From assembly GCA_947626395.1 (NCBI GenBank), contig CANQRU010000002.1, positions 1 through 64,000 of the forward strand: 64,000 nt of DNA. The letters run 5' to 3'. Below the pieces are notes generated by a model that had not been told where the DNA came from, did no database searches, and worked only from the letters and a program-made list of their open reading frames with translations. This DNA comes from an uncultured Lachnospiraceae bacterium. GTDB taxonomy: Bacteria; Bacillota; Clostridia; Lachnospirales; Lachnospiraceae. The position numbers and the translations under genes were made by a program. Below, piece by piece: positions 1 to 64,000 of this stretch. How positions within the stretch are numbered: position 1 is the stretch's first letter; each line of letters starts with the position of its first letter.

Positions 1-141
1 ATCGGAGCAGGGAGTGTTGTAACCCATGATATTCCCGCAAATGTAGTTGCCTTTGGCGTTCCCTGCCGGGTTATTCGCGAGATCGGGGAAAAGGACAGGG
101 AGTTTTATTATAAAGACAGAGAACTTGATGTTTGGGAATAG
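1..141 (+). CDS. Hexapeptide-repeat acetyltransferase, C-terminal end (partial)
   Basis: The reading frame is open from the window edge to TAG at 139-141 and encodes 46 residues. They include the stretch IGAGSVVTHDIPANVVAFG followed by VPCRVIREI, which is the typical last left-handed beta-helix turn and tail of maltose/galactoside O-acetyltransferases (LbH family, acetyl-CoA dependent). The start and catalytic His lie outside the window, so substrate cannot be told. It ends far upstream of the reductase genes and is separated from them by terminators. Confidence 0.75.
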   Translation: MGAGSVVTHDIPANVVAFGVPCRVIREIGEKDREFYYKDRELDVWE

Positions 142-470
142 CCTCTGCTACTCAATAAGCAGAAGGTGAATTTGAAGCTGTAGGCACCTTCATTTCCAAT
201 CGATCTGCTGTTCAAAAGCAGAAAAAGTTTTTTGCGTAATCATTACATTTCTCCTTAAAATGAAAGAGGGAGAGACCCGCAGGTTCTCCCCCGGTCGCGG
301 GCTTCACAAGTTTCCGCAACACGATCACGAGGCATAGTGTAGCAGAGGACAGCGGGAAAGTCAACAGGATTTGAAAAGTCCTGCTTACCTGCCTCATCCA
401 GCCCACTTATGCCCATAGGCAGTATATGCTGGATTGCTGTAGTTGATACAGGTAAATACAATGTGGCTAC

Positions 471-505
471 CCCGTCCGCACTTCTGATTTGCGGGCGGGT
501 ATTTT
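471..505 (+). terminator. Intrinsic terminator-like hairpin
   Basis: CCCGTCCGCA (471-480) pairs with TGCGGGCGGG (490-499), with one G-U pair and a 9-nt loop, and is followed by TATTTTAT. It would stop rightward transcription entering from the acetyltransferase side. Confidence 0.6.
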
Positions 506-520
506 ATCATAGTATACAGA

Positions 521-567
521 AAGTCTGCCGCACTGAAGGCGCACCTTGCGTAGCGGCAGACTTTTTG
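521..567 (+). terminator. Strong intrinsic terminator
   Basis: AAGTCTGCCGC (521-531) is perfectly complementary to GCGGCAGACTT (553-563), and the stem continues into a run of five T. The A-rich 5' side could let it work in both directions. It isolates the following reductase genes from upstream transcription. Confidence 0.7.
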
Positions 568-677
568 TATTGAGTTCGAACCAGAGGTTATAACTGCTGA
601 ACCAACTGAGACTTCTGTTCTCCGGCAGAACGGGTTAGAATAAAATCAACAAATAAATCCCACAGGAGGTACAGAGT

Positions 678-1517
678 ATGGAATACATCACATTGAATAA
701 CGGAGTTAAAATGCCTATGGCCGGGATCGGCGTGTTTATGATGTCGCCCGCCGAGGCAGAGGCGTCGGTGGAAAGCGCACTGAAAAGCGGCGTCCGTCTG
801 ATCGATACGGCGAACGGCTATATGAACGAGAGCGGAACCGGCCGCGGAATCAAAAAGAGCGGCGTGGCCAGAGAGGACATTTTCCTTGTCACCAAGCTGT
901 GGCCGACAGTCTATGAAAAGGAAACAGCGGTAGACGAAACCCTCGCCCGGCTCGGCACGGATTACATCGATCTGCTGTTCCTGCACCAGCCCACCGCCAA
1001 CTGGCGCGAAGGTTACAAGAATATCGAAAAGGCAGTTAAGGCCGGCAAGGTGAAAGCCATCGGTCTTTCCAACTTCCCTGATGAACTCCTTCGGGAAGCC
1101 ATCGACACCATGGAGCTGAAACCCCAGGTAGTTCAGGTGGAGGCGCACCCATACTATCCGCAGGAGGAGCTTAAAAAGATTCTTGCCGAGACAGGTATGG
1201 GGCTTATGGCATGGTATCCGCTGGGCCACGGCGACAAGTCGCTGATTCAGGAACCGGTATTTACGGAACTTGCGAAAAAATACGGCAAGACCAATGCCCA
1301 GATCATCCTGCGCTGGCATATTCAGAGCGGCAATGTAGTGATCCCCGGCTCCAAGAATCCCGATCATATCCGCGATAACTTCGACATTTTTGATTTCGCG
1401 CTTACCGATGAAGATATGGCGGAAATCACAAAGGTCAATAAGAATAAGCGGTATTACACGGCGACGCCGGAAATGTTGGCGGCTTACGCGGCAATGGAAC
1501 TGCGGCCTGACCTTTGA
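678..1517 (+). CDS. Aldo/keto reductase, intact
   Basis: This 279-residue protein is a single-domain NAD(P)H-dependent aldo/keto reductase of the AKR5 / 2,5-diketo-gluconate reductase-like type, which reduces aldehydes or ketones in the cytoplasm. The catalytic tetrad is visible: Asp43 and Tyr48 in LIDTANGY, Lys73 in VTKLW and His103 in LFLHQP. The cofactor end IPGSKNPDHIRDNFDIFDF is present. Length is usual for the family. The start has AGGAGG 8 nt upstream. It lies 33 bp before a second, closely related reductase gene that is cut by the prophage, so the pair looks like a tandem duplication in one operon. The natural substrate cannot be read from sequence. Confidence 0.93.
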   Translation: MEYITLNNGVKMPMAGIGVFMMSPAEAEASVESALKSGVRLIDTANGYMNESGTGRGIKKSGVAREDIFLVTKLWPTVYEKETAVDETLARLGTDYIDLLFLHQPTANWREGYKNIEKAVKAGKVKAIGLSNFPDELLREAIDTMELKPQVVQVEAHPYYPQEELKKILAETGMGLMAWYPLGHGDKSLIQEPVFTELAKKYGKTNAQIILRWHIQSGNVVIPGSKNPDHIRDNFDIFDFALTDEDMAEITKVNKNKRYYTATPEMLAAYAAMELRPDL

Positions 1518-1740
<223 letters not shown>

Positions 1741-1747
1741 CCAAGGA

Positions 1748-3262
1748 TCAGCAGAACGCCCAGTGTATAGTAACTTCCCCATTGAGCACAACAACCTTTT
1801 CTATAAGCGAATGGACCAGGGCAAAGAGCGCATCCGGGTCCCCGCTTTCAATTACGGCCGCCAGGGAGCCCAGGGAGGCAACTGCGGCGGCCTTCGACAT
1901 TTTCCCCGCTTCTTCCTTTTCGACTTCTTCCAGGCAGGCCTGCGCGGCCGCCCGCGTTTCTTTCAGATCGGCCAGGCGGCCCTGTATTTCTTCCAGTTCG
2001 ACGATCCCGGACTGGTACAGGGTAAGAAGCCGGTTTATTTGTTTTTCCGTTTCCGCCAGGCGTTCCTGGACCGCGCCCAGATCGGGCCCGGAGCTTTCCC
2101 GGCCTTCCGCGATTAAGGCATCCAGGGCGGCCGGATCAACGGACAGCTTTTTTATTTCTTCCAGCACCAGGGCGTCCAGTTCGGAGACGTCAAAATGGTT
2201 TTTCCGGTTCGAGCAGTTATCCGACCGGATCATCCTGGCGGAGCAGCGGCTTACAGAATAACAAATATATTTTTTACTTGCGGGCCTTTTCCCGTCCTTC
2301 CAGCCCCAGCCGCGGATCGACATACGCGCCCCGCAGTCCCCGCAGAAAAGCAGGCCGGAGAGCAGGCCGTCCGATCCGGTATACGCCCGCTTATACGCCT
2401 TCTGGTTCCCGGCAAGGCGATCATTGACCTGGCGCCACAGTTCCGGGGAAACGAGGGCTTCATGCTTTCCTGGGTATTCCTTATCGCCCATACGGACGCG
2501 CCCGGCGTAAACCGGGTTACGTAGTATTTTACTGCAGCGATCCGCAGCAGACCGGCGGTCCCGATCCGCGTAAATACCGTAAGTTTCCGCGACATACGCC
2601 GCCACTTCGCCCAGGCTTCGCCCTGTAGCATAAAGCCGGTACATATCCCGGACAACTTGACCCTTGACCGGATCGACGGCCAGGTCCCGGCCGCCTTCCG
2701 GCCGAGCTTCCGCGGTATACCCGATAGGGATATGCCGCCCGGTATAGTAGTTTCCTTCCTTAAGCCCGGCCTGCTTCCCCATCATCATCCGGGCCGTTAT
2801 ATTTTCGCGTTCCATTTGAGCGAAGGCGGCCAGGATGCCGACGATGCAGCGGCCGAAGGGTGTAGACGTATCGAAACTTTCCATAATTGAAACAAAATCG
2901 CAGCCGTTCGCCAGGAACACGTCTTCGAGCAAAACAAGCGTATCCTTCTGGGACCTTGAGAGCCGGTCGAGCTTCCATACGACAACCTTTTTACAGTTCC
3001 CGCGCCGGACGTCCCTTATTAAGTTTTTGACACCCGGCCGGTCCAGCGTTGCGCCGGAGTAACCAGCATCCACATGAACGGCATTTATAGCGATCCCGTA
3101 AGCAGCGCACCAGGCGCGGCCCCGTTCTTCCTGTTCCCCGACGCTATAACCTTCTTCCGCCTGTTCCGTAGTAGATACCCGGACATACAGATCGGCCGCG
3201 TTCGCCAGAGCTTCCACGGACAGAGGAGCGACGACCGGAGCCGCCGCGGACTTCTTAACCAT
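1748..3262 (-). CDS. int: Large serine integrase
   Basis: This 504-residue protein is a large serine recombinase that cuts and rejoins attP and attB. The resolvase domain carries catalytic Ser30 in YVRVSTTEQ and the conserved VVWKLDRLSRS helix. The recombinase domain (about 165-305) is followed by a zinc ribbon with Cys307, Cys310, Cys334 and Cys350, then a long coiled coil (about 395-450) of the kind that controls direction. The start chosen is ATG 3262 because GGAGG lies 8 nt upstream; a longer open frame reaching 3367 has no such site. It ends 46 bp from the attL crossover, as expected for the enzyme that made the junctions. Excision normally needs a separate directionality factor, which I cannot identify among the small genes here. 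Confidence 0.95.
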   Translation of the reverse strand: MVKKSAAAPVVAPLSVEALANAADLYVRVSTTEQAEEGYSVGEQEERGRAWCAAYGIAINAVHVDAGYSGATLDRPGVKNLIRDVRRGNCKKVVVWKLDRLSRSQKDTLVLLEDVFLANGCDFVSIMESFDTSTPFGRCIVGILAAFAQMERENITARMMMGKQAGLKEGNYYTGRHIPIGYTAEARPEGGRDLAVDPVKGQVVRDMYRLYATGRSLGEVAAYVAETYGIYADRDRRSAADRCSKILRNPVYAGRVRMGDKEYPGKHEALVSPELWRQVNDRLAGNQKAYKRAYTGSDGLLSGLLFCGDCGARMSIRGWGWKDGKRPASKKYICYSVSRCSARMIRSDNCSNRKNHFDVSELDALVLEEIKKLSVDPAALDALIAEGRESSGPDLGAVQERLAETEKQINRLLTLYQSGIVELEEIQGRLADLKETRAAAQACLEEVEKEEAGKMSKAAAVASLGSLAAVIESGDPDALFALVHSLIEKVVVLNGEVTIHWAFC

Positions 3263-3307
3263 ACACACACCTCCAAAAGGGCGCAAAAATAGCCCTTGCG
3301 TAAATAC

Positions 3308-3336
3308 TTGTGTTTTTCGCCAGGGCGGTGTATAAT
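3308..3336 (+). promoter_or_regulatory. Sigma-70 type promoter for a short rightward transcript
   Basis: TTGTGT (3308-3313), a 17-nt spacer and a perfect TATAAT (3331-3336) point rightward, against the flanking leftward genes. No protein gene follows on this strand before a terminator at 3376-3420. Confidence 0.55.
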
Positions 3337-3343
3337 ATAAGAG

Positions 3344-3420
3344 CTCGGAATGTTTTATACATGGCACCTGGCCAGGGCCGCCGCTATTGCGCCAACAGTA
3401 GCGGCGGCCTTTCCTTTATT
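3344..3420 (+). ncRNA. Candidate small RNA, left prophage end
   Basis: A transcript from the TATAAT at 3331 would start near 3344 and end at a strong terminator, GGCCGCCGCTA (3376-3386) pairing with TAGCGGCGGCC (3399-3409) followed by TTTCCTTTATT. The product would be about 75 nt. It lies between integrase and a small membrane gene, both leftward, and would overlap the 3' end of the membrane gene mRNA. Function is unknown; no RNA family is recognised. Confidence 0.45.
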
Positions 3421-3691
3421 CTTCCGTTCTTTTTCCGCGGATTTTCTCCGCGATCTTCTTTACCAGCGTTACGGCGCCGCGGTAGATATAAAGCATTATT
3501 TTATACATACAAATAAACATTTGCTTTATTACCCACCACATAGCAATAAACATATACTTAAACATTAAGGCCACGCCAGTGCATACAGCGGCCAGAAATT
3601 TATATAATTGCCTTGCAAAAGCGTCTGTTTTCTTATTGCGCTTCGTAATAACGGCTTGCATTTTTCTCTTACCACTTCCAGGACGAGCCAT
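3416..3691 (-). CDS. Small membrane protein, phage accessory, unknown function
   Basis: This 91-residue protein begins with a basic segment (MARPGSGKRKMQAV) and has one long hydrophobic stretch (about residues 32-70, AVCTGVALMFKYMFIAMWW onward) flanked by Lys/Arg at both ends, so it should be an integral membrane protein with one or two helices. The ATG has AGGGGG about 9 nt upstream. It lies between repressor and integrase and is transcribed with them, so it is probably expressed in the lysogen. Superinfection exclusion would fit the place and the topology but is only a guess. Confidence 0.6.
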   Translation of the reverse strand: MARPGSGKRKMQAVITKRNKKTDAFARQLYKFLAAVCTGVALMFKYMFIAMWWVIKQMFICMYKIMLYIYRGAVTLVKKIAEKIRGKRTEE

Positions 3692-3723
3692 ACAATAACC
3701 CCCTTTCTATAATAGGCCCTTTT

Positions 3724-4239
3724 CTATGCGCCATGCCGCGAGGCTTCGGAGCTTTCCCCCGCTTTTTCTTCGCGTTCCAGTTCGGAGCGGTAAAGCGCCA
3801 CCTTTTCGTCGATGCTTAAGCCGCGCAGATCGGCAGCAGGAACGGCCGGAGCTTCCGGCTCTACTTCGCCGGACTGGAAGGCGGCCACTACTTCCCGGAG
3901 ATAATTAAAGATCGCTTCCTGTGCTTCCGGTTTGAGATTTACAAACTTTTCAACCATAACATAGGAAGCCGCGGAAAGTTTGTATTCTTCCGCCAGAGCA
4001 TCCAGCGCGGAGCTGGGCGCGGCCTTAAACATTTCCCCGGCGCCGGTTTTTAACCATTCTTCATTTACATTAAATTCCCGGCAGATTAAGGACAGGACCG
4101 CCGCGCTGGGGTCGCTTATGCCCGTTTCGTACTTTCCTATATTGGCCCGGCTTACCCCTATTTTTTCCGCAAATTCCTGTTGAGTAAGGTCTAATTCCCT
4201 TCTAAGTTTTCGTATCCGCTGTTTCGTAACGTTCACCAC
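3724..4239 (-). CDS. cI-like XRE-family phage repressor
   Basis: The 171-residue protein carries an N-terminal helix-turn-helix of the XRE/Cro family (about residues 8-62: LDLTQQEFAEKIGVSRANIG, then a YETG turn). The C-terminal half is acidic and helical and lacks the Ser-Lys peptidase domain of LexA-like repressors, so induction by RecA cleavage is not expected from the sequence. The start is GTG (4239 or 4236) near an AAAGG sequence. It faces the early promoter across a region with GAAC/GTTC operators and has its own good promoter, typical of a lysogeny switch. There is no evident Cro gene opposite. Confidence 0.85.
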   Translation of the reverse strand: MVNVTKQRIRKLRRELDLTQQEFAEKIGVSRANIGKYETGISDPSAAVLSLICREFNVNEEWLKTGAGEMFKAAPSSALDALAEEYKLSAASYVMVEKFVNLKPEAQEAIFNYLREVVAAFQSGEVEPEAPAVPAADLRGLSIDEKVALYRSELEREEKAGESSEASRHGA

Positions 4240-4250
4240 CTTTCAAAGAA

Positions 4251-4279
4251 ACTATACAGCAAAAAAGGGCCGCCGTCAA
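4251..4279 (-). promoter_or_regulatory. Repressor promoter (leftward)
   Basis: On the minus strand TTGACG (4279-4274), a 17-nt spacer and TATAGT (4256-4251) sit directly upstream of the repressor start. Transcription would continue through the membrane gene and integrase. Confidence 0.75.
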
Positions 4280-4287
4280 GCGAAAAG

Positions 4288-4365
4288 AGAACAAAAAGTG
4301 AAAAAAGAACAAAATAAGCCTTGACAAACGCGAATAAAGAACGTATGATTGTTCCATAGGAACAA
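4288..4365. promoter_or_regulatory. Operator cluster (GAAC/GTTC half-sites)
   Basis: GAAC occurs at 4289 and 4307 (each followed by AAAA) and at 4340, with GTTC at 4352. GAACGTATGATTGTTC (4340-4355) covers the -10 box, and TGTTCCATAGGAACA (4351-4365) is a perfect inverted repeat with a 3-nt centre. These spaced and inverted copies are the likely binding sites of the repressor encoded at 3724-4239. Confidence 0.6.
4321..4349 (+). promoter_or_regulatory. Early rightward promoter
   Basis: TTGACA (4321-4326), a 17-nt spacer and TATGAT (4344-4349) form a near-consensus promoter for the early genes from 4402. The -10 element is embedded in GAAC/GTTC repeats, so bound repressor would block it. Confidence 0.8.
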
Positions 4366-4401
4366 AAAAAACACGCGGAAACGCAGAGAGGAGATAACAG
4401 A

Positions 4402-4590
4402 ATGGAAGCAGTAAAGACTTACAGCAACGAGCAGATCGGAAGCGCCCGTAAACTTATAGACATTCTTATGGGCGTACCGGAAAAGAGGCGCCCCGTAGTA
4501 ACGGCCATCGCTACCGCCTATATTGACGGCGTAGCGGCAGGCGCCCGGATCGCAGAGGACGAGAAGCCGGAGCAGCCCCGGAGGGCATAG
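4402..4590 (+). CDS. First early gene, 62-residue phage protein, unknown
   Basis: This small soluble protein has no motif I recognise. It is the first gene behind the early promoter, where Cro-like, antirepressor or excision proteins often sit. The ATG has GGAG 11 nt upstream. The N-terminal part (about 10-40) looks helical, the C-terminus is charged and rich in Glu and Pro. It lacks a clear helix-turn-helix, so a Cro role is not supported. Confidence 0.6.
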   Translation: MEAVKTYSNEQIGSARKLIDILMGVPEKRRPVVTAIATAYIDGVAAGARIAEDEKPEQPRRA

Positions 4591-4604
4591 GCCCGGCTTC
4601 CACT

Positions 4605-4631
4605 TTCCCCCGCGGCGGCAACGCGGGGGAA
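4605..4631. other. Stable hairpin between early genes
   Basis: TTCCCCCGCG (4605-4614) and CGCGGGGGAA (4622-4631) form a perfect 10-bp stem with a 7-nt loop. There is no U-run, so it may be an attenuator, a processing site or an antitermination element and not a simple terminator. Confidence 0.5.
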
Positions 4632-4705
4632 TAGCACAACGGCAGGCGGCCCGGCAGGCTGCCACATTATAGGACGTTCCGAGCAAACGCCCAGAGAGGA
4701 GAACG

Positions 4706-6181
4706 ATGGAATATAAGGACCTTAAGGCTGGCATAAGCAGCCACCTAAACGCGGCGGCGGAGGACTTCTTTATGGTAGGTTACTTCCTTCGCCAGATCAG
4801 CGAAAACGCCCTCTTCACGGAGGACGGCTATAAAAATATTTGGGACTTCGCAAAAGGCGAGTACGGCTTGAGCACTTCCAGCGCGAGCCGGTTTATGGCC
4901 ATAAACGCCCGCTTTTCCATTGACGGCGGCGAGCACATGGCCGAGAAGTACATAGGGATGGGAGTAAGCAAGCTGCAGGAGATGTTGAGCCTTCCCGACG
5001 AGGAGCTGGAGAAGGTAACGAAGGAAACCACGGTCCGCGAGATACGCGCACTGAAGGCCCAGGCTACAAAGCCGCTTTCCTTCTACGGCTTCCCGGCCAC
5101 GAAGCGCTCGGCCGGATCTCTTTTGACGACGCCCGGATGCGGCGAGGGGAAATACGATTGTTTCGCCTGCTGCCGGGATTGCGCCATAAGACAGGAGGAG
5201 CGCTACTGCGTAACCGCGCCGATGGGGAACCCCTTCCCTTGCAGCCAGATGGGAAAATATTTCAAAGTAAATATACAATGCTTGACGCATAAGGACCGGT
5301 GCCAGATATTCCACCCGGAGCTGGCGCCGGTACGGGCCGAGGACAAAGAACCGAGCCCCTGCTGCCTTAATTGCGATATAAAAACCTGTTCCCTTCGTTG
5401 CGACGTCGCAAAGAAAAGGGACGAGCAGGAGCAGAGAGAGCGCGAGGAGGCAGAGCGCCAGAGGCAGCGGGAAGCGGAAGCAGCAGAGCGCCAGAGGCAG
5501 CGCGAAGCAGAGGCCGCAAAGCCGGAGCCGAGCGACGAGGACATCGAGGCACTTTACGACTGGTACGACTTTAAGACCAACGACGCGATCACGGCCGACG
5601 GACTTAAAAAGAAGATGGCCCACGCGGGCGGCGGCGGAGGTTCCCGCCTTAAAGACTACCAGGGCAGCGCCCGCGGCGTCCGGATCAATTACAAGAGGGA
5701 GCTTACATATAGCAAGCTCGCGAAGCGGCTTACGGAGTGCCAGGAGCGACGCCGCCAGGCGGAAGAAAAGGCCCGCCCGGATATTATAGACGCCGATTTC
5801 CGCGAGGTTACGGACGAGCCGGAGGATCTGCAGGAGCAGGCGGCCCAGGAGCAGGCCGAAGCGGCCGCGGACCTTTGCGGGACTTGCGCACACGAAGGCG
5901 AGTGCGCCGGGCGTAAGACCAGCGACACCGGCTGCATGGGTTACGAGGAGGCCGTAGAGGCCGAGATCGTAGAGGCCCAGGAGCAGGAACCGGACCCGGA
6001 CCCGGAGGCCTACACGATCCGCGACGTTAAGGATCGGCTGGACTACTACGAGCAGAACCTGCAGGCGCACCGGGAAGCAGAGGCCCCGATCCAGGTCACC
6101 CGGAAGCAGAGGATCATAAGGGACGCCCTGCGGCTTCTTTACGAGAAATTACAGGAGGAGGCGGCCGCGGATGAAGATTAA
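4706..6181 (+). CDS. Large early phage protein with cysteine clusters, unknown function
   Basis: The 491-residue protein has a helical N-terminal domain (1-120, with LSTSSASRFMAINARFS resembling a DNA-binding helix pair) and then a cysteine-rich region (about 145-240) with repeated CxxC and CxxxC patterns (CFACCRDC, CCLNCDIKTCSLRC) that may bind zinc or an iron-sulfur cluster. A highly charged repeat rich in RQREAEAAE (about 242-275) is probably coiled coil. A second cysteine patch (CGTCAHEGECAGR) lies near 395. It is the first large gene of the early operon. I cannot assign a function; a regulator or a replication accessory protein is possible. The frame contains one of four copies of a 14-bp palindrome (5398-5411). 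Confidence 0.75.
   Translation: MEYKDLKAGISSHLNAAAEDFFMVGYFLRQISENALFTEDGYKNIWDFAKGEYGLSTSSASRFMAINARFSIDGGEHMAEKYIGMGVSKLQEMLSLPDEELEKVTKETTVREIRALKAQATKPLSFYGFPATKRSAGSLLTTPGCGEGKYDCFACCRDCAIRQEERYCVTAPMGNPFPCSQMGKYFKVNIQCLTHKDRCQIFHPELAPVRAEDKEPSPCCLNCDIKTCSLRCDVAKKRDEQEQREREEAERQRQREAEAAERQRQREAEAAKPEPSDEDIEALYDWYDFKTNDAITADGLKKKMAHAGGGGGSRLKDYQGSARGVRINYKRELTYSKLAKRLTECQERRRQAEEKARPDIIDADFREVTDEPEDLQEQAAQEQAEAAADLCGTCAHEGECAGRKTSDTGCMGYEEAVEAEIVEAQEQEPDPDPEAYTIRDVKDRLDYYEQNLQAHREAEAPIQVTRKQRIIRDALRLLYEKLQEEAAADED
5398..5411. repeat. 14-bp palindrome TTGCGACGTCGCAA, copy 1
   Basis: First of four exact copies in the prophage, here inside a coding sequence (encoding RCDVAK). Other copies are at 20993, 27375 and 50295. 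Confidence 0.85.
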
Positions 6182-6374
6182 ACACATACTGGCGGACGGC
6201 CGCCAGCTTGAAACCTTAAAAGGATATACCCTGCCATACAACGGCACGACAGAGACAGCCTACCGCCTTCTGGCGGAGCTTTTGAGAGGGGGTGGAGCAG
6301 TTGAGCAGCAGGAGACGAAGCAGCGCCTGGAGGCGTATAGAGGAGCTGAGACGGCAGAGACGGCGGCGTATTAA
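6171..6374 (+). CDS. Small phage protein, unknown
   Basis: A 67-residue protein starts inside the end of the previous gene (11-nt overlap), with GGAGG 10 nt before the ATG. The N-terminal half (MKIKHILADGRQL) looks like a short beta-rich fold, the C-terminus is helical and overlaps the next gene by 74 nt. No family is recognised. Translational coupling with the gene before it is likely. Confidence 0.55.
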   Translation: MKIKHILADGRQLETLKGYTLPYNGTTETAYRLLAELLRGGGAVEQQETKQRLEAYRGAETAETAAY

Positions 6375-6996
6375 GCGCCTGGTGCTTTCCGGCCTTGCCC
6401 TTGTATTTGTTACGGTTCCGTTTGCAGCCTTCGCCCTTACGCGATCCAGCGCACCGGACCCGCAGCCGGAGACGGCAGGAGCGCCGGATCTGGCGCCCGC
6501 AGACATTACGAGAACCGGCACACAGGCGCCGGAGCTACCAGAGACAGAAGCACCCACAGAGGCCCAGACGGAGCCGGAGACCCGGCAGGCCTCGCGCATA
6601 GCCAGCATGGACTGGGGCGCGGAGGATGCCTACTTATTGGCAAAGATCGCGATGGCCGAGGCCGAGGGCGAGGACACCGAAGGCAAAGCGCTGGTTATTC
6701 TTACGGTACTTAACCGCGTATGGGCGCCGCAGTTCCCCGGCACCATTGAGGCGGTTATAACCCAGCCGGGCGCGTTCACTTCGTACTGGGACGGCCGGTG
6801 GGACCGCGTAGAGCCGAACGAGGACTGCTATAACGCCCTTTACAAAGTACAGGTTGAGCACTGGGACGAGAGCCAGGGCGCCCTGTACTTCGAGCGGAGC
6901 ACCGCAGAGGACACCTGGCACAGCCGGAACCTTGTAAAACTTTTCGACCACGGGAACCACACTTTTTACACGGAAAAGGAGGTGGGGACAAATTGA
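6301..6996 (+). CDS. Membrane-anchored cell wall hydrolase, SleB-like
   Basis: This 231-residue protein has a basic N-terminus, one hydrophobic segment (about 26-48, LVLSGLALVFVTVPFAAFAL), a Pro/Glu/Thr-rich linker, and a C-terminal domain (about 105-225) resembling Hydrolase_2 / SleB cell wall hydrolases: DAYLLAKIAMAEAEGEDTEG has the catalytic Glu of the family, followed by VLNRVW and ITQPGAFTSYW. TTG 6301 is chosen because GAGGGGGTGG lies just upstream; GTG 6292 is the alternative. It is odd that a wall hydrolase lies among early genes, far from the lysis genes. It may act in wall remodelling during the lysogenic or early stage. Confidence 0.75.
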   Translation: MSSRRRSSAWRRIEELRRQRRRRIKRLVLSGLALVFVTVPFAAFALTRSSAPDPQPETAGAPDLAPADITRTGTQAPELPETEAPTEAQTEPETRQASRIASMDWGAEDAYLLAKIAMAEAEGEDTEGKALVILTVLNRVWAPQFPGTIEAVITQPGAFTSYWDGRWDRVEPNEDCYNALYKVQVEHWDESQGALYFERSTAEDTWHSRNLVKLFDHGNHTFYTEKEVGTN

Positions 6997-7376
6997 AGAT
7001 GGCATTAAAGGACGGCCAGGTCCTTATAAAAGAGGCCGATAACAATCAGTTTTTAATAATTAAGAGTTGGAGCAAGATGCGCTGGGACAAGGGGCAGCAG
7101 ATGCTTTACGGACCGGCAGACGCGGAGCTGCTTAATAAGCTGGCCGGGCTTGTAAGACTTCCGGCACCGATTGAGCAGCACCGGCGGCAGCTTAACAGGA
7201 TCGCCCAGGCCGTAGACGCGGAGCGGATGCGCGAGGACCCGAAGCCGCTTTACAAATACCCGGTAAAGATACCGCTTTACAAGCACCAGACCCGCGGGGC
7301 AAATATGGCGCTTATGGTTTTCGGATTGATTGATCCGCCGGAACCGAAGCCGGAAGGGAGCGCCGAGAATGGATAA
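6993..7376 (+). CDS. SNF2-type helicase, N-terminal fragment as a separate gene
   Basis: This 127-residue protein ends with the stretch KIPLYKHQTRGANMALMVFG, which is the HQ (Q-motif-like) region that in SNF2/DEAD-like phage helicases comes directly before the Walker A loop. The frame then stops at 7374. The remaining helicase, beginning with GFGFLFE and MGCGKT, is found 1.5 kb further at 8911-10277. Three genes lie between. The gene therefore looks like the first piece of a split helicase; whether the pieces assemble is unknown. ATG 6993 has AGGAGGTG 8 nt upstream. Confidence 0.7.
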   Translation: MKMALKDGQVLIKEADNNQFLIIKSWSKMRWDKGQQMLYGPADAELLNKLAGLVRLPAPIEQHRRQLNRIAQAVDAERMREDPKPLYKYPVKIPLYKHQTRGANMALMVFGLIDPPEPKPEGSAENG

Positions 7377-7935
7377 ATTAACAGAGGAGGAGCGGGCCTT
7401 TGCGGAGTGCTATCACAATACAATTTATAGTTTTCTTCGGACAAATAAGCTGCCGGTGGACGATTTCTACGACGTAGCGGTCTTCGGATATTTGAGAGCC
7501 GTTAAAAGGTACAGCCGCGAGAAGCAGCTGCAGAAGTACAGTTTTACCACCATAGCCTGGCGGGCCATGTTCGCAGATTGCCACCGAAAAAAGAAGGCCG
7601 ACCGCATCCGGGACGCGCTGATCGCGTTCAGCCTTAACGACACGACGGAGCAGGGGACGGAGTACGGCGAGTTTATAGCGGCCAGCGTTGACAGCTTCCG
7701 CGAGCTTGAGGCCCAAGAGAGCCTGCAGGAGCTTCTGGCGGAGCTTATGCCAGCGCTTACCGACCGGCAGCGCGACCACCTTATAAAAGCCCTTGACGGG
7801 TACAAGCCCAGGGAGATCATGCACGAGCAGCGGGTGCCTATACCGGAGTACCACGCAGACCGGCGGGCCATACAGACAGCGGCCGCGGATATTATACCCA
7901 TTTTCTGCGGGGGGGTACTACGGAGAGCAGCATAG
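7369..7935 (+). CDS. Sigma-70-like phage protein
   Basis: The 188-residue protein resembles sigma factor region 2: LPVDDFYDVAVFGYLRAVKR, then QKYSFTTIAWRAMFADCHRK, the helix that contacts the -10 element in sigma factors. A weaker region-4-like segment follows (about 130-160, LTDRQRDHLIKALDGYKPRE). It could direct RNA polymerase to phage promoters. The ATG has GGGAG 7 nt upstream and overlaps the stop of the helicase fragment by 8 nt. It is one of three genes lying between the helicase pieces. The match is by pattern only, and a role in transcription is inferred. Confidence 0.7.
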   Translation: MDKLTEEERAFAECYHNTIYSFLRTNKLPVDDFYDVAVFGYLRAVKRYSREKQLQKYSFTTIAWRAMFADCHRKKKADRIRDALIAFSLNDTTEQGTEYGEFIAASVDSFRELEAQESLQELLAELMPALTDRQRDHLIKALDGYKPREIMHEQRVPIPEYHADRRAIQTAAADIIPIFCGGVLRRAA

Positions 7936-7974
7936 AAGCAGAGCCATAATATAAAACATTTCCAGGAGGAGCAC

Positions 7975-8379
7975 ATGAAAACAAGGGTAACTTTAGAAAC
8001 AAATACAGGTTTTCGAGTAGAGCGAAACGAGCTGCAGGGCGACGTTGTAGTGGCCGTAGCCTTCACGAAAAGAAACGAGAATTTAACAGAAGCCAGGCTG
8101 GCCGCCATTGGCCCACTTAATAAGGAATTTGTAAGAAACTTCGGAGTGGCCTCCGTTTCCGTACTTGAAAAAGCAATACAGGATCACCCGGAGGAGTCCG
8201 CAACCTTCGCTAAAACCTTCGCGAAGGCGATATGCCAGCAGATTAAAAAGCTGGGCCTTGAGAGCGAGGCGAGCGGCGGACTGGCTGGTGGCCTTAAGGA
8301 ACAGGAAGTAAGCAAGCGCGGCCAGAAGGCGATCCGCAAGGCGGCCGGAGTATTGGCGAAGGGAGGCCGGAACACTTGA
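7975..8379 (+). CDS. Phage protein of unknown function
   Basis: This 134-residue soluble protein has a beta-rich N-terminal half (TRVTLETNTGFRVERNEL, VVVAVAFTKRN) and a helical, Lys-rich C-terminus. I recognise no family. The ATG follows AGGAGG, and the frame overlaps the HNH gene by 4 nt, so they are probably coupled. It lies within the stretch that separates the helicase fragments. Confidence 0.6.
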   Translation: MKTRVTLETNTGFRVERNELQGDVVVAVAFTKRNENLTEARLAAIGPLNKEFVRNFGVASVSVLEKAIQDHPEESATFAKTFAKAICQQIKKLGLESEASGGLAGGLKEQEVSKRGQKAIRKAAGVLAKGGRNT

Positions 8380-8909
8380 AAATAATATGCCAGTATTGCG
8401 GCGCGGAGTTCCAGGCGAAGCCGTCGGCCGTAAAGAAGGGAAAGAAGTATTGCAGTAAGAGCTGTTACGACGCGGCCCAGTTTAAGGGAGTTGTAAAGCC
8501 CTGCGACTACTGCGGGAATCCGGTTAAAATTTCCCCTTCGTTGGTAAAGGAAAGAAACTTTTGCAGTAACGCCTGCCGGTTGGCATGGTTGAGCACTTAC
8601 GCAACGGAGCATCTAAACGTAAAAGGACACAGCGCCGGGCACAAGGCCCCGCACCTTACGGAGCTTAACCGGGAACGCAACCCGAAGCTCGCGCTTGAGC
8701 CGGATGCGGTAAAGCGCGGGACGTATAAGGCGAAGGAACACCGGAGACGAATGGAGGCCATTATAGGCCGGAGGTTAAGGCCGGACGAGGACGTCCACCA
8801 CATAAACGGAATACATGACGATAACCGGCCGGAAAATTTACAGATACTTTCACACACGGAACACATGCGGCTGCATTGGCGGATCGCAAAGGAAAAGGGG
8901 GTGGTCTAA
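8376..8909 (+). CDS. HNH homing-type endonuclease with two zinc ribbons
   Basis: The 177-residue protein starts with two four-cysteine zinc ribbons (ICQYCG with YCSKSCYD, and CDYCGN with FCSNACR), followed by an HNH nuclease domain (about 135-165) with DVHHINGIHDDNRPENL. This arrangement is typical of freestanding HNH homing endonucleases in phages, which nick or cut DNA and mobilise their own gene. It sits directly in front of the second helicase piece and could be responsible for the insertion that split the helicase. TTG 8376 is the start, with GGAGG upstream. Confidence 0.85.
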   Translation: MKIICQYCGAEFQAKPSAVKKGKKYCSKSCYDAAQFKGVVKPCDYCGNPVKISPSLVKERNFCSNACRLAWLSTYATEHLNVKGHSAGHKAPHLTELNRERNPKLALEPDAVKRGTYKAKEHRRRMEAIIGRRLRPDEDVHHINGIHDDNRPENLQILSHTEHMRLHWRIAKEKGVV

Positions 8910-8910
8910 A

Positions 8911-8964
8911 ATGACAAAAAGCGAGATTTCAGTAAAAAAAGGCTTCGGCTTTTTGTTTGAATAG
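8911..8964 (+). CDS. 17-codon frame holding the helicase segment before Walker A
   Basis: ATG 8911 has AAGGGGGTGG 6 nt upstream and encodes a 17-residue peptide ending in KKGFGFLFE, then TAG. In intact phage helicases of this kind the sequence GFGxLFE is followed directly by MGCGKT. Here TAG and two bases separate it from ATG 8967 (TAGTAATG), so the helicase frame is broken by what looks like a 5-nt insertion. Stop and start are close enough for translational reinitiation. Confidence 0.6.
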   Translation: MTKSEISVKKGFGFLFE

Positions 8965-8966
8965 TA

Positions 8967-10277
8967 ATGGGTTGTGGCAAGACATTAACAACAATAGCAG
9001 TAATGGGCGCAGCCTACCAGATGGGAGCCATAAAAAAAGTATTGATTGTAGCGCCGACTTCGGTCTGCAGCGTTTGGCCTAAAGAGTTCGACGAGTACGC
9101 AGACTTTAAATATAACGTAGCGGTCCTTTTGGGCGAGAAGCAGAAGCGGCTGGCGACGCTTCGCAGCCTTGACGCCTTCCCTTTTAAGGCCCTTCGCGTA
9201 GCCGTTATAAACTACGAGAGCACCTGGCGCGAAGGCTTATACGAGGCCCTGCAGGAGTGGGCTCCGGATATGGTTATAGCGGACGAGAGCCAGCGGATCA
9301 AAGAGCCCAGCGCGAAGCAGAGCAAGGCGCTGCACCGGCTCGGCGATATTGCGAAGTATAAACTTATTCTTTCCGGGACGCCGATCCAGAATAACGCTAT
9401 TGATTTATTTTCACAGTACAGATTTTTAGACCCTACGGTCTTCGGAACGAATTTTTACGCTTTCCGCAGCCGGTACGCCATTATGGGCGGCTTTGACCGG
9501 CGCCAGATCGTAGGCTACAAAGACCTTGACAAGCTGATCCAGAAAGAGCACTCCATCGCGTACCGGGTAACAAAGGACGAGGCCCTGGACCTACCGGAGC
9601 AGACTTTTCTAAACCGGTATATCCCACTTGAGGGCGCGGCTAAAAACCTTTACGACCGTATAAAGCGGGACAGCTTCGCGGAGCTGGAGAACGGCGGCCA
9701 GATCACGGCGCCGACCGTTCTTACAAAGCTATTACGCCTGCAACAGTTTACAGGAGGTTTTATACAGGCCGACGAAGGCACCCGGCCGGAGCTTGTCTTT
9801 AAGGGCAAGATCGACGCCCTGGGGGATATATTGGACGATTACGTCATAGACGCCGGGAAAAAGCTGGTTATTTTCTGCCGGTTCCGGCCGGAAATAGACC
9901 TTATAGGCGAGGCCCTTAAAAAGCGCCGGATCAAGTACGCGGCCATCTTCGGAGACATTAAGATCGAGGATCGCGGGCCGATTGTAGCGGACTTCCAGAG
10001 CAACCCGGAAACGAAGGTATTCCTGGCCCAGATCGACACGGCCGGGCTGGGTATAACCTTAACGGCAGCAGATACCTGCGTTTATTACAGCGTAAATTTT
10101 AACTACGCGGCATACAGCCAGAGCCTGGCCCGTATTCACAGGATCGGCCAGCGGAACGCCTGCACCTACATTCATTTAGTAGTTGAGAAAAGCATAGACG
10201 AGACGGTCTTAAAGGCGCTGGCCCGGAAAGAGGACCTGGCGAAAACGGTCGTTGACGATTGGAGGCAGTATTTTTGA
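8967..10277 (+). CDS. SNF2-type DNA helicase/ATPase, C-terminal main piece
   Basis: The 436-residue protein begins exactly at the Walker A loop (MGCGKT, residues 1-6). It continues with VLIVAPTSVCSVWPKEF (motif Ia), ADESQRIK (DExx box, about 105-112), LSGTPIQNN (motif III, about 135-143) and ends with ITLTAADTCVYYSVNF and RIHRIGQRN (motifs V and VI). It is an ATP-driven superfamily 2 translocase probably acting in phage replication or recombination. The HQ motif is on the separate protein 6993-7376, and the residues normally before Walker A are in 8911-8964. With no ribosome binding site of its own it probably depends on coupling to 8911. Activity of the split form is uncertain. Confidence 0.88.
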   Translation: MGCGKTLTTIAVMGAAYQMGAIKKVLIVAPTSVCSVWPKEFDEYADFKYNVAVLLGEKQKRLATLRSLDAFPFKALRVAVINYESTWREGLYEALQEWAPDMVIADESQRIKEPSAKQSKALHRLGDIAKYKLILSGTPIQNNAIDLFSQYRFLDPTVFGTNFYAFRSRYAIMGGFDRRQIVGYKDLDKLIQKEHSIAYRVTKDEALDLPEQTFLNRYIPLEGAAKNLYDRIKRDSFAELENGGQITAPTVLTKLLRLQQFTGGFIQADEGTRPELVFKGKIDALGDILDDYVIDAGKKLVIFCRFRPEIDLIGEALKKRRIKYAAIFGDIKIEDRGPIVADFQSNPETKVFLAQIDTAGLGITLTAADTCVYYSVNFNYAAYSQSLARIHRIGQRNACTYIHLVVEKSIDETVLKALARKEDLAKTVVDDWRQYF

Positions 10278-10540
10278 AAACTTTTGCAATTATTCATTAC
10301 AGCGAAGATTTTGTAAATTGCGTAGGAATTACGACCGATTACCACAAGGCCGTCGGTATTGCCTACGACTACGCCTGCGAGCTTATAGAGGACGACGGCG
10401 AAGATGGAACCATATCGCCCCTTTATGAGCTTAACGGACAAACCGGCCTGGGCTTAACGGTTCGGAGCAGAGACAGGATAACAATTATAGCCCGCATATT
10501 TATTTTGAGCCATGAGGCCGAGGAGGGAAAAGACAGGTGA
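10274..10540 (+). CDS. Small phage protein, unknown
   Basis: An 88-residue acidic protein starts at TTG 10274 with GGAGG 9 nt upstream, overlapping the helicase stop by 4 nt. It has alternating beta and helical segments (AIIHYSEDFVNCVGI, AVGIAYDYACELIEDD). No family is recognised. Position suggests co-translation with the helicase. Confidence 0.55.
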   Translation: MKTFAIIHYSEDFVNCVGITTDYHKAVGIAYDYACELIEDDGEDGTISPLYELNGQTGLGLTVRSRDRITIIARIFILSHEAEEGKDR

Positions 10541-10746
10541 ACATAGAGAGCGCATACGCAAAAGTAAACAGGAACCTGGACGGAAAAGGGCGGCTTATTC
10601 TTCCGAAGGATCTGCGGGAGGCGGCCGGGTGGATGCCGGACGAGCCGGTCGAGGTTGGGCTTGTAAAGGTTGGCGGCAGAAAAGCGATGCTTATTATAGC
10701 AGCCTTTACGGACGATCCAGAGATAGACCCCAGCGCCGGGGAATAG
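10537..10746 (+). CDS. AbrB/SpoVT-like transition-state regulator domain protein
   Basis: This 69-residue protein has the swapped-hairpin AbrB pattern: VNRNLDGKGRLILPKDLREA followed by hydrophobic strands VEVGLVKVGGRKAMLII. Such proteins bind DNA as dimers and often act as antitoxins or regulators. GTG 10537 overlaps the previous gene by 4 nt. A second AbrB-like gene is at 50101-50274. No toxin partner is seen beside it. Confidence 0.65.
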   Translation: MNIESAYAKVNRNLDGKGRLILPKDLREAAGWMPDEPVEVGLVKVGGRKAMLIIAAFTDDPEIDPSAGE

Positions 10747-10784
10747 GCGATCACATAGAAAAAGCCAGGAAGGAGGTAAAGGCC

Positions 10785-11135
10785 ATGAAGCAGACCGAGC
10801 AAAGGCCAGTTTGTAGGGATTGCCGCTACATGGAGCCGGAGAACCACAGGAACGGCAGGAACATTTTTTATTGCAGCCACCCGGAAGCGAAAACCGAGTG
10901 CCTGCCGCAGCGGATCATCACCCGGAGCAGGAGCGACACGATCCCGACAAAGACAGCACCGAAGCGGTGCCCGCTTACGCCGGAGGACCACCCGTCAAAA
11001 AACCATTGTAAAAATTGCGAGTACGCGGACGGCTACGGCGGCCTCGACGGCTTCACCTGCAGAGCAAAGCGGGAAGGCATACGGGGCGAACAGTACGGCT
11101 GTAATTATTTCAGCCAGAGAAAAAAGGAGGACTAA
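10785..11135 (+). CDS. Cysteine-rich zinc-finger phage protein
   Basis: A 116-residue protein with AGGAGG 9 nt before the ATG. It carries CRDCRYME and FYCSHPEAKTEC in the N-terminal half and CKNCEYADG with FTCRAKREG and YGCNYF in the C-terminal half, so it probably forms two zinc-binding knuckles. No catalytic motif is seen. It may be a nucleic-acid-binding accessory protein. Confidence 0.65.
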   Translation: MKQTEQRPVCRDCRYMEPENHRNGRNIFYCSHPEAKTECLPQRIITRSRSDTIPTKTAPKRCPLTPEDHPSKNHCKNCEYADGYGGLDGFTCRAKREGIRGEQYGCNYFSQRKKED

Positions 11136-11137
11136 AA

Positions 11138-11581
11138 GTGAGCGATATTTTTACATTGATTGACAACTACAAAGAGCTGCTGGACGAGAAGGACCGGCTT
11201 AAGGACGCCACGACGGAAAACAATAAAGCCCTTGAGGACGCCCGGAAAGAGCTGGCCCAGGCCATGATCGACGCGGAGAGCCCGAAGGTAAGCCGTAACG
11301 GTTTTCTTTACAGCTTGCAGGATAAGACCCGGTACAGCAAGATCGGCGGGTGCGACGAGGAGGCCTTTTTTGCCACCCTTGAGGAGAACGGGCTCGGCGA
11401 CATTATTAAGCGGACGGTCAACGCCCAGACGCTGCAGGGCGCGATGGCCGCAGCAGCCGAGGAGAACGACGGGGAGCTGCCGGAGGAGTACGAGGACTAT
11501 ATAAACGTCTACCAGTATTACGACGTACAGAAGCGCCGGGAAACCAACAAAGCAGCGAAGAACGCAAAGAAGGGAGCTTAA
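11138..11581 (+). CDS. Coiled-coil early phage protein, unknown
   Basis: The 147-residue protein begins with a predicted coiled coil (about 1-48, IDNYKELLDEKDRLKDATTE) and ends in a Lys-rich tail. In size and layout it resembles Gp157-like and other early phage coiled-coil proteins, but I see no diagnostic motif. GTG 11138 has AAGGAGG upstream. It lies in a run of genes leading to the putative SSB, so a recombination or replication role is possible. Confidence 0.6.
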   Translation: MSDIFTLIDNYKELLDEKDRLKDATTENNKALEDARKELAQAMIDAESPKVSRNGFLYSLQDKTRYSKIGGCDEEAFFATLEENGLGDIIKRTVNAQTLQGAMAAAAEENDGELPEEYEDYINVYQYYDVQKRRETNKAAKNAKKGA

Positions 11582-11585
11582 AAGC

Positions 11586-12026
11586 ATGGAAGGACAGTAC
11601 GAGCTGGATCTGCGCTTAGACTACGAGCGCGACTTAAAGACCAACTTAACCCAGGTTATACACTTCGCCGGGGAGCAGCGGAAGCACGACCTGGAGGAGA
11701 ACGGGCGCCCGCTTCGCCGGGTAGAGAGCACACAAGAGGGCTACGGGATCGCGGCCCAGGCCTTCGTAAAGGTCACCGGTAAACACAAGATATTAAAGGG
11801 CCAGATGGACGACTTTCTGAAACTTTTGGACGCCGGAGACGACGCCGCCAGCATCGCCGGGCAGATTTACAACGCCTGCCTGGAGCTTTCCACGGAGTCA
11901 ACGCTTATGGCGGCAGAGGCCGAGCGGATATTAAAGGACCTTTATTACACGACGCCGAGGACGCCGCTGGAGGAGTTCCAGGACGCCGAGGCCGAGGACT
12001 ACGACGGAGAGGAGGACCAGGAGTAA
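11586..12026 (+). CDS. Early phage protein, unknown
   Basis: A 146-residue acidic, largely helical protein with a C-terminal tail rich in Asp and Glu (AEAEDYDGEEDQE). No family is recognised. It is followed without gap by the next gene (TAA then ATG), so the group 11138-13179 is likely one translational block. Confidence 0.6.
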   Translation: MEGQYELDLRLDYERDLKTNLTQVIHFAGEQRKHDLEENGRPLRRVESTQEGYGIAAQAFVKVTGKHKILKGQMDDFLKLLDAGDDAASIAGQIYNACLELSTESTLMAAEAERILKDLYYTTPRTPLEEFQDAEAEDYDGEEDQE

Positions 12027-12365
12027 ATGGCAGGAGTAGGAGTGCAGGAAAAGAAGATCGTAACCGTTACCACGACGGACGGCCAGACGATAAACAGCGG
12101 AGATATTTTGGCGTTGAGCATTAAGGGGCAGGACATTGTCTGCAGGTTTTCAAAGTTGGATAATAACAGCTATTTTGAAACTTTCCCGCTGATCAGCAGC
12201 GGAGGGAAAACGCCGGTAAGATACCGGCTGCAGAGCATTGTGACCTGCTTTAAGGTTAAGAGCTTCGAGGTAGACGCCACGGAACAGGCACTGAAGGAAG
12301 CGGCGAAGGCCGCAGCGGATCACGCCGACCAGGACACGCTGGCACCGGCGACAGAAGCAGAGTAA
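12027..12365 (+). CDS. Early phage protein, unknown
   Basis: A 112-residue protein with a beta-rich core (KIVTVTTTDGQTINSGDILAL, QDIVCRFSKLDN) and a helical Ala-rich acidic tail. It starts at the ATG right after the previous stop, with CCAGGAG just upstream. I recognise no family. Its place just before the putative SSB suggests a nucleic acid role, without proof. Confidence 0.55.
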   Translation: MAGVGVQEKKIVTVTTTDGQTINSGDILALSIKGQDIVCRFSKLDNNSYFETFPLISSGGKTPVRYRLQSIVTCFKVKSFEVDATEQALKEAAKAAADHADQDTLAPATEAE

Positions 12366-12381
12366 AGAGGAGGACACCATA

Positions 12382-13179
12382 ATGGCAAAGAACGAATTAA
12401 CAGTAACGGCGGAGAAATTTAACCTTGTTACCTTGACCGGCGACCTTGCGGAAGCCGTAGCGGAGGAGATGGACGGCCTCGGCTCTATTCCCTTCGACCG
12501 CGTAAAGATACCTTCCGGCGGCGGCCTTGCCTTTGAGCTTCCGGGCGACACCGAGGAGGACACGGAGAGCGCCACGGAGCTGATCGGCGTTATTTTGGAC
12601 CATAACCCCGTAAACGCCTACTGGGCGGAGAAGTTCAGCGGCGGGAACGAGCAGCCGGACTGCAGCAGCTACGACGGGAAGCAGGGCGTCGTAAGAGCGA
12701 CCGGCGAGATCAGAAGCTGCGAAACTTGCCCTTATAACCGGTTCGGAAGCGACGGAGCCGGGAAGGCCTGCAAGAACGTCCACCGCGTTTATATTTTGCG
12801 GGAGAATAACCCGGTGCCGCTTGTTTTGAGCCTTCCGCCGACCAGCCTTAAATATATGCGGGACTACATCGGGAAGCGGGTACTTCTTAAAGGGTTCCGG
12901 TGCTGGCAGGTCTTAACGAAGATTACGCTTAAGAAGGAAAAGAGCCGCGACGGCATCACTTACAGCCGGGCCGTCTTCGCGTTCCTTGACAAGTTGAGCC
13001 CGGAGCAGGCCCAGATGGCGGCGGCCATGCGCGAGGTAGTAAAGGCGACTTCCCGGCAGATCGACATCGCCGACGACTACCAGGCAGGCCCGGCCGCCGA
13101 TCCGGCAGCACCGAAGGCGGGCCCGGACGGCTTTATGAACGTACCGGAAGGATCGGACGAGGAGCTGCCCTTTAATTAA
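12382..13179 (+). CDS. Putative single-stranded DNA-binding protein
   Basis: This 265-residue protein has a beta-rich core (about 80-215) with a cysteine cluster (CSSYDGK, IRSCETCPYNRFGSDGAGKAC) and an acidic C-terminus, EGSDEELPFN, that copies the DxxxPF tip by which bacterial SSB proteins recruit partners. It lies two genes before the primase/helicase, whose own C-terminus ends in QEELPF. I therefore infer an SSB-like role in replication. It does not look like a canonical 110-residue OB-fold SSB, and the cysteines suggest bound zinc. AGGAGG precedes the ATG. Confidence 0.6.
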   Translation: MAKNELTVTAEKFNLVTLTGDLAEAVAEEMDGLGSIPFDRVKIPSGGGLAFELPGDTEEDTESATELIGVILDHNPVNAYWAEKFSGGNEQPDCSSYDGKQGVVRATGEIRSCETCPYNRFGSDGAGKACKNVHRVYILRENNPVPLVLSLPPTSLKYMRDYIGKRVLLKGFRCWQVLTKITLKKEKSRDGITYSRAVFAFLDKLSPEQAQMAAAMREVVKATSRQIDIADDYQAGPAADPAAPKAGPDGFMNVPEGSDEELPFN

Positions 13180-13249
13180 ACAGCAGTACAGCGGGGGAGG
13201 GGCTCCGGCCCTTCCCACCGTTAAGCAATAAGGACGGAGGTGCGGCGGT

Positions 13250-13621
13250 ATGAAACGAGTATATATTATTTCCCGCTACCGAGCGAGCACAGCGCGGGAG
13301 AGAAGATTTAACGAACGGGTGGCGCGGTATTTCTGCCGCCGGATTGTAGAGGCCGGAGCCCAGCCGGTGGCCCCGCATTTATTCTATACCCAGTTTATAG
13401 ACGATAACGATCCAGAGGACCGGCGCCGGGGCTTGCGCTTCGGCCTTGAGGATCTGCAGCAGGCCGACAGCTTTTTAATTGTTATTATAGACGGCCAGAT
13501 CAGCGAGGGCATGGCCGGAGAGCTTACTGAGCTTTCCAGGGGCCACGGCCCGCAGCGGGGGCACTTGATAAGCCTCACGCACAAGGAAGCGGAAAAACGG
13601 TTAAGGGCGGTGGGGTTATGA
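13250..13621 (+). CDS. DUF4406 / nucleoside deoxyribosyltransferase-like protein
   Basis: A 123-residue protein with the pattern VYIISRYRA at the N-terminus, then an alpha/beta fold with APHLFYTQF, GLEDLQQADSFLIVIIDGQIS and GMAGEL. These match the phage DUF4406 family, related to nucleoside 2-deoxyribosyltransferases. Such proteins may act in nucleotide metabolism or modification, but the family function is not firmly known. It overlaps the next gene by 4 nt. Confidence 0.7.
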   Translation: MKRVYIISRYRASTARERRFNERVARYFCRRIVEAGAQPVAPHLFYTQFIDDNDPEDRRRGLRFGLEDLQQADSFLIVIIDGQISEGMAGELTELSRGHGPQRGHLISLTHKEAEKRLRAVGL

Positions 13622-16374
13622 CACAGCAGCAGGAGGTCAATATAGACCAGATCGTCGATTATACGGCGGAGTATTCAAGCTACATAAAAAAGCATAAGAT
13701 CACCGGAGACCAGCTGGTCGGCGTTTGCCCTTTCCACGACGACAAAAAAGAGAGCTTCACAGCGAACCTTAAGAACGGACAGTGGCACTGCTTCGCCGAG
13801 GACCGGAGCGGGAATTTTATAACATTCTACGCGGAAATAAACGGCATAGACACAAAGGAAGCCTATAAGCAGATACTGGAGAAATACGGCGCCCTGGAGC
13901 CGCCAGAGAGCCGCAGGAAGGCCGAGAAGGCACCGGGCCCGGAGTCCTACACCCTGGAGGAGTACGCCTTTAATAAGCGGCTTCCGGTTGACTTCCTTAA
14001 GGACACCTGCGGGATCACGACGGGAAAAGACCGGGATAAAAAGAGCTTCGTAAAGATGCCGTACTTTAACGAGGAAAAAACAGACTTCATTTTCCGCAAG
14101 CGGTACGCGCATAAAGAATTTAGATGGAGCTGGGGCAGTTCCGGGAAGTTGATCCTTTACGGAGACTGGCGGCTGCCGGAGATACGCAAGGCGGGCTGGG
14201 CTATTTTGGTAGAGGGCGAGAGCGACACCCAGACCCTGTGGTGGTTGAAGTTCCCGGCGTTGGGCGTTCCCGGAGCGGCAAACTTTAAGGCGAAGATGGT
14301 CCCGAAGTTGCAGGATCTGCGGCTTTATATTCACGTTGAGCCGGACAAGGGCGGCGAGACATTCCTGCAGAAGGTAACACAGACATTAAAAGAGGCGGAG
14401 TTTATAGGCGAGGTTTACACCTGGAGCTGCCAGGGGATGGGCGTAAAGGACCCTTCCCAGCTTTTCCTGGAGCGCGGAGGCGTTGACGACGGGGACAAGC
14501 AGGTCCAGGAGCTTATAAACGGAGCACTTAAAGCAGCGAAGAAAATAGACCTTGATAAGCTGGCCGACACGATCCCGGAGGCCGTAAAGGGGGCGCCGGT
14601 AAACCTTCGGCAGCCCGCCGGGTGGATATACGGCGAGGGCGGCATCCGCAGGATCGACGAAAAAACCAGCATACCGGCGCTCGTTTGCCGGACGCCGATT
14701 ATATTAACACAACGGCTCCGGAGCATGGAGACCGGCGAGGAGAAAATAGAGATTGCATTTAAGAGGGACGACGCCTGGCACAAGGCGATCTTTCCCAGAT
14801 CGACCATATTTACGGCGCGGAGTATAACGGTACTTTCCGACTTAGGCTGCACGATCACCAGCGAGAACGCGAAGCAGGTGGTCCGCTTCCTTGAGGCATT
14901 GGAGGCCGAGAACATAGACGTTATAGACAAGGCCGACAGCACCGGCACCCTGGGCTGGCAAAGTAAAGGCCGGTTCCTTCCGGGACACGGCGACGACATT
15001 ATATTAGACATTGAGCCATCGCTGCGGGGATGGGCGGCGGCCTACCACTATAACGGCACCTTCGATGAATGGAAGGCCACCATGAAGCCGCACCGCGAGC
15101 GCGACAAGTTCCGCTTTATTATGGCGGCCAGCTTCGCGGCCCCGCTTCTTAGGATATTACAGCAGCGTATATTTTTTGTTTATAACTGGGGCGGATCAAA
15201 GGGCGGAAAGACCGCAGCCCTTAAGGCGGCATTGAGCGCCTGGGGAGACCCGGACCGGCTTATGGTAAATTTCAACGCCACACAGGTCGCGCTTGAGCGT
15301 ATGGCCGGTTTTTATAACGACCTTCCGATGGGCATAGACGAGCGGCAGCTTGCAGGCCAGAAGCAGGAGAACCTGGAGAAGATCGTATACATGATAGCAA
15401 GCGGCACAGGACGCGCCAGGGGCAGCAAGGGCGGCGGCCTGCAGGCATTGAACACATGGCGGACCATAGCGCTGGCCACCGGCGAGGAGCCATTAAGCAC
15501 AGAGACCACACAGACCGGCGTAAGCACCCGTGTCCTTGAGATATACGGCGGACCTTTTGACGACGAAAAGAGCGCCAGCCTTATGCACCAGCAGGCCCCG
15601 CAAAATTGCGGCTGGGCCGGGCCGGAGTTCATACGCCGAGTTTTGCAGACCGACGAGCAGAGCATCCGGGACGAGTACGCCAGCTTAAGCGAGGAAGTAT
15701 ACAAGATCGCGAACGGCACCAGCGGCGCACACATAGCCGGGATCACGGCCGTCACGCTTGCGGACGCCATGATCGAGGACTGGCTTTTTAACCCGGACCC
15801 GGAGGCCGTAGAGCCCGCAGGAGAAAAGCTGCAGCTTACGATCACACCGGCAGCCAGGACAAGGGCGCTGCAGATGGCCGAGGCGATCATAAAGGAACAG
15901 CTTGCCAGCGGCACCGGCGACGTCAACGAACACGCGACACAATTTATAGTTGATTGGATATTGAGCAATAAAAGCCAGTTCGGAGAGAAGGCCATAGGCA
16001 CCTGCCTCGGCACCTTGAGCGCGGACGGCCGGAAGGCCTATATATTCCCTTCGCTTCTTAACCAGGCATTAACAAAGGCCGGGTACAGCCCGCGGAAAAC
16101 GCAAAAGTACCTGGCGGACCAGGGGATCATAACGGCCGCACCGAAAACCGGAGGCGGCAAAGTTTACAGCATTACAAAATGGTTTGATAACCGTACCTGC
16201 CGTTTCGTCGAGTTTGATATAGGCCGCTTCGCAAAAAAGACCGACGCGCTGGACGAGGACGACGCGGCCGCGGCAATGCAGACCGCACCGGAAACAGACG
16301 AGAACGGCTTTATGGCAATGCCGGAGGGAGTAGAAACACCGTTTGACGGCGTACAAGAGGAGCTCCCCTTTTAA
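13618..16374 (+). CDS. Phage primase/helicase with CHC2-type zinc finger, TOPRIM and DUF927 ATPase
   Basis: The 918-residue replication protein has an N-terminal zinc site (Cys37, His40 in GVCPFHDDKKESF; Cys58 in QWHCFAEDRSGN), a TOPRIM-like domain (about 190-235, AILVEGESDTQTLWWL with LYIHVEPDKGG), and a DUF927-type helicase/ATPase (about 340-690). Walker A is GGSKGGKT (about 525-532) and the Walker B-like segment is MGIDERQLAG (about 570). It should prime and unwind phage DNA. The C-terminus ends in VQEELPF, like an SSB tip. The iteron-like stretch 16375-16699 follows directly, supporting a role as initiator. Start overlaps the preceding stop. Confidence 0.9.
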   Translation: MTQQQEVNIDQIVDYTAEYSSYIKKHKITGDQLVGVCPFHDDKKESFTANLKNGQWHCFAEDRSGNFITFYAEINGIDTKEAYKQILEKYGALEPPESRRKAEKAPGPESYTLEEYAFNKRLPVDFLKDTCGITTGKDRDKKSFVKMPYFNEEKTDFIFRKRYAHKEFRWSWGSSGKLILYGDWRLPEIRKAGWAILVEGESDTQTLWWLKFPALGVPGAANFKAKMVPKLQDLRLYIHVEPDKGGETFLQKVTQTLKEAEFIGEVYTWSCQGMGVKDPSQLFLERGGVDDGDKQVQELINGALKAAKKIDLDKLADTIPEAVKGAPVNLRQPAGWIYGEGGIRRIDEKTSIPALVCRTPIILTQRLRSMETGEEKIEIAFKRDDAWHKAIFPRSTIFTARSITVLSDLGCTITSENAKQVVRFLEALEAENIDVIDKADSTGTLGWQSKGRFLPGHGDDIILDIEPSLRGWAAAYHYNGTFDEWKATMKPHRERDKFRFIMAASFAAPLLRILQQRIFFVYNWGGSKGGKTAALKAALSAWGDPDRLMVNFNATQVALERMAGFYNDLPMGIDERQLAGQKQENLEKIVYMIASGTGRARGSKGGGLQALNTWRTIALATGEEPLSTETTQTGVSTRVLEIYGGPFDDEKSASLMHQQAPQNCGWAGPEFIRRVLQTDEQSIRDEYASLSEEVYKIANGTSGAHIAGITAVTLADAMIEDWLFNPDPEAVEPAGEKLQLTITPAARTRALQMAEAIIKEQLASGTGDVNEHATQFIVDWILSNKSQFGEKAIGTCLGTLSADGRKAYIFPSLLNQALTKAGYSPRKTQKYLADQGIITAAPKTGGGKVYSITKWFDNRTCRFVEFDIGRFAKKTDALDEDDAAAAMQTAPETDENGFMAMPEGVETPFDGVQEELPF

Positions 16375-16699
16375 GCTGCCGTTTTCCTAACACCTTGTAA
16401 ATTAGGTGTTAGGTTAGGTGTTAGGTTAGTTGTTAGGCGAAAAATTCAGCATTTAAGCGGAAAAGCGGAGCTTACTTATATAACCTTACACCTATTACAC
16501 GTTTTTATAAAACGTAATTGTATTTTCATTTTGCGGGAATTTTCCCGCGCCTGCATCTTATACAGGGTATATTTCCGCAGAGTAGGTGTTAGGTGTTAGA
16601 AACGGCGGAAAAGCATAGTAAAAACGCGGCTTTTTAACATTACACCTAAAAGCGGCGGCAGGTGTTAGGCAAAATTTAGGCGTTAGGGGGTGTTTCGGT
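16375..16699. repeat. Iteron-like repeats, candidate replication origin
   Basis: No gene lies in these 325 bases. TTAGGTGTTAGG occurs twice in tandem (16402-16413, 16414-16425) with a variant TTAGTTGTTAGG at 16426-16437. CCTAACACCT (16386-16395) is the perfect inverse of 16404-16413. More copies of the GGTGTTAG/TTACACCT motif lie at 16486-16492, 16583-16599, 16640-16647 and 16660-16669. Between them is an AT-rich core with ACGTTTT/AAAACGT (16499-16515) and GCGGGAA/TTCCCGC (16533-16548) inverted repeats. Spaced iterons around an AT-rich segment beside the primase gene are typical of phage origins. Confidence 0.6.
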
Positions 16700-17362
16700 T
16701 TGGAGCAAGCGGAAAAATTAAGAGAATTACTTGATAAATTGCGGAGAAATAAGGAAAAGGTCCCGCTTCCAGTTCTTAAGACAAAGTATAAAGCAGCCTA
16801 CGAGAAGCTCGTAGAGGACATTAAGACAGAGGCGAAGGCCTACGCGCTTCCGATTGCCACCAGGCTGCCGGGCTGGATCAGCGGCCGACAGGTTAAGGAA
16901 GAATACGCCGAGCGGATCGGCGAGGAGTTTAACCGGATATACGCCGAGGGCGATTACGCGCACCGGATCGGGCAGGCGCTTTATAAGAGATACAGCGCCG
17001 ACGAGGTCCGGCAGTTGGCCGAGGAGATTAACCGGAGCCTGCAGGCGGCCGTAAATAAGATTTTCGACGAGGCGGTCTGCCTTTATACCACCGCCGAGAA
17101 TTGGAACCCGGAAAACCCAGTTATCCCCAAAATATACAACGATCTTGTGGACAAGTTCTACGACGAGACGACAAAGCAGTGGAGAGACCCACAGCCGGGC
17201 GAGAAAAAGGACGCCCTGCTGATATTCATAAAGGGCGACAAAGAAAAAGGAGGACAGGAGCATGAGCAAAAACAGGAAGCAGCGGAGAAAAAAGAGGTGG
17301 CCACAGGGCAGCAGCCTGCCGCAGGGTCAGCGGCCCCCGGTACAGGAGGAGCCGGAGTTTAA
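16700..17362 (+). CDS. Helical phage protein next to candidate origin, unknown
   Basis: This 220-residue protein is mostly helical and charged, with a Gln/Glu/Ala-rich disordered tail (about 185-220). The start is TTG 16700, chosen because AGGGGGTG lies 8 nt upstream. I recognise no family. Its location right after the iteron region suggests a replication or copy-control function, but nothing in the sequence proves it. Its 3' end overlaps the next gene by 101 nt in another frame. Confidence 0.6.
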   Translation: MEQAEKLRELLDKLRRNKEKVPLPVLKTKYKAAYEKLVEDIKTEAKAYALPIATRLPGWISGRQVKEEYAERIGEEFNRIYAEGDYAHRIGQALYKRYSADEVRQLAEEINRSLQAAVNKIFDEAVCLYTTAENWNPENPVIPKIYNDLVDKFYDETTKQWRDPQPGEKKDALLIFIKGDKEKGGQEHEQKQEAAEKKEVATGQQPAAGSAAPGTGGAGV

Positions 17363-17582
17363 GGCCAGGGAAGCCTGGGAGATGGAATACGGGCCACTTC
17401 CGGCCGAGGACATTATAGAGAACCAGAAGCTGCAGCTTTCAAAGTTCGCGGAAGAATTGGAGCAGCTGCAGCGGGAGAACCGGAAGTTAAAAGAGGAGCT
17501 CCGGATCGCCAGGAGCGACCGGCAGGACGCCGAGACGGCCATCGCAAACTATTTTATTAACCATTGGAGGACGGGAGAATGA
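17262..17582 (+). CDS. Coiled-coil phage protein, unknown
   Basis: A 106-residue protein with a very basic start (MSKNRKQRRKKRWPQG) and a clear coiled coil (about 54-90, LSKFAEELEQLQRENRKLKE). AGGAGG precedes the ATG by 8 nt, which supports this frame although it overlaps the upstream gene by 101 nt. Function unknown; it could be a nucleic-acid-binding adaptor. Confidence 0.55.
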   Translation: MSKNRKQRRKKRWPQGSSLPQGQRPPVQEEPEFKAREAWEMEYGPLPAEDIIENQKLQLSKFAEELEQLQRENRKLKEELRIARSDRQDAETAIANYFINHWRTGE

Positions 17583-18040
17583 AGGCTTTAACAATTTGGC
17601 AGCCCTGGGCCGGTTCCATCGCAGAGAGAATTAAGCAGTACGAGACCAGGAGCTGGGCGACAAACTACCGCGGCCCGATTGCGATCCACGCGGCGGCGAA
17701 GCCCATACAGCACACCTGGGCCGCCTACATAGACAGCCGGGCACAGGAGGCGATCTGCCGGAGGTTTAATTTACCGGAGATATTCAACGGCCCCGCGGTC
17801 TTCCCTTCCGCCTGCGTAGTAGCCACGGCCATGCTTACGGATTGCATTAAGATTACGCCGGAGTTCGCGGCCACATTGAGCCAGGACGAGCTGGCGCTCG
17901 GAGATTACACGCCCGGCCGGTACGCCTGGAAGTTGGAGAACATAAAGAAATTAAAGCACCCTATACCGGCATCCGGTAGACAGGGACTATGGACCTGGGA
18001 GCCGGTTTTATTAACATTACAGGAGGAGGATCAGCCATGA
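17579..18040 (+). CDS. ASCH domain protein
   Basis: The 153-residue protein begins MKALTIWQPWAGSI and continues with TRSWATNYRGPIAIHAAAK and a C-terminal YAWKLENIKKLKHPIP. These are the hallmarks of ASCH domains, which have a PUA-like fold and bind RNA or modified nucleotides. Phages often carry one next to replication or modification genes. It overlaps the previous stop by 4 nt. The exact ligand is unknown. Confidence 0.8.
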   Translation: MKALTIWQPWAGSIAERIKQYETRSWATNYRGPIAIHAAAKPIQHTWAAYIDSRAQEAICRRFNLPEIFNGPAVFPSACVVATAMLTDCIKITPEFAATLSQDELALGDYTPGRYAWKLENIKKLKHPIPASGRQGLWTWEPVLLTLQEEDQP

Positions 18041-18303
18041 AAAGGAATAAGCCCGGCGAGATGCCGGAAGTTACCAGGGAAATATATAAGAGCGTTAAGA
18101 AGTTCGACCGCCAGGACTTCCAGGCCTTCTGTAAAGACCTTTACGGCTTCGGCTTCGAGGACGGCCGCGCCAGCGTTCCAGGCGTTGACCTTAAGGCGGT
18201 ATACGAGGCAATAGCCAACACGAAGGGGATCGGCCCGAAAAAGCTGGAGGAGATCACCCGGAACATAGAGGCGCTTTACGCGGCAGAAGGGACGAAGAAA
18301 TGA
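18037..18303 (+). CDS. Small phage protein with HhH-like segment
   Basis: An 88-residue basic protein starting at ATG 18037 with AGGAGG upstream. The C-terminal IANTKGIGPKKLEEITRNIE resembles a helix-hairpin-helix, which binds DNA without sequence preference. It may be a DNA-binding accessory factor. No named family is recognised. Confidence 0.55.
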   Translation: MKRNKPGEMPEVTREIYKSVKKFDRQDFQAFCKDLYGFGFEDGRASVPGVDLKAVYEAIANTKGIGPKKLEEITRNIEALYAAEGTKK

Positions 18304-18509
18304 GCGACAGCGACAAGGCGGCAATAGAGGCCATGAAAACCACGGCGGCCCAGTATTTCACGGCATACACCCGCCTGCTGCAGCTTACGGGAAATTCAGA
18401 GGAGGCGCTTAAACTTACGGAGTCCTTATTTACGGCACTCTTCCGCGGGAATAAGCAGGAGCCGCCGCCGGGCGCCGGAGGCTTCACACTATACTGGGAC
18501 AGGAGGTAA
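18300..18509 (+). CDS. Small helical phage protein, unknown
   Basis: A 69-residue protein, helical in its first 50 residues, with a Pro/Gly-rich end (EPPPGAGGFTLYWDRR). Its start overlaps the previous stop by 4 nt (AAATGA), so translation is probably coupled. No family is recognised. Confidence 0.5.
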   Translation: MSDSDKAAIEAMKTTAAQYFTAYTRLLQLTGNSEEALKLTESLFTALFRGNKQEPPPGAGGFTLYWDRR

Positions 18510-18517
18510 AGGAAACC

Positions 18518-18706
18518 ATGACACAGGAGAAGATGAAGGCCATTAACGCCTGGTGCCAGCGGGTAAACAAAAACCGGCTGGAGGTACAGGATCAGATGGT
18601 AATAGCGAACGCCACGGTGCGGATGCTTGAGGAGATCGAGCCGATCTACGACAAATACACCGCCCAGGAGCAGGGCGGGAAGAATAAGGGGGTGTTTTTC
18701 CGTTGA
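18518..18706 (+). CDS. Small helical phage protein, unknown
   Basis: A 62-residue protein with an amphipathic helical core (INAWCQRVNKNRLEVQDQMV). AGGAGG lies 11 nt before the ATG. It overlaps the nuclease gene by 4 nt and may be co-translated with it. Confidence 0.5.
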   Translation: MTQEKMKAINAWCQRVNKNRLEVQDQMVIANATVRMLEEIEPIYDKYTAQEQGGKNKGVFFR

Positions 18707-19104
18707 ATTGGGAGCGATTTAAGACCGAGGCGGACGCCCTGGAGTACATACAGGCGACGAAGGGCATAAACGCCGCCCAGGCGAAAAAGTACCTGCGGGC
18801 GAACCTTCCGAAAGAAGCATACTACCAGGAGAAGATCATAAAGCACATAAGGGCGCTTATTCCTTCCGCCTTCGTTTGGAAGGCCGCGGCCGGACCGTAC
18901 AGCCGCGGAGGTATACCGGATATTTGCGCCATAGTAAACGGCCACTTTTACGCCTTCGAGGTTAAGCGCCCGTTTGTCGGAGTAATAAGCCCGCTGCAGG
19001 CCCAGACCATAAAGCGGATCAACGCCCAGGGCGGCCGGGCCCACGTTGTAACCTACCCGGAGGAGGTAACGGAGATTTTAAGGGAGGAGATCGAGAGATG
19101 CTGA
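18703..19104 (+). CDS. VRR-NUC domain nuclease
   Basis: The 133-residue protein has the VRR-NUC pattern of PD-(D/E)XK enzymes: SRGGIPDICAIVNGHFYAFE followed by VKRPFVG, with active-site Asp in PDI and Glu-x-Lys in FEVKR, and Gln in PLQAQTI. Related phage proteins cleave branched DNA such as Holliday junctions or trim replication intermediates. The start is TTG 18703 after GGGGGTG. It probably works in recombination or in clearing DNA before packaging. Confidence 0.88.
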   Translation: MNWERFKTEADALEYIQATKGINAAQAKKYLRANLPKEAYYQEKIIKHIRALIPSAFVWKAAAGPYSRGGIPDICAIVNGHFYAFEVKRPFVGVISPLQAQTIKRINAQGGRAHVVTYPEEVTEILREEIERC

Positions 19105-19340
19105 TCATAACCAACAAAACGGACATTTACGCCGGAGCACTTGACGCCATAGAGAGCGACTTTTCTTTAGCGGCAGACCCGGAGAGCGGCCACGGCCTGG
19201 ACGAGCTGCAGCTTAAGATCGAGCAGGGAGACGGGAAGCTGCTTAACGACATAGGGCTGCTTAAGGCGCTTTCCTTCGGCATAAGACACGGGCGGCTCCG
19301 GATCGTTGAGGTCGAGGAGGCGCGGAGCGGTGAAAAATAA
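19098..19340 (+). CDS. Small phage protein, unknown
   Basis: An 80-residue acidic protein starting inside the end of the nuclease gene (7-nt overlap) with GGGAGGAG upstream. It has two helical segments and a short beta C-terminus (RLRIVEVEEA). No family is recognised. Confidence 0.5.
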   Translation: MLIITNKTDIYAGALDAIESDFSLAADPESGHGLDELQLKIEQGDGKLLNDIGLLKALSFGIRHGRLRIVEVEEARSGEK

Positions 19341-19458
19341 AGAGGGCTACCCGGACCCGACGGCAGGCAAGGCCCTGGCCAACATACGGCGCCGGGAGAA
19401 GCAGGGGCAGAAAAAGAAGAAACCAAAAGAGAGGAGCGAAAAGAAGGATGTTTTATAG
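19330..19458 (+). CDS. 42-residue basic phage protein
   Basis: GTG 19330 has GAGGAGG 8 nt upstream. The product begins VKNKEGYPDPTAGKALANIR and ends in a very Lys-rich tail. Similar very small proteins starting with KEGYxDPTA lie before terminase genes of Firmicutes phages as I recall them; their function is unknown. It overlaps both neighbouring genes by 11 nt. Confidence 0.55.
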   Translation: MKNKEGYPDPTAGKALANIRRREKQGQKKKKPKERSEKKDVL

Positions 19459-19627
19459 AATAGCGGTATTTTCCATAACGGCGTTATGCCGGGCACTTTT
19501 GGGAGTTGAGAAGGCGATGGTCCGCTGGATTGCGCCGGAGCTTACAGAGGCGGAGCGGCAGCACTACCAGGCAATTATTGAACGCCATGAGCGCGAGATC
19601 GGCCAGAAGGGAGGCGCCGGAGCATGA
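19448..19627 (+). CDS. 59-residue protein with N-terminal hydrophobic segment
   Basis: ATG 19448 follows AGAGGAG and AAGAAGG. The product starts with a hydrophobic helix (MFYRIAVFSITALCRALLG), then a charged helical tail. It overlaps the next gene by 4 nt (GCATGA). Coding is supported by the tight overlaps and ribosome site only; function unknown. Confidence 0.45.
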   Translation: MFYRIAVFSITALCRALLGVEKAMVRWIAPELTEAERQHYQAIIERHEREIGQKGGAGA

Positions 19628-19911
19628 ACCGACAGCAGCGGAGGAGCCTTTTAAGAAAAAAGCCGCAGCAGAAACCGAAGCAGACCAGCACGACCATGAA
19701 CGCGGCCCGCGCCCAGGAGGTAGTAGACAATTTACCGCTTCCGGCGATTGTTTCCGGGATCAATAATTTATTGAGCCAGCTGGAAGCGCGGAGCGTTCCG
19801 GTATACGACTGGGACGATCCGGAGCGGGCGCTTTACCGGCTGCAGATGCGGCGAGGGAAAATATATTTTCTTGCGGCCGCACCGGAGGCGGAGCCGGAAA
19901 AAGAAGATTGA
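19624..19911 (+). CDS. Small basic phage protein, unknown
   Basis: A 95-residue protein with a strongly basic, Gln-rich start (MNRQQRRSLLRKKPQQKPKQ), a middle helix and a short acidic end. The layout is common for small phage proteins ahead of the late-transcription regulator. No family is recognised. Confidence 0.5.
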   Translation: MNRQQRRSLLRKKPQQKPKQTSTTMNAARAQEVVDNLPLPAIVSGINNLLSQLEARSVPVYDWDDPERALYRLQMRRGKIYFLAAAPEAEPEKED

Positions 19912-19929
19912 TAAGGGAGGTATGCAACC

Positions 19930-20448
19930 ATGAACCAGGGACACAAGCTGAGCCAGGAAGAAATAAAACATAACGAGGATATAGAGCTGCTTAAGGACTA
20001 CTTGAGCCAGTACACAAGAGCAAGGCGCCGGAGGGTTCAGCTTGAGCGCCGTCTTAAAGCCATTTGTGACGAGATGGCCGCGCCGGTTGGCGGGCAAGGC
20101 TACTCGCCCATTAACAGGCCGAAAAACCAGATCAGCGAAGGCGCCGCGAGCTTCGTTATACGAAAATCGGAGCAGGAGACCCGGATCGAGGAGCAGCGCG
20201 ACGAGATCGCGAAGGACCTTCTGAAGATTATGGATATTTTCGACTACTTAGACAAAAACAGCGACGAGCGCAACGCCCTGGAATTGTACTACATAGACAA
20301 CCTAAAGTGGGAGCGCGTAGCCCTTGAGATGCACACCCACCGGAACACCGCGTTAAACTACGCAAAAAAAGGCCTTGAAAAATTACTCACTTTCAAGCGG
20401 GTTAAGCGCATTATATACAAGTACAGGGACGACCGGGAAAAGGGCTAA
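19930..20448 (+). CDS. RinA/ArpU-like (DUF1492-type) late transcription regulator
   Basis: The 172-residue protein has a helical N-terminus with a basic patch (RARRRRVQLERRLKA) and a C-terminal sigma-region-4-like helix-turn-helix: ELYYIDNLKWERVALEMHTH, then RNTALNYAKKGLEKLL. This is the pattern of phage late activators (RinA, ArpU, DUF1492 proteins) that switch on packaging and structural genes. It is the last gene before the non-coding stretch that precedes the late genes, as expected. AGGGAGG precedes the ATG. Confidence 0.8.
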   Translation: MNQGHKLSQEEIKHNEDIELLKDYLSQYTRARRRRVQLERRLKAICDEMAAPVGGQGYSPINRPKNQISEGAASFVIRKSEQETRIEEQRDEIAKDLLKIMDIFDYLDKNSDERNALELYYIDNLKWERVALEMHTHRNTALNYAKKGLEKLLTFKRVKRIIYKYRDDREKG

Positions 20449-21209
20449 AAACAGACACCCCCTATATAGGCCCCGGAAAAAGGCCCGAAAAAAAATAGCA
20501 CCCCCTATATAGACCCCTATACTACGCCGAAAATTTTACAGCTTAAATATTTACAGAGCGTACAAAGAGGGCCATATATACAGGGGTGCAGGGCAGGCGG
20601 AGCCCTTATTTTACAAGGGCCGAGGCGCTTTTATAAAGTTTGTACCCTATTGTACTTTTGAATGTGCTATTATAGTACCGTAGGAAAAGGGGTTAAAAAC
20701 AGACACCCCCTACTGCCATATAGGCTCCTTTCCCGTAAATAAAGGCTTGCTTTATAGAGATATAGAGCAGGCCTTTATTGATTAAGGACACAGGGGCAGG
20801 CCATACCACACAGGCCCAGGAGTATATTTATATACCACACACAGGGCAGGGCATACAGTACAGGCCATAGGCCAGGGCACAGGCAGCAGCCAGCGCACAC
20901 AGTACAGCGCACACAGTACGGGGCAGGCCTTGAGGCCTTGAGATACAAGGCTTTTACACAACATAAGAGCAGCGAGGCGCGGCCCTTGCGCGTTGCGACG
21001 TCGCAACAGAGAGGCAAGGCAGCAGGCCCACCAGGCAGCCAGGCCTCACAAAAAGAGGCGGCACCCGGCCGCGAAGCCCTTAAGGTACTTCCTGGACTTA
21101 AAAAGCTATGCGGGGCGAGGAAGGCCCGGTATTTTACCCCATAAAATCGGAAAAAATTTTGCCGTTTCGTTACGCGAGGCGGCTTTTTTATTGTAGGAGG
21201 CGGCGTTTT
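20438..21209. repeat. Repeat-rich non-coding stretch; candidate packaging/late control region
   Basis: No convincing gene is seen from 20449 to 21209. AAAAGGG(C/G)TTAAAAACAGACACCCCCTA-like copies lie at 20438-20465 and 20685-20712, differing at two positions. CACCCCCTATATAG occurs at 20456-20469 and 20499-20512, and in an interrupted form at 20704-20723. AGCGCACACAGTAC is repeated exactly in tandem at 20892-20905 and 20906-20919. The TTGCGACGTCGCAA palindrome is at 20993. The position between the late regulator and the terminase operon fits a late promoter and a cos or pac site. Confidence 0.5.
20993..21006. repeat. 14-bp palindrome TTGCGACGTCGCAA, copy 2
   Basis: Here the symmetry extends to 16 bp (G...C). 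This copy is non-coding, 204 bp upstream of the ParB-methyltransferase start. Confidence 0.85.
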
Positions 21210-22577
21210 ATGCGGATGGAAAAAAGAAAACTTAAAGACTTAAACCCGGCCGCGTACAACCCGCGGAAGCCATTAAAGCCCGGCGACCCGGAATACGAGA
21301 AGCTGGCGGTCAGCATTGAGAAGCATGGCTATATTGACCCGATTGTAATTAACGAGGACGGGACGATCATAGGCGGCCACCAGCGCCGGACGGTTATGCT
21401 GGACTTAGGCTACGAGGAGGCCGAGGTCGTTATAGTTGACATTCCAGACAAAGACGACGAGATCGCGGCAAACATAGCCTTAAACCAGATCGACGGAGCC
21501 TGGGACAACGAGAAGCTGATCGGCCTTTTAATTCAGCTTGAGGGCAGCGGCTACGACACGATGGCGGCCGGGTTCAATTCCAGCGACCTGTCGGAGCTTT
21601 TTAAGGGCGTAGACTTAGGCCAGGAGGCGAACGACGACGGCTACGACGTAGAGAAGGCCATCGAGAAGGCGGAGCAGGCCCCGCCGATTACACAGCCCGG
21701 CGACGTTTGGCAGCTGGGAGACCACCGGCTGATCTGCGGCGACGCCTTAGACTTTTCCGACATTGGCATACTTATGGGCGGCGAGCTTGCGGATCTCGTT
21801 TTAACGGACCCGCCCTATAACGTAGACTACGAGGCAAAGGACAAGGCCCTGGAGCGGAGCTATAAGAGAAATACCACCCGGCAGAATAACGAGATCAAAA
21901 ACGACCGGATGAACGAGGACGCCTTTTACGAGTTCTTATATAAGGCCTTCGGGAATTGTTACGACGCGGCGCGAGAAGGAGCCGCTGTCTACGTGTTCCA
22001 CGCAGACATCGAAGGCTTGACGTTTCGTCAAGCCTTCGATGCTACGGGGTTCAAGTTGAGCCAGGTCTTGATCTGGGAAAAGAACCAGTTTGTAATAGGC
22101 CGCCAGGACTACCACTGGCGCCACGAGCCGATCTTATACGGATGGAAAGAGGGCGCGGCCCATTACTTCATAGACGACCGCGGCCAGGACACGGTCTGGA
22201 TCGAGGACGACGTAGACTACAAAAAAATGAGCAAGGCCGACCTGGTCGCCTACATTGACCGCATACGGGCGGAGCTTTCCGCCAGGACTTCCGTCCAGTT
22301 TGAGAAGAAACCGGCGCGGAGCGATATGCACCCGACCATGAAGCCGGTCGCCCTGGTTGGCCGCCTTATGCTTAACAGCAGCCGCAGGGGCGACGCCGTT
22401 TTAGACCCGTTCGCCGGAAGCGGCACGACGCTGATCGCAGCGGAGCAGCTGCACCGGGTCGCGTTCCTTGCGGAGATAAACCCGGTCTTCTGCGACGTAA
22501 TTATTAACCGTTGGGAGGAGTACACCGGGAAAAAGGCGGTACGGGTAAGAGGAGGCGGCAAGGATGGCAGAGAGTAG
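21210..22577 (+). CDS. ParB-like nuclease domain fused to DNA adenine methyltransferase
   Basis: The 455-residue protein has an N-terminal ParB/Srx-like domain (about 1-100; LNPAAYNPRKPLKPGD, VINEDGTIIGGHQRRTVMLD) and a beta-class N6-adenine methyltransferase: catalytic TDPPYNV (about 198-204) precedes the AdoMet-binding DPFAGSGTT (about 398-406), with HPTMKP between. Such fusions are common just before terminase genes and may mark phage DNA against restriction or help packaging. ATG 21210 is chosen because TAGGAGG lies 10 nt upstream; the frame stays open further upstream without such a site. It overlaps terS by 14 nt. Confidence 0.92.
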   Translation: MRMEKRKLKDLNPAAYNPRKPLKPGDPEYEKLAVSIEKHGYIDPIVINEDGTIIGGHQRRTVMLDLGYEEAEVVIVDIPDKDDEIAANIALNQIDGAWDNEKLIGLLIQLEGSGYDTMAAGFNSSDLSELFKGVDLGQEANDDGYDVEKAIEKAEQAPPITQPGDVWQLGDHRLICGDALDFSDIGILMGGELADLVLTDPPYNVDYEAKDKALERSYKRNTTRQNNEIKNDRMNEDAFYEFLYKAFGNCYDAAREGAAVYVFHADIEGLTFRQAFDATGFKLSQVLIWEKNQFVIGRQDYHWRHEPILYGWKEGAAHYFIDDRGQDTVWIEDDVDYKKMSKADLVAYIDRIRAELSARTSVQFEKKPARSDMHPTMKPVALVGRLMLNSSRRGDAVLDPFAGSGTTLIAAEQLHRVAFLAEINPVFCDVIINRWEEYTGKKAVRVRGGGKDGRE

Positions 22578-23115
22578 TGACAGCCGTTTTGTAAAGGTTG
22601 AGGTAGTAGCCCAGCTTTTCAGCGTTTCCGTCCGCCGGGTGCAGCAGTTGACCCAGGAGGGGATCATAAGCACGACGGAGGTCCCCGGCCAGGGCAGGCG
22701 CTACGAGCTGGTGCCGACTATTAAGACATATATTCAGTATTTGAGCGACAAGGCCTACGGCAAAAACCGCAGCGAAAAAGAGACGGAGCTTAAAGAGCAG
22801 AAGCTGCAGGCGGAGATCGCGCTTAAAGAATCCCAGGGCGAGCTGCACCGGATGCGGCGCGAGATTGCCGCCGGGAAGTATATAGACATAGACGAGGTGG
22901 CGCTGGACTACCAGAAATTTTTTGTAGTTTTTAAGCGCTTCGCGTTGAGCATACCGGCCCGCCTTGTAAGCATGATAAGCGACAGGGTAGAGCCCTTAGA
23001 GGCCCGCAAGATTGAGCGGGAGATGAACGGCGAGGTCCGGCGGATGCTTAAGGCCTTCGTCGTAGCCGGAGCACCGGAGGCAGAAAACGCAAAGGAAACC
23101 ACGGCCGGTGGTTAA
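22564..23115 (+). CDS. Terminase small subunit, gpNu1-like
   Basis: The 183-residue protein starts with a winged helix-turn-helix (FVKVEVVAQLFSVSVRRVQQ, LTQEGIIST) as in lambda gpNu1, followed by a charged coiled coil (about 58-100). It binds the packaging site and loads the large subunit. Place, directly before a gpA-type large subunit with an 8-nt overlap, confirms the call. The DNA site it recognises should be near; the repeat-rich stretch upstream of 21210 is a candidate. Confidence 0.88.
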   Translation: MAESSDSRFVKVEVVAQLFSVSVRRVQQLTQEGIISTTEVPGQGRRYELVPTIKTYIQYLSDKAYGKNRSEKETELKEQKLQAEIALKESQGELHRMRREIAAGKYIDIDEVALDYQKFFVVFKRFALSIPARLVSMISDRVEPLEARKIEREMNGEVRRMLKAFVVAGAPEAENAKETTAGG

Positions 23116-25024
23116 ACCGAAGCAGCTGCGGATCAGAAAATATACTTGTAAGCCGTACATAAAAGAGGCCCTGGAACACCTTAAGCCTCCGGAAAGTATG
23201 ACCGTTTCAGAGTGGGCCGAGAAGTACCGCATATTAGACAGCAAGACATCCGCAGAACCGGGACCCTGGAACAACGACCGGACGCCCTACCTTAAGGGCA
23301 TTATGGACGAGTTCACAAACTACGAGACCGAGGAAATTATTTTTGTAAAGCCGACACAGGTCGGAGGCACAGAGGCCCTGCTTAATATGTTGGGCTACGT
23401 TATATCCCAGGACCCCAGCCCGACAGAGGTGGTCTACCCGACGGAGACCCTGGCGGAGAGCATAAGCGGCCAGCGTTTGCAGCCGATGATTGAGAACACG
23501 GAGCCGCTTAAAAAGAAATACGATCCGAGCAGCCCGAAGCTGGAGCTTAACTTTTCGGATATGTTCGTAAAGATTGTAGGAAGTAACAGCCCGGTCGGCG
23601 TTGCTTCCTTCGCTATGAAATACCTTTTCATAGATGAAATAGACAAGTTCCCAGGGGCTTCTAAAAAAGAGGCCGACCCGGTAAGCCTTGCGGAAGAACG
23701 TACAAAGACTTTCAGAGGCCGGAAGATATTTAAGACTTCCACGCCGACGATCCGCACCGGCCATATTTGGAGGGCGAAGGAATCCGCCGACGCGGAGAAG
23801 CACTTTTTAATCCCTTGCCCGCACTGCGGCGAGTTTATAGAGCTTAAGTTTTCGCAGCTTCGCTGGCCGGGAAAAGACCGGGATATGATAGACGCCTACG
23901 GCGCCGAGAATATCCGGGAGAGTTTGGAGAAGTTGGCCGCCGAGGACGACGGCGAAGGCTTGAGCGACGCGGATCGCGCCGAGTTCGCTTTTTATATTTG
24001 CCAGGAGTGCGGCTGCGCGATCACGGACCAGCAGAAGCAGCAGGCCGTAAAGCGCGGACACTGGGAGACGGTGGCCCAGCGTACCCAGTTTGTAAAAAAG
24101 GTTTGCTTTTGGATCAACACACTTTACAGCCCTTTTGTACGCTTCGCGGAGATTGCCGCGAAGTTCATGGAGACCAAAAACGATCCGGAGAAGTTCCAAA
24201 ACTTCGTAAACAGCTGGCTGGCCGAGGCCTGGGAAGATACGAAGTTAAGGACGAGCGCGGACCTTGTTATGGACCGGCAGACGGAGCTGCAGGCGTTCAC
24301 CGTACCGGAGTGGGCGAAGCTACTTACGGGCGGCGTAGACATACAGGAAAGCAGCCTTTACTGGACCATAAGAGCCTGGGGCGATTATATAACCAGCCAG
24401 AACATAGCACACGGCCAGGCTTACAGCTTCGCGGACATTGAGCAGGTGATGAACCTTGAATATAAGACGCCTTCCGGCGCCCCGCGGGTTGTAAACCTTT
24501 GCTTAATAGACTCCGGCTATAACGCCGACGCTTGCTACGACTTCTGCGCGAATAATTCAGACTGGGCGCTGCCGGTTAAGGGTTCCAGCAACCCCATGCA
24601 AACACATTTTAAGTTGAGCACCGTAAACAAAGACACGTCGAAGGCTTACGGGATGAATTTAATAATAGTTGACGGCGGCAAGTATAAGGACATGATCGCC
24701 GGAAGGATGCGCCGGAAGAACGGCCGCGGCAGTTGGATGGTATACCAGGGCTGCGACCAGGAATACGCGGAGCAGGTAACGGCCGAGCACAAAGTAAACG
24801 TAAAGAGCGGAAACAAGGTACGGCAGGAATGGGTCCAGAAAACCAGCCACGCCGACAACCATTATTTAGACGCCGAGGTCTACGCGATGGCCGCGGCCGA
24901 CACTTTAGGCGTCCGGATGCTACACCTGCAGGAGCAGCAGCAGCCGCCGCCGGTACAGAAACCACCGCCAGCACCGACGCCGGAAGAAAACTGGATCAGA
25001 CAAAACGAGGGCTGGCTTGAGTAG
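23108..25024 (+). CDS. Terminase large subunit, lambda gpA type
   Basis: The 638-residue protein is the packaging motor and nuclease of the GpA family. The P-loop region is FVKPTQVGGTEALLNMLGYV (about 79-98), with Walker B FIDEIDKF (about 174-181) and a zinc-binding segment (CPHCGEF, ICQECGCAI). The C-terminal nuclease has LCLIDSGYNAD and a late DNHYLDAEVYAMAAADTLG stretch. Full length for the family. The start is GTG 23108 in the end of terS. gpA enzymes cut at cos, so the phage probably has cohesive ends. Confidence 0.95.
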   Translation: MVKPKQLRIRKYTCKPYIKEALEHLKPPESMTVSEWAEKYRILDSKTSAEPGPWNNDRTPYLKGIMDEFTNYETEEIIFVKPTQVGGTEALLNMLGYVISQDPSPTEVVYPTETLAESISGQRLQPMIENTEPLKKKYDPSSPKLELNFSDMFVKIVGSNSPVGVASFAMKYLFIDEIDKFPGASKKEADPVSLAEERTKTFRGRKIFKTSTPTIRTGHIWRAKESADAEKHFLIPCPHCGEFIELKFSQLRWPGKDRDMIDAYGAENIRESLEKLAAEDDGEGLSDADRAEFAFYICQECGCAITDQQKQQAVKRGHWETVAQRTQFVKKVCFWINTLYSPFVRFAEIAAKFMETKNDPEKFQNFVNSWLAEAWEDTKLRTSADLVMDRQTELQAFTVPEWAKLLTGGVDIQESSLYWTIRAWGDYITSQNIAHGQAYSFADIEQVMNLEYKTPSGAPRVVNLCLIDSGYNADACYDFCANNSDWALPVKGSSNPMQTHFKLSTVNKDTSKAYGMNLIIVDGGKYKDMIAGRMRRKNGRGSWMVYQGCDQEYAEQVTAEHKVNVKSGNKVRQEWVQKTSHADNHYLDAEVYAMAAADTLGVRMLHLQEQQQPPPVQKPPPAPTPEENWIRQNEGWLE

Positions 25025-25038
25025 TAGGAGGGATAACG

Positions 25039-25260
25039 ATGGCACAAAGAACGACCGCGGCAGAGATGCTGCAGCAGGTAGAGGCCGCCATAAATACGAT
25101 CCTTATAGGCGGGCAGTCTTATAAGATCGGTTCCCGGCAGCTTAACCGGGCCGACCTTGCAGAGCTTTATAAAATGCGGACAGACCTGCAGGCCCAGGCG
25201 GCAGCCGGTACGCCGGGCCTTTTGGACGATTGCTACGTCGCCGTATTTGAAGGGAGGTAA
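25039..25260 (+). CDS. Head-tail joining protein, gpW family
   Basis: A 73-residue protein between terminase and portal, with helices and a loop typical of lambda gpW: AAEMLQQVEAAINTILIG, then QSYKIGSRQLNRADLAELYK. gpW sits at the connector and completes the head before tail joining. AGGAGG precedes the ATG. Size matches gpW (68 residues). Confidence 0.9.
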   Translation: MAQRTTAAEMLQQVEAAINTILIGGQSYKIGSRQLNRADLAELYKMRTDLQAQAAAGTPGLLDDCYVAVFEGR

Positions 25261-25265
25261 AGCCG

Positions 25266-26966
25266 GTGGGTAACATTTTAGATAGCATTATAGGCTGGAT
25301 ATCCCCGGAGGCCGGAGCGCGGCGTGAAGCCTGGCGCCAGAATTTGGACCAGATGCGCAACTACGACGCCGGGCGCTTCGACCGCCTTAACGCCGGGTGG
25401 ATCGCCTATAACCAGAGCGCGGAGCAAACGGACCGTTACAGCCGGGACACCGTAAGGGCCAGGGCGCGGGATCTGGAGCGTAATAGTGACATAGGTAATA
25501 GCGTAATAGGCGCATACAAACGGAATGTTATGGGCCTGGGCGTTACCTTGCAGGCCAACACGCCGAGCGAGCGCCTTAACGACCAGATCGAGACGGCCTG
25601 GAAGAAATGGTGCCGGAAGCAAAACTGCGACGTAACGGAAACACAGAGTTTTTCACAAATGACCCGGATGGCGATCAAGCGGAAAAAGGTAGACGGAGGA
25701 ATCCTTTTTAGAAAATGCTACCTTAAGGGCGGCGTAGTTCCCTTCCGCCTGCAGGCCTTAGAGGTTGACGAGCTCGACACCGGCGCCTCGGTTCCGCACA
25801 GCAAAGGGAACCGGGTGGTCGGCGGGATTGAGTACAACGCCTATAACAAGCCGATGGGGTACTGGATAAAGCAGTATAGCGTAGACGGCTTCTCCAACTT
25901 GCAGCCGGTTTACGTTCCGGCGAAGGACATTATATTTATTTTCACGAAGCACCGGCCGTCCCAGATACGCGAGATCAGCGACATGGCCCCGACCATTACC
26001 AGGGTAAGAGACGCTAACGAGTTTATGACTGCCGTAAGCGTTAAGGAACGGATCGCGGCCTGCCTTTCCGTTTTCATTAAAAAGATCGTACCAAGTACGG
26101 CCGGGTTCGGCCGCAGCTTACAGAACGCGGCGCCAGCCGGGCCGGAGCGCAGCTACGAGGGGAAAACCATAGCGCCTGGCATGATTAAAGAGCTTAACGC
26201 CGGAGACGAGATACAGGTCGTAAACCCGACCGGCCAGGCCACCGACGCGGCCAGCTTTATAAAACTTTTGCAGCGGATGATCGGAGCCGGGCAGGGCTTG
26301 AGCTACGAGGCGACGAGCCGCGACATGAGTCAGAGCAATTACAGCAGCGCCCGCCAGGGCATTATTGAGGACGAGCAGACCTACATCGAGGACAAAGAGC
26401 TCTTCGACGAGTTCCGCGACGAGGTATACGAGACCTTCGTTATAAGCGGCGTTCTTTCCGGCCTGTTCGATATTAAGGACTTCTGGGACCCGGACAAAAA
26501 AGAAAAGTACCTGGCCCATAAATGGGTGGCGGCACCGAAGCGGTGGATCGACCCGTTAAAGGAAGTACAAGCCATGAAGATCGCGATCCAGACCGGTCAA
26601 AAGACTTTCCAGGAAGCAGCGGCGGAGAACGGCCGCGACTGGAAGGACGTAGTAGACGACATGGCGGAGGTTTTAGAGTACGGCCGCGAACACGGCTTAG
26701 AGTTAGGAGGTGTAATTTATGACAGGCAAGCGAGCGAGCTTAAACCTTCCGACGAGGAGGACGAAGGCGACGGCGACGGCCAGGAGGTGCCAGGAGTACC
26801 GCCAGAGGGCGGCCCAGGAGCCCCAGGAAGCCCCGCAGACCCCGCAGGCGGAACAAACACCGCCGGAGCCCCAGGAACGGCCACAGGGACAGCCACAGGG
26901 GCGCCAGGAGCCGCAGGAGAGCCAGCAGGGGCAGCAGGCCAGGGCGACACCGCAGGGAAGCAATAA
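25266..26966 (+). CDS. Portal protein, lambda gpB family
   Basis: The 566-residue protein forms the dodecameric portal through which DNA is packed. Matching segments include RDTVRARARDLERNSDIGNS near residue 70 and LSYEATSRDMSQSNYSSARQ near 350, both conserved in the lambda-type family. The last 80 residues are Gly/Pro/Ala-rich, almost collagen-like (GGPGAPGSPADPAGGTNTAG). That tail is coded by DNA which in another frame encodes the start of the protease, with a 248-nt overlap. GTG 25266 has GGGAGG 9 nt upstream. Confidence 0.93.
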   Translation: MGNILDSIIGWISPEAGARREAWRQNLDQMRNYDAGRFDRLNAGWIAYNQSAEQTDRYSRDTVRARARDLERNSDIGNSVIGAYKRNVMGLGVTLQANTPSERLNDQIETAWKKWCRKQNCDVTETQSFSQMTRMAIKRKKVDGGILFRKCYLKGGVVPFRLQALEVDELDTGASVPHSKGNRVVGGIEYNAYNKPMGYWIKQYSVDGFSNLQPVYVPAKDIIFIFTKHRPSQIREISDMAPTITRVRDANEFMTAVSVKERIAACLSVFIKKIVPSTAGFGRSLQNAAPAGPERSYEGKTIAPGMIKELNAGDEIQVVNPTGQATDAASFIKLLQRMIGAGQGLSYEATSRDMSQSNYSSARQGIIEDEQTYIEDKELFDEFRDEVYETFVISGVLSGLFDIKDFWDPDKKEKYLAHKWVAAPKRWIDPLKEVQAMKIAIQTGQKTFQEAAAENGRDWKDVVDDMAEVLEYGREHGLELGGVIYDRQASELKPSDEEDEGDGDGQEVPGVPPEGGPGAPGSPADPAGGTNTAGAPGTATGTATGAPGAAGEPAGAAGQGDTAGKQ

Positions 26967-27540
26967 GAGCTATACGCGGGCGTTTACCGGCGCCAGCATC
27001 CGGGCGATGGAGGGCGAAGGAAACGAGCGTAAGTTTTTATTGAGCTTTTCCAGCGAGGAGCCCTACGACCGCGGCTGGTGCGTTGAGATTTTGGACCACA
27101 GCCCCGGCTGCGTTGACCTTACCCGCCTTAACGATATAGGCGTCCTGCTTTTTAACCATAAGCGCGACGAGGTACTCGGTAAGATTAACCGGGCATGGAT
27201 CGACGGCGCCAGAGGCTACGCCGAGGTGGAATTTGACACCGACGCCGACGCCGAGACGATTTACCAGAAGGTCAAGAGCGGCACCCTTAAAGGCGTTTCC
27301 GTAGGCTACCGGATCGGAGCCATTGAGGAGGTCATGCCGGGCAAGACCAGCACAGACGGCCGTTTTATTGGCCCTTGCGACGTCGCAAGAAAATGGGAGC
27401 CCTTCGAGATTTCCATAGTAAGCATCCCCGCCGACCCTACGGTCGGAGTGGGCCGGGAATACGACCCGGAAGAAACCAGGAAGCACGCGCCGAGCTTACG
27501 CGAGCGGCAGCTTCAAATAAACCTTAACAAACTTTTTTAA
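26719..27540 (+). CDS. Prohead maturation protease, HK97 family
   Basis: The 273-residue frame starts at ATG 26719, which has a perfect TTAGGAGGTG site inside the portal gene. The first 90 residues are Gln/Pro-rich and overlap the portal C-terminus. The protease domain (about 94-255) carries the His of LLFNHKRDEVLGK (about 146) and the Ser of LKGVSVGYR (about 194), the pair of HK97/herpes-type prohead proteases. It cleaves the capsid delta domain. An internal start near 27007 could give a shorter form. It carries the third copy of the 14-bp palindrome. Confidence 0.88.
   Translation: MTGKRASLNLPTRRTKATATARRCQEYRQRAAQEPQEAPQTPQAEQTPPEPQERPQGQPQGRQEPQESQQGQQARATPQGSNKSYTRAFTGASIRAMEGEGNERKFLLSFSSEEPYDRGWCVEILDHSPGCVDLTRLNDIGVLLFNHKRDEVLGKINRAWIDGARGYAEVEFDTDADAETIYQKVKSGTLKGVSVGYRIGAIEEVMPGKTSTDGRFIGPCDVARKWEPFEISIVSIPADPTVGVGREYDPEETRKHAPSLRERQLQINLNKLF
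27375..27388. repeat. 14-bp palindrome TTGCGACGTCGCAA, copy 3
   Basis: Inside the protease gene (encoding PCDVAR); symmetry extends to 16 bp (C...G). Confidence 0.85.
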
Positions 27541-27558
27541 CAGGAGGTAAGAGAGACC

Positions 27559-29130
27559 ATGAACAAGAGACAGCAGAGAGCCGCGAAGATTGCCGCACAG
27601 CAGGCACTCGTAAACGGCGCAAAGACCGCCGGGCGTGATTTAACCCCGGAGGAGCAGGCACAGTTTGACACCCTGCAGAGGGAGATCGAGGCGCTGAACG
27701 TTGAGATCGCAAACGAGGAGCGCCAGGCAGGCGCCCAGACCGGCCAGGAGGGCCAGACCGGCACCACCCAGACCAGAGCTGTAGGAACCGGCGCGGACAC
27801 CGGCGACGAGGCCAACAGGGCCGCCCAGAGGGCAGTCACCGAGGAGCGCCAGCGCGTACAGGATATTTCTAACCTGTGCCGCGAGTTTGGCGTGGACGCC
27901 GCGGAGCATATCCAGCAGGGCCACACCGTAGACCAGGTAAGAGCCGCGATCCTTGACGGCTTGAGAGCGACCGGAAGCCCGGTACACGTACAGGTGACCA
28001 GGGACGAGGGCGACACCTTCCGCCAGAGAGCCACCGACGCGCTTCTGCTTCGTGCAGGCGTACAGGTACAGGCACCGGCCGAGGGGGCTAACGAGTTCCG
28101 CAGCATGAGCTTGAGAGATCTGGCCATTGAGTGCTTAAGCCGCGAGGGCCAGAACGTAAACACCCTGCTGCGCATGAGCAGCGACGACCTTTACGGGGAG
28201 TTAAGCCGCCAGTTTTACAACCCTACGGCAGCCTTCCCGGCGATCCTTGACAGTACGATCCGTAAGAGCATTGTAGTGCTTTACGAGCACGTACCTACGA
28301 CCTTCGAGGCGTTCACGACTTCCGGCAGCCTTAAGGACTTTAAGCAGACCGCGGACCATGAATACGTTATCGGCGGCGTTGGCGACTTCCTTCTGGTGCC
28401 GGAGAACGGCGAGATCAAGCCGGACCTTCCGCAGACCGAGCTTATGCCGCAGCGCAAGCTGGACACCTACGGGAAGCAGTTCTCCATGACCCGCCAGGCG
28501 TTCATAAACGATGACATCGGATTTTTAACCGAGGTTCCCGGCCTGTACGCTACGAAGGCGAAGCAGACTATTGACAAGCAGGTCTATAAAATTCTGTTTG
28601 ACAATAAAAAGATTTTCGACGGCGTAGCACTTTTCGACGACAAGCACAAGAACCTGATGAAAACGGCAGCGAAGCCGACCCAGGCCAGCATCCAGGCGAT
28701 TATCCTTAAGATGCAGCAGCAGCTTGACCAGTTCGGAGAGCCGATCTACATTACGCCGCGTACTATCGTTGTGCCGGTTGGCTACGAGTTCGACCTGGCT
28801 GTTATTCTTCACAGCACCCAGGTCACCGGCAGCAACAACAACGACATTAACCCGCTGTACAACTACCCGCTGCAGATCGTACAGAGCCCCGTCCTTAACG
28901 CCCTTGCAGGCACCGGAGCCTGCCCGTGGTTCATGTTTGCGGACGCGGCCAGCGCTCGCGGTATTCAGGTAGATTACCTTAACGGCCAGAAAACCCCGAC
29001 CGTCCGCAGGATGGAGGTGCCGGGTACGTTGGGCTTCGTTTGGGACATTTACCTTGACTGGGGTATTTCCGTTAGAGATTGGCGCGGGATTGCGAAGAAT
29101 CCGGGCGTTAAGATCGAGACGGCAGACTGA
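27559..29130 (+). CDS. Major capsid protein, HK97 fold
   Basis: The 523-residue protein has a helical, charged N-terminal delta-like segment (about 1-130, with AAKIAAQQALVNGAKTAGRD) that the protease should remove, then an HK97-type capsid domain (about 200-520) with VVLYEHVPTTFEAF, a KQFSMTRQAFINDDIGFL helix and the ISVRDWRGIAKNPGVKIET end. It assembles the shell. AGGAGG precedes the ATG, 18 nt after the protease stop, and the pairing of protease and capsid is standard. Confidence 0.93.
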   Translation: MNKRQQRAAKIAAQQALVNGAKTAGRDLTPEEQAQFDTLQREIEALNVEIANEERQAGAQTGQEGQTGTTQTRAVGTGADTGDEANRAAQRAVTEERQRVQDISNLCREFGVDAAEHIQQGHTVDQVRAAILDGLRATGSPVHVQVTRDEGDTFRQRATDALLLRAGVQVQAPAEGANEFRSMSLRDLAIECLSREGQNVNTLLRMSSDDLYGELSRQFYNPTAAFPAILDSTIRKSIVVLYEHVPTTFEAFTTSGSLKDFKQTADHEYVIGGVGDFLLVPENGEIKPDLPQTELMPQRKLDTYGKQFSMTRQAFINDDIGFLTEVPGLYATKAKQTIDKQVYKILFDNKKIFDGVALFDDKHKNLMKTAAKPTQASIQAIILKMQQQLDQFGEPIYITPRTIVVPVGYEFDLAVILHSTQVTGSNNNDINPLYNYPLQIVQSPVLNALAGTGACPWFMFADAASARGIQVDYLNGQKTPTVRRMEVPGTLGFVWDIYLDWGISVRDWRGIAKNPGVKIETAD

Positions 29131-29166
29131 GAACGGAAGGAAAAAATATAAGGAGGTAAAAAGACC

Positions 29167-29517
29167 ATGAGTAAAGCAGCATATTGGCAGAGGGGCGAAG
29201 CGATCGACTTTACGAACGACACCGGCGAGAAGATCGAGGCGAACCAGATCGTAACGGTCGGCGCCCTTATTGGCGTAGCCGGTACGGACATCGCGGACGG
29301 AGAAACCGGCACCCTTCACATTGAGGGAGTTTTTGAGATGCCGAAAAAGGCGTCCGAGGAGATCGAGGCGGGCGCGGCCGTTTGCTTTAAGGACGGAGCC
29401 GTGGAGAAGTTCGCAGACGGCGAGACCCTGGCCGGGGTTGCCGTTGCGAAGGCGGCAGCGGAGGACGCGGTGGCGCTGGTTAAGATTAACACCGGCAGCA
29501 CAGCAAAAAAAGAATAG
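29167..29517 (+). CDS. DUF2190-type capsid decoration/stabilising protein
   Basis: The 116-residue beta-rich protein (WQRGEAIDFTNDTGEKIEAN, VTVGALIGVAG, VFEMPKKASEEIEAGAAVCF) matches DUF2190-like proteins that follow capsid genes and are thought to decorate the shell, like lambda gpD. AGGAGG precedes the ATG. A stem-loop overlaps its stop codon. Confidence 0.8.
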   Translation: MSKAAYWQRGEAIDFTNDTGEKIEANQIVTVGALIGVAGTDIADGETGTLHIEGVFEMPKKASEEIEAGAAVCFKDGAVEKFADGETLAGVAVAKAAAEDAVALVKINTGSTAKKE

Positions 29518-29556
29518 GCTCTGATATTTTGACGATCCCCGCGGCAGATCAGAGCC
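29517..29556. other. Intergenic stem-loop after decoration gene
   Basis: GGCTCTGAT (29517-29525 region) is complementary to ATCAGAGCC (29547-29556 region), a 9-bp stem whose loop contains the TTG start of the next gene. There is no U-run. It could control translation of the next gene or trim the mRNA. Confidence 0.45.
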
Positions 29557-29900
29557 GTTTAGGTAAGACCGTGGGCGAGCTTATGGGTAAAGACGTTGTT
29601 ATCCTTGAGGACGGATCGACGGTCGGAACATTCCCGTATGTTACGGAATATAAAGAGTATTCCAGTAACACCGACGAGCAGGAGGGCCACTACTTAGCCC
29701 TTGACCTGGGCGAGCAGTACGACGGCCAGAAGATCGGCGTAAAGCGGAACGACCAGGAGGCGCCGAAAAAGGAAACCGACACCCAGTGGGTGCTCCGCAT
29801 ACCGAACAACGAAACGACCTTCGAGATCACGGCGAACGACACGCCGGTCCTTACGCTTAGTTTTAAGGGCGCGGCGTTTGCCGAGAAGGGAGGAGCATAA
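29529..29900 (+). CDS. Phage head protein, unknown
   Basis: The frame from TTG 29529 gives 123 residues, rich in beta segments (DVVILEDGSTVGTFPYVTEY, FEITANDTPVLTLSFKGAAF). TTG 29529 lacks a good ribosome site and lies in a stem-loop; GTG 29571 with AGGTAA upstream is the alternative. I favour the longer form because SRLGKTVGELMG reads like a conserved start. It lies among head completion genes and probably has a structural role. Confidence 0.55.
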   Translation: MTIPAADQSRLGKTVGELMGKDVVILEDGSTVGTFPYVTEYKEYSSNTDEQEGHYLALDLGEQYDGQKIGVKRNDQEAPKKETDTQWVLRIPNNETTFEITANDTPVLTLSFKGAAFAEKGGA

Positions 29901-30223
29901 TGGCGAAGATACTTACAGCCACGACGGCGATCCTTTACGGAAACCAGCAGTACGGACCGGGCGACGCCTTACCAACGGCGGACCCCGGCTACGTTGCCGC
30001 CTGGCTTGAGGCCGGATCAGCGGAGTGGAAAGACGACGCCGAGGAGCCCACACCGAAAAAGCAGGCGCCGAAGGCCAGACCGGCCGCAGCACCTGCAGGA
30101 GCCACCGGCATCGCGCAGCCAGCCACCGGCGCGGAGGAGGATCTGGTCGGCAAGGTTCCGGCACCGAAGGCCCGCGGCGTAGTAAAGGAACGGGCGAAGC
30201 GGGCCCCGAAGTCAAAGGCTTGA
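29900..30223 (+). CDS. Small structural-region protein with Ala/Pro/Lys-rich tail
   Basis: The 107-residue protein has a compact N-terminal part (about 1-45, TTAILYGNQQYGPGDALP) and a long disordered basic tail (about 48-107). The N-terminus resembles small head-region proteins of Firmicutes phages. It overlaps the previous stop by one base. Function unknown. Confidence 0.5.
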   Translation: MAKILTATTAILYGNQQYGPGDALPTADPGYVAAWLEAGSAEWKDDAEEPTPKKQAPKARPAAAPAGATGIAQPATGAEEDLVGKVPAPKARGVVKERAKRAPKSKA

Positions 30224-30224
30224 T

Positions 30225-30551
30225 ATGCCGGGCTTCAAAGACATTATACGCGCCGATCTTGATAACGTGTTTATGAATACGGACGAGTTCGCAGGCTTCC
30301 ACACGGTAAACGGGAAGCGGATGCCGGTAACGGTAGACAATAACGAGCTTATAGAGCGGGCGAAAAAGGCGAAGTCCAACATGGACGGAATTTACACCAA
30401 AACAACGCTGATCTACGTTAAGGCTAAAGACTTCGGCCAGCTTCCGGCGGTCGGTTCCAGCTTGACACTTGACGGCCGGACCTACCGGATCACGGACGCC
30501 ATGAACGAGGACGGCTTATACAGCATCCACCTGGAGGCGAATAGAAGTTGA
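30225..30551 (+). CDS. Putative head-tail attachment protein (gpFII-like)
   Basis: The 108-residue protein begins MPGFKDIIRADLDNVFMNTD and has a beta-rich second half (AVGSSLTLDGRTYRITDAMN). This layout and place, after the head genes and before the gpZ-like tail gene, resembles lambda gpFII / Gifsy-2-like attachment proteins that join head and tail. The call is by pattern and order. Confidence 0.65.
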   Translation: MPGFKDIIRADLDNVFMNTDEFAGFHTVNGKRMPVTVDNNELIERAKKAKSNMDGIYTKTTLIYVKAKDFGQLPAVGSSLTLDGRTYRITDAMNEDGLYSIHLEANRS

Positions 30552-31129
30552 TACGCTTCGAGTACGACGGCGACACGCTGGCAAAGGTTGAGAAGAAATT
30601 AGGCAGCCTTAAATCGGAGGCGCCGAAGGCGCTGAAGAACGCCATAAACGCAACGGCAAAGCAGGCCCGGAAGGAGCTGGCCCAGGAGGCACAAAAAACC
30701 TACGTTGTAAAAAGCGGAGGTTTTAACAAGGCCATGACCATAAAGAACGCGACCGCCGGATCGCTTGAGGCGGTTATAAAGGCGAGGGGCGCACCCCTTC
30801 CCCTTAAGAGCTTTAAGGTCAGCCCGGCCAGCGCCAGGACCGGCGCCGCGAGGCCGGACGTTGTAAAGGCGAAGGTCTTAAAGGCCAGCGGCATGAAGGC
30901 CCTGCAGAAGGGAGATATAAAGGCGTTCGTGGTACGGTTCAAGAGCGGCCACGTAGACGTCGCCCAGCGGCAGGGGCCGCCGAGGTTGCCTATAAAAACG
31001 CTTTATTCTAACAGCATACCGAAGATGCTGGGCAACGAGAAGCGGGTGTTTAAGGTAGTAAAGCCGAACATAAACAAGAACCTGCAGGAAAATATTGATA
31101 AACAGGTAAGAAAGATTTTGGAGGCGTAA
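30548..31129 (+). CDS. Minor tail protein, gpZ-like
   Basis: The 193-residue basic protein has a helical start (KNAINATAKQARKELAQEAQ), and a middle part with LPLKSFKVSPASARTG and VRFKSGHVDVAQRQG, as in lambda gpZ/HK97 gp10-like tail completion proteins. It is needed at the tail top for DNA positioning or joining in lambda. The TTG start overlaps the upstream stop and has GGAGG 11 nt before it. Confidence 0.72.
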   Translation: MIRFEYDGDTLAKVEKKLGSLKSEAPKALKNAINATAKQARKELAQEAQKTYVVKSGGFNKAMTIKNATAGSLEAVIKARGAPLPLKSFKVSPASARTGAARPDVVKAKVLKASGMKALQKGDIKAFVVRFKSGHVDVAQRQGPPRLPIKTLYSNSIPKMLGNEKRVFKVVKPNINKNLQENIDKQVRKILEA

Positions 31130-31132
31130 ACG

Positions 31133-31663
31133 ATGGTGGCTACATTTTTACAGGACGACCTGGCCGCAGAGCTTGAGAAGGTTTTTAAGGACGTCCGGAT
31201 GAAAAACCCACAGGGCGAGCCGAGCCCTATAAACATTTTTAAGCAGGAGCTGCCGATCCCGGCACCGGCGACACCGCCGGAGGGCGATTACGATCCGGAG
31301 CTAATAGAGGCCGACGAAGGCCTCTCCGACCTGGTAAACCAGGAGGACCCCTACCCCTACGCCATAGTACGGGTAAGCGACGGAGAAATAACGAAGATCG
31401 ACGGCGACCAGCAGGTCCGGGTCTTAATAATATTCGGAGTAATTGACCGGAGATTAGAGAACCAGGGCCACAAGGGAGTGCTTAACCTTATACAAAGGGT
31501 ATACGAGCGCTTCTCAAAAAACGCCATTCTGGCCGCGAAGTACGAGTGCGTAATGCCGATAGATTGGACTTTGCAGGACGAGCCCAGCTTCCCGTATTTC
31601 ATAGGCGGAATGGAGCTTAACTTTATTACACATCCGATCAGAAGGGAGGACCCATACGCATGA
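31133..31663 (+). CDS. Phage neck/tail-completion protein, unknown
   Basis: The 176-residue protein has a disordered acidic middle (PATPPEGDYDPELIEADEGL) and a C-terminal alpha/beta part (YAIVRVSDGEITKIDGDQQV, LIIFGVIDRRLENQGHKGVL). Order and size fit a tail terminator/completion protein, such as lambda gpU-like factors. No diagnostic motif is recognised. GGAGG precedes the ATG by 10 nt. Confidence 0.6.
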   Translation: MVATFLQDDLAAELEKVFKDVRMKNPQGEPSPINIFKQELPIPAPATPPEGDYDPELIEADEGLSDLVNQEDPYPYAIVRVSDGEITKIDGDQQVRVLIIFGVIDRRLENQGHKGVLNLIQRVYERFSKNAILAAKYECVMPIDWTLQDEPSFPYFIGGMELNFITHPIRREDPYA

Positions 31664-31950
31664 GCACGACAAAGAAAGAAGCGGTCAAAACGGCAGCAGC
31701 CGCGACGGCCGCGACGCCGGTGGCCTACGTTGGCCCCGACATTAAAAAAGTAGCGATTAACGGAACCACCTACATCGGCGGGCTGCCGGTTGAGCTTCAG
31801 AAAAAGATCGACCAAGTCCCGGCCATAAAGGGGCTTCTGGTTCCCATTTCCAAGCTGGCGGAGACCGGCGTGGCGATTGCCACGAAGGGAACCGCGCTTA
31901 ACACCCTGTACGAAGCCGTACAGGACAAGCTGGCCCAGCTTGAGGACTAA
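31660..31950 (+). CDS. Small protein before sheath gene, unknown
   Basis: A 96-residue protein with an Ala/Thr-rich start and a helical end. It overlaps the previous gene by 4 nt and lies directly upstream of the sheath gene, where P2/Mu-like Firmicutes phages have a small gene of unknown function. Confidence 0.55.
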   Translation: MSTTKKEAVKTAAAATAATPVAYVGPDIKKVAINGTTYIGGLPVELQKKIDQVPAIKGLLVPISKLAETGVAIATKGTALNTLYEAVQDKLAQLED

Positions 31951-31969
31951 AAGAGGAGGATAGAAAGAG

Positions 31970-33427
31970 ATGGCTTATAATCACGGAGTAAGAGTGGCCG
32001 AAAACCCGACCAGCTTAATGGCACCCATTGAGGGAACCGCCGGGCTGCAGGTTATTATCGGAGTGGCGCCGGTAAATTTGGCCGCGGACCCTTACCACGC
32101 CACAAACAGGCCCATGCTTGCGTACAGCTTCGCGGAAGCGAGCGCGGCGGTCGGGTATTGCGATAATTTCAAAGATTACAACATCTGCGAGAGTATAGAC
32201 GCTTCTTTCCGCGTTTTGAACGTCGCCCCGATTGTACTTATTAACGTATTGGACCCGAAAACCCACAAGAAGGAGCTGGCGGAAAAGACCTACGACATCA
32301 CGGACGGCCAGGCCCTTATTGATACCTTCGGGGTCCTTGCGGATAAGTTGACCGTAAAATGCGGCGAGCGGAGCATGACGAAGGACACCGACTACGTCGT
32401 TACCTTCGACGACGACGGATACGCGATCATTACACTGGTAGACGCGACCGGCCTGGAGCAGCAGCAGCTTACAGTTTCCGGCGAGGTTATCGACCCGACA
32501 AAGATCACCTACGAGGACATTATAGGCGGGTACAACGTAAGCACCGGAGAGGAGAAGGGCCTGGAGGTTATCCGCCAGGTGTTCCCGCTTCTGCAGCTTA
32601 CGCCCGGCCTGCTTGTTTGCCCCGGTTGGAGTAAGCAGCCGAACGTCGGCGCGGCGATTGCCGCAAAATGTACCGGAATTAACGGAGTATTCAGCTGCGA
32701 GGCTATCGTAGACTTGAGCACCCTGGAGGAGGGCGGCGCCCGGAAGTATACGGACGTTCTCAAGGTAAAGCAGGCTTCCGGCTTCGTAAGCCCGCGCCTT
32801 TCCGTTGAGTGGCCCTGCGTTAAGGTTGGCGAGAAGATTTACCACGCCAGCGCGATCAAAGCAGCCCTTACGGCGTACACGGACGCGGCGAACGACGACG
32901 TGCCGAGCTTGAGCCCTTCCAATAAGCTGCTTAGCATTACCGGCCTTTGCCTTGAGGACGGAACGGAGGTTATTCTGGACGAGCAGCAGGCGAACCTGGT
33001 AAACAGTTACGGAGTTTGTACTTTTAACAACTTCATGGGCTGGGCGACCTGGGGCAACAATACGGCCATTTACCCGACCAGCACCGACCCGAAGGATCGC
33101 TGGTTTTGTTGCAGGCGCTTCTTTAGCTGGTGGGAGAACAGCTTTATTTTGACCTACCACCAGAGGGTGGACGACCCGAACGACCCGCGGCTGGTTGAGG
33201 CCATTGTAGACAGCGAGAACATCCGCGGCAATTCCTACACGGCCCAGGGCAAGTGCGCGGGCGCCTATATTGAATACCGCGCCCAGGACAACCCGATCAC
33301 GGACGTTATGAACGGTAAAATGCAGTTCTACCACCACCTGGCGCCGTACACCCCGGCGGAGGATATTTACGACGTGTTCGAGTTCGATCCGGATCTGTTG
33401 GAAGCAGCTTTTACGGGAGGTGAATAA
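31970..33427 (+). CDS. Contractile tail sheath protein
   Basis: The 485-residue protein starts YNHGVRVAENPTSLMAPIEG, as sheath proteins of P2/Mu-like and pyocin-type tails do. It has the conserved C-terminal region KDRWFCCRRFFSWWENSFIL, followed by DDPNDPRLVEAIVDSENI. Subunits stack around the tube and contract to drive it through the cell envelope. It defines the phage as a myovirus. AGAGGAGG precedes the ATG. Confidence 0.95.
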   Translation: MAYNHGVRVAENPTSLMAPIEGTAGLQVIIGVAPVNLAADPYHATNRPMLAYSFAEASAAVGYCDNFKDYNICESIDASFRVLNVAPIVLINVLDPKTHKKELAEKTYDITDGQALIDTFGVLADKLTVKCGERSMTKDTDYVVTFDDDGYAIITLVDATGLEQQQLTVSGEVIDPTKITYEDIIGGYNVSTGEEKGLEVIRQVFPLLQLTPGLLVCPGWSKQPNVGAAIAAKCTGINGVFSCEAIVDLSTLEEGGARKYTDVLKVKQASGFVSPRLSVEWPCVKVGEKIYHASAIKAALTAYTDAANDDVPSLSPSNKLLSITGLCLEDGTEVILDEQQANLVNSYGVCTFNNFMGWATWGNNTAIYPTSTDPKDRWFCCRRFFSWWENSFILTYHQRVDDPNDPRLVEAIVDSENIRGNSYTAQGKCAGAYIEYRAQDNPITDVMNGKMQFYHHLAPYTPAEDIYDVFEFDPDLLEAAFTGGE

Positions 33428-33429
33428 AG

Positions 33430-33942
33430 ATGAAGGCGACAAAGATTAACGCTTACAACGTATACAATAAGGGCAAGAAGCAGGCGGGCGTCTCCGACGA
33501 GGTAACGCTGCCGGACTTCGAGGCATTGACGGAGACGATCAGCGGCCCCGGCTTCCTGGGGGAGATTGACGAGCCGCTGCTCGGCCACTTCGGAGCTTCG
33601 GAGATGGAGATCCCCTTTAGGACCCTTAACGAAGAAATGTTCGACCTTTTAGCCGCGGGGAACGCCGTAGACCTTACCCTGCGCATGAGCACCCAGGCAA
33701 TCGTAGAGTCCACGCTTGCGACGGACTTTTTACCCAGCCGGGTGGTCGTTCGCGGCAAGAGCAAGGGCTTTACCGGCGGCAAGGTTAAGCAGGGAGAAGG
33801 AACCGGCTCCAGCGTTAAGGTAGAGATCATTTATATTTTGATCGAGTATAACGGCAAAAAGAAGTTCGAGCTTGATAAGCTGAATTTCGTATACAAAGTA
33901 AACGACGTAGACCTTTTAGCGAAGGTAAGAAAGCAGGTGTAA
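33430..33942 (+). CDS. Tail tube protein, P2 gpFII-type
   Basis: The 170-residue protein is the major tube component: ATKINAYNVYNKGKKQAGVS and a middle GFLGEIDEPLLGHFGASEME, typical of the contractile-tail tube family. It directly follows the sheath gene, as usual, with GGAGGTG before the ATG. Subunits form the hexameric rings of the inner tube. Confidence 0.92.
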   Translation: MKATKINAYNVYNKGKKQAGVSDEVTLPDFEALTETISGPGFLGEIDEPLLGHFGASEMEIPFRTLNEEMFDLLAAGNAVDLTLRMSTQAIVESTLATDFLPSRVVVRGKSKGFTGGKVKQGEGTGSSVKVEIIYILIEYNGKKKFELDKLNFVYKVNDVDLLAKVRKQV

Positions 33943-33945
33943 AAC

Positions 33946-34344
33946 ATGGATAAAGATAAGATTTTCGAGCAGGATCAGCAGCAGCAGAAAAAGGACCAGG
34001 AGGCGGCCGTAATAACGACCGCCGACCTGGAAGCAGCAGAGGCGGAGGAAGAAAACAAGTATTACGTGAAGTTCCGCAAGCCGTTTATTTGGGAGGACGA
34101 GACCTACGAGGGCGTGGACCTTAGCGGCATGGAGGACTTGAGCGCCCGCGACATGATCCAGGCGCAGCGCATAATGGAGAAGTCCGGCAGTATTAACGTA
34201 TTGCCGGAAATGAGCCTTGAATACGCCTGCATTTTCGCCAGCAAAGCCGCGAAGATGCCGGTCGAGTTCTTCCAGGCGCTGCCGCCGAAGGAAGCCGTAA
34301 AGGTTAAAAACCGCGTTACAAATTTTTTCTACGGCGAGGAATAA
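33946..34344 (+). CDS. Tail assembly chaperone, gpE/Mu gp41-like
   Basis: The 132-residue protein is the tail assembly chaperone that guides tape measure folding. It has a disordered acidic N-terminus and a core YYVKFRKPFIWEDETYEGVD with LSARDMIQAQRIMEKSG, typical of the P2 gpE/Mu gp41 family. Near its end the mRNA has the slippery heptamer T TTT TTC at 34323-34329. A -1 shift there gives a 180-residue gpE-E' form that runs to 34487. Both forms are expected to be needed, with the longer one less abundant. Confidence 0.88.
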   Translation: MDKDKIFEQDQQQQKKDQEAAVITTADLEAAEAEEENKYYVKFRKPFIWEDETYEGVDLSGMEDLSARDMIQAQRIMEKSGSINVLPEMSLEYACIFASKAAKMPVEFFQALPPKEAVKVKNRVTNFFYGEE

Positions 34345-34487
34345 AACCCTCGGACGGTAAGCAGCTTCGGAAACTTACTATAAGACTTTCAATTTTATTA
34401 AAGACAGGCCTCGGCGAGATCGAGAGCCTGTCTATTTTTGAGCTTTTAGAAATTGCGGAGGAGGTGGCGGAAGCGTATGGCAAGTAG
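34323..34487 (+). CDS. gpE' extension reached by programmed -1 frameshift
   Basis: TTTTTTC at 34323-34329 is in the right phase for zero-frame codons TTT TTC and is among the most efficient -1 slippery sites. In the -1 frame 52 codons follow, to TAG 34485-34487, encoding KPSDGKQLRKLTIRLSILLK in its first half and SIFELLEIAEEVAEAYGK at its end. That end matches gpE'-type C-termini, which bind the tape measure. The extension overlaps the tape measure start by 11 nt. This fills an otherwise empty gap. Confidence 0.82.
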   Translation, partial: FFLRRGIKPSDGKQLRKLTIRLSILLKTGLGEIESLSIFELLEIAEEVAEAYGK

Positions 34488-37400
34488 TTCTAAAGAGCTT
34501 GAGCTTGCTATAAAGATCGCCGGTAAAGTAGAGTCTTCCTTTACCAGCGCCCTGGGCAAAGCCGGAAGCGGAATAAAAACCCTTACGAAAACCATAGCGA
34601 CCGCCACGGCTGCAGCCGGAGCGGCGGTGGGCGCGATTGCGGTCGCGGCCGTAAACGTAGGCCGGGAATTTGAGGGCGCCATGAGCCAGGTCCAGGCCAC
34701 GATGCTGCTTGACACCGGCACCGAGGAAGGCGCGGCCGCGATGGCAACGCTTGAGGAGGCCGCCAGGGAGTGCGGCCGAGAAACGGCCTTTTCCGCCACG
34801 GAAGCGGCGGAGGCCCTAAACTACCTGGCCCTCGCAGGGTACGACGCCGACAAGGCAGCAACGGCGCTGCCTACGGTATTAAAGCTGGCCGGAGCCGGAG
34901 CGATGGACCTGGCCAGCGCGAGCGACATGGTAACGGACGCTATGAGCGCCCTGGGGCTTGAGGCGACGGAGCAGAACCTTACAACCTTCGCGGACCAGCT
35001 GGCCCAGACGGCCAGTAAATCAAATACCAGCGTTTCCCAGTTGGGCGAGGCCATACTTACGGTAGGCGGTACGGCGAAGTACCTGTCCGGAGGTACGACG
35101 GAGCTTAACACGGCGCTGGGCCTTTTGGCCGATAACGGCATAAAGGGCAGCGAGGGCGGCACGAAGCTCCGGAACATGATTATGAGCTTAACGGCCCCGA
35201 CCGACAACGCAAAGGACGCCTTGAGCGAGTTAGGCGTAAGCGTTTTCGACGCCCAGGGCAACATGAGAGACCTGCAGGGCATTTTTGGCGACCTTAACAC
35301 GGCGATGGCCGGAATGACCACGGAGCAGCAGGCCAGCTATTTATCCACGATCTTTAATAAGACAGACCTTAAGGCGGCCAACGCCCTGCTCGGTACGACG
35401 ACGGAGCGCTGGGACGAATTGACCGCAGCCGTTGAGAACAGCGCCGGAGCCTGCGAAGATATGTACGCGATCCAACTGGACAACCTTAACGGCGACATTG
35501 ATATTTTGAAGTCCGGGCTTTCAGATTTAGGGATCAGCATTTACCAGGATCTGAACGGACCGTTACGGAGCATTACACAGCTGGGGACCGAGATGGTCGG
35601 AGAGTTGAGCGCCGCATACCAGGAGGGCGGGCTTTCCGGCATGGTTGGAGCAGTTGGCGGGTGTTTGAGCGAGGTCGTAGACGTAATAGCCTCTTACGCG
35701 CCTTCCGTTGTTTCGATGGGGATTAGCTTAATAGAGAATTTCGTAGGAGGGATCGCCCAGAACGCCGGGAAGATCGGCGACGCGGGCGGCCAGGTTATAA
35801 CGACCTTCCTTAACGGACTTTTCACGCTTGTCCCGAACGTACTACTCGCCGGGATTGATATTATATTGAGCTTGACGAGCAGCATAACGTCCCAGCTTCC
35901 GCAGCTGATCACGAACGGAACCCAGGCTATAACGAATTTTGTAAACGGAATTATTCAGCGGCTACCCGCTATTATTTCGACAGCATTAACCCTGGTTCAA
36001 ACTTTGGTAAGCAGCATAAGCGCGAACGCGCCCCAGCTTCTTACTTCTGCCGTTTTGCTTATAGGCAATTTGATAATGGGGATCGCCCAGATGCTACCAC
36101 AGCTGGCGGCGATGGGAATACAGCTTATTGTAAATTTGGCGAACGGAATTTTAACGAATTTACCGCTAATTTTACAGGTCGCCGTACAGGTAGTAGTGAG
36201 CTTAATTAACGGGCTCGTTTCGATGCTACCCCAGATTATACAGGGCGGAATACAGTTGATCGTAAGCCTGCTGCAGGGCATAATTCAGAATTTGCCCGCC
36301 ATTATACAGGCGGCCGTACAGATTGTAATGGCCCTGATTTCCGGCCTTGTTTCAGCCATACCGCAGCTTATAGCGGCCATACCGCAGCTTATAGGCGCCA
36401 TTATAGAGACGATCTTTACGACGGACTGGATCGCGGTAGGCGGCGACATTATAGCTGGGATCGCGGACGGCTTTATGAGCGGGTTTACTTCCCTTGTAGA
36501 CAGCGTTAAGGGATTGTGGTCCGACTTTACCGGCTGGCTTTTCGGAGACGACGAGGACGACGCCGCGGCAGAGGCGGCAGGATCGGATGCGGCCACCAGC
36601 TACGCGAACGGCCTGGCGGCGAACCAGGCGGCGAGCACCGACGCGGTCGGCAGCATGATCGCCGGAAGTTGGGCGGCGACGGACTACACGGCAGCGACAG
36701 CCGCAGGAACGGCCGGAGCCAACGCCTACACGACCGGGCTTACAACGGGTATTTCCGGCTTCCAGCTTGACACGTCCGGCATGGGCTTAGATACGAGCAC
36801 GCTTACGACCAGCCTTAACACGGCAGGCACAGAGAGCGGCGCGGCCCTTATGACGAGCCTTAACAGCAGCATCGGCGGCTATACCTTCGACGCTTCCAGC
36901 ATTGGCATAGATACGAGCACCCTTACGGCGAACATGGAGGCGGCAGGATCTGCAGGAGGCGAGGCCTTGACGACCGGCCTTACGACTTCTATGGCCGGGC
37001 TTTCCATTGACACGTCAGCGCTTACCGTTGACACGACCGGACTTACGACCAGCCTTAACACGGCAGGCACCGAGGGCGCGACGGCGATCTCGACCGGACT
37101 TACGACCGGGGCGCCGGAGGTTACGGCAGCAGCGACGACGATGGCGACGGACATTAACACGGCCTTAGACACCGGCTGGAGCAGCGCCCAGAGCAAAGCG
37201 AGCGCGGCCCTTGACAGCATAGTGAGCACCGTTACGGCGAAGGCCCAGGCGGCAGCGGCAGCGGTTAAGGCGGCCTTTGAGAATATGACCATAACGATCC
37301 CGAAGCCGAGAATACCGGTAATAAGCGTTTCGACGAGCAGCGTCTCTTACGGAGACGGCGGAAGCGTAAGCGTACCGCAGTTTTCTGTGAATTGGAACGC

Positions 37401-37797
37401 GCTCGGCGGTATTTTCGACGCCCCGGCGGTAATGAATACCAGCCAGGGGCTGCAGGGAGCAGGCGAGGCGGGACCGGAGGCCCTGCTGCCGCTTGACACC
37501 TTGTGGGCCCAGATGCGGAGCATACTTACGGACATTATAAACCGCAGCGGAGGCGGCCAGGGAATTATTGACACGTTGATCCAGCGCCTGCAGGGCATAG
37601 GCGGAGGCGGAGGCGGCACCGAAGGGACCCCGCAGCTGGCCGGAGCCGGAGGGCCGTCGATCAACTACGCGCCGGTTTACAACCTTTACGGGAACGCCAG
37701 CACCGAGGACGCCGTAGAGGCGGAGCGGATCAGCCAGGCGGAATTTGACCGGATGATGCGGCAATGGGAGCGCGATAACAAGCGCACGAAGTTTTAG
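34477..37797 (+). CDS. Tail tape measure protein
   Basis: The 1106-residue protein sets tail length. It has the TMP core (about 60-260: GREFEGAMSQVQATMLLDTG, ETAFSATEAAEALNYLALAG, GGTKLRNMIMSLTAP), then a long hydrophobic region (about 400-650) and an Ala/Thr/Gly-rich area with imperfect repeats (DTSTLTTSLNTAGTE; about 765-910). ATG 34477 is chosen because GGAGGAGGTGG lies 11 nt upstream and the gpE' stop overlaps it. About 1100 residues predict a tail of very roughly 160 nm by the usual rule. Confidence 0.93.
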   Translation: MASSSKELELAIKIAGKVESSFTSALGKAGSGIKTLTKTIATATAAAGAAVGAIAVAAVNVGREFEGAMSQVQATMLLDTGTEEGAAAMATLEEAARECGRETAFSATEAAEALNYLALAGYDADKAATALPTVLKLAGAGAMDLASASDMVTDAMSALGLEATEQNLTTFADQLAQTASKSNTSVSQLGEAILTVGGTAKYLSGGTTELNTALGLLADNGIKGSEGGTKLRNMIMSLTAPTDNAKDALSELGVSVFDAQGNMRDLQGIFGDLNTAMAGMTTEQQASYLSTIFNKTDLKAANALLGTTTERWDELTAAVENSAGACEDMYAIQLDNLNGDIDILKSGLSDLGISIYQDLNGPLRSITQLGTEMVGELSAAYQEGGLSGMVGAVGGCLSEVVDVIASYAPSVVSMGISLIENFVGGIAQNAGKIGDAGGQVITTFLNGLFTLVPNVLLAGIDIILSLTSSITSQLPQLITNGTQAITNFVNGIIQRLPAIISTALTLVQTLVSSISANAPQLLTSAVLLIGNLIMGIAQMLPQLAAMGIQLIVNLANGILTNLPLILQVAVQVVVSLINGLVSMLPQIIQGGIQLIVSLLQGIIQNLPAIIQAAVQIVMALISGLVSAIPQLIAAIPQLIGAIIETIFTTDWIAVGGDIIAGIADGFMSGFTSLVDSVKGLWSDFTGWLFGDDEDDAAAEAAGSDAATSYANGLAANQAASTDAVGSMIAGSWAATDYTAATAAGTAGANAYTTGLTTGISGFQLDTSGMGLDTSTLTTSLNTAGTESGAALMTSLNSSIGGYTFDASSIGIDTSTLTANMEAAGSAGGEALTTGLTTSMAGLSIDTSALTVDTTGLTTSLNTAGTEGATAISTGLTTGAPEVTAAATTMATDINTALDTGWSSAQSKASAALDSIVSTVTAKAQAAAAAVKAAFENMTITIPKPRIPVISVSTSSVSYGDGGSVSVPQFSVNWNALGGIFDAPAVMNTSQGLQGAGEAGPEALLPLDTLWAQMRSILTDIINRSGGGQGIIDTLIQRLQGIGGGGGGTEGTPQLAGAGGPSINYAPVYNLYGNASTEDAVEAERISQAEFDRMMRQWERDNKRTKF

Positions 37798-37811
37798 AGG
37801 AGGGCAGGAGC

Positions 37812-38051
37812 ATGGCCCAGACATACACCACCATCCAGGGGGAGACCTGGGACAATATAGCCCTTAAAGTATACGGCGAAGAACGACACGCGGACTACTT
37901 GATGCAAAACAATTTCGAGTATTTAGACGTTTTAGTTTTTTCAGCAGGAACCGTCCTTAAGACCCCGGCGCTGCCGGAGGAATTGGACGGCGACCTGCCG
38001 CCGTGGAGGACAGACGGGACCGACGGAGACGACGATCCCTACGACGAGTAA
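37812..38051 (+). CDS. Tail protein X (gpX), LysM-like
   Basis: The 79-residue protein YTTIQGETWDNIALKVYGEE has the LysM-like pattern of P2 gpX, and ends acidic (DGTDGDDDPYDE). gpX-like proteins lie at the tail tip/baseplate. AGGAGG precedes the ATG, and the gene is followed by the gpD-like gene as in P2. Confidence 0.9.
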   Translation: MAQTYTTIQGETWDNIALKVYGEERHADYLMQNNFEYLDVLVFSAGTVLKTPALPEELDGDLPPWRTDGTDGDDDPYDE

Positions 38052-38065
38052 AGAGGAGGGGCGCC

Positions 38066-39349
38066 ATGAGCGAGACACCGAGACAGGCGAGCGTAAATAT
38101 AACCTACACCCCGAAGGGAAGCAAGGCCACCCGGACCGCCGGAACGATGGCGGAATATAACGAGGGCTTCACGTATACCGACGCGGCCACCGGCCAGTCT
38201 GACACGATAAGCCTTAAGGTAAATAACCGGGACCTGCGGTGGGCGAACAAATGGCTGCCAAAAAAGGGCGACAAAATAAAAGCAGTAATAAAGGCAAAGA
38301 GCTGGACAGCAGCAGGAGCGGATCAGAGCTTTACTTGCGGAAAATTCTGCTGCGACGACGTAACCTACACCGGCCCGCAGCTTACCTGCGAGATCGGCGG
38401 CGTTTCCGTACCGGAGGGCCAGGCCTTCCGGTCTACGGAGCGCACCTACACCTGGGAGCGGGTAACGATTGAGGAGATGGCCCGGAAGATTGGCAAGCGG
38501 TACGGCCTTTCCGTTCACTACGACGCCAAAAAGATAAACATAAAGAGCATGGAGCAAAAAGGAAAGACTGACTGCGATTTCCTTAACGGCGTTTGTAACG
38601 ATTACGGGCTATACATAAAAGTATATTACGGGAAAATTATTATTTACGACGTAGACGCCTACGAGGCAAAGAAGGCCGTCCGGACGTTTTCTATAAACGA
38701 TTTCCAGGACTGGAGCTACAATACGACCCTGGTCGGCACCTACACCGGAGCAACGATAAAATACACCAGGGGCGACGACGACAAAGAGCTGAGCTTAACC
38801 GTAGGGAGCGGCAAGCGTATTTTGAACATAAGCGAGAAGGTAGACAGCAAAGCGGACGCGGAGCTGAAGGCCTGCGCAAGAGTAAACAAGGAAAACCGGG
38901 AGGCCGTAACGATGAGTGTCACCATAACGGCCGATCTTAAAATAGTAGCGGGCGTTTGTATTCAGATAAAGGACGCCTACCAGCTTAACGGTAAGTATTT
39001 TGTAGACAAGGTAAAACACAAGATCGAGCCGAAGGGCGCGTATACGATGGACCTGGAGCTCCACAAGGTACAGACCAAAATAAAGAAGAAAACTACCAGC
39101 AGCAGCATGAAAAAGAGCACCCAGAAGAAAAAGACATACAAGGTCGGCGACGTAGTACAGTTTAAGGGCGGCACCCACTACGTCAGCAGCTGGAAGGGCG
39201 CTAAAGGATATTCAGCGCGGGCCGGTAAAGCGAAGATTACAATGGGCCCGGATTGCGCCGGGAACGGCAAGGCGCACCCGTGGCACCTGATCCACACAGA
39301 CAGCGGAAGCAACGTATATGGCTGGGTGGACGAGGGAACCTTTGAGTAA
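38066..39349 (+). CDS. Late control/baseplate hub protein, gpD-like, with SH3-like tail
   Basis: The 427-residue protein is of the P2 gpD / Mu gp44 hub family, which forms the baseplate centre. ATG 38066 is chosen because AGAGGAGG lies 8 nt upstream. The N-terminal part (GFTYTDAATGQSDTISLKVN) and the middle (GATIKYTRGDDDKELSLTVG) fit the family. A Lys-rich linker (about 345-362) leads to a short beta domain (YKVGDVVQFKGGTHYVSSWK through the end) that may bind peptidoglycan. No transcriptional role is implied. Confidence 0.88.
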   Translation: MSETPRQASVNITYTPKGSKATRTAGTMAEYNEGFTYTDAATGQSDTISLKVNNRDLRWANKWLPKKGDKIKAVIKAKSWTAAGADQSFTCGKFCCDDVTYTGPQLTCEIGGVSVPEGQAFRSTERTYTWERVTIEEMARKIGKRYGLSVHYDAKKINIKSMEQKGKTDCDFLNGVCNDYGLYIKVYYGKIIIYDVDAYEAKKAVRTFSINDFQDWSYNTTLVGTYTGATIKYTRGDDDKELSLTVGSGKRILNISEKVDSKADAELKACARVNKENREAVTMSVTITADLKIVAGVCIQIKDAYQLNGKYFVDKVKHKIEPKGAYTMDLELHKVQTKIKKKTTSSSMKKSTQKKKTYKVGDVVQFKGGTHYVSSWKGAKGYSARAGKAKITMGPDCAGNGKAHPWHLIHTDSGSNVYGWVDEGTFE

Positions 39350-39363
39350 AGGGGGCGGCAGAA

Positions 39364-39753
39364 TTGGGAGAGATAAGGATCGGCCAGATCTCCAGCCTTG
39401 ACAGGGCGAAGGGCATGGCGAAGGTAATTTATAACGACCGCGACGGAGCGGTCACGAAGATGCTGCCGCTTTTTTCCTTTAACGGGGAATACAAGCCGCC
39501 GAAGGTAGGCCAGTACGTTCTGGTGGTTCACTTGAGCAACGGCACCGAGGCCGGGTGCGTAATGGGGACGTATTGGAACGAGGCCCGGCCACCGGCAGCG
39601 CCCAGCGCCACCTGGCGCAAAGAGCTCGGCCAGGAGAACGGCGAGGCCTTCATGCAGTACGACGGCGGCACCTTGCGGATCAACGCCGGAAGTATTCAGT
39701 TTGAGAGCAAGGCCGGGACCATAACGCTGGCCGAGATTATAAGCAGACTATAA
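39364..39753 (+). CDS. Baseplate assembly protein V (spike), P2 gpV-like
   Basis: The 129-residue protein has an OB-like start (RIGQISSLDRAKGMAKVIYN), and a repeating C-terminal strand (GGTLRINAGSIQFESKAGTI) that should form the trimeric spike tip. It is the piercing component. TTG 39364 has GGGGGCGG upstream. Confidence 0.82.
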   Translation: MGEIRIGQISSLDRAKGMAKVIYNDRDGAVTKMLPLFSFNGEYKPPKVGQYVLVVHLSNGTEAGCVMGTYWNEARPPAAPSATWRKELGQENGEAFMQYDGGTLRINAGSIQFESKAGTITLAEIISRL

Positions 39754-39771
39754 CGAAGGGAGGCGGAGCGT

Positions 39772-40170
39772 GTGGCGGTTATTGGCAGCTTCGGAAAAAC
39801 GGTAACTTTTGAAACAAGCGATCAGCGCATATTGAGCTTTAAGGGGTTCAAGCGGGAAATAAAAGGGCGCTGGGCCAGCCATGAGCGGGTCGGTAAGAAG
39901 CCGCTTAAGCAGTTCCTGGGGCCGGACGCGGACTCGGTAACATTCACGGTCACCCTTAACGCCTGGCATGGCGTAAAGCCGCGTTCTACGCTTGACCGGA
40001 TCGAGCAGAGCGTAAAGAAGGGAACGCCGGAATATTTGGTAATAGCCAGCCAGCGGGTCGGCAGCGGGAAGATGGTAATAACGAGCGCCAGCCAGACCTG
40101 GGACGAGATTTACAACAAGGGCGAGCTTGTCCGGGCTTCCGTAGAGCTTACGCTTGAGGAGTACGCATAA
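39772..40170 (+). CDS. Tail protein, P2 gpU family
   Basis: The 132-residue protein has the gpU pattern (SFGKTVTFETSDQRILSFKG, then GRWASHERVGKKPLKQFLGP and LDRIEQSVKKGTPEYLVIAS). gpU acts in tail completion or baseplate assembly. GTG 39772 follows GGGAGGCGG. Gene order is typical for Firmicutes P2-like tails. Confidence 0.88.
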   Translation: MAVIGSFGKTVTFETSDQRILSFKGFKREIKGRWASHERVGKKPLKQFLGPDADSVTFTVTLNAWHGVKPRSTLDRIEQSVKKGTPEYLVIASQRVGSGKMVITSASQTWDEIYNKGELVRASVELTLEEYA

Positions 40171-40188
40171 AGAAGGGAGGCGGCGGAA

Positions 40189-40545
40189 ATGAAAATAGAG
40201 CCGGTTTTTGTAGGCTTCGATTTCACGCAAGCGGAGCTTATAGACGAGCTGCGGAAGAACGTAGAAACCCTTTTAGGGACGCCGGAAGGAACGGTGCCGG
40301 GCGACCGACATTACGGAATTAACCAGGAGTTCGTCGGGATGCCGGGCCCGGTCGTTGAAAACCTTCTTTCCCTTGAGATCATAGAGAAAATAGACACCTA
40401 CGAGCCGCGGCTTACGGTTAAAAACATAACCTTTACCCACGACATGAACGGCCATATAAAGGCCCTTGTCCGGCTGGGGGCTAATCAGTATTACGAGGAG
40501 CCGAAGGAAGAAACCGACGAGGAATTAGAGGAGGAGGTGGACTAA
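40189..40545 (+). CDS. Baseplate wedge protein, gpW/gp25 family
   Basis: The 118-residue protein aligns in layout to the P2 gpW/T4 gp25-like baseplate family. It starts with a short beta region, and the conserved IDTYEPRLTVKNITFTHDMN is the gp25 hallmark arrangement of an E-P-R near the end. It links the baseplate wedge to the sheath and starts sheath assembly. AGGGAGGCGG precedes the ATG. Confidence 0.85.
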   Translation: MKIEPVFVGFDFTQAELIDELRKNVETLLGTPEGTVPGDRHYGINQEFVGMPGPVVENLLSLEIIEKIDTYEPRLTVKNITFTHDMNGHIKALVRLGANQYYEEPKEETDEELEEEVD

Positions 40546-41700
40546 TTGGCCGACACATTAGAGAACATAGACAAGCTGCCGGAGATTAGCTTTATAGACG
40601 ATATGAGGCTGGAGGACGCGCAGGCGCTGCTTATAAACAATTTCCAGGAGTTTTATAAGCAGATCACCGGAAAGAAAATAACGCTGGCCAGGGCGGACCC
40701 CTACCGGCTTATATTGCTTTCCTGCGCACAACTTTTATACCAGGGCTTAATGCAGATCGACAAGGCCGGGAAGATGAATTTTCTTAAGTATTCCTACGGG
40801 GACTACTTAAAGAACCTGGCCGCGCTTAAGAAGGTAACGGCTGCAGAGCCGGAGCGGGCGACGGTTCCGGTCCGTTGGAAGTTGGCCGGTCCCAGGGAGT
40901 CAGCGACGCCGATCCCGGCCGGGAGCCGCGTTACGGCTTCCTACGAGGTTTACTTTGAAACGACCGAGTACCACGAGATACCTGCAGGAGAGACGGAGCT
41001 TATTATAACCATGACCTGCACGACGGAGGGCGAGGACGGTAACGGCTTCATGGCCGGGGAGCTTAATATTTTAGTTGACCCCGTAGGCTTTATCGACAGC
41101 GTGGCCAACACGGAGACCAGCAGCGGCGGCACCGGCGAGGAGACGGACGAGAGCCTCGCGGAGCGGACTTTTCTGGCGCCTTCCGCCTTTTCCACGGCAG
41201 GCCCGGACGACGCCTATATTTACTGGGCCATGAATTACGACCAGGGGATCGGCGACGTTTTACCGACCAGCCCGACGCCCGGCGTCGTAGATATACGCTT
41301 TATTATGGAGGACGGCAGCCTGCCGGACCAGAAAACCATAAAGGGGATGGAGGAGCACCTGCAGCAGCGGAGCAAGCGGCCGCTTACCGATAAGGTCGTA
41401 GTAGCGGCGCCGGATGCCGTAAAGTATAAGATCGACATTAAGTATTTTATAAATACGAGCGACGCCTCTGTGGCCGTACAGATACAGGAGCAGGCCGCCC
41501 AGGCCGTAGCCGATTATAAAAACTGGCAATGTACGAAGATCGGCCGGGACATTAACCCGGACCAGCTTAAGGCGCTTCTGAAGAACGCCGGAGTAAAGCG
41601 GATCGAGATCACGGAGCCCGCCTTTAAGGTTTTGCAGGACAGCGAGGTGGCGGTCCTTGAGAGCGAAAACGTAGTATACGGGGGGCTGGAGAATGATTAA
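40546..41700 (+). CDS. Baseplate protein J, P2 gpJ family
   Basis: The 384-residue protein has the family start LPEISFIDDMRLEDAQALLI and the central ETSSGGTGEETDESLAERTF stretch, with TPGVVDIRFIMEDGSLPDQK after it. It forms the baseplate wedge. TTG 40546 has GGAGGAGGTGG 8 nt upstream. Overlaps the gpI gene by 8 nt. Confidence 0.93.
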   Translation: MADTLENIDKLPEISFIDDMRLEDAQALLINNFQEFYKQITGKKITLARADPYRLILLSCAQLLYQGLMQIDKAGKMNFLKYSYGDYLKNLAALKKVTAAEPERATVPVRWKLAGPRESATPIPAGSRVTASYEVYFETTEYHEIPAGETELIITMTCTTEGEDGNGFMAGELNILVDPVGFIDSVANTETSSGGTGEETDESLAERTFLAPSAFSTAGPDDAYIYWAMNYDQGIGDVLPTSPTPGVVDIRFIMEDGSLPDQKTIKGMEEHLQQRSKRPLTDKVVVAAPDAVKYKIDIKYFINTSDASVAVQIQEQAAQAVADYKNWQCTKIGRDINPDQLKALLKNAGVKRIEITEPAFKVLQDSEVAVLESENVVYGGLEND

Positions 41701-42613
41701 CTTTTACGACGGACAATTAACGGACATTCTGAGGGCGCATAACCTTACAGACGATCCGGCCGTCCAGGCCTTGAGCCTTGCCCTACGCGAAGGCACCCGG
41801 CTGCTTTACCGGTACGCTCAGACCGTTTATATATACTGCAGTATAGACACCGCGCCGGAAAAAGTAGTTGACCTTTTGGCCGCGGAGCTTAGAACGCAGT
41901 ATTACGACCAGGGCCTGCCGCTTGACACGAAGCGGGCGCTTGTCCGTAATACCTTAATTTGGTACATGACGGCCGGGACACCGGCAGCCGTTGAGGAGCT
42001 GGTCGCGGTTGTTTTCGGAGAAGGCGAAGTTAAAGAGTGGTTCGAGTACGGCGCGGAGCCGTACTGGTTTAAGATCGTTACGAACGCCCTTTTAACGGAG
42101 GACGCTATAACCTACTTCACGGAGATGATCCGGCGCGTAAAAAATACCCGGAGCCACATAGGCGCCATAGAGGTCCATAGGACCATAGACGAGACGATCT
42201 ACGCCGGAGCCTGCGCCTTTGCAGTAAGCAGGCCGCCCGCCATTATTGACGGCTACCAGGTAAGCCGCGAGATCGACGAGACGATCTACGCCGGAGGAGT
42301 AGCGGCCCCGCAGTACAAGCCTGCGGCCATTGTGGACGGCTTTAAGACCACGGGCGGAGAAATTACCGCCGACATATTCCAGGGCGCCGGAGAGGCCCAC
42401 CAGACGCGCCAGGCGGCCATATTTGAGGCCTTGAGCTTCCAGGGCGTAGAAATACAGGCCGAGGCCGTAAAGACCGGCACAGGGCAAGCCAGCACGATAA
42501 AACAGGCCGCCATCGTTGACGGCTTCCGCCAGGACGGGGCGGAGATTTCCGAGGCTATTAAGGCCTTCGCAGCCTTAAATAGTAAATACAGCAATACTAT
42601 AAAAACAGAATAG
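41693..42613 (+). CDS. Tail protein I, P2 gpI family, with repeat extension
   Basis: The first 170 residues match gpI baseplate proteins (YDQGLPLDTKRALVRNTLIW, YMTAGTPAAVEELVAVVFGE). After that there is an extension (about 175-295) with imperfect repeats of the form AAIVDGF with E(I/T) and Y/F blocks (IDETIYAG twice). The extension may attach the fibre protein. 306 residues in all, longer than P2 gpI (176). The start lies in the end of gpJ. Confidence 0.85.
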   Translation: MINFYDGQLTDILRAHNLTDDPAVQALSLALREGTRLLYRYAQTVYIYCSIDTAPEKVVDLLAAELRTQYYDQGLPLDTKRALVRNTLIWYMTAGTPAAVEELVAVVFGEGEVKEWFEYGAEPYWFKIVTNALLTEDAITYFTEMIRRVKNTRSHIGAIEVHRTIDETIYAGACAFAVSRPPAIIDGYQVSREIDETIYAGGVAAPQYKPAAIVDGFKTTGGEITADIFQGAGEAHQTRQAAIFEALSFQGVEIQAEAVKTGTGQASTIKQAAIVDGFRQDGAEISEAIKAFAALNSKYSNTIKTE

Positions 42614-42627
42614 GAGGAAAGAACACC

Positions 42628-43230
42628 ATGCCACAACCTTTTAACAACGCGGTTATGACAAACAAAGGGGCGCAGCTTCTTACACGGGCGCAGGCCGGGG
42701 AGATTAAGATCGAGTTTACCCGGATGGTCACCGGCAACGGGACCTATTCAGCGCAGGAAAAGACGCTTGCATCCCTGCAGGCCAGGACCGCCCTGAAGGT
42801 CCTTAAGAATAGTTACAAACTTTCGCGGGTCTTCGTCTTTTCGGAGCACAGCGTAAAGGTAACGGCGCTGATCACGAACCAGGACCCGGTCACGCGGGAA
42901 ACTTTGGTAAGCGCCGGCTACTACATTAACGAGGTAGGCCTCTACGCGAAGCCGGCCGGCGCCGGGGACGGGCAGGAGGTGCTTTACAGCATCGCCGTCA
43001 CGGCCGGAGACAACGGCGACTTTATGCCGCCTTACAACGGGTATAACCCGGCACAGATTACCCAGGACTTTTTTGTAACGGTTGACAATTCTGCCACCGT
43101 TACGATCAACACAGCAGGCGCGGCGCTTCTGGTTGAGGACGCGAACACCATGACCGACGACGCGACACACAAAAAATATAAGATCGGGATTGAGAACGGC
43201 CTGGTCTACGTACAGGAGGTAACGGAGTAA
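42628..43230 (+). CDS. Tail fibre/collar protein, N-terminal type (DUF3751-like)
   Basis: The 200-residue protein has the pattern FNNAVMTNKGAQLLTRAQAG and the YYINEVGLYA motif of phage tail-collar fibre N-termini. It is short and lacks a receptor-binding region, so it likely connects the fibre to the baseplate. It is followed with a 1-nt overlap by the gene that carries the variable region. AGGAGG precedes the ATG. Confidence 0.8.
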   Translation: MPQPFNNAVMTNKGAQLLTRAQAGEIKIEFTRMVTGNGTYSAQEKTLASLQARTALKVLKNSYKLSRVFVFSEHSVKVTALITNQDPVTRETLVSAGYYINEVGLYAKPAGAGDGQEVLYSIAVTAGDNGDFMPPYNGYNPAQITQDFFVTVDNSATVTINTAGAALLVEDANTMTDDATHKKYKIGIENGLVYVQEVTE

Positions 43231-44516
43231 TGGCAGGAGAAAAGATTTTCGTAGCAGACAAGCCGACGCTTGACAAGATTTATAGTATTTTGGCGCCGGA
43301 CCAGGTGTGGGGCTTCATTGAGCACAACGCCACCCTGGGAGCTTCCGCCCGGATCGAGTACACGGGCGTAAACAAGAATTATAAGCCGCTTTCCCTTGAC
43401 AAGAGCAGCGGCGTAATGAGCCTTAACGACTGGGCAGGCCACCCGATCCTGGAGGCAAACAAGCCGTACATGGTACGCAACGACGGATCGCCGGACTACC
43501 GGCTGAAGGCGGACGACTACACGAAGAAAGAGGACGGCACCGCCTCCGACGTTGCAAACAGCCAGTACAAGGGCGGCGCGTTTTCCTGGCTTAAGAAGAT
43601 TTATAAGCAGGAGTACATGATCGGCGACGACCGCTATGTAAATTTCAGCATGGGCAAGCGGGACGGCTTCGAGCCGGTCGGCTTCATTGACGACAGCAAT
43701 AACGAGCTTGAGGGCGTCTGGCTTCCGATGTTCTACGGCGCGATCTTAGACCCGGAGGGCACCCCGACGATGGCGAGCCTTTCCGGTCTGCAGCCGACTT
43801 ACAGCAAAGACACGACCGCGCAGAAAACAGCTATTGACAATTTCGGAGCGCGGGCGCGGTTCCTGGGCGGGCCGATTGTAGAAACAATTATTGACCTGCT
43901 TATCCTTTTCGCAAAGACCACCGACCTGCAGGCCGCTTACGGGAACGGCAATATGAGCGGCTACGACGTAAGCCTGGAGCCCACATACGGAGTCTTAAAG
44001 AACGCCGTAGTAAAGGGCGGCCAGTTTTACGGGACCGGCGACGGAAAGAGCCTTAATAAGATTTTCCACAGCGTAGTCCTGGGCAGTTGGCAGCAGTGGA
44101 TGCGCGACCCTTACGAGGTAGTAGTAAACGGCCGCGTTAAGGTAAGTACAAACTATAAGTACGACGTAACCGGCGCTTCCTATCTTGATACCGGCATCCA
44201 GGTCCCGAACAATTTGGAATGGGACGGCAGCCACAACGCGCTGGCCTATCCTTCCTACTACCGGACGGTGCCGGGGTACGGAGCTATTCCAGCGCTTGAG
44301 ATGAAGGGCGGGAGCACCGCCACCGGCGGGTGCGACGGCCTCTGGAGAAAAGACCCGACGCAGGTATTTACGGCGGTCGCCCTTCGGTTCGGTGATTGCT
44401 ACGATGGCAGCGGTGGCGGCCTACGCGCCCGGTATTGGAACGCTGCGGCCGCGGCTGCGGCCTGGAGCATCGGCGCGGCCATTCTTCTATTACCACCTGT
44501 CGGCGTAGCCGCATAG
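43230..44516 (+). CDS. DGR-diversified tail fibre / receptor-binding protein
   Basis: The 428-residue protein ends in a formylglycine-enzyme/C-type-lectin-like domain (about 215-417) with VALRFGDCYDGSGGGLRARY near its C-terminus, the fold used by DGR targets such as Mtd. The last third contains the variable region 44372-44480 (residues about 382-417). The template would encode GNCNNGSNGGPRARNWNN at the matching place, so nearly all differences are at template AAY codons. It should bind the host receptor. After GCC (44480) an extra A (44481) shifts the frame, so the end reads GAAILLLPPVGVAA. The TR-like reading would be GAAFFYYHLSA, close to the template's GAAFFYPTYGR. Confidence 0.9.
   Translation: MAGEKIFVADKPTLDKIYSILAPDQVWGFIEHNATLGASARIEYTGVNKNYKPLSLDKSSGVMSLNDWAGHPILEANKPYMVRNDGSPDYRLKADDYTKKEDGTASDVANSQYKGGAFSWLKKIYKQEYMIGDDRYVNFSMGKRDGFEPVGFIDDSNNELEGVWLPMFYGAILDPEGTPTMASLSGLQPTYSKDTTAQKTAIDNFGARARFLGGPIVETIIDLLILFAKTTDLQAAYGNGNMSGYDVSLEPTYGVLKNAVVKGGQFYGTGDGKSLNKIFHSVVLGSWQQWMRDPYEVVVNGRVKVSTNYKYDVTGASYLDTGIQVPNNLEWDGSHNALAYPSYYRTVPGYGAIPALEMKGGSTATGGCDGLWRKDPTQVFTAVALRFGDCYDGSGGGLRARYWNAAAAAAAWSIGAAILLLPPVGVAA
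44372..44480 (+). repeat. DGR variable region (VR)
   Basis: It matches the template repeat 44626-44734 over 109 bp without gaps. I count 16 mismatches, 14 of them at template adenines (A to G, C or T); the other two are C to T. The 3' end CATCGGCGCGGCC is GC-rich and identical, as expected for an initiation-of-mutagenic-homing segment. It lies at the C-terminal end of the fibre gene. Confidence 0.93.
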
Positions 44517-44520
44517 GGGG

Positions 44521-44548
44521 TCCGGGGGTGCGAAGCAATTCCCCCGGA
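44521..44548. promoter_or_regulatory. Hairpin 3' of VR, candidate DGR homing element
   Basis: TCCGGGGG (44521-44528) pairs with CCCCCGGA (44541-44548) with a 12-nt loop that contains TGC-GAA-GCA. DGRs such as that of phage BPP-1 need a hairpin or cruciform just after the VR for efficient homing. It could also end the fibre mRNA, although no U-run follows. Confidence 0.6.
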
Positions 44549-44625
44549 AAAGTAGAGGCCTTCGTAATTTTGACTTGAGCGCGAAAAGTAAAAATATAAC
44601 AGGGGATAAAACCGGCGTCAGCCTG

Positions 44626-44734
44626 GGCGGTCGCCCTTCGGTTCGGTAATTGCAACAATGGCAGCAATGGCGGCCCACGCGCCCGGAATTGGAACAACGC
44701 GGCCACGAATGCGAACTGGAACATCGGCGCGGCC
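44626..44734 (+). repeat. DGR template repeat (TR)
   Basis: This 109-bp copy lies 145 bp downstream of the VR and before the reverse transcriptase gene. It is rich in AAC and AAT codons at the positions that differ in VR (14 changed adenines). It should be transcribed and copied with adenine mutagenesis into the VR. After the shared segment it continues TTTTTCTATCC where VR has ATTCTTCTATT, the difference that normally protects TR from homing. Confidence 0.93.
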
Positions 44735-44930
44735 TTTTTCTATCCTACTTACGGAAGATAGACTAAAAGCCGGTTTTATTCCTACACCCCTGACCGTTGA
44801 AATACGGTTTAACCGCCATTATTGGAAGGGTAAGTGGAAATTAACTTGATACAGGGCGGGCAGTAAAGCGGTCGCACCTGCTGCCCGTAGAGGATAGAAG
44901 AAAAAATATTCTTATAGGAGTACAGAGCTT
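44735..44930 (+). ncRNA. Structured TR-RNA spacer upstream of the RT
   Basis: No gene lies between TR and the reverse transcriptase. CGGGCAG and CTGCCCG near 44860-44890 can pair, and GACCGTTGAAATACGGTTT holds a smaller stem. DGR template RNAs extend into such a spacer, which the reverse transcriptase needs. GGAG (44912-44916 region) is the ribosome site of the RT gene. Confidence 0.5.
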
Positions 44931-46112
44931 ATGCGAAGGAAAGAGTTGTGGCAGCAGCGGCAAGCCATAGACACTGCCACGCCGGAAACCAACGGTAAGC
45001 AGTACAAATATTTGTATCGCCGTATGCTTGACGAGGACGTTATAAGGAAGGCATACAAGAAACTGCGCAAGGGCAAGACGAAGCGGGCCGAGATAAAAGC
45101 TATTGACGCCGATTTAGATAACGAAGTAGCCGCCATGCGGCGGATGATTGAGAACACGAAGCCGCCAGGCGTTCCAGTTGAGCACCCGGAGCTGGCATAC
45201 AGACCCAGGAAGCGAACGCCGAAGATCATAACCGAAAAGGGCAAGCGCCGGAAGATATATATGCCGGAGATACACGAGCAGTGGCTGCACCATATAATCG
45301 TCCTTATTTTGGAGCCGATTATAACCGCCACGGCTTACCCGTTTTCCTGCGGCAGCTTTCCGAAGCGCGGCGCCCATTACGGAAAGAAACAGGTTGAGCG
45401 CTGGATCAGAAGCGGCGAGGGTATAAGGTACTTCGCGAAGCTGGATATACGGCACTTCTACGACAACATAAGCCACCGCGTACTGATGCGGGAGCTTCGC
45501 GTCCGGATAAAGGACGACTGGTTTTTATATATTATTCAACTTTGCCTTGCAGGCTTTAAGAAGGGCGTACCGTTGGGCTTCTACATTTCCCAGTGGCTGG
45601 CGAATTATTTACTTGAGCCTTTGGACAAGTTTATAACAGAGACCCTGGGCCTTAAGCGAACGATGCGTTACATGGACGATATAAGCATCTTCGGAGCGGC
45701 AAAGAAGGGATTGCACCAGGCCGTCCAGGCGATCCGGATATTTTTAGGGCGCCGGTTCCGGTTGAGGTTAAAGCGGAATTTTCAAGTTTGCAAATTTGAC
45801 TTTACGACAAAGAAAGGGAAGCGCATAGGGCGCCCGCTTGATTATATGGGCTTCCTATTCTTCCGGGAAAAGACCTTGATCCGGAAAAGCATTATGCTGG
45901 CAGCGACGCGGCTGGCCAGCCAGTTACACAGGGCGAAGGAAGCCGGTCGCGGCTACTTTTCGACACACATAAAGGCCATGTTGAGCTATATGGGCTGGTT
46001 TGATTGTAGCGACACTTACGGCTGCTACGAGAAGCATATAAAACCGTTCGTAAAGATTGGCAGGCTTAAAAAGATCGTTTCAAAATTAGACAGGAGGGAA
46101 AAAAAGAAATGA
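44931..46112 (+). CDS. DGR reverse transcriptase
   Basis: The 393-residue enzyme has the RT catalytic box MRYMDDISIF (about 245-254) and the DGR-specific domain 4 motif LGFYISQ (about 214-220, pattern LGxxxSQ; retroviral and retron types have QG here). It also has LDIRHFYDNISHRVL near 165-180 and the group II-like HAPYPFSCGSF-like segment TAYPFSCGSFPKRGAHYGKK before it. It copies the template RNA with errors at adenines and delivers cDNA to the VR. No accessory Avd-like gene is seen between target and RT. Its stop overlaps the next ATG by 4 nt. Confidence 0.95.
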   Translation: MRRKELWQQRQAIDTATPETNGKQYKYLYRRMLDEDVIRKAYKKLRKGKTKRAEIKAIDADLDNEVAAMRRMIENTKPPGVPVEHPELAYRPRKRTPKIITEKGKRRKIYMPEIHEQWLHHIIVLILEPIITATAYPFSCGSFPKRGAHYGKKQVERWIRSGEGIRYFAKLDIRHFYDNISHRVLMRELRVRIKDDWFLYIIQLCLAGFKKGVPLGFYISQWLANYLLEPLDKFITETLGLKRTMRYMDDISIFGAAKKGLHQAVQAIRIFLGRRFRLRLKRNFQVCKFDFTTKKGKRIGRPLDYMGFLFFREKTLIRKSIMLAATRLASQLHRAKEAGRGYFSTHIKAMLSYMGWFDCSDTYGCYEKHIKPFVKIGRLKKIVSKLDRREKKK

Positions 46113-46375
46113 AACAGTGGCAGACAGAGCGATGCGCGGAGGAACCCCAGGCCTTGCAGGTTGTGGGGCCTGACCTTTTGATCCAGCGCCGGAACATTCA
46201 CGAAGTAACGCACCAGCCCACGACGGAGGGCGAGGAGGCTTACACGGACTACGAGTGCGAGAGCCGCGAGATCACGGTCAGCGAGTACGAGACACTTAAG
46301 AGCATTGAGGAGATCGACACCAGCAAGGCGCTGGACGACTACACGATGCAGCTTATAGAGGAAGGGGTGTTATAA
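46109..46375 (+). CDS. Small acidic protein after RT, unknown
   Basis: An 88-residue acidic protein coupled to the RT gene (4-nt overlap). It lacks the basic, helical, barrel-forming character of Avd. It resembles small proteins that lie between fibre and XkdX genes in Firmicutes phages, and may be unrelated to the DGR. GGAGG precedes the ATG. Confidence 0.5.
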   Translation: MKQWQTERCAEEPQALQVVGPDLLIQRRNIHEVTHQPTTEGEEAYTDYECESREITVSEYETLKSIEEIDTSKALDDYTMQLIEEGVL

Positions 46376-46379
46376 GGAT

Positions 46380-46550
46380 ATGGCGAGCATTTTAGTAAAC
46401 AGCCTTAAGCGGCTTTACGAGAGCGGCAGGCTGACAAAGGAGCAGATCGCGGAGCGCGTAAAGAAGGGCAGCATCTCCCCGGAGGACTACGCCTACATTA
46501 CCGGCGAGGAGTACCAGGCGGATCTGCAGGAGGAGCGCGGCGATGCTTAA
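46380..46550 (+). CDS. XkdX-like small phage protein
   Basis: The 56-residue protein has a helical start (ASILVNSLKRLYESGRLTKE) followed by the ISPEDYAYITG pattern typical of XkdX family proteins, which lie after tail fibre genes in Bacillus PBSX and related phages. AAGGGG lies upstream of the ATG. Its exact role is unknown. Confidence 0.75.
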   Translation: MASILVNSLKRLYESGRLTKEQIAERVKKGSISPEDYAYITGEEYQADLQEERGDA

Positions 46551-46719
46551 CCCGGTTGAGATCGTAGAGAAGCAGAACGCCATTATACGCATACAGAGCG
46601 ACGTTATAGACGAGCTTTTCCTGCTTCTTATGCAGCACGTAAGCGCCGACGAGGTAGACCGGCTCCCTTGCGTTGAGAGGATCAACGAGGCGGCCAGAAT
46701 CCGCCGGGAAATTGAATAG
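46543..46719 (+). CDS. Small helical phage protein, unknown
   Basis: A 58-residue mostly helical protein (VEIVEKQNAIIRIQSDVIDE) that overlaps the XkdX-like gene by 8 nt and has GGAGGAGCG upstream. Small helical proteins like this follow XkdX in many Firmicutes phages. No function is known. Confidence 0.55.
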   Translation: MLNPVEIVEKQNAIIRIQSDVIDELFLLLMQHVSADEVDRLPCVERINEAARIRREIE

Positions 46720-46741
46720 AGGTTATTTTATACCTTGAGGC

Positions 46742-46796
46742 AAAAAAGAGGGCTTGTGGAGCCGCCAGCGCGGCCACGCGGGCCCTTTTAAGTTTT
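46742..46796 (+). terminator. Intrinsic terminator after tail/DGR genes
   Basis: AGGGC (46749-46753) pairs with GCCCT (46782-46786), GTGG with CCAC, and GCCGC with GCGGC around the loop CAGC. T-rich sequence TTTTAAGTTTT follows. It separates tail and DGR genes from the lysis genes. Confidence 0.7.
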
Positions 46797-46816
46797 AAGG
46801 AAGGAGGTGGGCCGGG

Positions 46817-47203
46817 ATGATAAGTATAAACCTTGTGGGCCTTATTTTAGCCTTTGCGGTTTGCGTTCCCAGCGCGGCGGTAGGCTTCGCTTTTTGGGCG
46901 CTTGAGAAGCGCCTGGAGAAGCGCGAGAAGCGCGACGAGCTTAAACGCCTGGAGCGCCAGAAGGAGATCGACGACCGGGAGGCGAAGCGCCAGGAAAACG
47001 AGTATTTGACCTTACGGTGCGTTACAGCAGCGCTCGCCCTGGGAGAAGCTACGGCGCGGGCGGTTCAGCGCATACCGGACGCGCACTGCAACGGCGACAT
47101 GAAGGAAGCCCTGGAGTACGCGACGAAGGTTAAACACGAACAAAAAGAGTTTATCCAGCGCGAGGGCGTACAGAGCATTTACAGAGACAGGGAGGCGGGC
47201 TGA
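46817..47203 (+). CDS. Membrane-anchored coiled-coil protein, lysis region
   Basis: The 128-residue protein has one N-terminal membrane helix (INLVGLILAFAVCVPSAAVG) followed by a charged coiled coil (about 30-65). It precedes two more membrane proteins and the endolysin, so it may be a holin, an antiholin or a spanin-like partner. AGGAGGTGGG precedes the ATG. Confidence 0.6.
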   Translation: MISINLVGLILAFAVCVPSAAVGFAFWALEKRLEKREKRDELKRLERQKEIDDREAKRQENEYLTLRCVTAALALGEATARAVQRIPDAHCNGDMKEALEYATKVKHEQKEFIQREGVQSIYRDREAG

Positions 47204-47205
47204 GT

Positions 47206-47619
47206 ATGGACGATTACGAGCGAAGGCGCCGCGAGCGCATCCGGAGACGGGAGCAGGAGCAGCGCCGGAAAAGGGAGCCGCTTTTTAAGAGGCTGCGGGC
47301 GGGGCTGGCCAACGCCATAAACAAGGCCGGAACCTTAAATATTGTATTGTTACTTGTCTTCGGCTTTTTCCTTTTCTTCAATTACCAGATGCTGCAGCTT
47401 TTCAGAACCTACGGCACGATCCCGGAGACCTACGCCTGCGCCGTTGTAGCGGCCACAATAGGCGAGTGCGGGATCTGCGGATGGATACGGACAAATAAGG
47501 ACCGGAAGCGCGAGCACGACTGGCAGCAGGAGGAGGAGCAGCAAAGACGCAAAGACGCCCCGGCCCAGGAGCCGGAGGACACAGACACCACACACATACA
47601 GGAGGTAGACAATGGGTAA
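47206..47619 (+). CDS. Two-helix membrane protein, possible holin component
   Basis: A 137-residue protein with a highly basic start (DYERRRRERIRRREQEQRRK), two membrane segments (about 45-65 IVLLLVFGFFLFFNYQML and about 74-95) and a charged Gln/Glu-rich tail. Such architecture is seen in holins. Which of the four membrane genes is the true holin cannot be decided. It overlaps the next gene by 8 nt. Confidence 0.6.
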   Translation: MDDYERRRRERIRRREQEQRRKREPLFKRLRAGLANAINKAGTLNIVLLLVFGFFLFFNYQMLQLFRTYGTIPETYACAVVAATIGECGICGWIRTNKDRKREHDWQQEEEQQRRKDAPAQEPEDTDTTHIQEVDNG

Positions 47620-48055
47620 AAACGTAATTTATTATTTTCTTCTTTTCGCGTTCGCGTTGGGCGGCTGGCTTCTTAAAAGCTACGTTTTCCCGACCATTAA
47701 GAGCATCGGCCAGCTGGACCCGGACACCTTAGACGGCCTGGCAAAATGGGCCCTTAAACTTTGCCGGGCGGCGAAAAACATGGTTGACACCTTGACGACG
47801 GCAGCGGACCGGCGCCAGTGGGTAATGGATCAGCTGGAGGCCTTGAGCCAGAAGGCGGGGCTTAATTTGACGGAGGAGCAGAAGCGGGCCCTGTTGGAAG
47901 CAGCCTACGACGAGATGAACGCCACGGATGCAACGGATCAGGCGGCGGCAGTTATTACGCATACAGCCAGACTGACCGGCGGCCTTGAGGTACAGACCGA
48001 CATCGAGATCGAGGACGAGCCGGAGCCGGAAAAAGAGGAGGCCCCGGTCGATTAG
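47612..48055 (+). CDS. Phage holin-like protein, LL-H type
   Basis: The 147-residue protein starts with a single membrane helix (VIYYFLLFAFALGGWLLKSY) and continues as a soluble helical domain (about 40-125) with an acidic end. The layout matches the phage holin LL-H family, whose members lie just upstream of endolysin genes. It would make the membrane lesions that time lysis. Confidence 0.7.
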   Translation: MGKNVIYYFLLFAFALGGWLLKSYVFPTIKSIGQLDPDTLDGLAKWALKLCRAAKNMVDTLTTAADRRQWVMDQLEALSQKAGLNLTEEQKRALLEAAYDEMNATDATDQAAAVITHTARLTGGLEVQTDIEIEDEPEPEKEEAPVD

Positions 48056-48068
48056 AGGAGGGGCGGCG

Positions 48069-48359
48069 GTGTTTCGTTTGATTTTGGGCGCCTACTTGTT
48101 AGGCGCCTTCTTTGAGTTTTGCAGTACGTTTATTATTCTTGTTTTCTTTGCTTTCCGCCCAGGGGTCGGGATCATTCCAGGAATTAAAGAGGCGTTCGCC
48201 GCGCTTGCGGTCTTCGCGGTTTTTGCGTTCCTTGCGGCCGTTGTTTGGCCCGGAATTGGCCCGACGCTTGTGGCCCTTATTTACTACGACCTGCAGGCGC
48301 AAAAGGCCCAGGAGGGCAAAGAGGACGGCCAGGAAGGGAGGCAAACTGATGGCAATTAA
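48069..48359 (+). CDS. Membrane protein directly before endolysin
   Basis: GTG 48069 has GGAGGGG upstream; the 96-residue product has two hydrophobic segments (LILGAYLLGAFFEFCSTFII, and AFAALAVFAVFAFLAAVVWP) and a charged disordered tail that overlaps the endolysin start by 11 nt. A second holin or an antiholin is likely. Confidence 0.6.
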   Translation: MFRLILGAYLLGAFFEFCSTFIILVFFAFRPGVGIIPGIKEAFAALAVFAVFAFLAAVVWPGIGPTLVALIYYDLQAQKAQEGKEDGQEGRQTDGN

Positions 48360-49962
48360 GTGGGGCAGCTTCGAGAAGCAGCTTTACAATTTTTTCAAGA
48401 GTAAAGGACTGAGCGACGAGGGTATTTACGGCCTTTTCGGCAACCTTTACGGGGAGAGCGCCATGAACCCGAAGAACCTGCAGGACACCAGCAACAAAAA
48501 GCTGGGCCTTACGGACGAGGCCTACACGGCGGCTGTGGACAGCGGCAGCTATACAAATTTCGTACACGATAGTGCGGGCTTCGGGATCGCACAGTGGACA
48601 TTTTGGAGCAGGAAGCAGGGGCTTCTTGAATTTTGCCGGAAGGCCGGTAAGAGCATCGGCGACGGCATGACACAGGCGGAGTATTTGTATAAAGAGCTTT
48701 CCGAGAGCTACAAAGCGGTGCTTACCGTTCTTAAGACGGCGGCCAGCATACGGGCGGCGTCCGACGCGGTACTGCTTAAATTTGAGCAGCCAGCGGACCA
48801 GAGCGCGGCCGTACAGGAGCTGCGGGCCGGTTACGGTTTGGAGTACCAGAAGGCACACAAGGCGGCCCAGAGCGGCCAGGTAGGAGCGGAGAGCAGCGGA
48901 GGAGGTAAGAACATGATTTCAAACTGCGGACACGACGAAAACAACAAATATACGGGCGGAGCAGCCGGAGACCAGACCGGCGGAGAATGGGCCTTAATTG
49001 CATGGTATAACCGGCCCTGGAAGTGCGTACTTCGGCACCCGGACGCGGCGATCCGGCAGGAGATCGCCAGACTGGCCACGGCGGCAGCGAAGAACAACCT
49101 GGTCGGCTACGACCAGGGGCAGCGGTACACCTTCTGGGAGCACCTTAAGGCCAGCAACTACGACCCGGCGAAAATTACGATCAAGTGCGAGGCCGACTGC
49201 AGCAGCGGGGTCGCGGCCATTGTAAAGGCCGTAGGGTACTTAACCGGAAACGCGAAGCTGCAGGCGGTAAGTATTTATTGCTACACCGGGAACCTGCGGG
49301 CGGCGCTTAAGGCGGCGGGCTTTACGGTACTTACGGAGAGTAAATACTTAACCGGCCCCGACTACCTTCTGGCCGGGGACATTCTTCTGAACGACGACCA
49401 CCACACGGCCACCAACGTCACGGACGGCAGCAAGGCCACCAGCACCGGCAGCAGCGGAGGATCTGCAGGAGGCAGCACCGGCGGCAGCACCGGCGGCGCC
49501 TTGAGCAAGGCCGTAAAGTTTGAGGGCCAGACCACGACGGAGCTTAACGTCCGGAGCTGGGCCGGAACGGAAAACAGCCTTTGCAGCTTTTCCCCGCTTA
49601 AGGAAGGCGAGCGGATCAGCATCTGCGACGAAGTAAAGGCCGCGGACGGAGCGGTCTGGTACTACATTAAAAACGCCGCCGGTAAATACGGCTTCGTACA
49701 TTCAGCATACGTCAAAAAGGCGGGAGCAGCGGCCAACACCGGCAGCGCGGCCAGCTTCGCGCCGGGCGACAAGGTAAAGGTCACCGGCACGATCTACGGC
49801 AACGGGAACGGCACCGGCGGCAGCCTTAAGAAGAACGGCGAAGTAATGTACGTTACGGAGCTGGTAAGCGCCAGCGCGTACCGGTATTATATCGGCGTAG
49901 CCGGAAAGAAGGGCGGAGCCCGCCAGGGATGGGCGGCGCCTTCGATCCTTAAAAAAGTTTGA
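48349..49962 (+). CDS. Modular endolysin: phage lysozyme, cysteine peptidase-like domain, SH3b
   Basis: This 537-residue protein combines a phage tail-lysozyme-type domain (about 1-165; GLFGNLYGESAMNPKNLQDT, AGFGIAQWTFWSRKQGLLEF), an NlpC/P60- or CHAP-like domain (about 195-365; catalytic Cys in KCEADCSSGVAAI, His in LLNDDHHTATNV), a Gly/Ser linker (about 365-385), an SH3b cell-wall-binding domain (about 390-455; LNVRSWAGTENSLCSF, VHSAYVK) and a second SH3-like unit. Two lytic activities in one protein are common in Firmicutes phages. ATG 48349 is chosen because GGGAGG lies 8 nt upstream; the frame is open further upstream without such a site. Confidence 0.9.
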   Translation: MAIKWGSFEKQLYNFFKSKGLSDEGIYGLFGNLYGESAMNPKNLQDTSNKKLGLTDEAYTAAVDSGSYTNFVHDSAGFGIAQWTFWSRKQGLLEFCRKAGKSIGDGMTQAEYLYKELSESYKAVLTVLKTAASIRAASDAVLLKFEQPADQSAAVQELRAGYGLEYQKAHKAAQSGQVGAESSGGGKNMISNCGHDENNKYTGGAAGDQTGGEWALIAWYNRPWKCVLRHPDAAIRQEIARLATAAAKNNLVGYDQGQRYTFWEHLKASNYDPAKITIKCEADCSSGVAAIVKAVGYLTGNAKLQAVSIYCYTGNLRAALKAAGFTVLTESKYLTGPDYLLAGDILLNDDHHTATNVTDGSKATSTGSSGGSAGGSTGGSTGGALSKAVKFEGQTTTELNVRSWAGTENSLCSFSPLKEGERISICDEVKAADGAVWYYIKNAAGKYGFVHSAYVKKAGAAANTGSAASFAPGDKVKVTGTIYGNGNGTGGSLKKNGEVMYVTELVSASAYRYYIGVAGKKGGARQGWAAPSILKKV

Positions 49963-49972
49963 TAAAAAGCGC

Positions 49973-50001
49973 TTGACTGTTCCGGCGGATCGTAGTAAGA
50001 T
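49973..50001 (+). promoter_or_regulatory. Sigma-70 type promoter after endolysin
   Basis: TTGACT (49973-49978), a 17-nt spacer and TAAGAT (49996-50001) lie right after the endolysin stop and drive a short rightward transcript with no protein gene. Confidence 0.7.
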
Positions 50002-50007
50002 GTGCGC

Positions 50008-50102
50008 TGGGAGGGGGCTCCGGGGGTGAAACCGGGGCCCTTAATTCACGCAAAAAGAGAAGGGCTCCGCTTGCCACGTTCGGCAGGTTGGAGCCCTTTT
50101 TT
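50008..50102 (+). ncRNA. Candidate small RNA, right prophage end
   Basis: The region from about 50008 to 50102 lies between a good promoter and a strong terminator and would give an RNA of about 95 nt. A first hairpin pairs GGGCTCCGG with CCGGGGCCC (about 50014-50041), then comes a single-stranded AATTCACGCAAAAAGAG and the terminator. It has no plausible reading frame. It may be expressed in the lysogen because it carries its own promoter. No known RNA family is recognised. Confidence 0.55.
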
Positions 50103-50105
50103 ATT
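50060..50105. terminator. Strong terminator, probably bidirectional
   Basis: AAGGGCTCC (50060-50068) pairs perfectly with GGAGCCCTT (50090-50098) and continues into TTTTTTATTT; on the other strand the stem is followed by TCTCTTTTTG. It ends the small RNA and the leftward AbrB-like gene. Confidence 0.8.
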
Positions 50106-50274
50106 TCTTCGATATGACGATCCGGTCGCCTTCGAGCGCGGCGACAACGACGCGATGATCCGCATCCAGGCCGAGAGCCTTAACCCAGGGCATGGGCAGG
50201 GAGAGCTTACAGCTGGTGGAGCCGGAGCCGCCCTTTGAAAAGATTACGTTTAATTCCCTTTTATCCTTATTCAC
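50101..50274 (-). CDS. AbrB/MazE-family DNA-binding protein (57 residues)
   Basis: The leftward frame from GTG 50274 to TAA 50101 encodes NVIFSKGGSGSTSCKLSLPM followed by PWVKALGLDADHRVVVAALE and GDRIVISKK. This is the swapped-hairpin AbrB/MazE/SpoVT fold, a DNA-binding dimer often found as an antitoxin or regulator. GGAAGG lies just upstream, and the TTGCGACGTCGCAA palindrome (50295-50308) is centred about 28 bp upstream of the start, so autoregulation there is possible. No toxin gene is adjacent. Confidence 0.75.
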   Translation of the reverse strand: MNKDKRELNVIFSKGGSGSTSCKLSLPMPWVKALGLDADHRVVVAALEGDRIVISKK

Positions 50275-50294
50275 TTTTTAACCTTCCTTCCGTA

Positions 50295-50308
50295 TTGCGA
50301 CGTCGCAA
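50295..50308. repeat. 14-bp palindrome TTGCGACGTCGCAA, copy 4
   Basis: Located 21 bp upstream of the AbrB-like start codon, an operator-like position. Confidence 0.85.
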
Positions 50309-50657
50309 CGGTTTTTATAATATTACAGACTTCCCGGTCGCCCTTCGGTACGGCCCGAAGGATAGAGCCTGCAGAGCTCGGCTACACATCACCTTATAAC
50401 CTTTCTTCCACGCGCCAGGCGCGGAGCCTACGGAGTTTACGAGTTGCGCCGCTTCCCCTTGCGGCTTTAAGACTTTCACATTAAAAGCCAGCGAAACCTG
50501 TTAAACGACATTCAGACCGGGAAATCTGATAATATTTACATGGCACCCGTCCCACAAGCCGGGGAGCTTGCTTTACTTCTTCCCGCCGGGCTTCGGACCG
50601 GCCGTCGGTGGTTTAGTGCCTGGGGCGGCAGCAACGCCGCCCCGCTTCCCTATTCAG
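50309..50657. other. Structured non-coding stretch at right prophage end
   Basis: No convincing gene is seen. Several stems are possible: CCTTCGG/CCGAAGG (50343-50361 area), GCGCC/GGCGC near 50430, GCCGC/GCGGC near 50460-50475, and GGGGCGGC/GCCGCCCC (50622-50629 with 50636-50643). CGGTCGCCCTTCGGT at 50335-50349 is identical to the first 15 bases shared by the VR and TR of the retroelement. A GATAAT box with TACATGGCACC behind it (near 50540) resembles the start of the left small RNA region. The density of stems suggests a functional RNA. Confidence 0.4.
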
Positions 50658-50948
50658 TTACGCCCGGCAGACCTTGAAAAGCCAGTCCGCCTCGTCTTCC
50701 GTTACAAGGCCGTAATATTCTTCCGTTCTTGTAAAATTGTATTCAATTCCAAAAAACTGCCGGATCGCCATTTTATAAACTTCCCATTGAGCCTGGCACC
50801 AGGCCGCGGTCTTGCGTTCCCGTTTGTATTCTTCGCTATAATATTCATATTTGCGGCTGGCTTCCAGGGATTGATCCCAGGAGGCTATACAGGCCTTAAG
50901 TTCGCTTCCGAGTTCGGTCTTTAAGAATTTTTCTTTATTGAGCTTCAT
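50658..50948 (-). CDS. Small soluble phage protein, right-end operon, unknown
   Basis: The 96-residue protein is helical and charged (SELKACIASWDQSLEASRKY, KTAAWCQAQWEVYKMAIRQF). It immediately follows 50949-51185 in the same direction and should be the third gene of a leftward operon driven from 51451. No family is recognised. Its place in a right-end, separately promoted operon is typical of accessory (moron) genes expressed from the lysogen. Confidence 0.6.
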   Translation of the reverse strand: MKLNKEKFLKTELGSELKACIASWDQSLEASRKYEYYSEEYKRERKTAAWCQAQWEVYKMAIRQFFGIEYNFTRTEEYYGLVTEDEADWLFKVCRA

Positions 50949-51185
50949 TTACTTGTCCCCCTTTTCAAAGTATTCATACGCGCTGCGGGCTTCCGCTACC
51001 GCTTTCATACGGGCCGCCGCCCTTGTTATTCTTTCAACATGGGAAGCATACCCGGCACCGTAGTCCACGGCCACGAACGCCGACATATTTTTAATTTCTT
51101 CGGCCGCTTCCGCCTTCGCTTCGTTAAATTCAGCTTCCGCCTTTTCGTATTCTTCGTTAAGATATTCAAGATAATTTTTAGCCAT
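50949..51185 (-). CDS. Small helical phage protein, right-end operon, unknown
   Basis: A 78-residue protein with a coiled-coil-like start (NYLEYLNEEYEKAEAEFNEA) and a helical second half. ATG 51185 is chosen because AAGGGGG lies about 8 nt upstream and a longer frame would overlap the preceding gene. The one-base spacing to the next gene suggests coupling. No family is recognised. Confidence 0.6.
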   Translation of the reverse strand: MAKNYLEYLNEEYEKAEAEFNEAKAEAAEEIKNMSAFVAVDYGAGYASHVERITRAAARMKAVAEARSAYEYFEKGDK

Positions 51186-51198
51186 TTTCGAGACCCCC

Positions 51199-51375
51199 TT
51201 AAAATGCGATCCTTTTATAAAATTCAATTCCTTTTACTTCGTAGGCGCCAGCGTTGCAGATGTACATATTTTCCGCGAAGTTCTTAAGGGCTTCGGCTTC
51301 GTTATCGCCGTAAGCGGAACCTACCATATTGTCGCCTTCGTTGCTTTTGTAGTAGACCGTATAAACATTTTTCAT
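51199..51375 (-). CDS. 58-residue phage protein, first of right-end operon
   Basis: The leftward frame from ATG 51375 to TAA 51199 encodes MKNVYTVYYKSNEGDNMVGS followed by AYGDNEAEALKNFAENMYIC and a short beta end. Cysteine at 40 and the small size resemble other short phage proteins; no family is recognised. GGAGG lies 9 nt upstream, behind a near-consensus promoter. Confidence 0.65.
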   Translation of the reverse strand: MKNVYTVYYKSNEGDNMVGSAYGDNEAEALKNFAENMYICNAGAYEVKGIEFYKRIAF

Positions 51376-51422
51376 ATTGAGCGCCTCCGTATTTTTTTCT
51401 TTATTTCCCTTTCGGTGATGAT

Positions 51423-51451
51423 ACTATAACTCTGAAAAGACGTACCGTCAA
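51423..51451 (-). promoter_or_regulatory. Strong leftward promoter at right prophage end
   Basis: On the minus strand TTGACG (51451-51446), a 17-nt spacer and TATAGT (51428-51423) precede the three-gene leftward operon. The boxes are identical to those of the repressor promoter (TTGACG/TATAGT), so the operon may be active in the lysogen. Confidence 0.75.
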
Positions 51452-51539
51452 TAGGTTTTTTCAAAAAAATAAAAAGTTTTTCTTGCGCCCGGAAACCTTA
51501 TATTATAAGCTATTTCCGAAGCATTACCCGCGGAAATAG

Positions 51540-51580
51540 ATATACAACAAATACCGGCTTACTTCAACGAGCGCAGCGTC
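51540..51580. other. attR: attR: right attachment site of the prophage
   Basis: The phage arm 51540-51565 is followed by AA (51566-51567), the inferred crossover, then host sequence CGAGCGCAGCGTC. The phage arm mirrors the attL arm (1703-1728). Joining host halves gives GGAAACGAGCGC and reopens the reductase frame. Confidence 0.85.
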
Positions 51581-52264
51581 GGCGCGGCTGTCCGGGAGAG
51601 CGGCATCCCCCGCGAGGAAATTTGGGTCACTTCCAAGCTCTGGCCGTCCGAGTACGGCGAGGGAAAAACCATGGCGGGTATCGACAAGATGCTCTCCCGC
51701 CTGAATATCGGCTATATCGACCTGCTCCTTCTGCATCAGCAGGTGGGCGATTATATGGGCGCGTGGCGCGACATGGAGAAGGCCGTCGCACAGGGAAAGG
51801 TGCGCTCCATCGGTCTTTCCAACTTTGAATCCGAGCGGCTGGAGGAAGTCTGCGAAGGGGCGTCCATCAAACCCGCCGCGCTGCAGGTCGAGTGCCATCC
51901 CTACTATCAGCAAAACGACCTGAAAAAACGCCTTGCGCCTTACGGTACAGTGATTGAATCCTGGTATCCCATCGGTCACGGCGACGCGGGGCTGATCAAC
52001 GAACCGGTCTTTACCGAACTTGCGAAGAAATACGGCAAGACCAATGTGCAGATCATTCTCCGCTGGCACATTCAGGCGGGCAACGTGATCTTCCCGAAAT
52101 CCACCAACCCGCAGCATATCCGGGATAACTTTGACATCTTCGATTTTGCGCTGACCGCAGAGGAAATGGAAAAGATCGCAGCTCTTGATTGCGGCAAACG
52201 GTTTTATCATGCCACTTTGGAGGAACAGGAGCGCAGCTTTTCCCTATGGGCCCCGGCAGACTGA
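51566..52264 (+). pseudogene. Aldo/keto reductase 2, 3' part, interrupted by prophage
   Basis: From the attR core the frame runs 232 codons to TGA and encodes NERSVGAAVRESGIPREEIW, the catalytic Lys in VTSKLWPSEYG and the catalytic His in LLLLHQQVGDY, ending with SFSLWAPAD. It lacks its own start and the first 50 residues, which lie at 1551-1700. An internal ATG at 51671 has no good ribosome site. Joined to the left part it would be 282 residues, the length of its intact neighbour at 678. The downstream flavodoxin follows 18 bp later. Confidence 0.93.
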
Positions 52265-52282
52265 CGGGAAGGAGCGCATGAG

Positions 52283-52783
52283 ATGAAGAAGATTCTGATC
52301 GTTTACTATTCGTGGTCGAATGGGAACACAGAGAAAATTGCACAGATGCTGCAAAAAGCGACCGGCGCTGATCTTGCGAAAATCGAAACGGTCAAGCCCT
52401 ATGAGGGCAGCTATCAGGATGTGGTGGATCAGGGAAAACGGGAGGCGGACAGCGGTTTCCAGCCGGAGATCAAACCCCTGCCGTATTCCGCCGCCGACTA
52501 TGATGTGATCGCCGTCGGAACGCCTACATGGTGGTACACTATGGCTCCTGCTGTCCTAACCTATCTGAACAGTCAGGATTGGAACGGGAAAATTGTCGTT
52601 CCGTTTATGACGGACGCAGGCTGGCCGGGTCATGTAATCCGTGATATGAAAAAAGCCTGCAAGGGCGCAATGTCCGCCTGTGAATTGCAGGTGAAGTTTG
52701 GCGCGGACGGCGGAAGCCGTATGGAGACACCCGAAAGCGAAGTCCAAAAGTGGATCGAGTGCGTAAAGGGATTATGTGAGTAA
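52283..52783 (+). CDS. Flavodoxin
   Basis: The 166-residue protein has the FMN phosphate loop VYYSWSNGNTEKIA near the N-terminus, and TPTWWYTMAPAVLTYLN for the isoalloxazine ring. It carries electrons in the cytoplasm. It lies 18 bp after the reductase gene and belongs to the same operon when the prophage is absent. GGAAGGAG precedes the ATG. Confidence 0.93.
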   Translation: MKKILIVYYSWSNGNTEKIAQMLQKATGADLAKIETVKPYEGSYQDVVDQGKREADSGFQPEIKPLPYSAADYDVIAVGTPTWWYTMAPAVLTYLNSQDWNGKIVVPFMTDAGWPGHVIRDMKKACKGAMSACELQVKFGADGGSRMETPESEVQKWIECVKGLCE

Positions 52784-52810
52784 ACTGCAACAGGCAGACA
52801 GGAGAAAGAG

Positions 52811-53482
52811 ATGAAAGCCAAAAAGATCATAAAAATTATTATAGACGCTGCCATGCTCATTCTCCTGCCTCTGCTCATGGCGTATTCACTCATTGGAGAG
52901 ACGGCGCACGAATGGCTGGGCCTTTCCATGTTCCTGCTGTTCATTCTGCACCACATCATGAATCCGGCGTGGCTGAAAACGCTTTTCAAGGGACGCTATA
53001 CGCCGCTGCGAATTTACCTCACCGGCGTCAATGTTCTCCTCTTGATCGTTATGGTTTTGCAGCCGGTCAGTGGGATCATGATGTCAAAGCACATATTTCA
53101 CTTTTCCGGCATCGGTGGTATGTCCTTTGCCCGGACAGTTCACCTGCTTTTGTCCCATTGGGGATTTATTCTAATGTCCGTTCATGTGGGCAATCACGCT
53201 GGGACGCATCGTGCGGGGAAGAAAAAGGGCATTGCTGTCCTATTATGGACAGTTGCCATTGTTGTGTCGGTTTATGGTGCATACGCATTTGTAACCCGCG
53301 ACATGGCTTCCTATCTCATATTGAAGAATCAGTTTGTTTTCTTTGATTTTGGACAGTCGCGCCTGCGGTTTATGGCGGACTACGGCTCCATGATGTGCCT
53401 TTTTGCCTGTATCGGCGCTGCTCTTTCCAAAGGGCTGAAAATGCTGAACCGACCGAAACGAGGAATTTCTCAAGATGAATAA
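52811..53482 (+). CDS. DUF4405 membrane protein, possible cytochrome b-like
   Basis: The 223-residue protein has about five membrane helices and histidines placed for heme binding (LLFILHHIMNPAWLK, VHLLLSHWGFILMSVHVGNH). DUF4405 proteins resemble the cytochrome b561-like core. Together with the flavodoxin and 4Fe-4S protein it suggests a membrane electron-transfer step. Heme binding is inferred. AGGAG precedes the ATG; it overlaps the 4Fe-4S gene by 8 nt. Confidence 0.8.
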   Translation: MKAKKIIKIIIDAAMLILLPLLMAYSLIGETAHEWLGLSMFLLFILHHIMNPAWLKTLFKGRYTPLRIYLTGVNVLLLIVMVLQPVSGIMMSKHIFHFSGIGGMSFARTVHLLLSHWGFILMSVHVGNHAGTHRAGKKKGIAVLLWTVAIVVSVYGAYAFVTRDMASYLILKNQFVFFDFGQSRLRFMADYGSMMCLFACIGAALSKGLKMLNRPKRGISQDE

Positions 53483-53777
53483 AGTTTTGAATACGATCAA
53501 TTCTGCCCCGGGAGCAAAAAGAGCCTGCACAAACTGTGGAAGATGCAAAGCGGCGTGTCCCGCGGGCATCGACATTCCCGCAACCATCGGGACATACGGA
53601 CGGCATGAGAAAAAAGAAACGCTGCGCGAGCTTGCCGGGCCGGAGGATTGCATCGAGTGCGGTGCCTGCACAGCCTGCTGCCCGGAAAGAATCGCGGTAA
53701 AGGATCTCATGCGGGAACTTGCCATGCAACAGTGCCAGCATAGAAGCCATCCGGCCTATGCGAGCGCATTGAGATAG
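53475..53777 (+). CDS. 4Fe-4S dicluster ferredoxin-type protein
   Basis: The 100-residue protein has two cluster-binding sets: CTNCGRCKAACPAGIDIP and CIECGACTACCPERI, each CxxCxxCxxxCP. It should hold two 4Fe-4S clusters and pass electrons between a soluble donor and the membrane partner encoded upstream. The start overlaps that gene. Confidence 0.93.
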   Translation: MNKVLNTINSAPGAKRACTNCGRCKAACPAGIDIPATIGTYGRHEKKETLRELAGPEDCIECGACTACCPERIAVKDLMRELAMQQCQHRSHPAYASALR

Positions 53778-53797
53778 AGGAAAAGGAGGTTTTGTGT

Positions 53798-54874
53798 ATG
53801 AAAAAAACAGTTTCGTGGATTTTGGCGGTATGTCTGCTGTTTCTTATGACGGCTTGCGGTGCCAATCCGTCCCCCAGCTATGGAGCCTCTGATACACCAT
53901 CATCCGAGGAGCAGGAGGAATCTTCTTCCTCATCCGATATATCGGAAACGTCCACTCCGGCAGAAAGCCCCTCGGAAACGTCGGAACCTTCCGAAAATGG
54001 CAAGGAAGGCTCTATTGTCTACTTCACATCCGATATTTCCCCGGAGGGGATGCTGGCCGTCTTTGAAGCCCTGGGTTGGACACCCACTGGCAACGTGGCA
54101 GTGAAGCTCTCCACGGGCGAGCCTCCTGCAAGCAATTATCTCCGCCCGGAGCTGATAAAAGATGTGGTGGATGCTGTTGACGGTACAATCGTGGAGTGCA
54201 ATACCGCCTACGGCGGCTCACGCTCCGAGACAGCCATGCACTATCAGGTGGCGGAGGATCACGGTTTCACCGGGATTGCGGATTTTCAGATTTTGGACGA
54301 GGATGGCTCCATGACTTTGCCTGTTGAGGGTGGCAACGTACTTACGGAAAATTATGTGGGCGCGGCGTTTGCCGATTATGATTCCTACGTCGTCCTCTCC
54401 CATTTCAAAGGTCACGCTATGGCGGGCTTTGGCGGAGCTATCAAAAATATCTCCATCGGCCTTGGCTCCAGCGAGGGAAAGTGTTGGATACACAGCGGCG
54501 GCAAAAGCCTGTCCAGTCCATGGGGCGGCGATCAGACTGCTTTTACTGAATCCATGGCAGAGGCGGGAAAATCCGTATCCGATTACCTTGGAAACGGAGA
54601 ACGAATCATCTATATCAACGTCCTGAATAACATCTCCATCGACTGCGACTGCGACGGGAACCCTGCTGAGCCGGACATCCACGACATTGGAATCCTCGCC
54701 TCCACCAATCCGGTTGCCATTGATCAGGCATCCATTGACCTATGCTTCGCCGCCGAAGGCAGCGAGAGCTTACAGCAACGCGTGGAACGGCAGAACGGGC
54801 TTCACACGCTGGAACACGCCGAGGAAATCGGTTTAGGCAGCCGCACCTACGATTTGGTGAACATAGATGAATGA
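53798..54874 (+). CDS. DUF362 lipoprotein
   Basis: The 358-residue protein has a lipoprotein signal (VSWILAVCLLFLMTACG, Cys as lipid anchor), a Ser/Glu/Pro-rich linker (about 25-75) and a DUF362 domain with NVAVKLSTGEPPASNYLRPE, YVVLSHFKGHAMAGFGGAIK and SINTDCDCDGN-like SIDCDCDGNPAEPDIHDIG. DUF362 proteins are often linked to iron-sulfur proteins; the function is not established. Here it is exported, after a ferredoxin gene, in a redox operon. ATG 53798 follows AGGAGG. Confidence 0.85.
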   Translation: MKKTVSWILAVCLLFLMTACGANPSPSYGASDTPSSEEQEESSSSSDISETSTPAESPSETSEPSENGKEGSIVYFTSDISPEGMLAVFEALGWTPTGNVAVKLSTGEPPASNYLRPELIKDVVDAVDGTIVECNTAYGGSRSETAMHYQVAEDHGFTGIADFQILDEDGSMTLPVEGGNVLTENYVGAAFADYDSYVVLSHFKGHAMAGFGGAIKNISIGLGSSEGKCWIHSGGKSLSSPWGGDQTAFTESMAEAGKSVSDYLGNGERIIYINVLNNISIDCDCDGNPAEPDIHDIGILASTNPVAIDQASIDLCFAAEGSESLQQRVERQNGLHTLEHAEEIGLGSRTYDLVNIDE

Positions 54875-55781
54875 GGTTGTAGAAGTTCTGCAAAGAGAGT
54901 TTGTCTACATTCAATATTACTTCCTGCTTCAGCTCCGGCAGATTGCCGGTTACTGGACTTGCGGCATGGTCGTCGGCTCCCTTGTTTCGGTGTTCGCAAA
55001 GGACACCATTCACGGAGCCTTTGACCGTATCCGGAATAAGAAGTGGGGGCTGTGGGGCGTCGTTCCGGCAAGTCTGTTAGGTGTTGCCTCCCCGCTTTGT
55101 ATGTACGGCACGATTCCCATCGCAGCGTCCTTTTCCAGGCATGGGATGCGACACGACTGGCTGGCGGCGTTTATGATGTCCAGCGTACTTTTGAACCCGC
55201 AGCTTATCATGTACTCCACCGCTTTGGGCGTAACGGCGCTGGTGATCCGCATTGTTTCCTGCACGGTCTGCGGCATTGTGGCGGGCATCGTGGTACATAT
55301 TTTTTACAAGGACAAGTCGTTTTTCAATTTTGAGGGCTTTGAGCCGAGGGCAAGCCACGACACACACCCGAACCTGTTCCTGCGGTTTCTCTTTAATCTC
55401 GGCAGGAACATCAAGGCAACCGGGCTGTACTTTCTGTTGGGCGTACTGCTTTCCGCACTGTTTCAGCGGTATGTCCCAGCGGATAAATTTGCCGCTCTGT
55501 TCGGGGAGGCAAACGAGGGCTTTGGCGTTCTGATGGCGGCGACCATCGGTGTTCCGCTCTATGCCTGCGGCGGCGGGACAATTCCGCTGATTCGTGAATG
55601 GCTTGCCATGGGCATGAGCATGGGCAGCGCATCGGCGTTCATGATTACCGGCCCGGCAACTAAAATCACAAACCTCGGCGCGCTGAAAATCGTGCTGGGC
55701 GTGAAGCGGTTTTTACTGTATCTTGCCTTCGTCATGGTATTTTCTCTGGCGACAGGACTGATCGTCAATATCATTCTGTAA
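54867..55781 (+). CDS. Permease, YraQ/ArsP-like (DUF318)
   Basis: The 304-residue protein has about eight membrane helices, with repeated SPLCMYGTIPIAASF and PLYACGGGTIPLI motifs characteristic of the YraQ/ArsP permease family. The substrate is not known; members export arsenic compounds or other ions. It overlaps the DUF362 gene by 8 nt and is the last gene of the operon. Confidence 0.85.
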   Translation: MNEVVEVLQREFVYIQYYFLLQLRQIAGYWTCGMVVGSLVSVFAKDTIHGAFDRIRNKKWGLWGVVPASLLGVASPLCMYGTIPIAASFSRHGMRHDWLAAFMMSSVLLNPQLIMYSTALGVTALVIRIVSCTVCGIVAGIVVHIFYKDKSFFNFEGFEPRASHDTHPNLFLRFLFNLGRNIKATGLYFLLGVLLSALFQRYVPADKFAALFGEANEGFGVLMAATIGVPLYACGGGTIPLIREWLAMGMSMGSASAFMITGPATKITNLGALKIVLGVKRFLLYLAFVMVFSLATGLIVNIIL

Positions 55782-55828
55782 AAAACAAAAAAGAGCGTCA
55801 AGGCGGCTGCGCATAAAGCAATAACGTA

Positions 55829-55878
55829 TTGACACTGTGTCAGAATAGCGTTATATTAACTATGCCGACACGGTGTTA
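55829..55878 (+). promoter_or_regulatory. MATE gene promoter with TetR-type operators
   Basis: TTGACA (55829-55834), 17 nt and TATATT (55852-55857) form the promoter. The palindrome TGACACTGTGTCA (55830-55842) covers the -35 box, and a degenerate copy CGACACGGTGTTA lies at 55866-55878. The same palindrome recurs before the TetR gene. Confidence 0.75.
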
Positions 55879-55883
55879 ATGTA

Positions 55884-55966
55884 TATTTCCATGCGAGCAG
55901 AACGCCAGTGACGTTCTGCATGTATTTCTATGCGAGCAGGGCGCCAGTGACGCCCTGCTCGCATTG
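55884..55966. repeat. Host hairpin repeat array, two units
   Basis: Two units of about 39 bp begin TATTTC(C/T)ATGCGAGCAG (55884 and 55923). In unit 2 ATGCGAGCAGGGCG (55930-55943) pairs with CGCCCTGCTCGCAT (55951-55964) around CCAGTGA. Unit 1 forms the shorter GCAGAACG/CGTTCTGC stem with the same CCAGTGA loop. Related units lie at 63590-63706. Confidence 0.75.
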
Positions 55967-55994
55967 GTGAGGCAAGTCAGAAAAGGAGCACAGG

Positions 55995-57380
55995 ATGATT
56001 TCCTTTCTCGAAAAAGCGATCGAACCGAAAAAGAAGTTTTCAAGCGGAACCCGCCCATTCAGCAACGCTTCCCTGTGGGCCATGATCGTCCCGCTGCTGA
56101 TCGAGCAGCTTCTGCAGGTGGTGGTGGGACTCGCGGATACCCTGATGGTCAGCTACGCCGGAGAAGCGACCGTGTCCGGCGTGTCGCTGGACACCATGAT
56201 CTACACCATTTTTATCTATCTGTTCTCCGCAGTGGCTACCGGAGGCGCAGTTGTCGTCTCCCAGTATCTGGGCAGCGCAGACCGGGAAAACGCCGACCTT
56301 GCGGCCTCGCAGATCTTCCATATCAACGCGGTTCTTTCAGCGGGCTGCACGGCTGCGATGCTCCTTATGGGAAATGCGGTTCTCTCAGGACTGTATGGCA
56401 GCGTGGAACCGGCGGTCATGGACGCCTGCCGGATCTATCTGCGCATTGTGACGCTCTCATTTCCGGCAAACGCCGTCTATAACGCGGGCGCGGCGCTTTA
56501 CCGCAGCATGGGAAAGACCCGGACCACGATGTACGTATCCGCTGCCATGAACCTGCTCAATGTGGCCGGAAATGCCGTCGGCGTGTTCGTCCTTCGGGCG
56601 GGCGCGGCAGGCGTCGCGTGGCCTACAACGATCTCCTGGTATTTTGCGGCGTTTACCATGACGGCGCTCTGTCTGCGTGAAGAAAACGACGTATGTCTGC
56701 GCCTGAAAAAAGCCGTGTCCTTCCATAAAACAATGGCGCTGCGCATCTTAAGGATCGCGGTGCCGGGCGGTATCGAAAACGGTCTGTTCCAACTGGCGAA
56801 GGTGGCGCTCGGTTCTCTGATCGCTACCCTGGGTACGGTGCAGATTGCCGCCAACGGGATCGGTCAGACAATCTGGAGCTTTGCCGCTTTGGTGAGCGTG
56901 GCCCTCTCCCCGGTATATATCACGGTGGTGGGACAGTGCATGGGCGCGGGGGACGCCGATGCGGCGGATTACTATATGCGCAAGCTCACCCGGCTTACGG
57001 TTCTGCTGGCGGTATTATGGAACGCCGCTGTTATACTCATTCTGCCTGCGATCCTGCCGCTCTACGACGTCACAGCCGAAACGAAGCGGCTGGTGTTCCT
57101 GATCGTTGTGATCCACAATCTGTTTGCCGGGATCGTTCAGCCCTTCTCCATGCCGTTGGCGGCGGGACTGCGGGCCGCGGGAGACGTGAAGTTCGCCATG
57201 TACTCCGCCATCTTCTGTACGGTGGTGCTGCGCACGGCGCTGTCCTTTCTGCTGGCGCTGTGGCTGCACATGGGTGTCGTCGGTATCGCGCTGGCAATGG
57301 GAATTGACTGGACGGTGAAGGCCGCGCTGGATCTGGCCCGCTATCGGGGCGGGAGATGGCGCAGCATGCAGGTTATATAA
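55995..57380 (+). CDS. MATE family efflux transporter
   Basis: The 461-residue protein has about 12 membrane helices and the MATE start PLLIEQLLQVVVGLADTLMV with VSQYLGSADRENA. It exports drugs or metabolites using Na+ or H+. A TetR-type operator lies over its promoter and the repressor gene follows, so expression is probably induced by a ligand. AAAAGGAG precedes the ATG. Confidence 0.93.
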   Translation: MISFLEKAIEPKKKFSSGTRPFSNASLWAMIVPLLIEQLLQVVVGLADTLMVSYAGEATVSGVSLDTMIYTIFIYLFSAVATGGAVVVSQYLGSADRENADLAASQIFHINAVLSAGCTAAMLLMGNAVLSGLYGSVEPAVMDACRIYLRIVTLSFPANAVYNAGAALYRSMGKTRTTMYVSAAMNLLNVAGNAVGVFVLRAGAAGVAWPTTISWYFAAFTMTALCLREENDVCLRLKKAVSFHKTMALRILRIAVPGGIENGLFQLAKVALGSLIATLGTVQIAANGIGQTIWSFAALVSVALSPVYITVVGQCMGAGDADAADYYMRKLTRLTVLLAVLWNAAVILILPAILPLYDVTAETKRLVFLIVVIHNLFAGIVQPFSMPLAAGLRAAGDVKFAMYSAIFCTVVLRTALSFLLALWLHMGVVGIALAMGIDWTVKAALDLARYRGGRWRSMQVI

Positions 57381-57405
57381 ACTAAACTTTTTTCCTGAAA
57401 GAATA

Positions 57406-57455
57406 TTGACACTGTGTCATAATTGGGTTATACTAACCATGTTGACACCGTGTCA
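57406..57455 (+). promoter_or_regulatory. TetR gene promoter with two palindromic operators
   Basis: TTGACA (57406-57411), 17 nt and TATACT (57429-57434) form the promoter. TGACACTGTGTCA (57407-57419) overlaps the -35 box and TGACACCGTGTCA (57443-57455) lies at the transcription start. Autoregulation by the TetR protein is likely. Confidence 0.8.
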
Positions 57456-57564
57456 GAATATATTTATTTACAGGTCAGGAAAGAGCAACGACAAAAGACC
57501 GGCGAAGCGATCGGGAAATGCCTGTCTTTCAGAAAAAACACCGGAAAAATAAGGAGGACGCAGG

Positions 57565-58188
57565 ATGCCAAAAGGATCACCGGAACTGACGGAGGCCCGC
57601 AGAGAAGAGATCATCAACGCTTGTGAAAAACTCTATCAGACGATGAGCTTTAAGGAGATCACAATCAAGGAGATCGGGAATGTAACCAGCTTTACGCGCA
57701 CATCCATTTACAACTACTTTCAGACGAAGGAAGAGATCTTCCTGGCCCTGCTGAAGCGGGAGTATGAACTGTGGATCGGCTCGCTCAAACAGACCATGGA
57801 GCAGGTGAGCGCAATGACGAAGGACGAGTTTGCGTCCATGCTGGCGCATTCTCTGGAAGAACGGGCGCAGCTTCTGAAGATCATGTCCATGAACCATTAT
57901 GACATGGAGACCGGCAGCCGCCCGGAACATCTGGCGGCGTTCAAGGTCGCGTACGGCGAGTCCATCCGAACGGTGATGGCGGCTCTCCATCAGTATTTCC
58001 CGGATATGACGGTCGAACAGAAACAGGATTTTATCTACACGTTCTTCCCGTTTATGTTCGGCATCTATCCCTACACGTACGTTACCGAAAAGCAGCGGAC
58101 GGCGATGGAGGAAGCGGGCGTCAACTATGTATTTATGACGATCTATGAGATTACGTATAACTGCGTGAGAAAACTTTTAGGAGAATAG
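57565..58188 (+). CDS. TetR family transcriptional regulator
   Basis: The 207-residue protein has the TetR helix-turn-helix (about 27-55: KEITIKEIGNVTSFTRTSIY, then NYFQTKEEIF) and a helical ligand domain. It most likely binds the TGACACNGTGTCA palindromes before its own gene and before the MATE gene, as both promoters carry them. AAGGAGG precedes the ATG. The ligand is unknown. Confidence 0.93.
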   Translation: MPKGSPELTEARREEIINACEKLYQTMSFKEITIKEIGNVTSFTRTSIYNYFQTKEEIFLALLKREYELWIGSLKQTMEQVSAMTKDEFASMLAHSLEERAQLLKIMSMNHYDMETGSRPEHLAAFKVAYGESIRTVMAALHQYFPDMTVEQKQDFIYTFFPFMFGIYPYTYVTEKQRTAMEEAGVNYVFMTIYEITYNCVRKLLGE

Positions 58189-58269
58189 AAATGAGACCAG
58201 ATCTGCAGTTGTGAAAACAGAGAGGGTCTATAAACATTACTACTTTATAATCAGGAGGAGAGGATTATT

Positions 58270-58749
58270 ATGAGCAAAACATTAACAGCGTATTTCAGCG
58301 CCAGCGGAACAACGGCGCGCGTGGCAAAGGAACTGGCGCAGGCAGCAGGCGCGGACATTTATGAGATCCGGCCCGCGGTGCCTTATACCGACGCGGATCT
58401 GAACTGGATGGATAAGAAATCCCGCAGTTCCGTGGAAATGAACGACAGATCAAGCCGCCCCGCGCTGGCGGACCGGGACGCAGACATCGCGTCTTATGAT
58501 ACCATTCTGCTGGGCTTTCCCATCTGGTGGTATGTGGCGCCGACGATCATCAATAGCTTCCTGGAGAGCTATGACTTCTCCGGAAAGAAGATCGTGCTGT
58601 TCGCTACTTCCGGCGGCAGCGGGTTCGGAAAGACCGTGGACGGACTGAGATCATCCGTAGCGGCGGATACGGTTGTCGTCGAAGGAAAGCTGCTCAACGG
58701 CAGGCAGACGGCGGAGAGCCTTAAAGCGTGGGTTGAGACAGTCCTTTAA
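58270..58749 (+). CDS. Flavodoxin
   Basis: The 159-residue protein has an FMN-binding start TLTAYFSASGTTARVAKELA and FPIWWYVAPTIINSFLESYD. It is related to the flavodoxin at 52283 but clearly different. It lies after TetR and before an aldo/keto reductase, repeating the reductase-flavodoxin pairing of the prophage insertion site. AGGAGG precedes the ATG. Confidence 0.92.
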   Translation: MSKTLTAYFSASGTTARVAKELAQAAGADIYEIRPAVPYTDADLNWMDKKSRSSVEMNDRSSRPALADRDADIASYDTILLGFPIWWYVAPTIINSFLESYDFSGKKIVLFATSGGSGFGKTVDGLRSSVAADTVVVEGKLLNGRQTAESLKAWVETVL

Positions 58750-58760
58750 GGAGGCAGTAA

Positions 58761-59771
58761 ATGAAATATACGAAATTAGGCAAATCGGACCTGACCGTTT
58801 CACGCATCTGCATGGGCTGTATGGGCTTCGGCAATGCAGCCACAGGCCAGCACAGCTGGACGGTGGATGAGGCGCAGTCCCGCGAGATCATCAAACACGG
58901 CCTTGATCTGGGGATTAATTTCTACGACACCGCCATCGCCTACCAGAACGGCACCAGTGAGCAGTATGTGGGTAGGGCGCTTAAGGATTTCGCGAAGCGG
59001 GACGACGTCGTGGTCGCTACGAAGTTTACGCCCCGGACGCAGGACGAGATCGACGCCGGCGTCAGCGGGCAGAAGCATATTGAAAACTACCTGAACCAGA
59101 GTCTTCAAAATCTCGGTATGGACTATGTTGACCTCTACATCTGTCACATGTGGGACTACCACACGCCGATGGAGGAGATCATGGAAGGGTTGCATAACGC
59201 CGTGAAGTCCGGCAAGGCCCGTTACATCGGTATCTCCAACTGTTTCGCGTGGCAGCTTGCCAAAGCCAATTTCTACGCCCGCGAACACGGCCTGACGGAA
59301 TTCGTGTCGATTCAGGGGCATTACAACCTGATCGCCCGCGAAGAAGAACGGGAGATGGCCCCCTTCTGCGCCGATCAGAATATCGCGATGACGCCGTACA
59401 GCGCCCTGGCCGGCGGACGGCTCGCGAAGCGCCCCGGCGAGACCTCCAGGCGGCTGGAGCAGGACGCCTACGCGAAATTCAAATATGACGCTACGGCTGA
59501 GGCGGACGGCAGAATCATCGCCCGCGTGGCGGAACTGGCCGACAGGCGAGGAGTTTCGATGACGGAAATCTCCCTGGCGTGGCTGCTGACCAAAGTGACT
59601 GCCCCGGTGGTGGGAGCGACGAAATTCTCCCATGTGGAGGGCGCGGCCCGCGCTGTGGAGCTGGAGCTTACGCAGGATGAGATCGACTGGCTGGAGGAAC
59701 TGTATGTGCCGCACGCGCTGGTAGGCGTAATGGCGCAGAATGGAAAGCAGAAGGCCGGGAATGTAGTGTAG
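58761..59771 (+). CDS. Aldo/keto reductase, longer type
   Basis: The 336-residue protein is an NADPH-dependent reductase of the YhdN/Tas-like group. The tetrad is visible: Asp and Tyr in INFYDTAIAYQNG, Lys in VATKFTPRT and His in YICHMWDYH. The C-terminal VTAPVVGATKFSHVEGAARA holds the cofactor. Spacing of 11 bp to the flavodoxin suggests one operon. Its substrate is unknown. Confidence 0.93.
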   Translation: MKYTKLGKSDLTVSRICMGCMGFGNAATGQHSWTVDEAQSREIIKHGLDLGINFYDTAIAYQNGTSEQYVGRALKDFAKRDDVVVATKFTPRTQDEIDAGVSGQKHIENYLNQSLQNLGMDYVDLYICHMWDYHTPMEEIMEGLHNAVKSGKARYIGISNCFAWQLAKANFYAREHGLTEFVSIQGHYNLIAREEEREMAPFCADQNIAMTPYSALAGGRLAKRPGETSRRLEQDAYAKFKYDATAEADGRIIARVAELADRRGVSMTEISLAWLLTKVTAPVVGATKFSHVEGAARAVELELTQDEIDWLEELYVPHALVGVMAQNGKQKAGNVV

Positions 59772-59795
59772 TTTAAGATGAGGAGGAAAATCAAA

Positions 59796-60158
59796 ATGGA
59801 AAAGATCACACAGACCGCGGGCAGAAATCAGCTTGGCGACTTTGCGCCGGACTTCGCTCATTTCAACGACGACGTTCTCTTCGGCGAGAACTGGAACAAT
59901 CAGGATATTGACTTAAAGACACGCTGCATCATCACCGTGGTGGCGCTGATGAGCTCGGGCATTACCGATTCGTCTTTGATCTACCATCTGGAAAATGCTA
60001 AATCCCACGGCGTAACGAGAGCGGAGATCGCCGCTATCGTGACTCACGTTGGCTTCTATGTCGGCTGGCCGAAGGCGTGGGCGGTGTTCCGTCTGGCAAA
60101 GGACGTGTGGAACGAAACGGAGCCGGTCGATGATAAACAATATGAAGGTCTGAAATGA
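59796..60158 (+). CDS. Carboxymuconolactone decarboxylase family protein
   Basis: The 120-residue protein has the CMD pattern: FAHFNDDVLFGENWNNQDID and LKTRCIITVVALMSSG, then HGVTRAEIAAIVTHVGFYVG. Many members are small peroxidase-like or decarboxylase proteins; the CxxC peroxidase pair of AhpD is absent. ATG 59796 is chosen because AGGAGG lies 9 nt upstream. It ends the redox group. Confidence 0.88.
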   Translation: MEKITQTAGRNQLGDFAPDFAHFNDDVLFGENWNNQDIDLKTRCIITVVALMSSGITDSSLIYHLENAKSHGVTRAEIAAIVTHVGFYVGWPKAWAVFRLAKDVWNETEPVDDKQYEGLK

Positions 60159-60218
60159 AAAGATTGTAAAAAAATGTCTGATAGACAAAAACGTTGCAAA
60201 TATCTGTCAGCCCGTATC

Positions 60219-60248
60219 TTTACATCTGCTTTCCCACTGTGCTATACT
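60219..60248 (+). promoter_or_regulatory. Promoter before Nif11-like gene
   Basis: TTTACA (60219-60224), an 18-nt spacer and TATACT (60243-60248) lie 35 bp before the start at 60283. Confidence 0.5.
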
Positions 60249-60282
60249 AAAGTATATTTTTATACACAGGGGGATTTTATAA

Positions 60283-60567
60283 ATGACCGTTTCTGAGTAT
60301 CTTGATATTCTGCTTCAGAAAGCCCGCCGCGATCCGGCCCTTCGCGACCGTCTTCTGGCTACCCGTACCATGCTGGATCCGGTCGCCGCCTTCTGCGCGG
60401 TCTGCCGCGATCAGGGATTTCCGGTCTACGAAATGGACCTGATCGACGCGGGCGAAGCCTTTTACGCCGCCATCAAGCGCAGTACCAACGGAGGCGGCGA
60501 GAATTCTCCGGTACTGACCGGTGAGGATGATTTTTACGAGATGTTCTTCGCGGCCTTGGAATCATAA
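60283..60567 (+). CDS. Nif11-like small protein
   Basis: The 94-residue protein starts with a Nif11-like helical region: VSEYLDILLQKARRDPALRD, then LDPVAAFCAVCRDQGFPV. Nif11 domains serve as leader peptides of modified peptides or occur as stand-alone proteins. A Gly-Gly-Gly lies at about residue 70, before the last 24 residues. No modifying enzyme or transporter is adjacent, so a peptide-product role is unproven. AGGGGG precedes the ATG. Confidence 0.6.
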   Translation: MTVSEYLDILLQKARRDPALRDRLLATRTMLDPVAAFCAVCRDQGFPVYEMDLIDAGEAFYAAIKRSTNGGGENSPVLTGEDDFYEMFFAALES

Positions 60568-60669
60568 AATTCAGCTTAAGAAAACCTACTGTTTTGTCAC
60601 AAAATCTTAAATAGCAATCCCCTTTGCGCTATGATATGATAAATACAATCACATCACAGGAGATTGTTT

Positions 60670-62010
60670 ATGAGGAGAAAGCTTATGAGATTATGTGCGC
60701 TGGCGGTATCAGCCGCCTGCATGTCAGCGGCGGCCGTGATGAACGCGGGTGCGGCGGTCAGCGGGCCGGTTTCCCAATCGCCGCAGCCGGTCAGATATAT
60801 CCAGGGACCGATGAGCAGTACTATGGTTCCGCAGACGATCCGCACGGATGTACCGGCTCCGGAAGGGGAACTTCGGGGAGTGTGGGTGTCCTATCTGATC
60901 TGGGATAAGCTTCCCGCGGACGAACGGTCTTTTCGGCAGGGGGTCGATGAGATCCTGGATAACTGCGTATCCTGGGGCATGAACGCGGTGTTCGTTCATG
61001 TCAGGTCCCACGGGGACGCCATGTATCCGTCCGATATCTATCCGTGGTCCAAGTTTGCGAGCGGTTCCCAGGGGGCCGGCGTTCAGGGAAGAGATCCGGG
61101 TTACGATCCGCTGGCCTATTTTGTAAAAGCGGCCCATGACCGGGGGCTTAAGTTCCACGCATGGTTTAATCCGTACCGGATCACCGGTTATCTGATGAAC
61201 TGGTCTGAGGTATCCAGTCTGAGTCCGGCCAAGCGCTGGATGAGCGACGGCGATGCTTCCAACGACCGCAATGTCCTGCGTCATGACGGCGCCTATTACT
61301 ACAATCCGTCCTCCGAGGAAGTGAAGCAGATGGTGGTGAACGGCGTTATGGAAGTGGTGCGTGGTTATGATGTGGACGGAATCCATTTCGACGACTATTT
61401 CTATCCGGAGCTGGACGATACGGTGGAAGGAAGGCAGTTCGATCTTCCCGAGTACAGAGCCAGCGGCAGCCGTCTTCCCGTTGCCCAGTGGCGCCGCGAT
61501 CAGGTCAGCGACCTGGTGAGCCGCGTCTACCGGGCCATTAAGCAGGAGAAGCCTCAGGTGGAGTTCGGGATCAGTCCTCAGGGATATGTGGAGCATCTGC
61601 GAAGCGATGAGAAGCTGTTTGTGGATATTGACCGGTGGATGAGCGAGGATGGTTTCATCGACTACGTCATGCCGCAGCTTTACTGGGGATTCGAGACGAA
61701 GACATCCGCGGGCGCGCCCGCGCCTTACGCGTTTACGGCGAATCTCACGACCTGGCGTAACCTTAAGAAACAGGGCAATGTGAAGCTGTACCTGGGGCTG
61801 GGGATCTACCGGGCCGGGACGAATGTGGCCGATTATAACGAAGTATCCGAGTGGCTGCGGCGCAGCGATATCATCGGACGCCAGGTGGTGGAAGGCCGCC
61901 TGTCGGGCGATGTGTCCGGCTACTGTTTCTACAGCTATGATTCCTTCCTGCAGCCGGAAGCGCAGGGGGAGGTGGCGAACCTTCTGCCTCTGCTCCGTCA
62001 GAAGAAGTGA
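60670..62010 (+). CDS. Exported glycoside hydrolase-like protein, GHL10 (YngK/DUF187 type)
   Basis: The 446-residue protein has a signal peptide (LMRLCALAVSAACMSAAAVM) and a GHL10 catalytic-type domain (about 60-370): LRGVWVSYLIWD, GMNAVFVHVRSHGDAMYPSD, VDGIHFDDYFYPE with candidate acidic residues, and YVMPQLYWGF. It probably acts on wall or surface polysaccharide. ATG 60670 follows AGGAG. It is closely preceded by the Nif11-like gene but has its own apparent leader. Confidence 0.88.
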   Translation: MRRKLMRLCALAVSAACMSAAAVMNAGAAVSGPVSQSPQPVRYIQGPMSSTMVPQTIRTDVPAPEGELRGVWVSYLIWDKLPADERSFRQGVDEILDNCVSWGMNAVFVHVRSHGDAMYPSDIYPWSKFASGSQGAGVQGRDPGYDPLAYFVKAAHDRGLKFHAWFNPYRITGYLMNWSEVSSLSPAKRWMSDGDASNDRNVLRHDGAYYYNPSSEEVKQMVVNGVMEVVRGYDVDGIHFDDYFYPELDDTVEGRQFDLPEYRASGSRLPVAQWRRDQVSDLVSRVYRAIKQEKPQVEFGISPQGYVEHLRSDEKLFVDIDRWMSEDGFIDYVMPQLYWGFETKTSAGAPAPYAFTANLTTWRNLKKQGNVKLYLGLGIYRAGTNVADYNEVSEWLRRSDIIGRQVVEGRLSGDVSGYCFYSYDSFLQPEAQGEVANLLPLLRQKK

Positions 62011-62143
62011 CGCGCGTTTCCGCGAACCGGCCGGCCGCGGCGGATCGCGGCAGGGCTTGAATGAATAGAAAGAAATAGTGGAAATGTCTGTCAAAATGGT
62101 GTATACTATTATCTTAGAAAGTACAAGATATGGAGGATTGGCG

Positions 62144-63112
62144 ATGAAAAGGAGAATATACATATGGGCAGCCGCCGTTGTGATGGCGCTGGCGTTAACG
62201 GCATGCGGAGATGGTTCCGGCGTGGTTATTAACGGAACGACAGGCGCGCAGGAAGAAAAGACCGGTGATACCGATTCTTCGGCGACAGAGACGCCGGCTT
62301 CCCAGAATGAAGAGACGACGGCCCAGGCAGGGGGGACGAAGATTAATATCATTACGGGGGAGACGGTAGCTGAAGAGACCCAGTCCTCACCGGAAGAGAC
62401 CCAGCCGGAGCCGACAGAAGCTCCCACGACTGCCGCTCCTACGACTGCAGCATCCACGACGGCAGCGCCTGCGACCACGGCTCCGACGACGACTGCAGCG
62501 CCTGAGACGACGGCCGCCAGAGAATATGAGGTACGCGAACTAAGCAAGACCATGTATGCCAAATCCTCCGTTCGCGTAAGAGCCGGTTATTCCACATCTA
62601 CAGAGATCCTGGGCGCGCTGTCGGAAGGAGAGAGCGTTCAGATCACAGGCGAGTCGGATAACGGATGGATGCGCGTTACATGGAAGGGACTGACAGGCTT
62701 CGTATCCAAGAGCTATCTGTCGGATGATCCGCCCGCGACGACGGCGGCTGCGACAGAGAACAGACCGACCGCCACGCAGACCGGCGGAACGACTCCCGGA
62801 ACGACGACGACGCCCGGCGGGACGACGCCGGCGCCCGGAGGGACGGAGACAACGCCCGGAGGGAATGAACAGGGACCGTCGGCAGGCGGGCAGACGCCGG
62901 CTCCCGGTACAGATACGCAGCCGGGCGCGGGAGGCGCAAGCATTTCCGGTACGGTACTCCAGTTCGATCCGACCGGAGTGACGATCCAGGCGTCGAATGG
63001 CAGCAGCTATACGTTTTCCTGGGGTTCTGCGTCGATACCGGCAGATCTTCAGCCAGGCAACAGCGTGCAGATCACCTATGAGGGAAGTACGATAGTAACG
63101 ATCAGCAAGTAG
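62144..63112 (+). CDS. SH3b-domain lipoprotein
   Basis: The 322-residue protein has a lipobox (AAAVVMALALTACG), long Thr/Ala/Pro-rich linkers (about 40-125 and 195-265), one bacterial SH3 domain (about 134-190: SSVRVRAGYSTSTEILGALS with WMRVTWKGLTGFVSKSYLS) and a C-terminal beta domain (about 268-322). It is likely anchored outside the cell and binds the wall. ATG 62144 is chosen for GGAGG 9 nt upstream. Confidence 0.82.
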   Translation: MKRRIYIWAAAVVMALALTACGDGSGVVINGTTGAQEEKTGDTDSSATETPASQNEETTAQAGGTKINIITGETVAEETQSSPEETQPEPTEAPTTAAPTTAASTTAAPATTAPTTTAAPETTAAREYEVRELSKTMYAKSSVRVRAGYSTSTEILGALSEGESVQITGESDNGWMRVTWKGLTGFVSKSYLSDDPPATTAAATENRPTATQTGGTTPGTTTTPGGTTPAPGGTETTPGGNEQGPSAGGQTPAPGTDTQPGAGGASISGTVLQFDPTGVTIQASNGSSYTFSWGSASIPADLQPGNSVQITYEGSTIVTISK

Positions 63113-63160
63113 AAACCCGGAAACGGGAAAGGCAGGAAAATGAAAATGGGGGTGTCAGAG

Positions 63161-63496
63161 ATGAAAATTATTTTTGCAATCGTAGGTTCGGACGACGGTA
63201 CCAGAGTGACGGATGCGCTGAACGAGCATGGCTTCGGAGTGACCCGGCTGGCTACGACGGGCGGCTTCTTAAAGAAAGGCAACGCCACGCTGATGATCGG
63301 TACGGAAGAGGAAAAGGTGGATGAGGCGATCCATCTGATTCAGGAGACATGCGGAAAGAGGCAGAAGATCACATGCAATGTGCCCACTCCCAATGTGGCT
63401 TCCATCTCGGCGGGCTATATGATGATGCCGATGACGGTCGAGCTCGGCGGAGCGACCATATTTGTGACGGATGTGGAGCGGTTCGAGAAGATATAG
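63161..63496 (+). CDS. Cyclic-di-AMP receptor, DarA/PstA type
   Basis: The 111-residue PII-like protein has the pattern MKIIFAIVGSDDGTRVTDAL, RLATTGGFLKKGNATLMIG, and a C-terminal PMTVELGGATIFVTDVERF. In Bacillus and Staphylococcus such trimers bind cyclic-di-AMP. ATG 63161 is chosen because it matches the family start and GGGGGTG lies about 8 nt upstream; ATG 63140 is the alternative. It ends with a strong terminator at 63552. Confidence 0.92.
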   Translation: MKIIFAIVGSDDGTRVTDALNEHGFGVTRLATTGGFLKKGNATLMIGTEEEKVDEAIHLIQETCGKRQKITCNVPTPNVASISAGYMMMPMTVELGGATIFVTDVERFEKI

Positions 63497-63551
63497 AACT
63501 GCATCCCGGACGGGAAGGGTCGTAGAAGAACCATAGAAGAGGACTACAGAA

Positions 63552-63591
63552 AGCGCTGGTGACGGATGACGTCACCGGCGCTCTTTCTTTC
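63552..63591 (+). terminator. Intrinsic terminator after DarA gene
   Basis: AGCGCTGGTGAC (63552-63563) pairs with GTCACCGGCGCT (63571-63582) with one G-U pair and a 7-nt loop, followed by CTTTCTTT. Confidence 0.75.
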
Positions 63592-63710
63592 CATGCGGGC
63601 AAGGAGCCGGTGACGCCGTGCCTGTATTTCCATACGAACAGAACGCCGGTGACACCATGCCTGTATTTCCAAGTGAGCAGAACGCCAGTAACGTCTTGTT
63701 TGTATTTATG
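63588..63710. repeat. Host hairpin repeat array, three units
   Basis: Three units of about 39 bp start near 63588, 63625 and 63664, each with (T)ATTTCCA..GAGCAGAACGCC(A/G)GTGACG-like sequence. They match the two units at 55884-55966 in order and length but are more diverged, with weaker stems. The space between the terminator and the next gene is filled by them. Confidence 0.65.
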
Positions 63711-63722
63711 ACGGCATAGCGA

Positions 63723-64000
63723 TTATGTCCCCGCCGGACCGGTCTGCGAGCGGCGGTAGTCCTTCGGCGTCTGATGGTAATACTCCCGGAAGATCCGGTG
63801 GAAATAGCTGGTATTGTCATAACCTACCGCATTGCAGATATCAGCCACCGGCAGGCGTGTGCTCTGAAGGAGAAATGCGGCCTGGTTCAGCCGTTTGATC
63901 TGCAGCAGTTCTTTATAGGTGCGGCCGAGAAGTCTCTTGACGGCGCGGCTGAGCCAGGGCACGTCGTAGCCCAGGATGGCGGCCAGTTCGGTCAGTTCGC
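63723..64000 (-). CDS. AraC family regulator, C-terminal part (partial)
   Basis: The leftward frame is open from the window edge to TAA at 63723-63725. It encodes the AraC-type double helix-turn-helix: YKELLQIKRLNQAAFLLQST, then LPVADICNAVGYDNTSYFHR and IFREYYHQTPKDYRR. The sensor domain and start lie beyond the window. The target genes are unknown. Confidence 0.9.
   Translation of the reverse strand, partial: ELTELAAILGYDVPWLSRAVKRLLGRTYKELLQIKRLNQAAFLLQSTRLPVADICNAVGYDNTSYFHRIFREYYHQTPKDYRRSQTGPAGT

Follow-up and report, generated by a model that had tools for sequence, protein, structure and literature searches.

What becomes of a helicase when its gene carries a stop codon and a change of frame directly before the Walker A motif? 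The question is raised by a locus in a 64,000-nucleotide stretch of DNA from an uncultured Lachnospiraceae bacterium (hereafter the window), where reading of the open reading frames places an SNF2 helicase in pieces: an N piece, a leader and a core (Table 1). The first-pass annotation had described a helicase in three frames around sigma-like, unknown and HNH genes, and the ORFs and Pfam matches bear this out. Walker A, DE-box, SGTP and RIHRxGQ motifs are found in the alignment together with both Pfam domains, as expected of an SNF2-family SF2 helicase, and the helicase of a close relative, L097, matches solved structures such as 5jxr and 1z63. The genome holds no second copy of the helicase; its only other SNF2 protein is 31% identical.

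Table 1. Features of the helicase locus (positions in the window)
Position	Strand	Feature	Evidence
6993-7376	+	N piece of the SNF2 helicase, HQ segment at its end; separate gene	127 aa ORF; homology to one-frame helicases
7369-7935	+	Sigma-like gene, between N piece and core	phrog_37022, E 1.1e-14; phrog_351 RNA polymerase sigma factor, E 3e-4
7975-8379	+	Gene of unknown function	Divergent homologue in L097
8376-8909	+	HNH endonuclease gene	Pfam HNH_3, E 8.8e-8; phrog_1271, E 2.6e-19; zinc-finger-like N part
8895-8905	+	Shine-Dalgarno-like stretch AAGGGGGTGGT, 5' of leader ATG	Sequence
8911-8964	+	Leader frame MTKSEISVKKGFGFLFE-stop, 17 codons, closing ...GFGFLFE-TAG	Holds core beta strand preceding P-loop (L187 model, strand 124-130)
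8941-9008	+	Short tract diverging from L097, interpreted as co-converted with the HNH cassette	
8959-8961	+	GAA, proposed take-off codon	
8962-8966	+	5-nt insert TAGTA (in-frame UAG + 2 nt)	Missing in L097; stop-first like 36/40 alleles
8964-8966	+	GTA, proposed landing triplet; near-cognate, non-synonymous with GAA	
8967-10277	+	SNF2 helicase core, Walker A (MGCGKT) to end	Pfam SNF2-rel_dom, E 2.9e-31; Helicase_C, E 1e-16

Undivided homologues exist, with N piece and core sharing one frame in L187, L140, L137, L188, L023 and L117. The N piece is 51% identical to the start of the L187 helicase (residues 1-111) and also aligns with the other five. This comparison with intact homologues, which had been proposed as a check, upholds the earlier view that the product starting at 6993 is the helicase N-terminus. 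In a model of L187 the N-piece break maps to a loop (residues about 110-123) and the 5-nt break falls between the core strand GFGLLFE (124-130) and the P-loop. The earlier suggestion that the helicase works as split subunits is therefore plausible for the N piece, which probably acts as a separate subunit, and poor for the 5-nt break; relatives carry inserts inside the P-loop itself, where a restart cannot yield a protein with the Walker lysine. Of the genes in between, the sigma-like one has a frame open from TTG 7330, with ATG 7369 as a possible start overlapping the N-piece stop, and that at 7975-8379 has no match in Pfam or PHROG. The HNH gene adjoins the helicase gene, its presumed target, and has an HNH_3 domain; it is a probable free-standing homing endonuclease. 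The 5-nt insert is too short for an intron or intein, and a group I intron, an intein and other known RNAs were rejected as its explanation; Rfam gives no match at E 0.1 in window positions 4500-12500 and none at the gathering score in five relatives. A suppressor tRNA in the window was likewise rejected, as a tRNA gene is absent.

The clearest view of how the locus arose comes from near-twins. The L097 core is 99% identical to that of the window, yet it lacks both TAGTA and the HNH gene, which confirms the 5-nt insertion before Walker A noted earlier. In L097, nevertheless, the core is already separated from the N piece, the sigma-like gene and the divergent homologue of the unknown gene. Since L097 has this older split but neither of the other two elements, the HNH gene and TAGTA look like one later unit, judging from the sequences, and the splitting of the N piece would be a separate, older event. 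Of the two events invoked in the first-pass annotation, then, both stand, and their order becomes clearer. The second pair has the same form, L178 being L139 plus an HNH gene and TAGC. The window and L097 differ at 9 positions in the 33 nt around the P-loop, at 10 in the 30 nt that follow and at none in a further 60, which gives 19/123 near the P-loop versus 34/1206 farther away; for L178 and L139 the figures are 25/123 versus 7/1086. The near tract is significantly divergent in four of the eight insert/intact pairs compared. Both the window/L097 and the L178/L139 pair thus combine presence/absence polymorphism with co-conversion of flanks, as is characteristic of homing endonucleases.

A pattern wider than that in the earlier annotation emerged among relatives, consisting of recurrent stop-first inserts, matched flanking codons and a link to HNH genes. 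Among 141 relatives, dereplicated by merging identical states at 97% identity, 42 carry P-loop inserts, all within the same 11 codons and placed at P-loop codon boundaries, with 40 distinct alleles. The inserts are 4-44 nt long, mostly 4-16, with a single 44-nt case (L184). Carriers are phages of gut bacteria, and inserts also occur in what their record titles describe as isolate or finished genomes (L124, L151, L160, L171 and L174); sequencing error was rejected, as many different alleles hit the same codons. On the tree the inserts require 31 changes, at least 22 of them forced by starred branches. A strong SD-like start precedes 37 of the 42 insert-bearing leaders, and SD-led starts in relatives mostly lie 4-14 codons 5' of GFG. 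Elsewhere in the core no frame break was found among 65 loci with an insert and 128 intact ones, save three of each cut by contig ends. Two loci were left out, L127 because its GFG leader was not found and L011 because the sequence upstream looks like the helicase start duplicated in inverted orientation; most pattern-scan loci, being chance matches that lack the helicase, were left uncounted. Apparent inserts in the diverged L152, L155, L201, L202, L206, L207, L211, L220, L221, L222 and L225 proved spurious, and these loci are intact.

We found that 36 of the 40 alleles open with an in-frame stop (UGA 19, UAG 16, UAA 1), against a shuffle mean of 2.9 and with none of 20000 shuffles reaching 36; the four without an immediate stop are those of L120, L131, L136 and L128. 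The stops are of the leaky type, with UAA in 1/36 versus a 45% baseline (P = 1e-8), and C occupies position +4 after the stop in 18 of 22 longer inserts versus 204/1188 at baseline (P = 6e-11), although the P values given here and below somewhat overstate the strength of the results, as the alleles are partly non-independent (e.g. TGATAGGGT/TGATAGGGA and TGACCCGGC/TGACCCGGT). Among the 25 alleles of at least 6 nt, the final triplet encodes the same amino acid as the pre-stop codon in 19 (null mean 1.7; 0/20000 shuffles), and control triplets ending 1, 2 and 3 nt earlier are synonymous in 3, 0 and 0. Nine of these 19 landing triplets are identical to the take-off codon and 10 are synonymous only, a result that speaks for codon matching rather than simple duplication of DNA. 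Over all 40 alleles the landing triplet is compatible at two or three positions in 38, agreeing at one position only in the GTT-ending alleles (L027; L034/L118), and is non-synonymous in 16, including the window (GTA for GAA). In the window the stop directly follows the proposed take-off codon (GAA-UAG), as in T4-type bypassing; two other T4 features, a take-off stem-loop and a nascent-peptide signal 25-30 residues before the P site, are absent, the insert having no notable RNA structure (z 0.3, 0.0) and the 17-codon leader being too short. RNA structure was rejected as a general requirement, being weak overall (mean z -0.98, 24 tests); it is real for L184, whose 44-nt insert GGU-UGA...GGU sits in a long hairpin (z -4.7).

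Inserts are also associated with HNH genes. An adjacent HNH gene is present in 17 of 40 insert representatives versus 6 of 98 intact ones (P = 1.1e-6; independent pairs about 9:0). As 10 of the 42 insert representatives come from insert-directed scans, the comparison was repeated with profile-scan loci alone, giving 12/30 versus 6/98 (P = 2.6e-5). HNH clade tracks insert site (0/200 shuffles), the window HNH falling in a clade with those of L124, L186 and L192. The remaining 23 of the 40 insert-bearing representatives have no intact adjacent HNH gene of the window's family, so HNH loss must be assumed; two have a remnant-like match only, and L108 and L136 have endonucleases of NUMOD4 type instead. 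Six intact representatives carry an HNH gene, as does the intact L175, a neighbour of the insert-bearing L171, and HNH therefore does not require an insert. 'ERGVI/GVV' peptides before the L118 and L064 leaders were rejected as HNH remnants, as they are SD sequence read as codons.

On balance, we consider it fairly probable that these loci are homing-endonuclease cassettes in which the micro-insert guards the cut site and is tolerated because ribosomes bypass it. A free-standing HNH gene would have entered immediately 5' of the helicase leader, its product presumably recognising nearby Walker A DNA and cleaving at the P-loop. TAGTA would alter the recognition site, so that the cassette-bearing genome is spared, while also placing an in-frame stop and a frame change in the enzyme's active site. 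Ribosomes would start at the SD-preceded leader AUG and stall at the weak stop; the P-site codon would be released and the tRNA would pair again 4-44 nt further downstream, 5 nt in the case of the window, at a landing triplet cognate or near-cognate to it. Such a hop would restore ...FE-MGCGKT and keep the helicase gene functional. The computed support consists of confinement to the P-loop, stop-first inserts, weak-stop context and matched landing codons, along with HNH association, short divergent tracts and purifying selection. For the class as a whole, we lean somewhat towards repeatedly evolved, near-minimal hops (a weak stop plus a landing codon read by the same tRNA) that HNH cassettes carry as immunity of an active-site target.

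The main rival for the window itself is termination at the leader TAG and reinitiation at the AUG 2 nt on (core ATG 8967, whose frame is open to the normal stop), giving a separate MGCGKT protein with or without a 17-residue peptide. An AUG follows the insert in the window and in all 15 alleles at the E/M boundary, leader stop and inner start are near enough for coupling, and a Glu landing codon is missing in 7 of those 15. We regard this explanation as unlikely, however, as the restart product would be without the core strand preceding the P-loop (124-130, L187 model), while GFGxLFE residues or their counterparts are conserved across 41 different DNA versions. Moreover, no SD precedes the inner AUG in the window sequence, and at the other boundaries (25/40 alleles) the first in-frame ATG, GTG or TTG lies 2-31 residues past the Walker lysine, yet those genes are conserved alike.

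A second alternative, which we judge improbable, is that endonuclease attack and faulty repair have left broken helicase genes that are being lost. The close pairs with and without inserts imply that many inserts are young, and a prophage may be able to do without the helicase. Against this, dN/dS is 0.04-0.10 in seven pairs with inserts in both members, with dS up to 2.7, which indicates that insert-bearing helicase genes are under purifying selection; every insert-bearing locus not ended by a contig edge reaches the normal stop in an open frame; and random damage is not expected to give stop-first inserts, weak stops and matched landing codons.

Stop-codon readthrough or simple +1/-1 frameshifting, with no hop, would accommodate the 10 of 40 alleles whose length is divisible by 3, where the frame is restored with extra residues, and 4-nt alleles such as TGAA and TGAC, which are readable by a +1 shift. 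But in the other 30 alleles the length is not divisible by 3, inserts reach 44 nt, residues added by readthrough would land within the P-loop, L004 and L009 carry two consecutive stops, and neither process predicts the matched last codon, so that we hold this explanation to be very doubtful. Least probable of all are DNA scars with target duplication (a staggered cut, fill-in and a few added bases), the codon match being a by-product of repair and rescue occurring otherwise or not at all: identical codons on both sides in 9 of 25 longer alleles and inverted copies of flanking DNA within some inserts (L184, L093) would fit, but 10 more alleles are synonymous without being identical, the match is in codon phase, and repair cannot favour UGA or UAG followed by C.

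The nearest known system is phage T4, in which 39 - mobA/60.1 - 60 is likewise a split DNA-metabolism enzyme gene with an HNH homing endonuclease and another ORF between the parts, and in which gene 60, the downstream part, contains a short stretch that is left untranslated, with a stop codon adjoining the take-off codon and a proposed anti-cleavage role, as described in the passages on it in PMC5009743, PMC3014915 and PMC2988022. There, however, the gene encodes a topoisomerase and the programmed bypass spans 50 nt, whereas here the target is the P-loop of an SNF2 helicase and the inserts are of 4-16 nt (one of 44) at several boundaries and of many origins. Leaders here have about 12-25 codons, with no T4-like nascent-peptide signal and mostly no clear stem-loop, and bypass would be the inferred counterpart of the T4 process. 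The byp elements of Magnusiomyces capitatus mitochondria, with 81 instances in one mitochondrial genome, involve mitochondrial ribosomes with relaxed decoding, in contrast to bacterial ribosomes and one 11-codon stretch of one gene in many phages. In phage Aeh1 the HNH homing endonuclease gene mobE interrupts the enzyme gene nrdA in a critical region, and the pieces assemble; the passages of PMC2988022 concerned with it mention no micro-insert or recoding, and the likeness here fits the N piece/core split only. In synthetic E. coli stop-hops (Weiss et al. 1987, as cited in PMC5009743) a hop is possible where a stop lies between matched codons; those were laboratory constructs, unlike the natural alleles with other gap lengths found here.

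Counterparts of gene 60, perhaps with shorter gaps, have long been presumed according to passages of two reviews (PMC5009743, PMC3014915), in which only weak candidates are mentioned, and our literature search found no report of such stop-first micro-inserts in a helicase P-loop. Efficient natural bypassing in phages has so far rested mainly on T4 gene 60. The present set offers 40 natural alleles in one gene, several of them from isolates or finished genomes, and insert-free near-twins serve as controls. With these alleles it becomes testable what minimum hop length, which stop contexts and which mismatched codons are acceptable to bacterial ribosomes, and whether recoding is driven by immunity to the endonuclease. 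If our reading is true, homing endonucleases would have a general route into indispensable sequence that needs neither intron nor intein, and T4 gene 60 would be one long example of it.

We found that the window's SNF2 helicase has been broken by two separate events, as the first-pass annotation had proposed, and that the protein encoded from 6993 is indeed the helicase N-terminus. An alignment over residues 1-111 gives 51% between the N piece and the start of L187, a relative in which the N part, GFGxLFE and P-loop lie in a single frame, and five further relatives (L140, L137, L188, L023 and L117) agree. At least 100 residues precede the Walker lysine in one frame in 18 of 128 intact loci; the SNF2 gene of phage THSA-485A is one frame, and that annotated in FP_Epona starts 10 codons ahead of the matched region. 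The second break is TAGTA, an insert right before the P-loop that is absent from the relative L097. L097 also lacks an HNH gene, and its core is 99% identical to that of the window; DNA identity upstream is 92.8%, ending near the start of the window's HNH stretch, and picks up again, at 96%, beside the P-loop. FP_Epona carries a Mu Gam-like DNA-end protection gene at the position equivalent to the window's DUF7307.

Layout of the helicase locus in the window
Feature	Position	Strand	Basis
Cell wall hydrolase, directly upstream of N piece	6292-6996		Pfam Hydrolase_2
Helicase N piece	6993-7376	+	open frame; Pfam: no match
Sigma-like gene	ends 7935	+	open frame
Unknown gene	7975-8379	+	open frame; Pfam: no match
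HNH gene	8376-8909	+	Pfam HNH_3
SD-like stretch, strong, before leader ATG	8895-8905	+	sequence
Leader frame MTKSEISVKKGFGFLFE, then TAG	8911-8964	+	open frame
SNF2 core, ATG 8967 (2 nt past leader's TAG)	8967-10277	+	Pfam SNF2-rel_dom, Helicase_C
Short MraZ-like protein, downstream of helicase	10537-10746		
DUF7307 (Pam3 gp33-like), downstream of helicase	11138-11581		

Loci were collected by profile scans, one genome search and three pattern scans. In 193 the P-loop could be read, and of these 65 carry an insert and 128 lack one; dereplication left 141 representatives (42 with an insert), and by profile scans alone an insert occurs in 32 of 131 representatives. Counting L060 and L071, which are pattern matches without a full core, there are 40 distinct alleles in the motif FE-MGCGKT: 15 at E/M, one at M/G, 15 between MG and C or T, and nine at CG/K (the slash marks the insert). 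They are 4 to 16 nt long, plus a single 44-nt case, and L059 and L093 have two inserts each. No frame break was found elsewhere in the core across the 193 loci, six of which are cut short by the end of the contig. Insert state changes 31 times on the tree, at least 22 of these on starred branches. The two inserts in the single P-loop of L093 (1440-1530), whose alleles also occur in L129, are each complementary to flanking helicase DNA and form nested hairpins, which suggests a template-switch origin or selected structure. The helicase start of L011 (1-120) is preceded by an apparent inverted copy of itself, probably an assembly or amplification chimera.

The sequence design of the inserts was computed directly. 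An in-frame stop begins 36 of the 40 alleles (not L120, L131, L136 or L128), and neither of the following two offsets has a stop in any of the 40; when letters were shuffled, the mean was 2.9 stop-first alleles and 36 was never reached in 20000. These stops are UGA (19), UAG (16) and UAA (one), UAA having a 45% share among 1188 ordinary stops of the same loci. C follows the stop in 18 of 22 longer alleles versus 17% of ordinary stops, and C at +4 makes a stop weak. Among the 25 alleles of at least 6 nt, 19 end in a triplet synonymous with the codon that precedes the stop, nine of these triplets being identical to it (shuffle mean 1.7; 19 never reached). Non-synonymous landing triplets are mostly near-cognate, and two or three positions match in 38/40 alleles; a synonymous landing codon is lacking in the window, L027, L034/L118, L203, L032, L160, L072, L168, L286, L314 and six CG/K alleles. 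Take-off and last triplets of the CG/K loci L146 and L151 share a third-base change (GGT...AGT / GGC...AGC) despite a dS of 2.3. The 44-nt insert of L184 (3955-4010) lies between GGT and TGC, with TGA after the first GGT, and itself ends in GGT; its region forms a long hairpin that includes the take-off codon (z -4.7), and of all the inserts this one most resembles T4 gene 60 in form.

Taken together with the HNH link and the conservation described below, this evidence points to ribosome bypass: ribosomes would begin at the leader with its SD, come to a halt some 12-25 codons later at a weak stop, and hop 4-44 nt onto a triplet for the same tRNA. For the window alone we put bypass at roughly even chances, because its landing triplet GUA is imperfect and an AUG adjoins it. 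Reinitiation at that AUG is a less probable reading of the window. At M/G, MG/C and CG/K, the first possible restart lies past the Walker lysine in 25/25 alleles.

The link between HNH genes and inserts, likewise computed directly, was counted on the 138 representatives whose upstream DNA spans at least 600 nt. The immediate upstream neighbour is an HNH gene of the window's family in 17/40 with an insert versus 6/98 without (P = 1.1e-6), and in 8/25 versus 0/62 GCGK-type profile-scan representatives. Among independent pairs HNH goes with the insert about nine times, and practically never in the opposite direction. Six intact representatives with HNH, and L175, run counter to a strict rule. NUMOD4-type endonucleases take the place of HNH in L108, L136 and L127. 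L127 was dropped from the set; there (1-1890) a NUMOD4/HNH double protein lies upstream, no GFGxLFE leader is present and the frame ahead of ATGGGATGT is unrelated. The HNH tree tracks insert site (nine label changes versus 14.9 in shuffles; 0/200 as low): one starred clade, E/M throughout, unites the window with L124, L186 and L192, and the other large clade is mostly MG/C and CG/K. L178 corresponds to L139 plus HNH and TAGC. Divergence near the P-loop versus the rest is 19/123 versus 34/1206 for window/L097 and 25/123 versus 7/1086 for L178/L139; it is also concentrated there in L027/L030 and L169/L175, and not significantly so in L072/L189, L203/L133, L120/L119 or L128/L130. Such concentration fits homing with co-conversion, in which the HNH enzyme would cleave and the insert may protect. 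A peptide ahead of the L027 leader, SHWQLAKERGVV, resembles an HNH-family C-terminus and may be left over from an endonuclease that was lost while the insert beside it was kept. In L182, L178 and L139, a Myb/SANT-like DNA-binding protein of 311-315 aa (Pfam basis: L182) lies directly upstream of HNH or helicase.

In T4, according to passages of PMC5009743 and PMC3014915, mobA and ORF 60.1 divide gene 39, and gene 60 contains a gap of 50 nt, possibly protective against cleavage, with matched GGA codons on either side and a stop after the first. Parts of PMC2988022 state that HNH Mob enzymes nick their targets, that co-conversion accompanies homing and that the sites of endonucleases often fall in DNA coding for active-site residues. 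Sections of PMC5009743 cite short synthetic stop-hops as well as 81 mitochondrial bypass cases, some with imperfect matches; T4 kinetics is the subject of PMC11194080 as excerpted. The window helicase appears alike in outline to T4 gene 60, and would be a variant of that theme rather than identical, since it lacks the stem-loop and nascent-peptide signal.

Conservation was also computed directly. Seven pairs in which both members have inserts, L146/L151 (dS 2.3) and L122/L123 (dS 1.0) among them, show dN/dS of 0.04-0.10, similar to five intact pairs (0.03-0.08), and the strand motif ahead of the P-loop is kept across 41 different DNA spellings. L187 was modelled with AlphaFold2 (17 rows, mean pLDDT 84); the N-piece break falls in the loop that follows HQ helix 97-109, and GFGLLFE forms strand 124-130 directly ahead of the P-loop. 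The earlier suggestion of split subunits thus holds in part: on this model the N piece plausibly works as a subunit because its break lies in a loop, whereas pieces parted between strand and adjoining P-loop could hardly function separately. The insert-bearing helicase genes, to judge from their sequences, would still be functional.

Follow-up and report, generated by a model that had tools for sequence, protein, structure and literature searches.

An Epona-type diversity-generating retroelement in a Clostridia prophage, probably active, with an RT-4 spacer RNA and a covarying RNA helix enclosing TR

The 64,000-nucleotide stretch of DNA from an uncultured Lachnospiraceae bacterium analysed here (the window) carries what is, with a probability of about 0.95, a working and recently active diversity-generating retroelement (DGR) of the Epona type, which belongs to a contractile-tailed temperate phage and operates through an RNA that combines an RT-4 domain with a helix enclosing TR. 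The element is of a known kind, namely that described in the Faecalibacterium phage FP_Epona (Cornuault et al. 2018, PMC5883640). What is new lies in the architecture of the RNA, with RT-4 as the spacer RNA together with a covarying helix that encloses TR (Table 1). The prophage location proposed in the initial annotation was borne out by genes for a large serine recombinase, terminase, portal, capsid, contractile-tail proteins, holin and endolysin. The prophage interrupts an aldo/keto reductase gene, the parts of which lie at 1551-1717 and 51537-52265, and junctions near 1715 and 51545 present the mirror-image arms ATATACAACAAATACCGG and CCGGTATTTGTTGTATAT (attL/attR) with a common CCGG, indicating a prophage of about 49.8 kb.

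Table 1. Positions of the DGR components and associated prophage features within the window.
Feature	Position	Strand	Remarks
Large serine recombinase	1748-3367	-	Adjoins attL/attR-type junction
Tail-collar fibre-like protein	42628-43230	+	phrog_7037, 4e-41; directly upstream of target
DGR target gene, 428 aa, tail receptor-binding-type variable protein	43230-44516	+	VR at 3' end; phrog_5302, 2e-78
VR	44372-44480	+	109 bp; encodes residues near target C-terminus
Candidate IMH	44466-44480	+	GC-rich VR 3' end, identical to TR except one mutated adenine
Hairpin 3' of VR, TCCGGGGG/CCCCCGGA	44520-44548	+	8 bp, 12-nt loop; DNA fold z -2.1
5' arm of TR-enclosing RNA helix	44603-44616	+	Overlaps near-invariant AGGGG
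TR	44626-44734	+	109 bp; offset 254 from VR
3' arm of TR-enclosing RNA helix	44769-44782	+	Directly 5' of RT-4
RT-4 RNA (RF03025), structured spacer RNA	44783-44899	+	123.4 bits vs gathering 73.5; full model 1-118
DGR reverse transcriptase (RT), 393 aa	44931-46112	+	RVT_1 5e-15; phrog_1423, 1e-95; LGFYISQ, YMDD

Realignment of VR with TR in the window returned the gap-free 109-bp match of the initial annotation, with its coordinates exact to the base, and reproduced the reported adenine bias, 14 of the 16 mismatches falling at TR adenines (hypergeometric P = 1.2e-9, given 24 A among the 109 TR bases). The preference claimed for AAY codons was likewise recovered, since 13 of these 14 adenine changes are located in them. 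A search of the whole assembly yielded a single TR and a single VR. A second candidate match, of 19 nt at 50335-50353 (E 0.18), falls within a hairpin and was taken as chance. The candidate IMH was assigned by its position at the end of VR, by analogy with BPP-1.

Evidence of activity comes from related loci, of which 20 were drawn from GTDB genomes and 54 from viral contigs. A TR/VR pair was found in 69 rows, in which, with the window excluded, 844 of 885 mismatches are at TR adenines; the pair finder that produced these rows itself required adenine bias, and unfiltered pairs from the first 22 loci (L001-L022) showed the same bias. Over 58 distinct related pairs, VR differs from TR at 727 of 1402 TR adenines (51.9%) as compared with 33 of 4984 other TR bases (0.66%). 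Additionally, at non-A sites that vary among the related TRs, 4809 of 4922 observations, which are not independent, show VR in agreement with the TR of the same locus. The close relative L001, a rabbit MAG contig, encodes an RT that is 99% identical to that of the window, and divergence between the two loci amounts to 20% in VR, 6% in TR, 1% in RT and 0.7% in the stretch between VR and TR; rather than being invariant, VR is the part that changes fastest between two near-identical phages. The VR of L001 differs from that of the window, and all 16 of its 16 mismatches with its own TR are at TR adenines. The window and L001 differ at seven TR sites. At six of these, the corresponding VR position shows the difference again, and at the seventh L001 has an adenine whose counterpart in its VR is changed. 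The recurrence of TR differences in the VRs is what copying from TR to VR after the split between the window and L001 would predict. From these related phages we infer TR-to-VR transfer, and the DGR of the window is probably active. The target stretch at 44064-44371, just upstream of VR, is 8.8% divergent from L001 although the RT genes are only 1% divergent, possibly as a result of recombination within the tail gene.

It is conceivable that the DGR was once active in the lineage and is now off in this prophage, having been domesticated or begun to decay. The two non-adenine mismatches of the window VR, at 44422 and 44444, absent from TR, suggest that some time has passed since the last homing event; both are missing from the VR and the TR of L001, and so are most simply regarded as point changes acquired later by the window VR. 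However, the element is intact in its RT, TR, RNA and target, the VRs are free of in-frame stops, and the near-identical L001 carries a different VR in which every mismatch lies at a TR adenine. A switched-off element is considered unlikely on this evidence, and a recently active DGR is the preferred reading.

A structured RNA is located between TR and RT. The spacer RNA of BPP-1 belongs to a different Rfam family (RF03022, Phage_DGR), and two other gut phage DGRs have an RT-18 (L112) or an RT-17 (L113) RNA just upstream of their RT, indicating that RT-4 occupies the position of the BPP-1 spacer RNA. RT-4 was found also in Epona, L077 and L078, and is the spacer RNA of Epona-type DGRs; the RT-17 and RT-18 cases suggest that several of the RT-n families in Rfam represent spacer RNAs of DGRs. 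The Rfam RT-4 model begins at the end of a second element, a 14-bp helix formed between the two arms listed in Table 1, such that this helix and the TR that it encloses fall outside the model. Among 45 aligned relatives, 94.7% of helix cells are paired and both sides have changed at 11 of the 14 pairs, with a covariation of 0.602 against 0.207 for shuffled alignments (0 of 500 reached the observed value) and no more than 0.133 when the partners were slid. Indeed, RNAalifold recovered most of the same helix unprompted. Rows outside this alignment carry the helix also, namely Epona (p 0.003), L078 (p 0.003), L077 (p 0.033) and L080 (p 0.023). Strong TR-enclosing helices are present in two distant DGRs, those of crAssphage LMMB (L099) and Perkons (L102) (p 0.003), with arms of 23 and 21 nt, respectively, the 5' arms beginning with (A)AGG and the 3' arms finishing with CCT(T). 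Weaker helices were observed in MT835666, cr52_1, Versailles, Arawn and ACA1, with p values of 0.013-0.047 that are uncorrected for several tests. The same search revealed no such helix in cr10_1, cr130_1, cr6_1 or the H. canis phage, and a simple search of BPP-1 gave no significant TR-enclosing helix (p 0.66), the best candidate there being also of the AGG...CCT form. The initial annotation, made from the sequence alone, had included neither the RT-4 RNA nor the TR-enclosing helix, nor the lack of a recognisable Avd.

The intergenic position of the helix, in an operon that is likely to be co-transcribed, would suit a function outside the DGR RNP, for example in mRNA stability or in separating expression of the target from that of RT. 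Such a function is nonetheless improbable, given that the position of the helix is tied to TR (with its arms about 9 nt before and 34 nt after it), that it abuts RT-4, and that some unrelated DGRs have a comparable helix around TR. A helix that forms part of the DGR RNA is thus preferred. The broader proposal, that a covarying helix, typically of the AGG...CCT form, is a general DGR RNA element that joins the template ends and defines where mutagenic cDNA synthesis begins and terminates, in this clade without the help of Avd, is a tentative one with the odds against it. To our knowledge, a TR-enclosing helix has not been described as a general DGR element; work on the BPP-1 RNP (Handa 2025) possibly covers it.

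The ORF starting at 44931 carries the LGxxxSQ-type motif and YMDD, as had been claimed, and its PHROG is the one that contains the BPP-1 bRT. A tree of 38 RTs contains a 100/100 branch that divides all the LGxxxSQ-type rows from the QGxxxSP rows, and the window RT groups with L001 inside the clade containing Epona; its placement, in a tree with some long terminal branches, including that of BPP-1, is with the DGR RTs as opposed to outside them. The best structural match of the AlphaFold model of the window RT (pLDDT 80) is the BPP-1 DGR RT 8ub7 (Z 29.7 over 324 residues), with group II intron RTs scoring lower (Z about 25). These data support the assignment of the protein to the DGR RTs, apart from those of group II introns.

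The target had been annotated as a tail gene, and its product is indeed a member of PHROG 5302, annotated as tail protein, and adjoins the tail-collar fibre-like gene. A PDB sequence search with the target gave nothing relevant. The AF2 model of the target (pLDDT 83, pTM 0.88) matches TaqVP of Thermus aquaticus (5vf4), the closest solved fold, with Z 23.9 over 279 residues at 11% sequence identity, TaqVP being from an organism outside this phage group, and BPP-1 Mtd (1yu3) with Z ~9. The predicted fold is therefore of the C-type-lectin type, with VR at the 3' end of the gene, and the mutated codons are near the target C-terminus, as in TaqVP and Mtd. The identification of the locus as a DGR is consistent with the family, structure and phylogeny of the RT, the fold of the target, the adenine-specific divergence of VR from TR and its recurrence in the 58 related pairs. 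That the similarity of TR and VR reflects an ordinary duplication or repeat beside an RT that has nothing to do with it, whether from a group II intron, a retron or a defence system, a notion to which weak matches of part of the RT to group II intron and DRT models lend some colour, has a negligible chance of being correct in view of the adenine bias in every relative, the gene order that is fixed among relatives, the DGR RT clade, the PHROG shared with BPP-1 bRT and the DGR variable-protein fold.

Avd accompanies many DGRs, albeit not all. No recognisable Avd was found in the cassette with Pfam or PHROGs, the Pfam model being one that does detect BPP-1 Avd, and bAvd searches of the assembly and of 14 control genomes alike returned nothing. 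Small ORFs at 44658-44849, 46109-46375, 46380-46550 and 46543-46719 were considered as Avd candidates and gave no Avd match, one of them being XkdX. The description of the DGR as complete consequently holds for the RT, TR, RNA and target, but is to be qualified by the lack of a recognisable Avd gene. Shortly past the target stop codon, 40 nt after VR, is a hairpin that represents a candidate target-site stem-loop and for which we infer a role in the DGR. Most relatives, although not all, have similar G5/C5 stems of 7-9 bp with loops of 4 or 11-14 nt. The post-VR hairpin of BPP-1 is nearer to VR than is the case here. No + strand promoter site above the consensus threshold was found just before the DGR RNA.

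The lack of a recognisable Avd in the cassette agrees with the reported distribution of the gene, which is present only in Mushu and Lagaffe and not in Epona (Cornuault et al. 2018, PMC5883640). The FP_Epona DGR resembles that of the window in having the order tail-collar fibre, Mtd/FGE-type target, TR and RT, and in having an RT-4 RNA, a TR-enclosing helix and no reported Avd, with RTs that are 67% identical and targets (Mtd-like proteins) that are 62% identical. Conversely, FP_Epona is a different phage of another host lineage, whose head-tail genes align partly with those of the window (~70% identity), and the VR and TR sequences of the window are its own. The BPP-1 DGR shares with the window the family and fold of the RT, the VR at the 3' end of the target, adenine mutagenesis, a structured spacer RNA and a CLec-type target, but differs in the family of its spacer RNA, as noted above, and in having Avd upstream of TR.

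In BPP-1, the folded spacer RNA recruits bRT-Avd, an adenine of the spacer RNA primes cDNA synthesis, which is terminated by an RNA motif located 5' of TR, and homing is assisted by a stem-loop 3' of IMH (PMC12875486). By analogy, the DGR RNA of the window, spanning about 44601-44900, would be arranged such that the 14-bp helix ties the flanks of TR together beside the RT-4 domain, the two jointly holding the template and setting both ends of the cDNA, i.e. where its synthesis starts and stops. RT would bind this RNA and copy TR to cDNA with misinsertion opposite adenines, and the cDNA would then replace VR at the 3' end of the tail protein gene, with the result that about ten codons, mostly AAY, are changed in a binding tip of the C-type-lectin type. 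Changes in VR would be expected to alter the choice of receptor, and the phage can probably change its host range, as judged by comparison with BPP-1.

Gut phages have in DGRs a major means of targeted hypermutation, and the window adds a clear, probably active example in a Clostridia prophage. A genome of the same genus (G003) contains several DGR-like RTs (G003:C6 and G003:C10), and one host may carry several DGR prophages. The link between RT-4 and this DGR clade, in which no Avd is recognised, together with the strongly covarying TR-enclosing helix, provides a testable secondary structure for presentation of the template without Avd, and the 45 related sequences constitute a natural set for the design of helix mutants.
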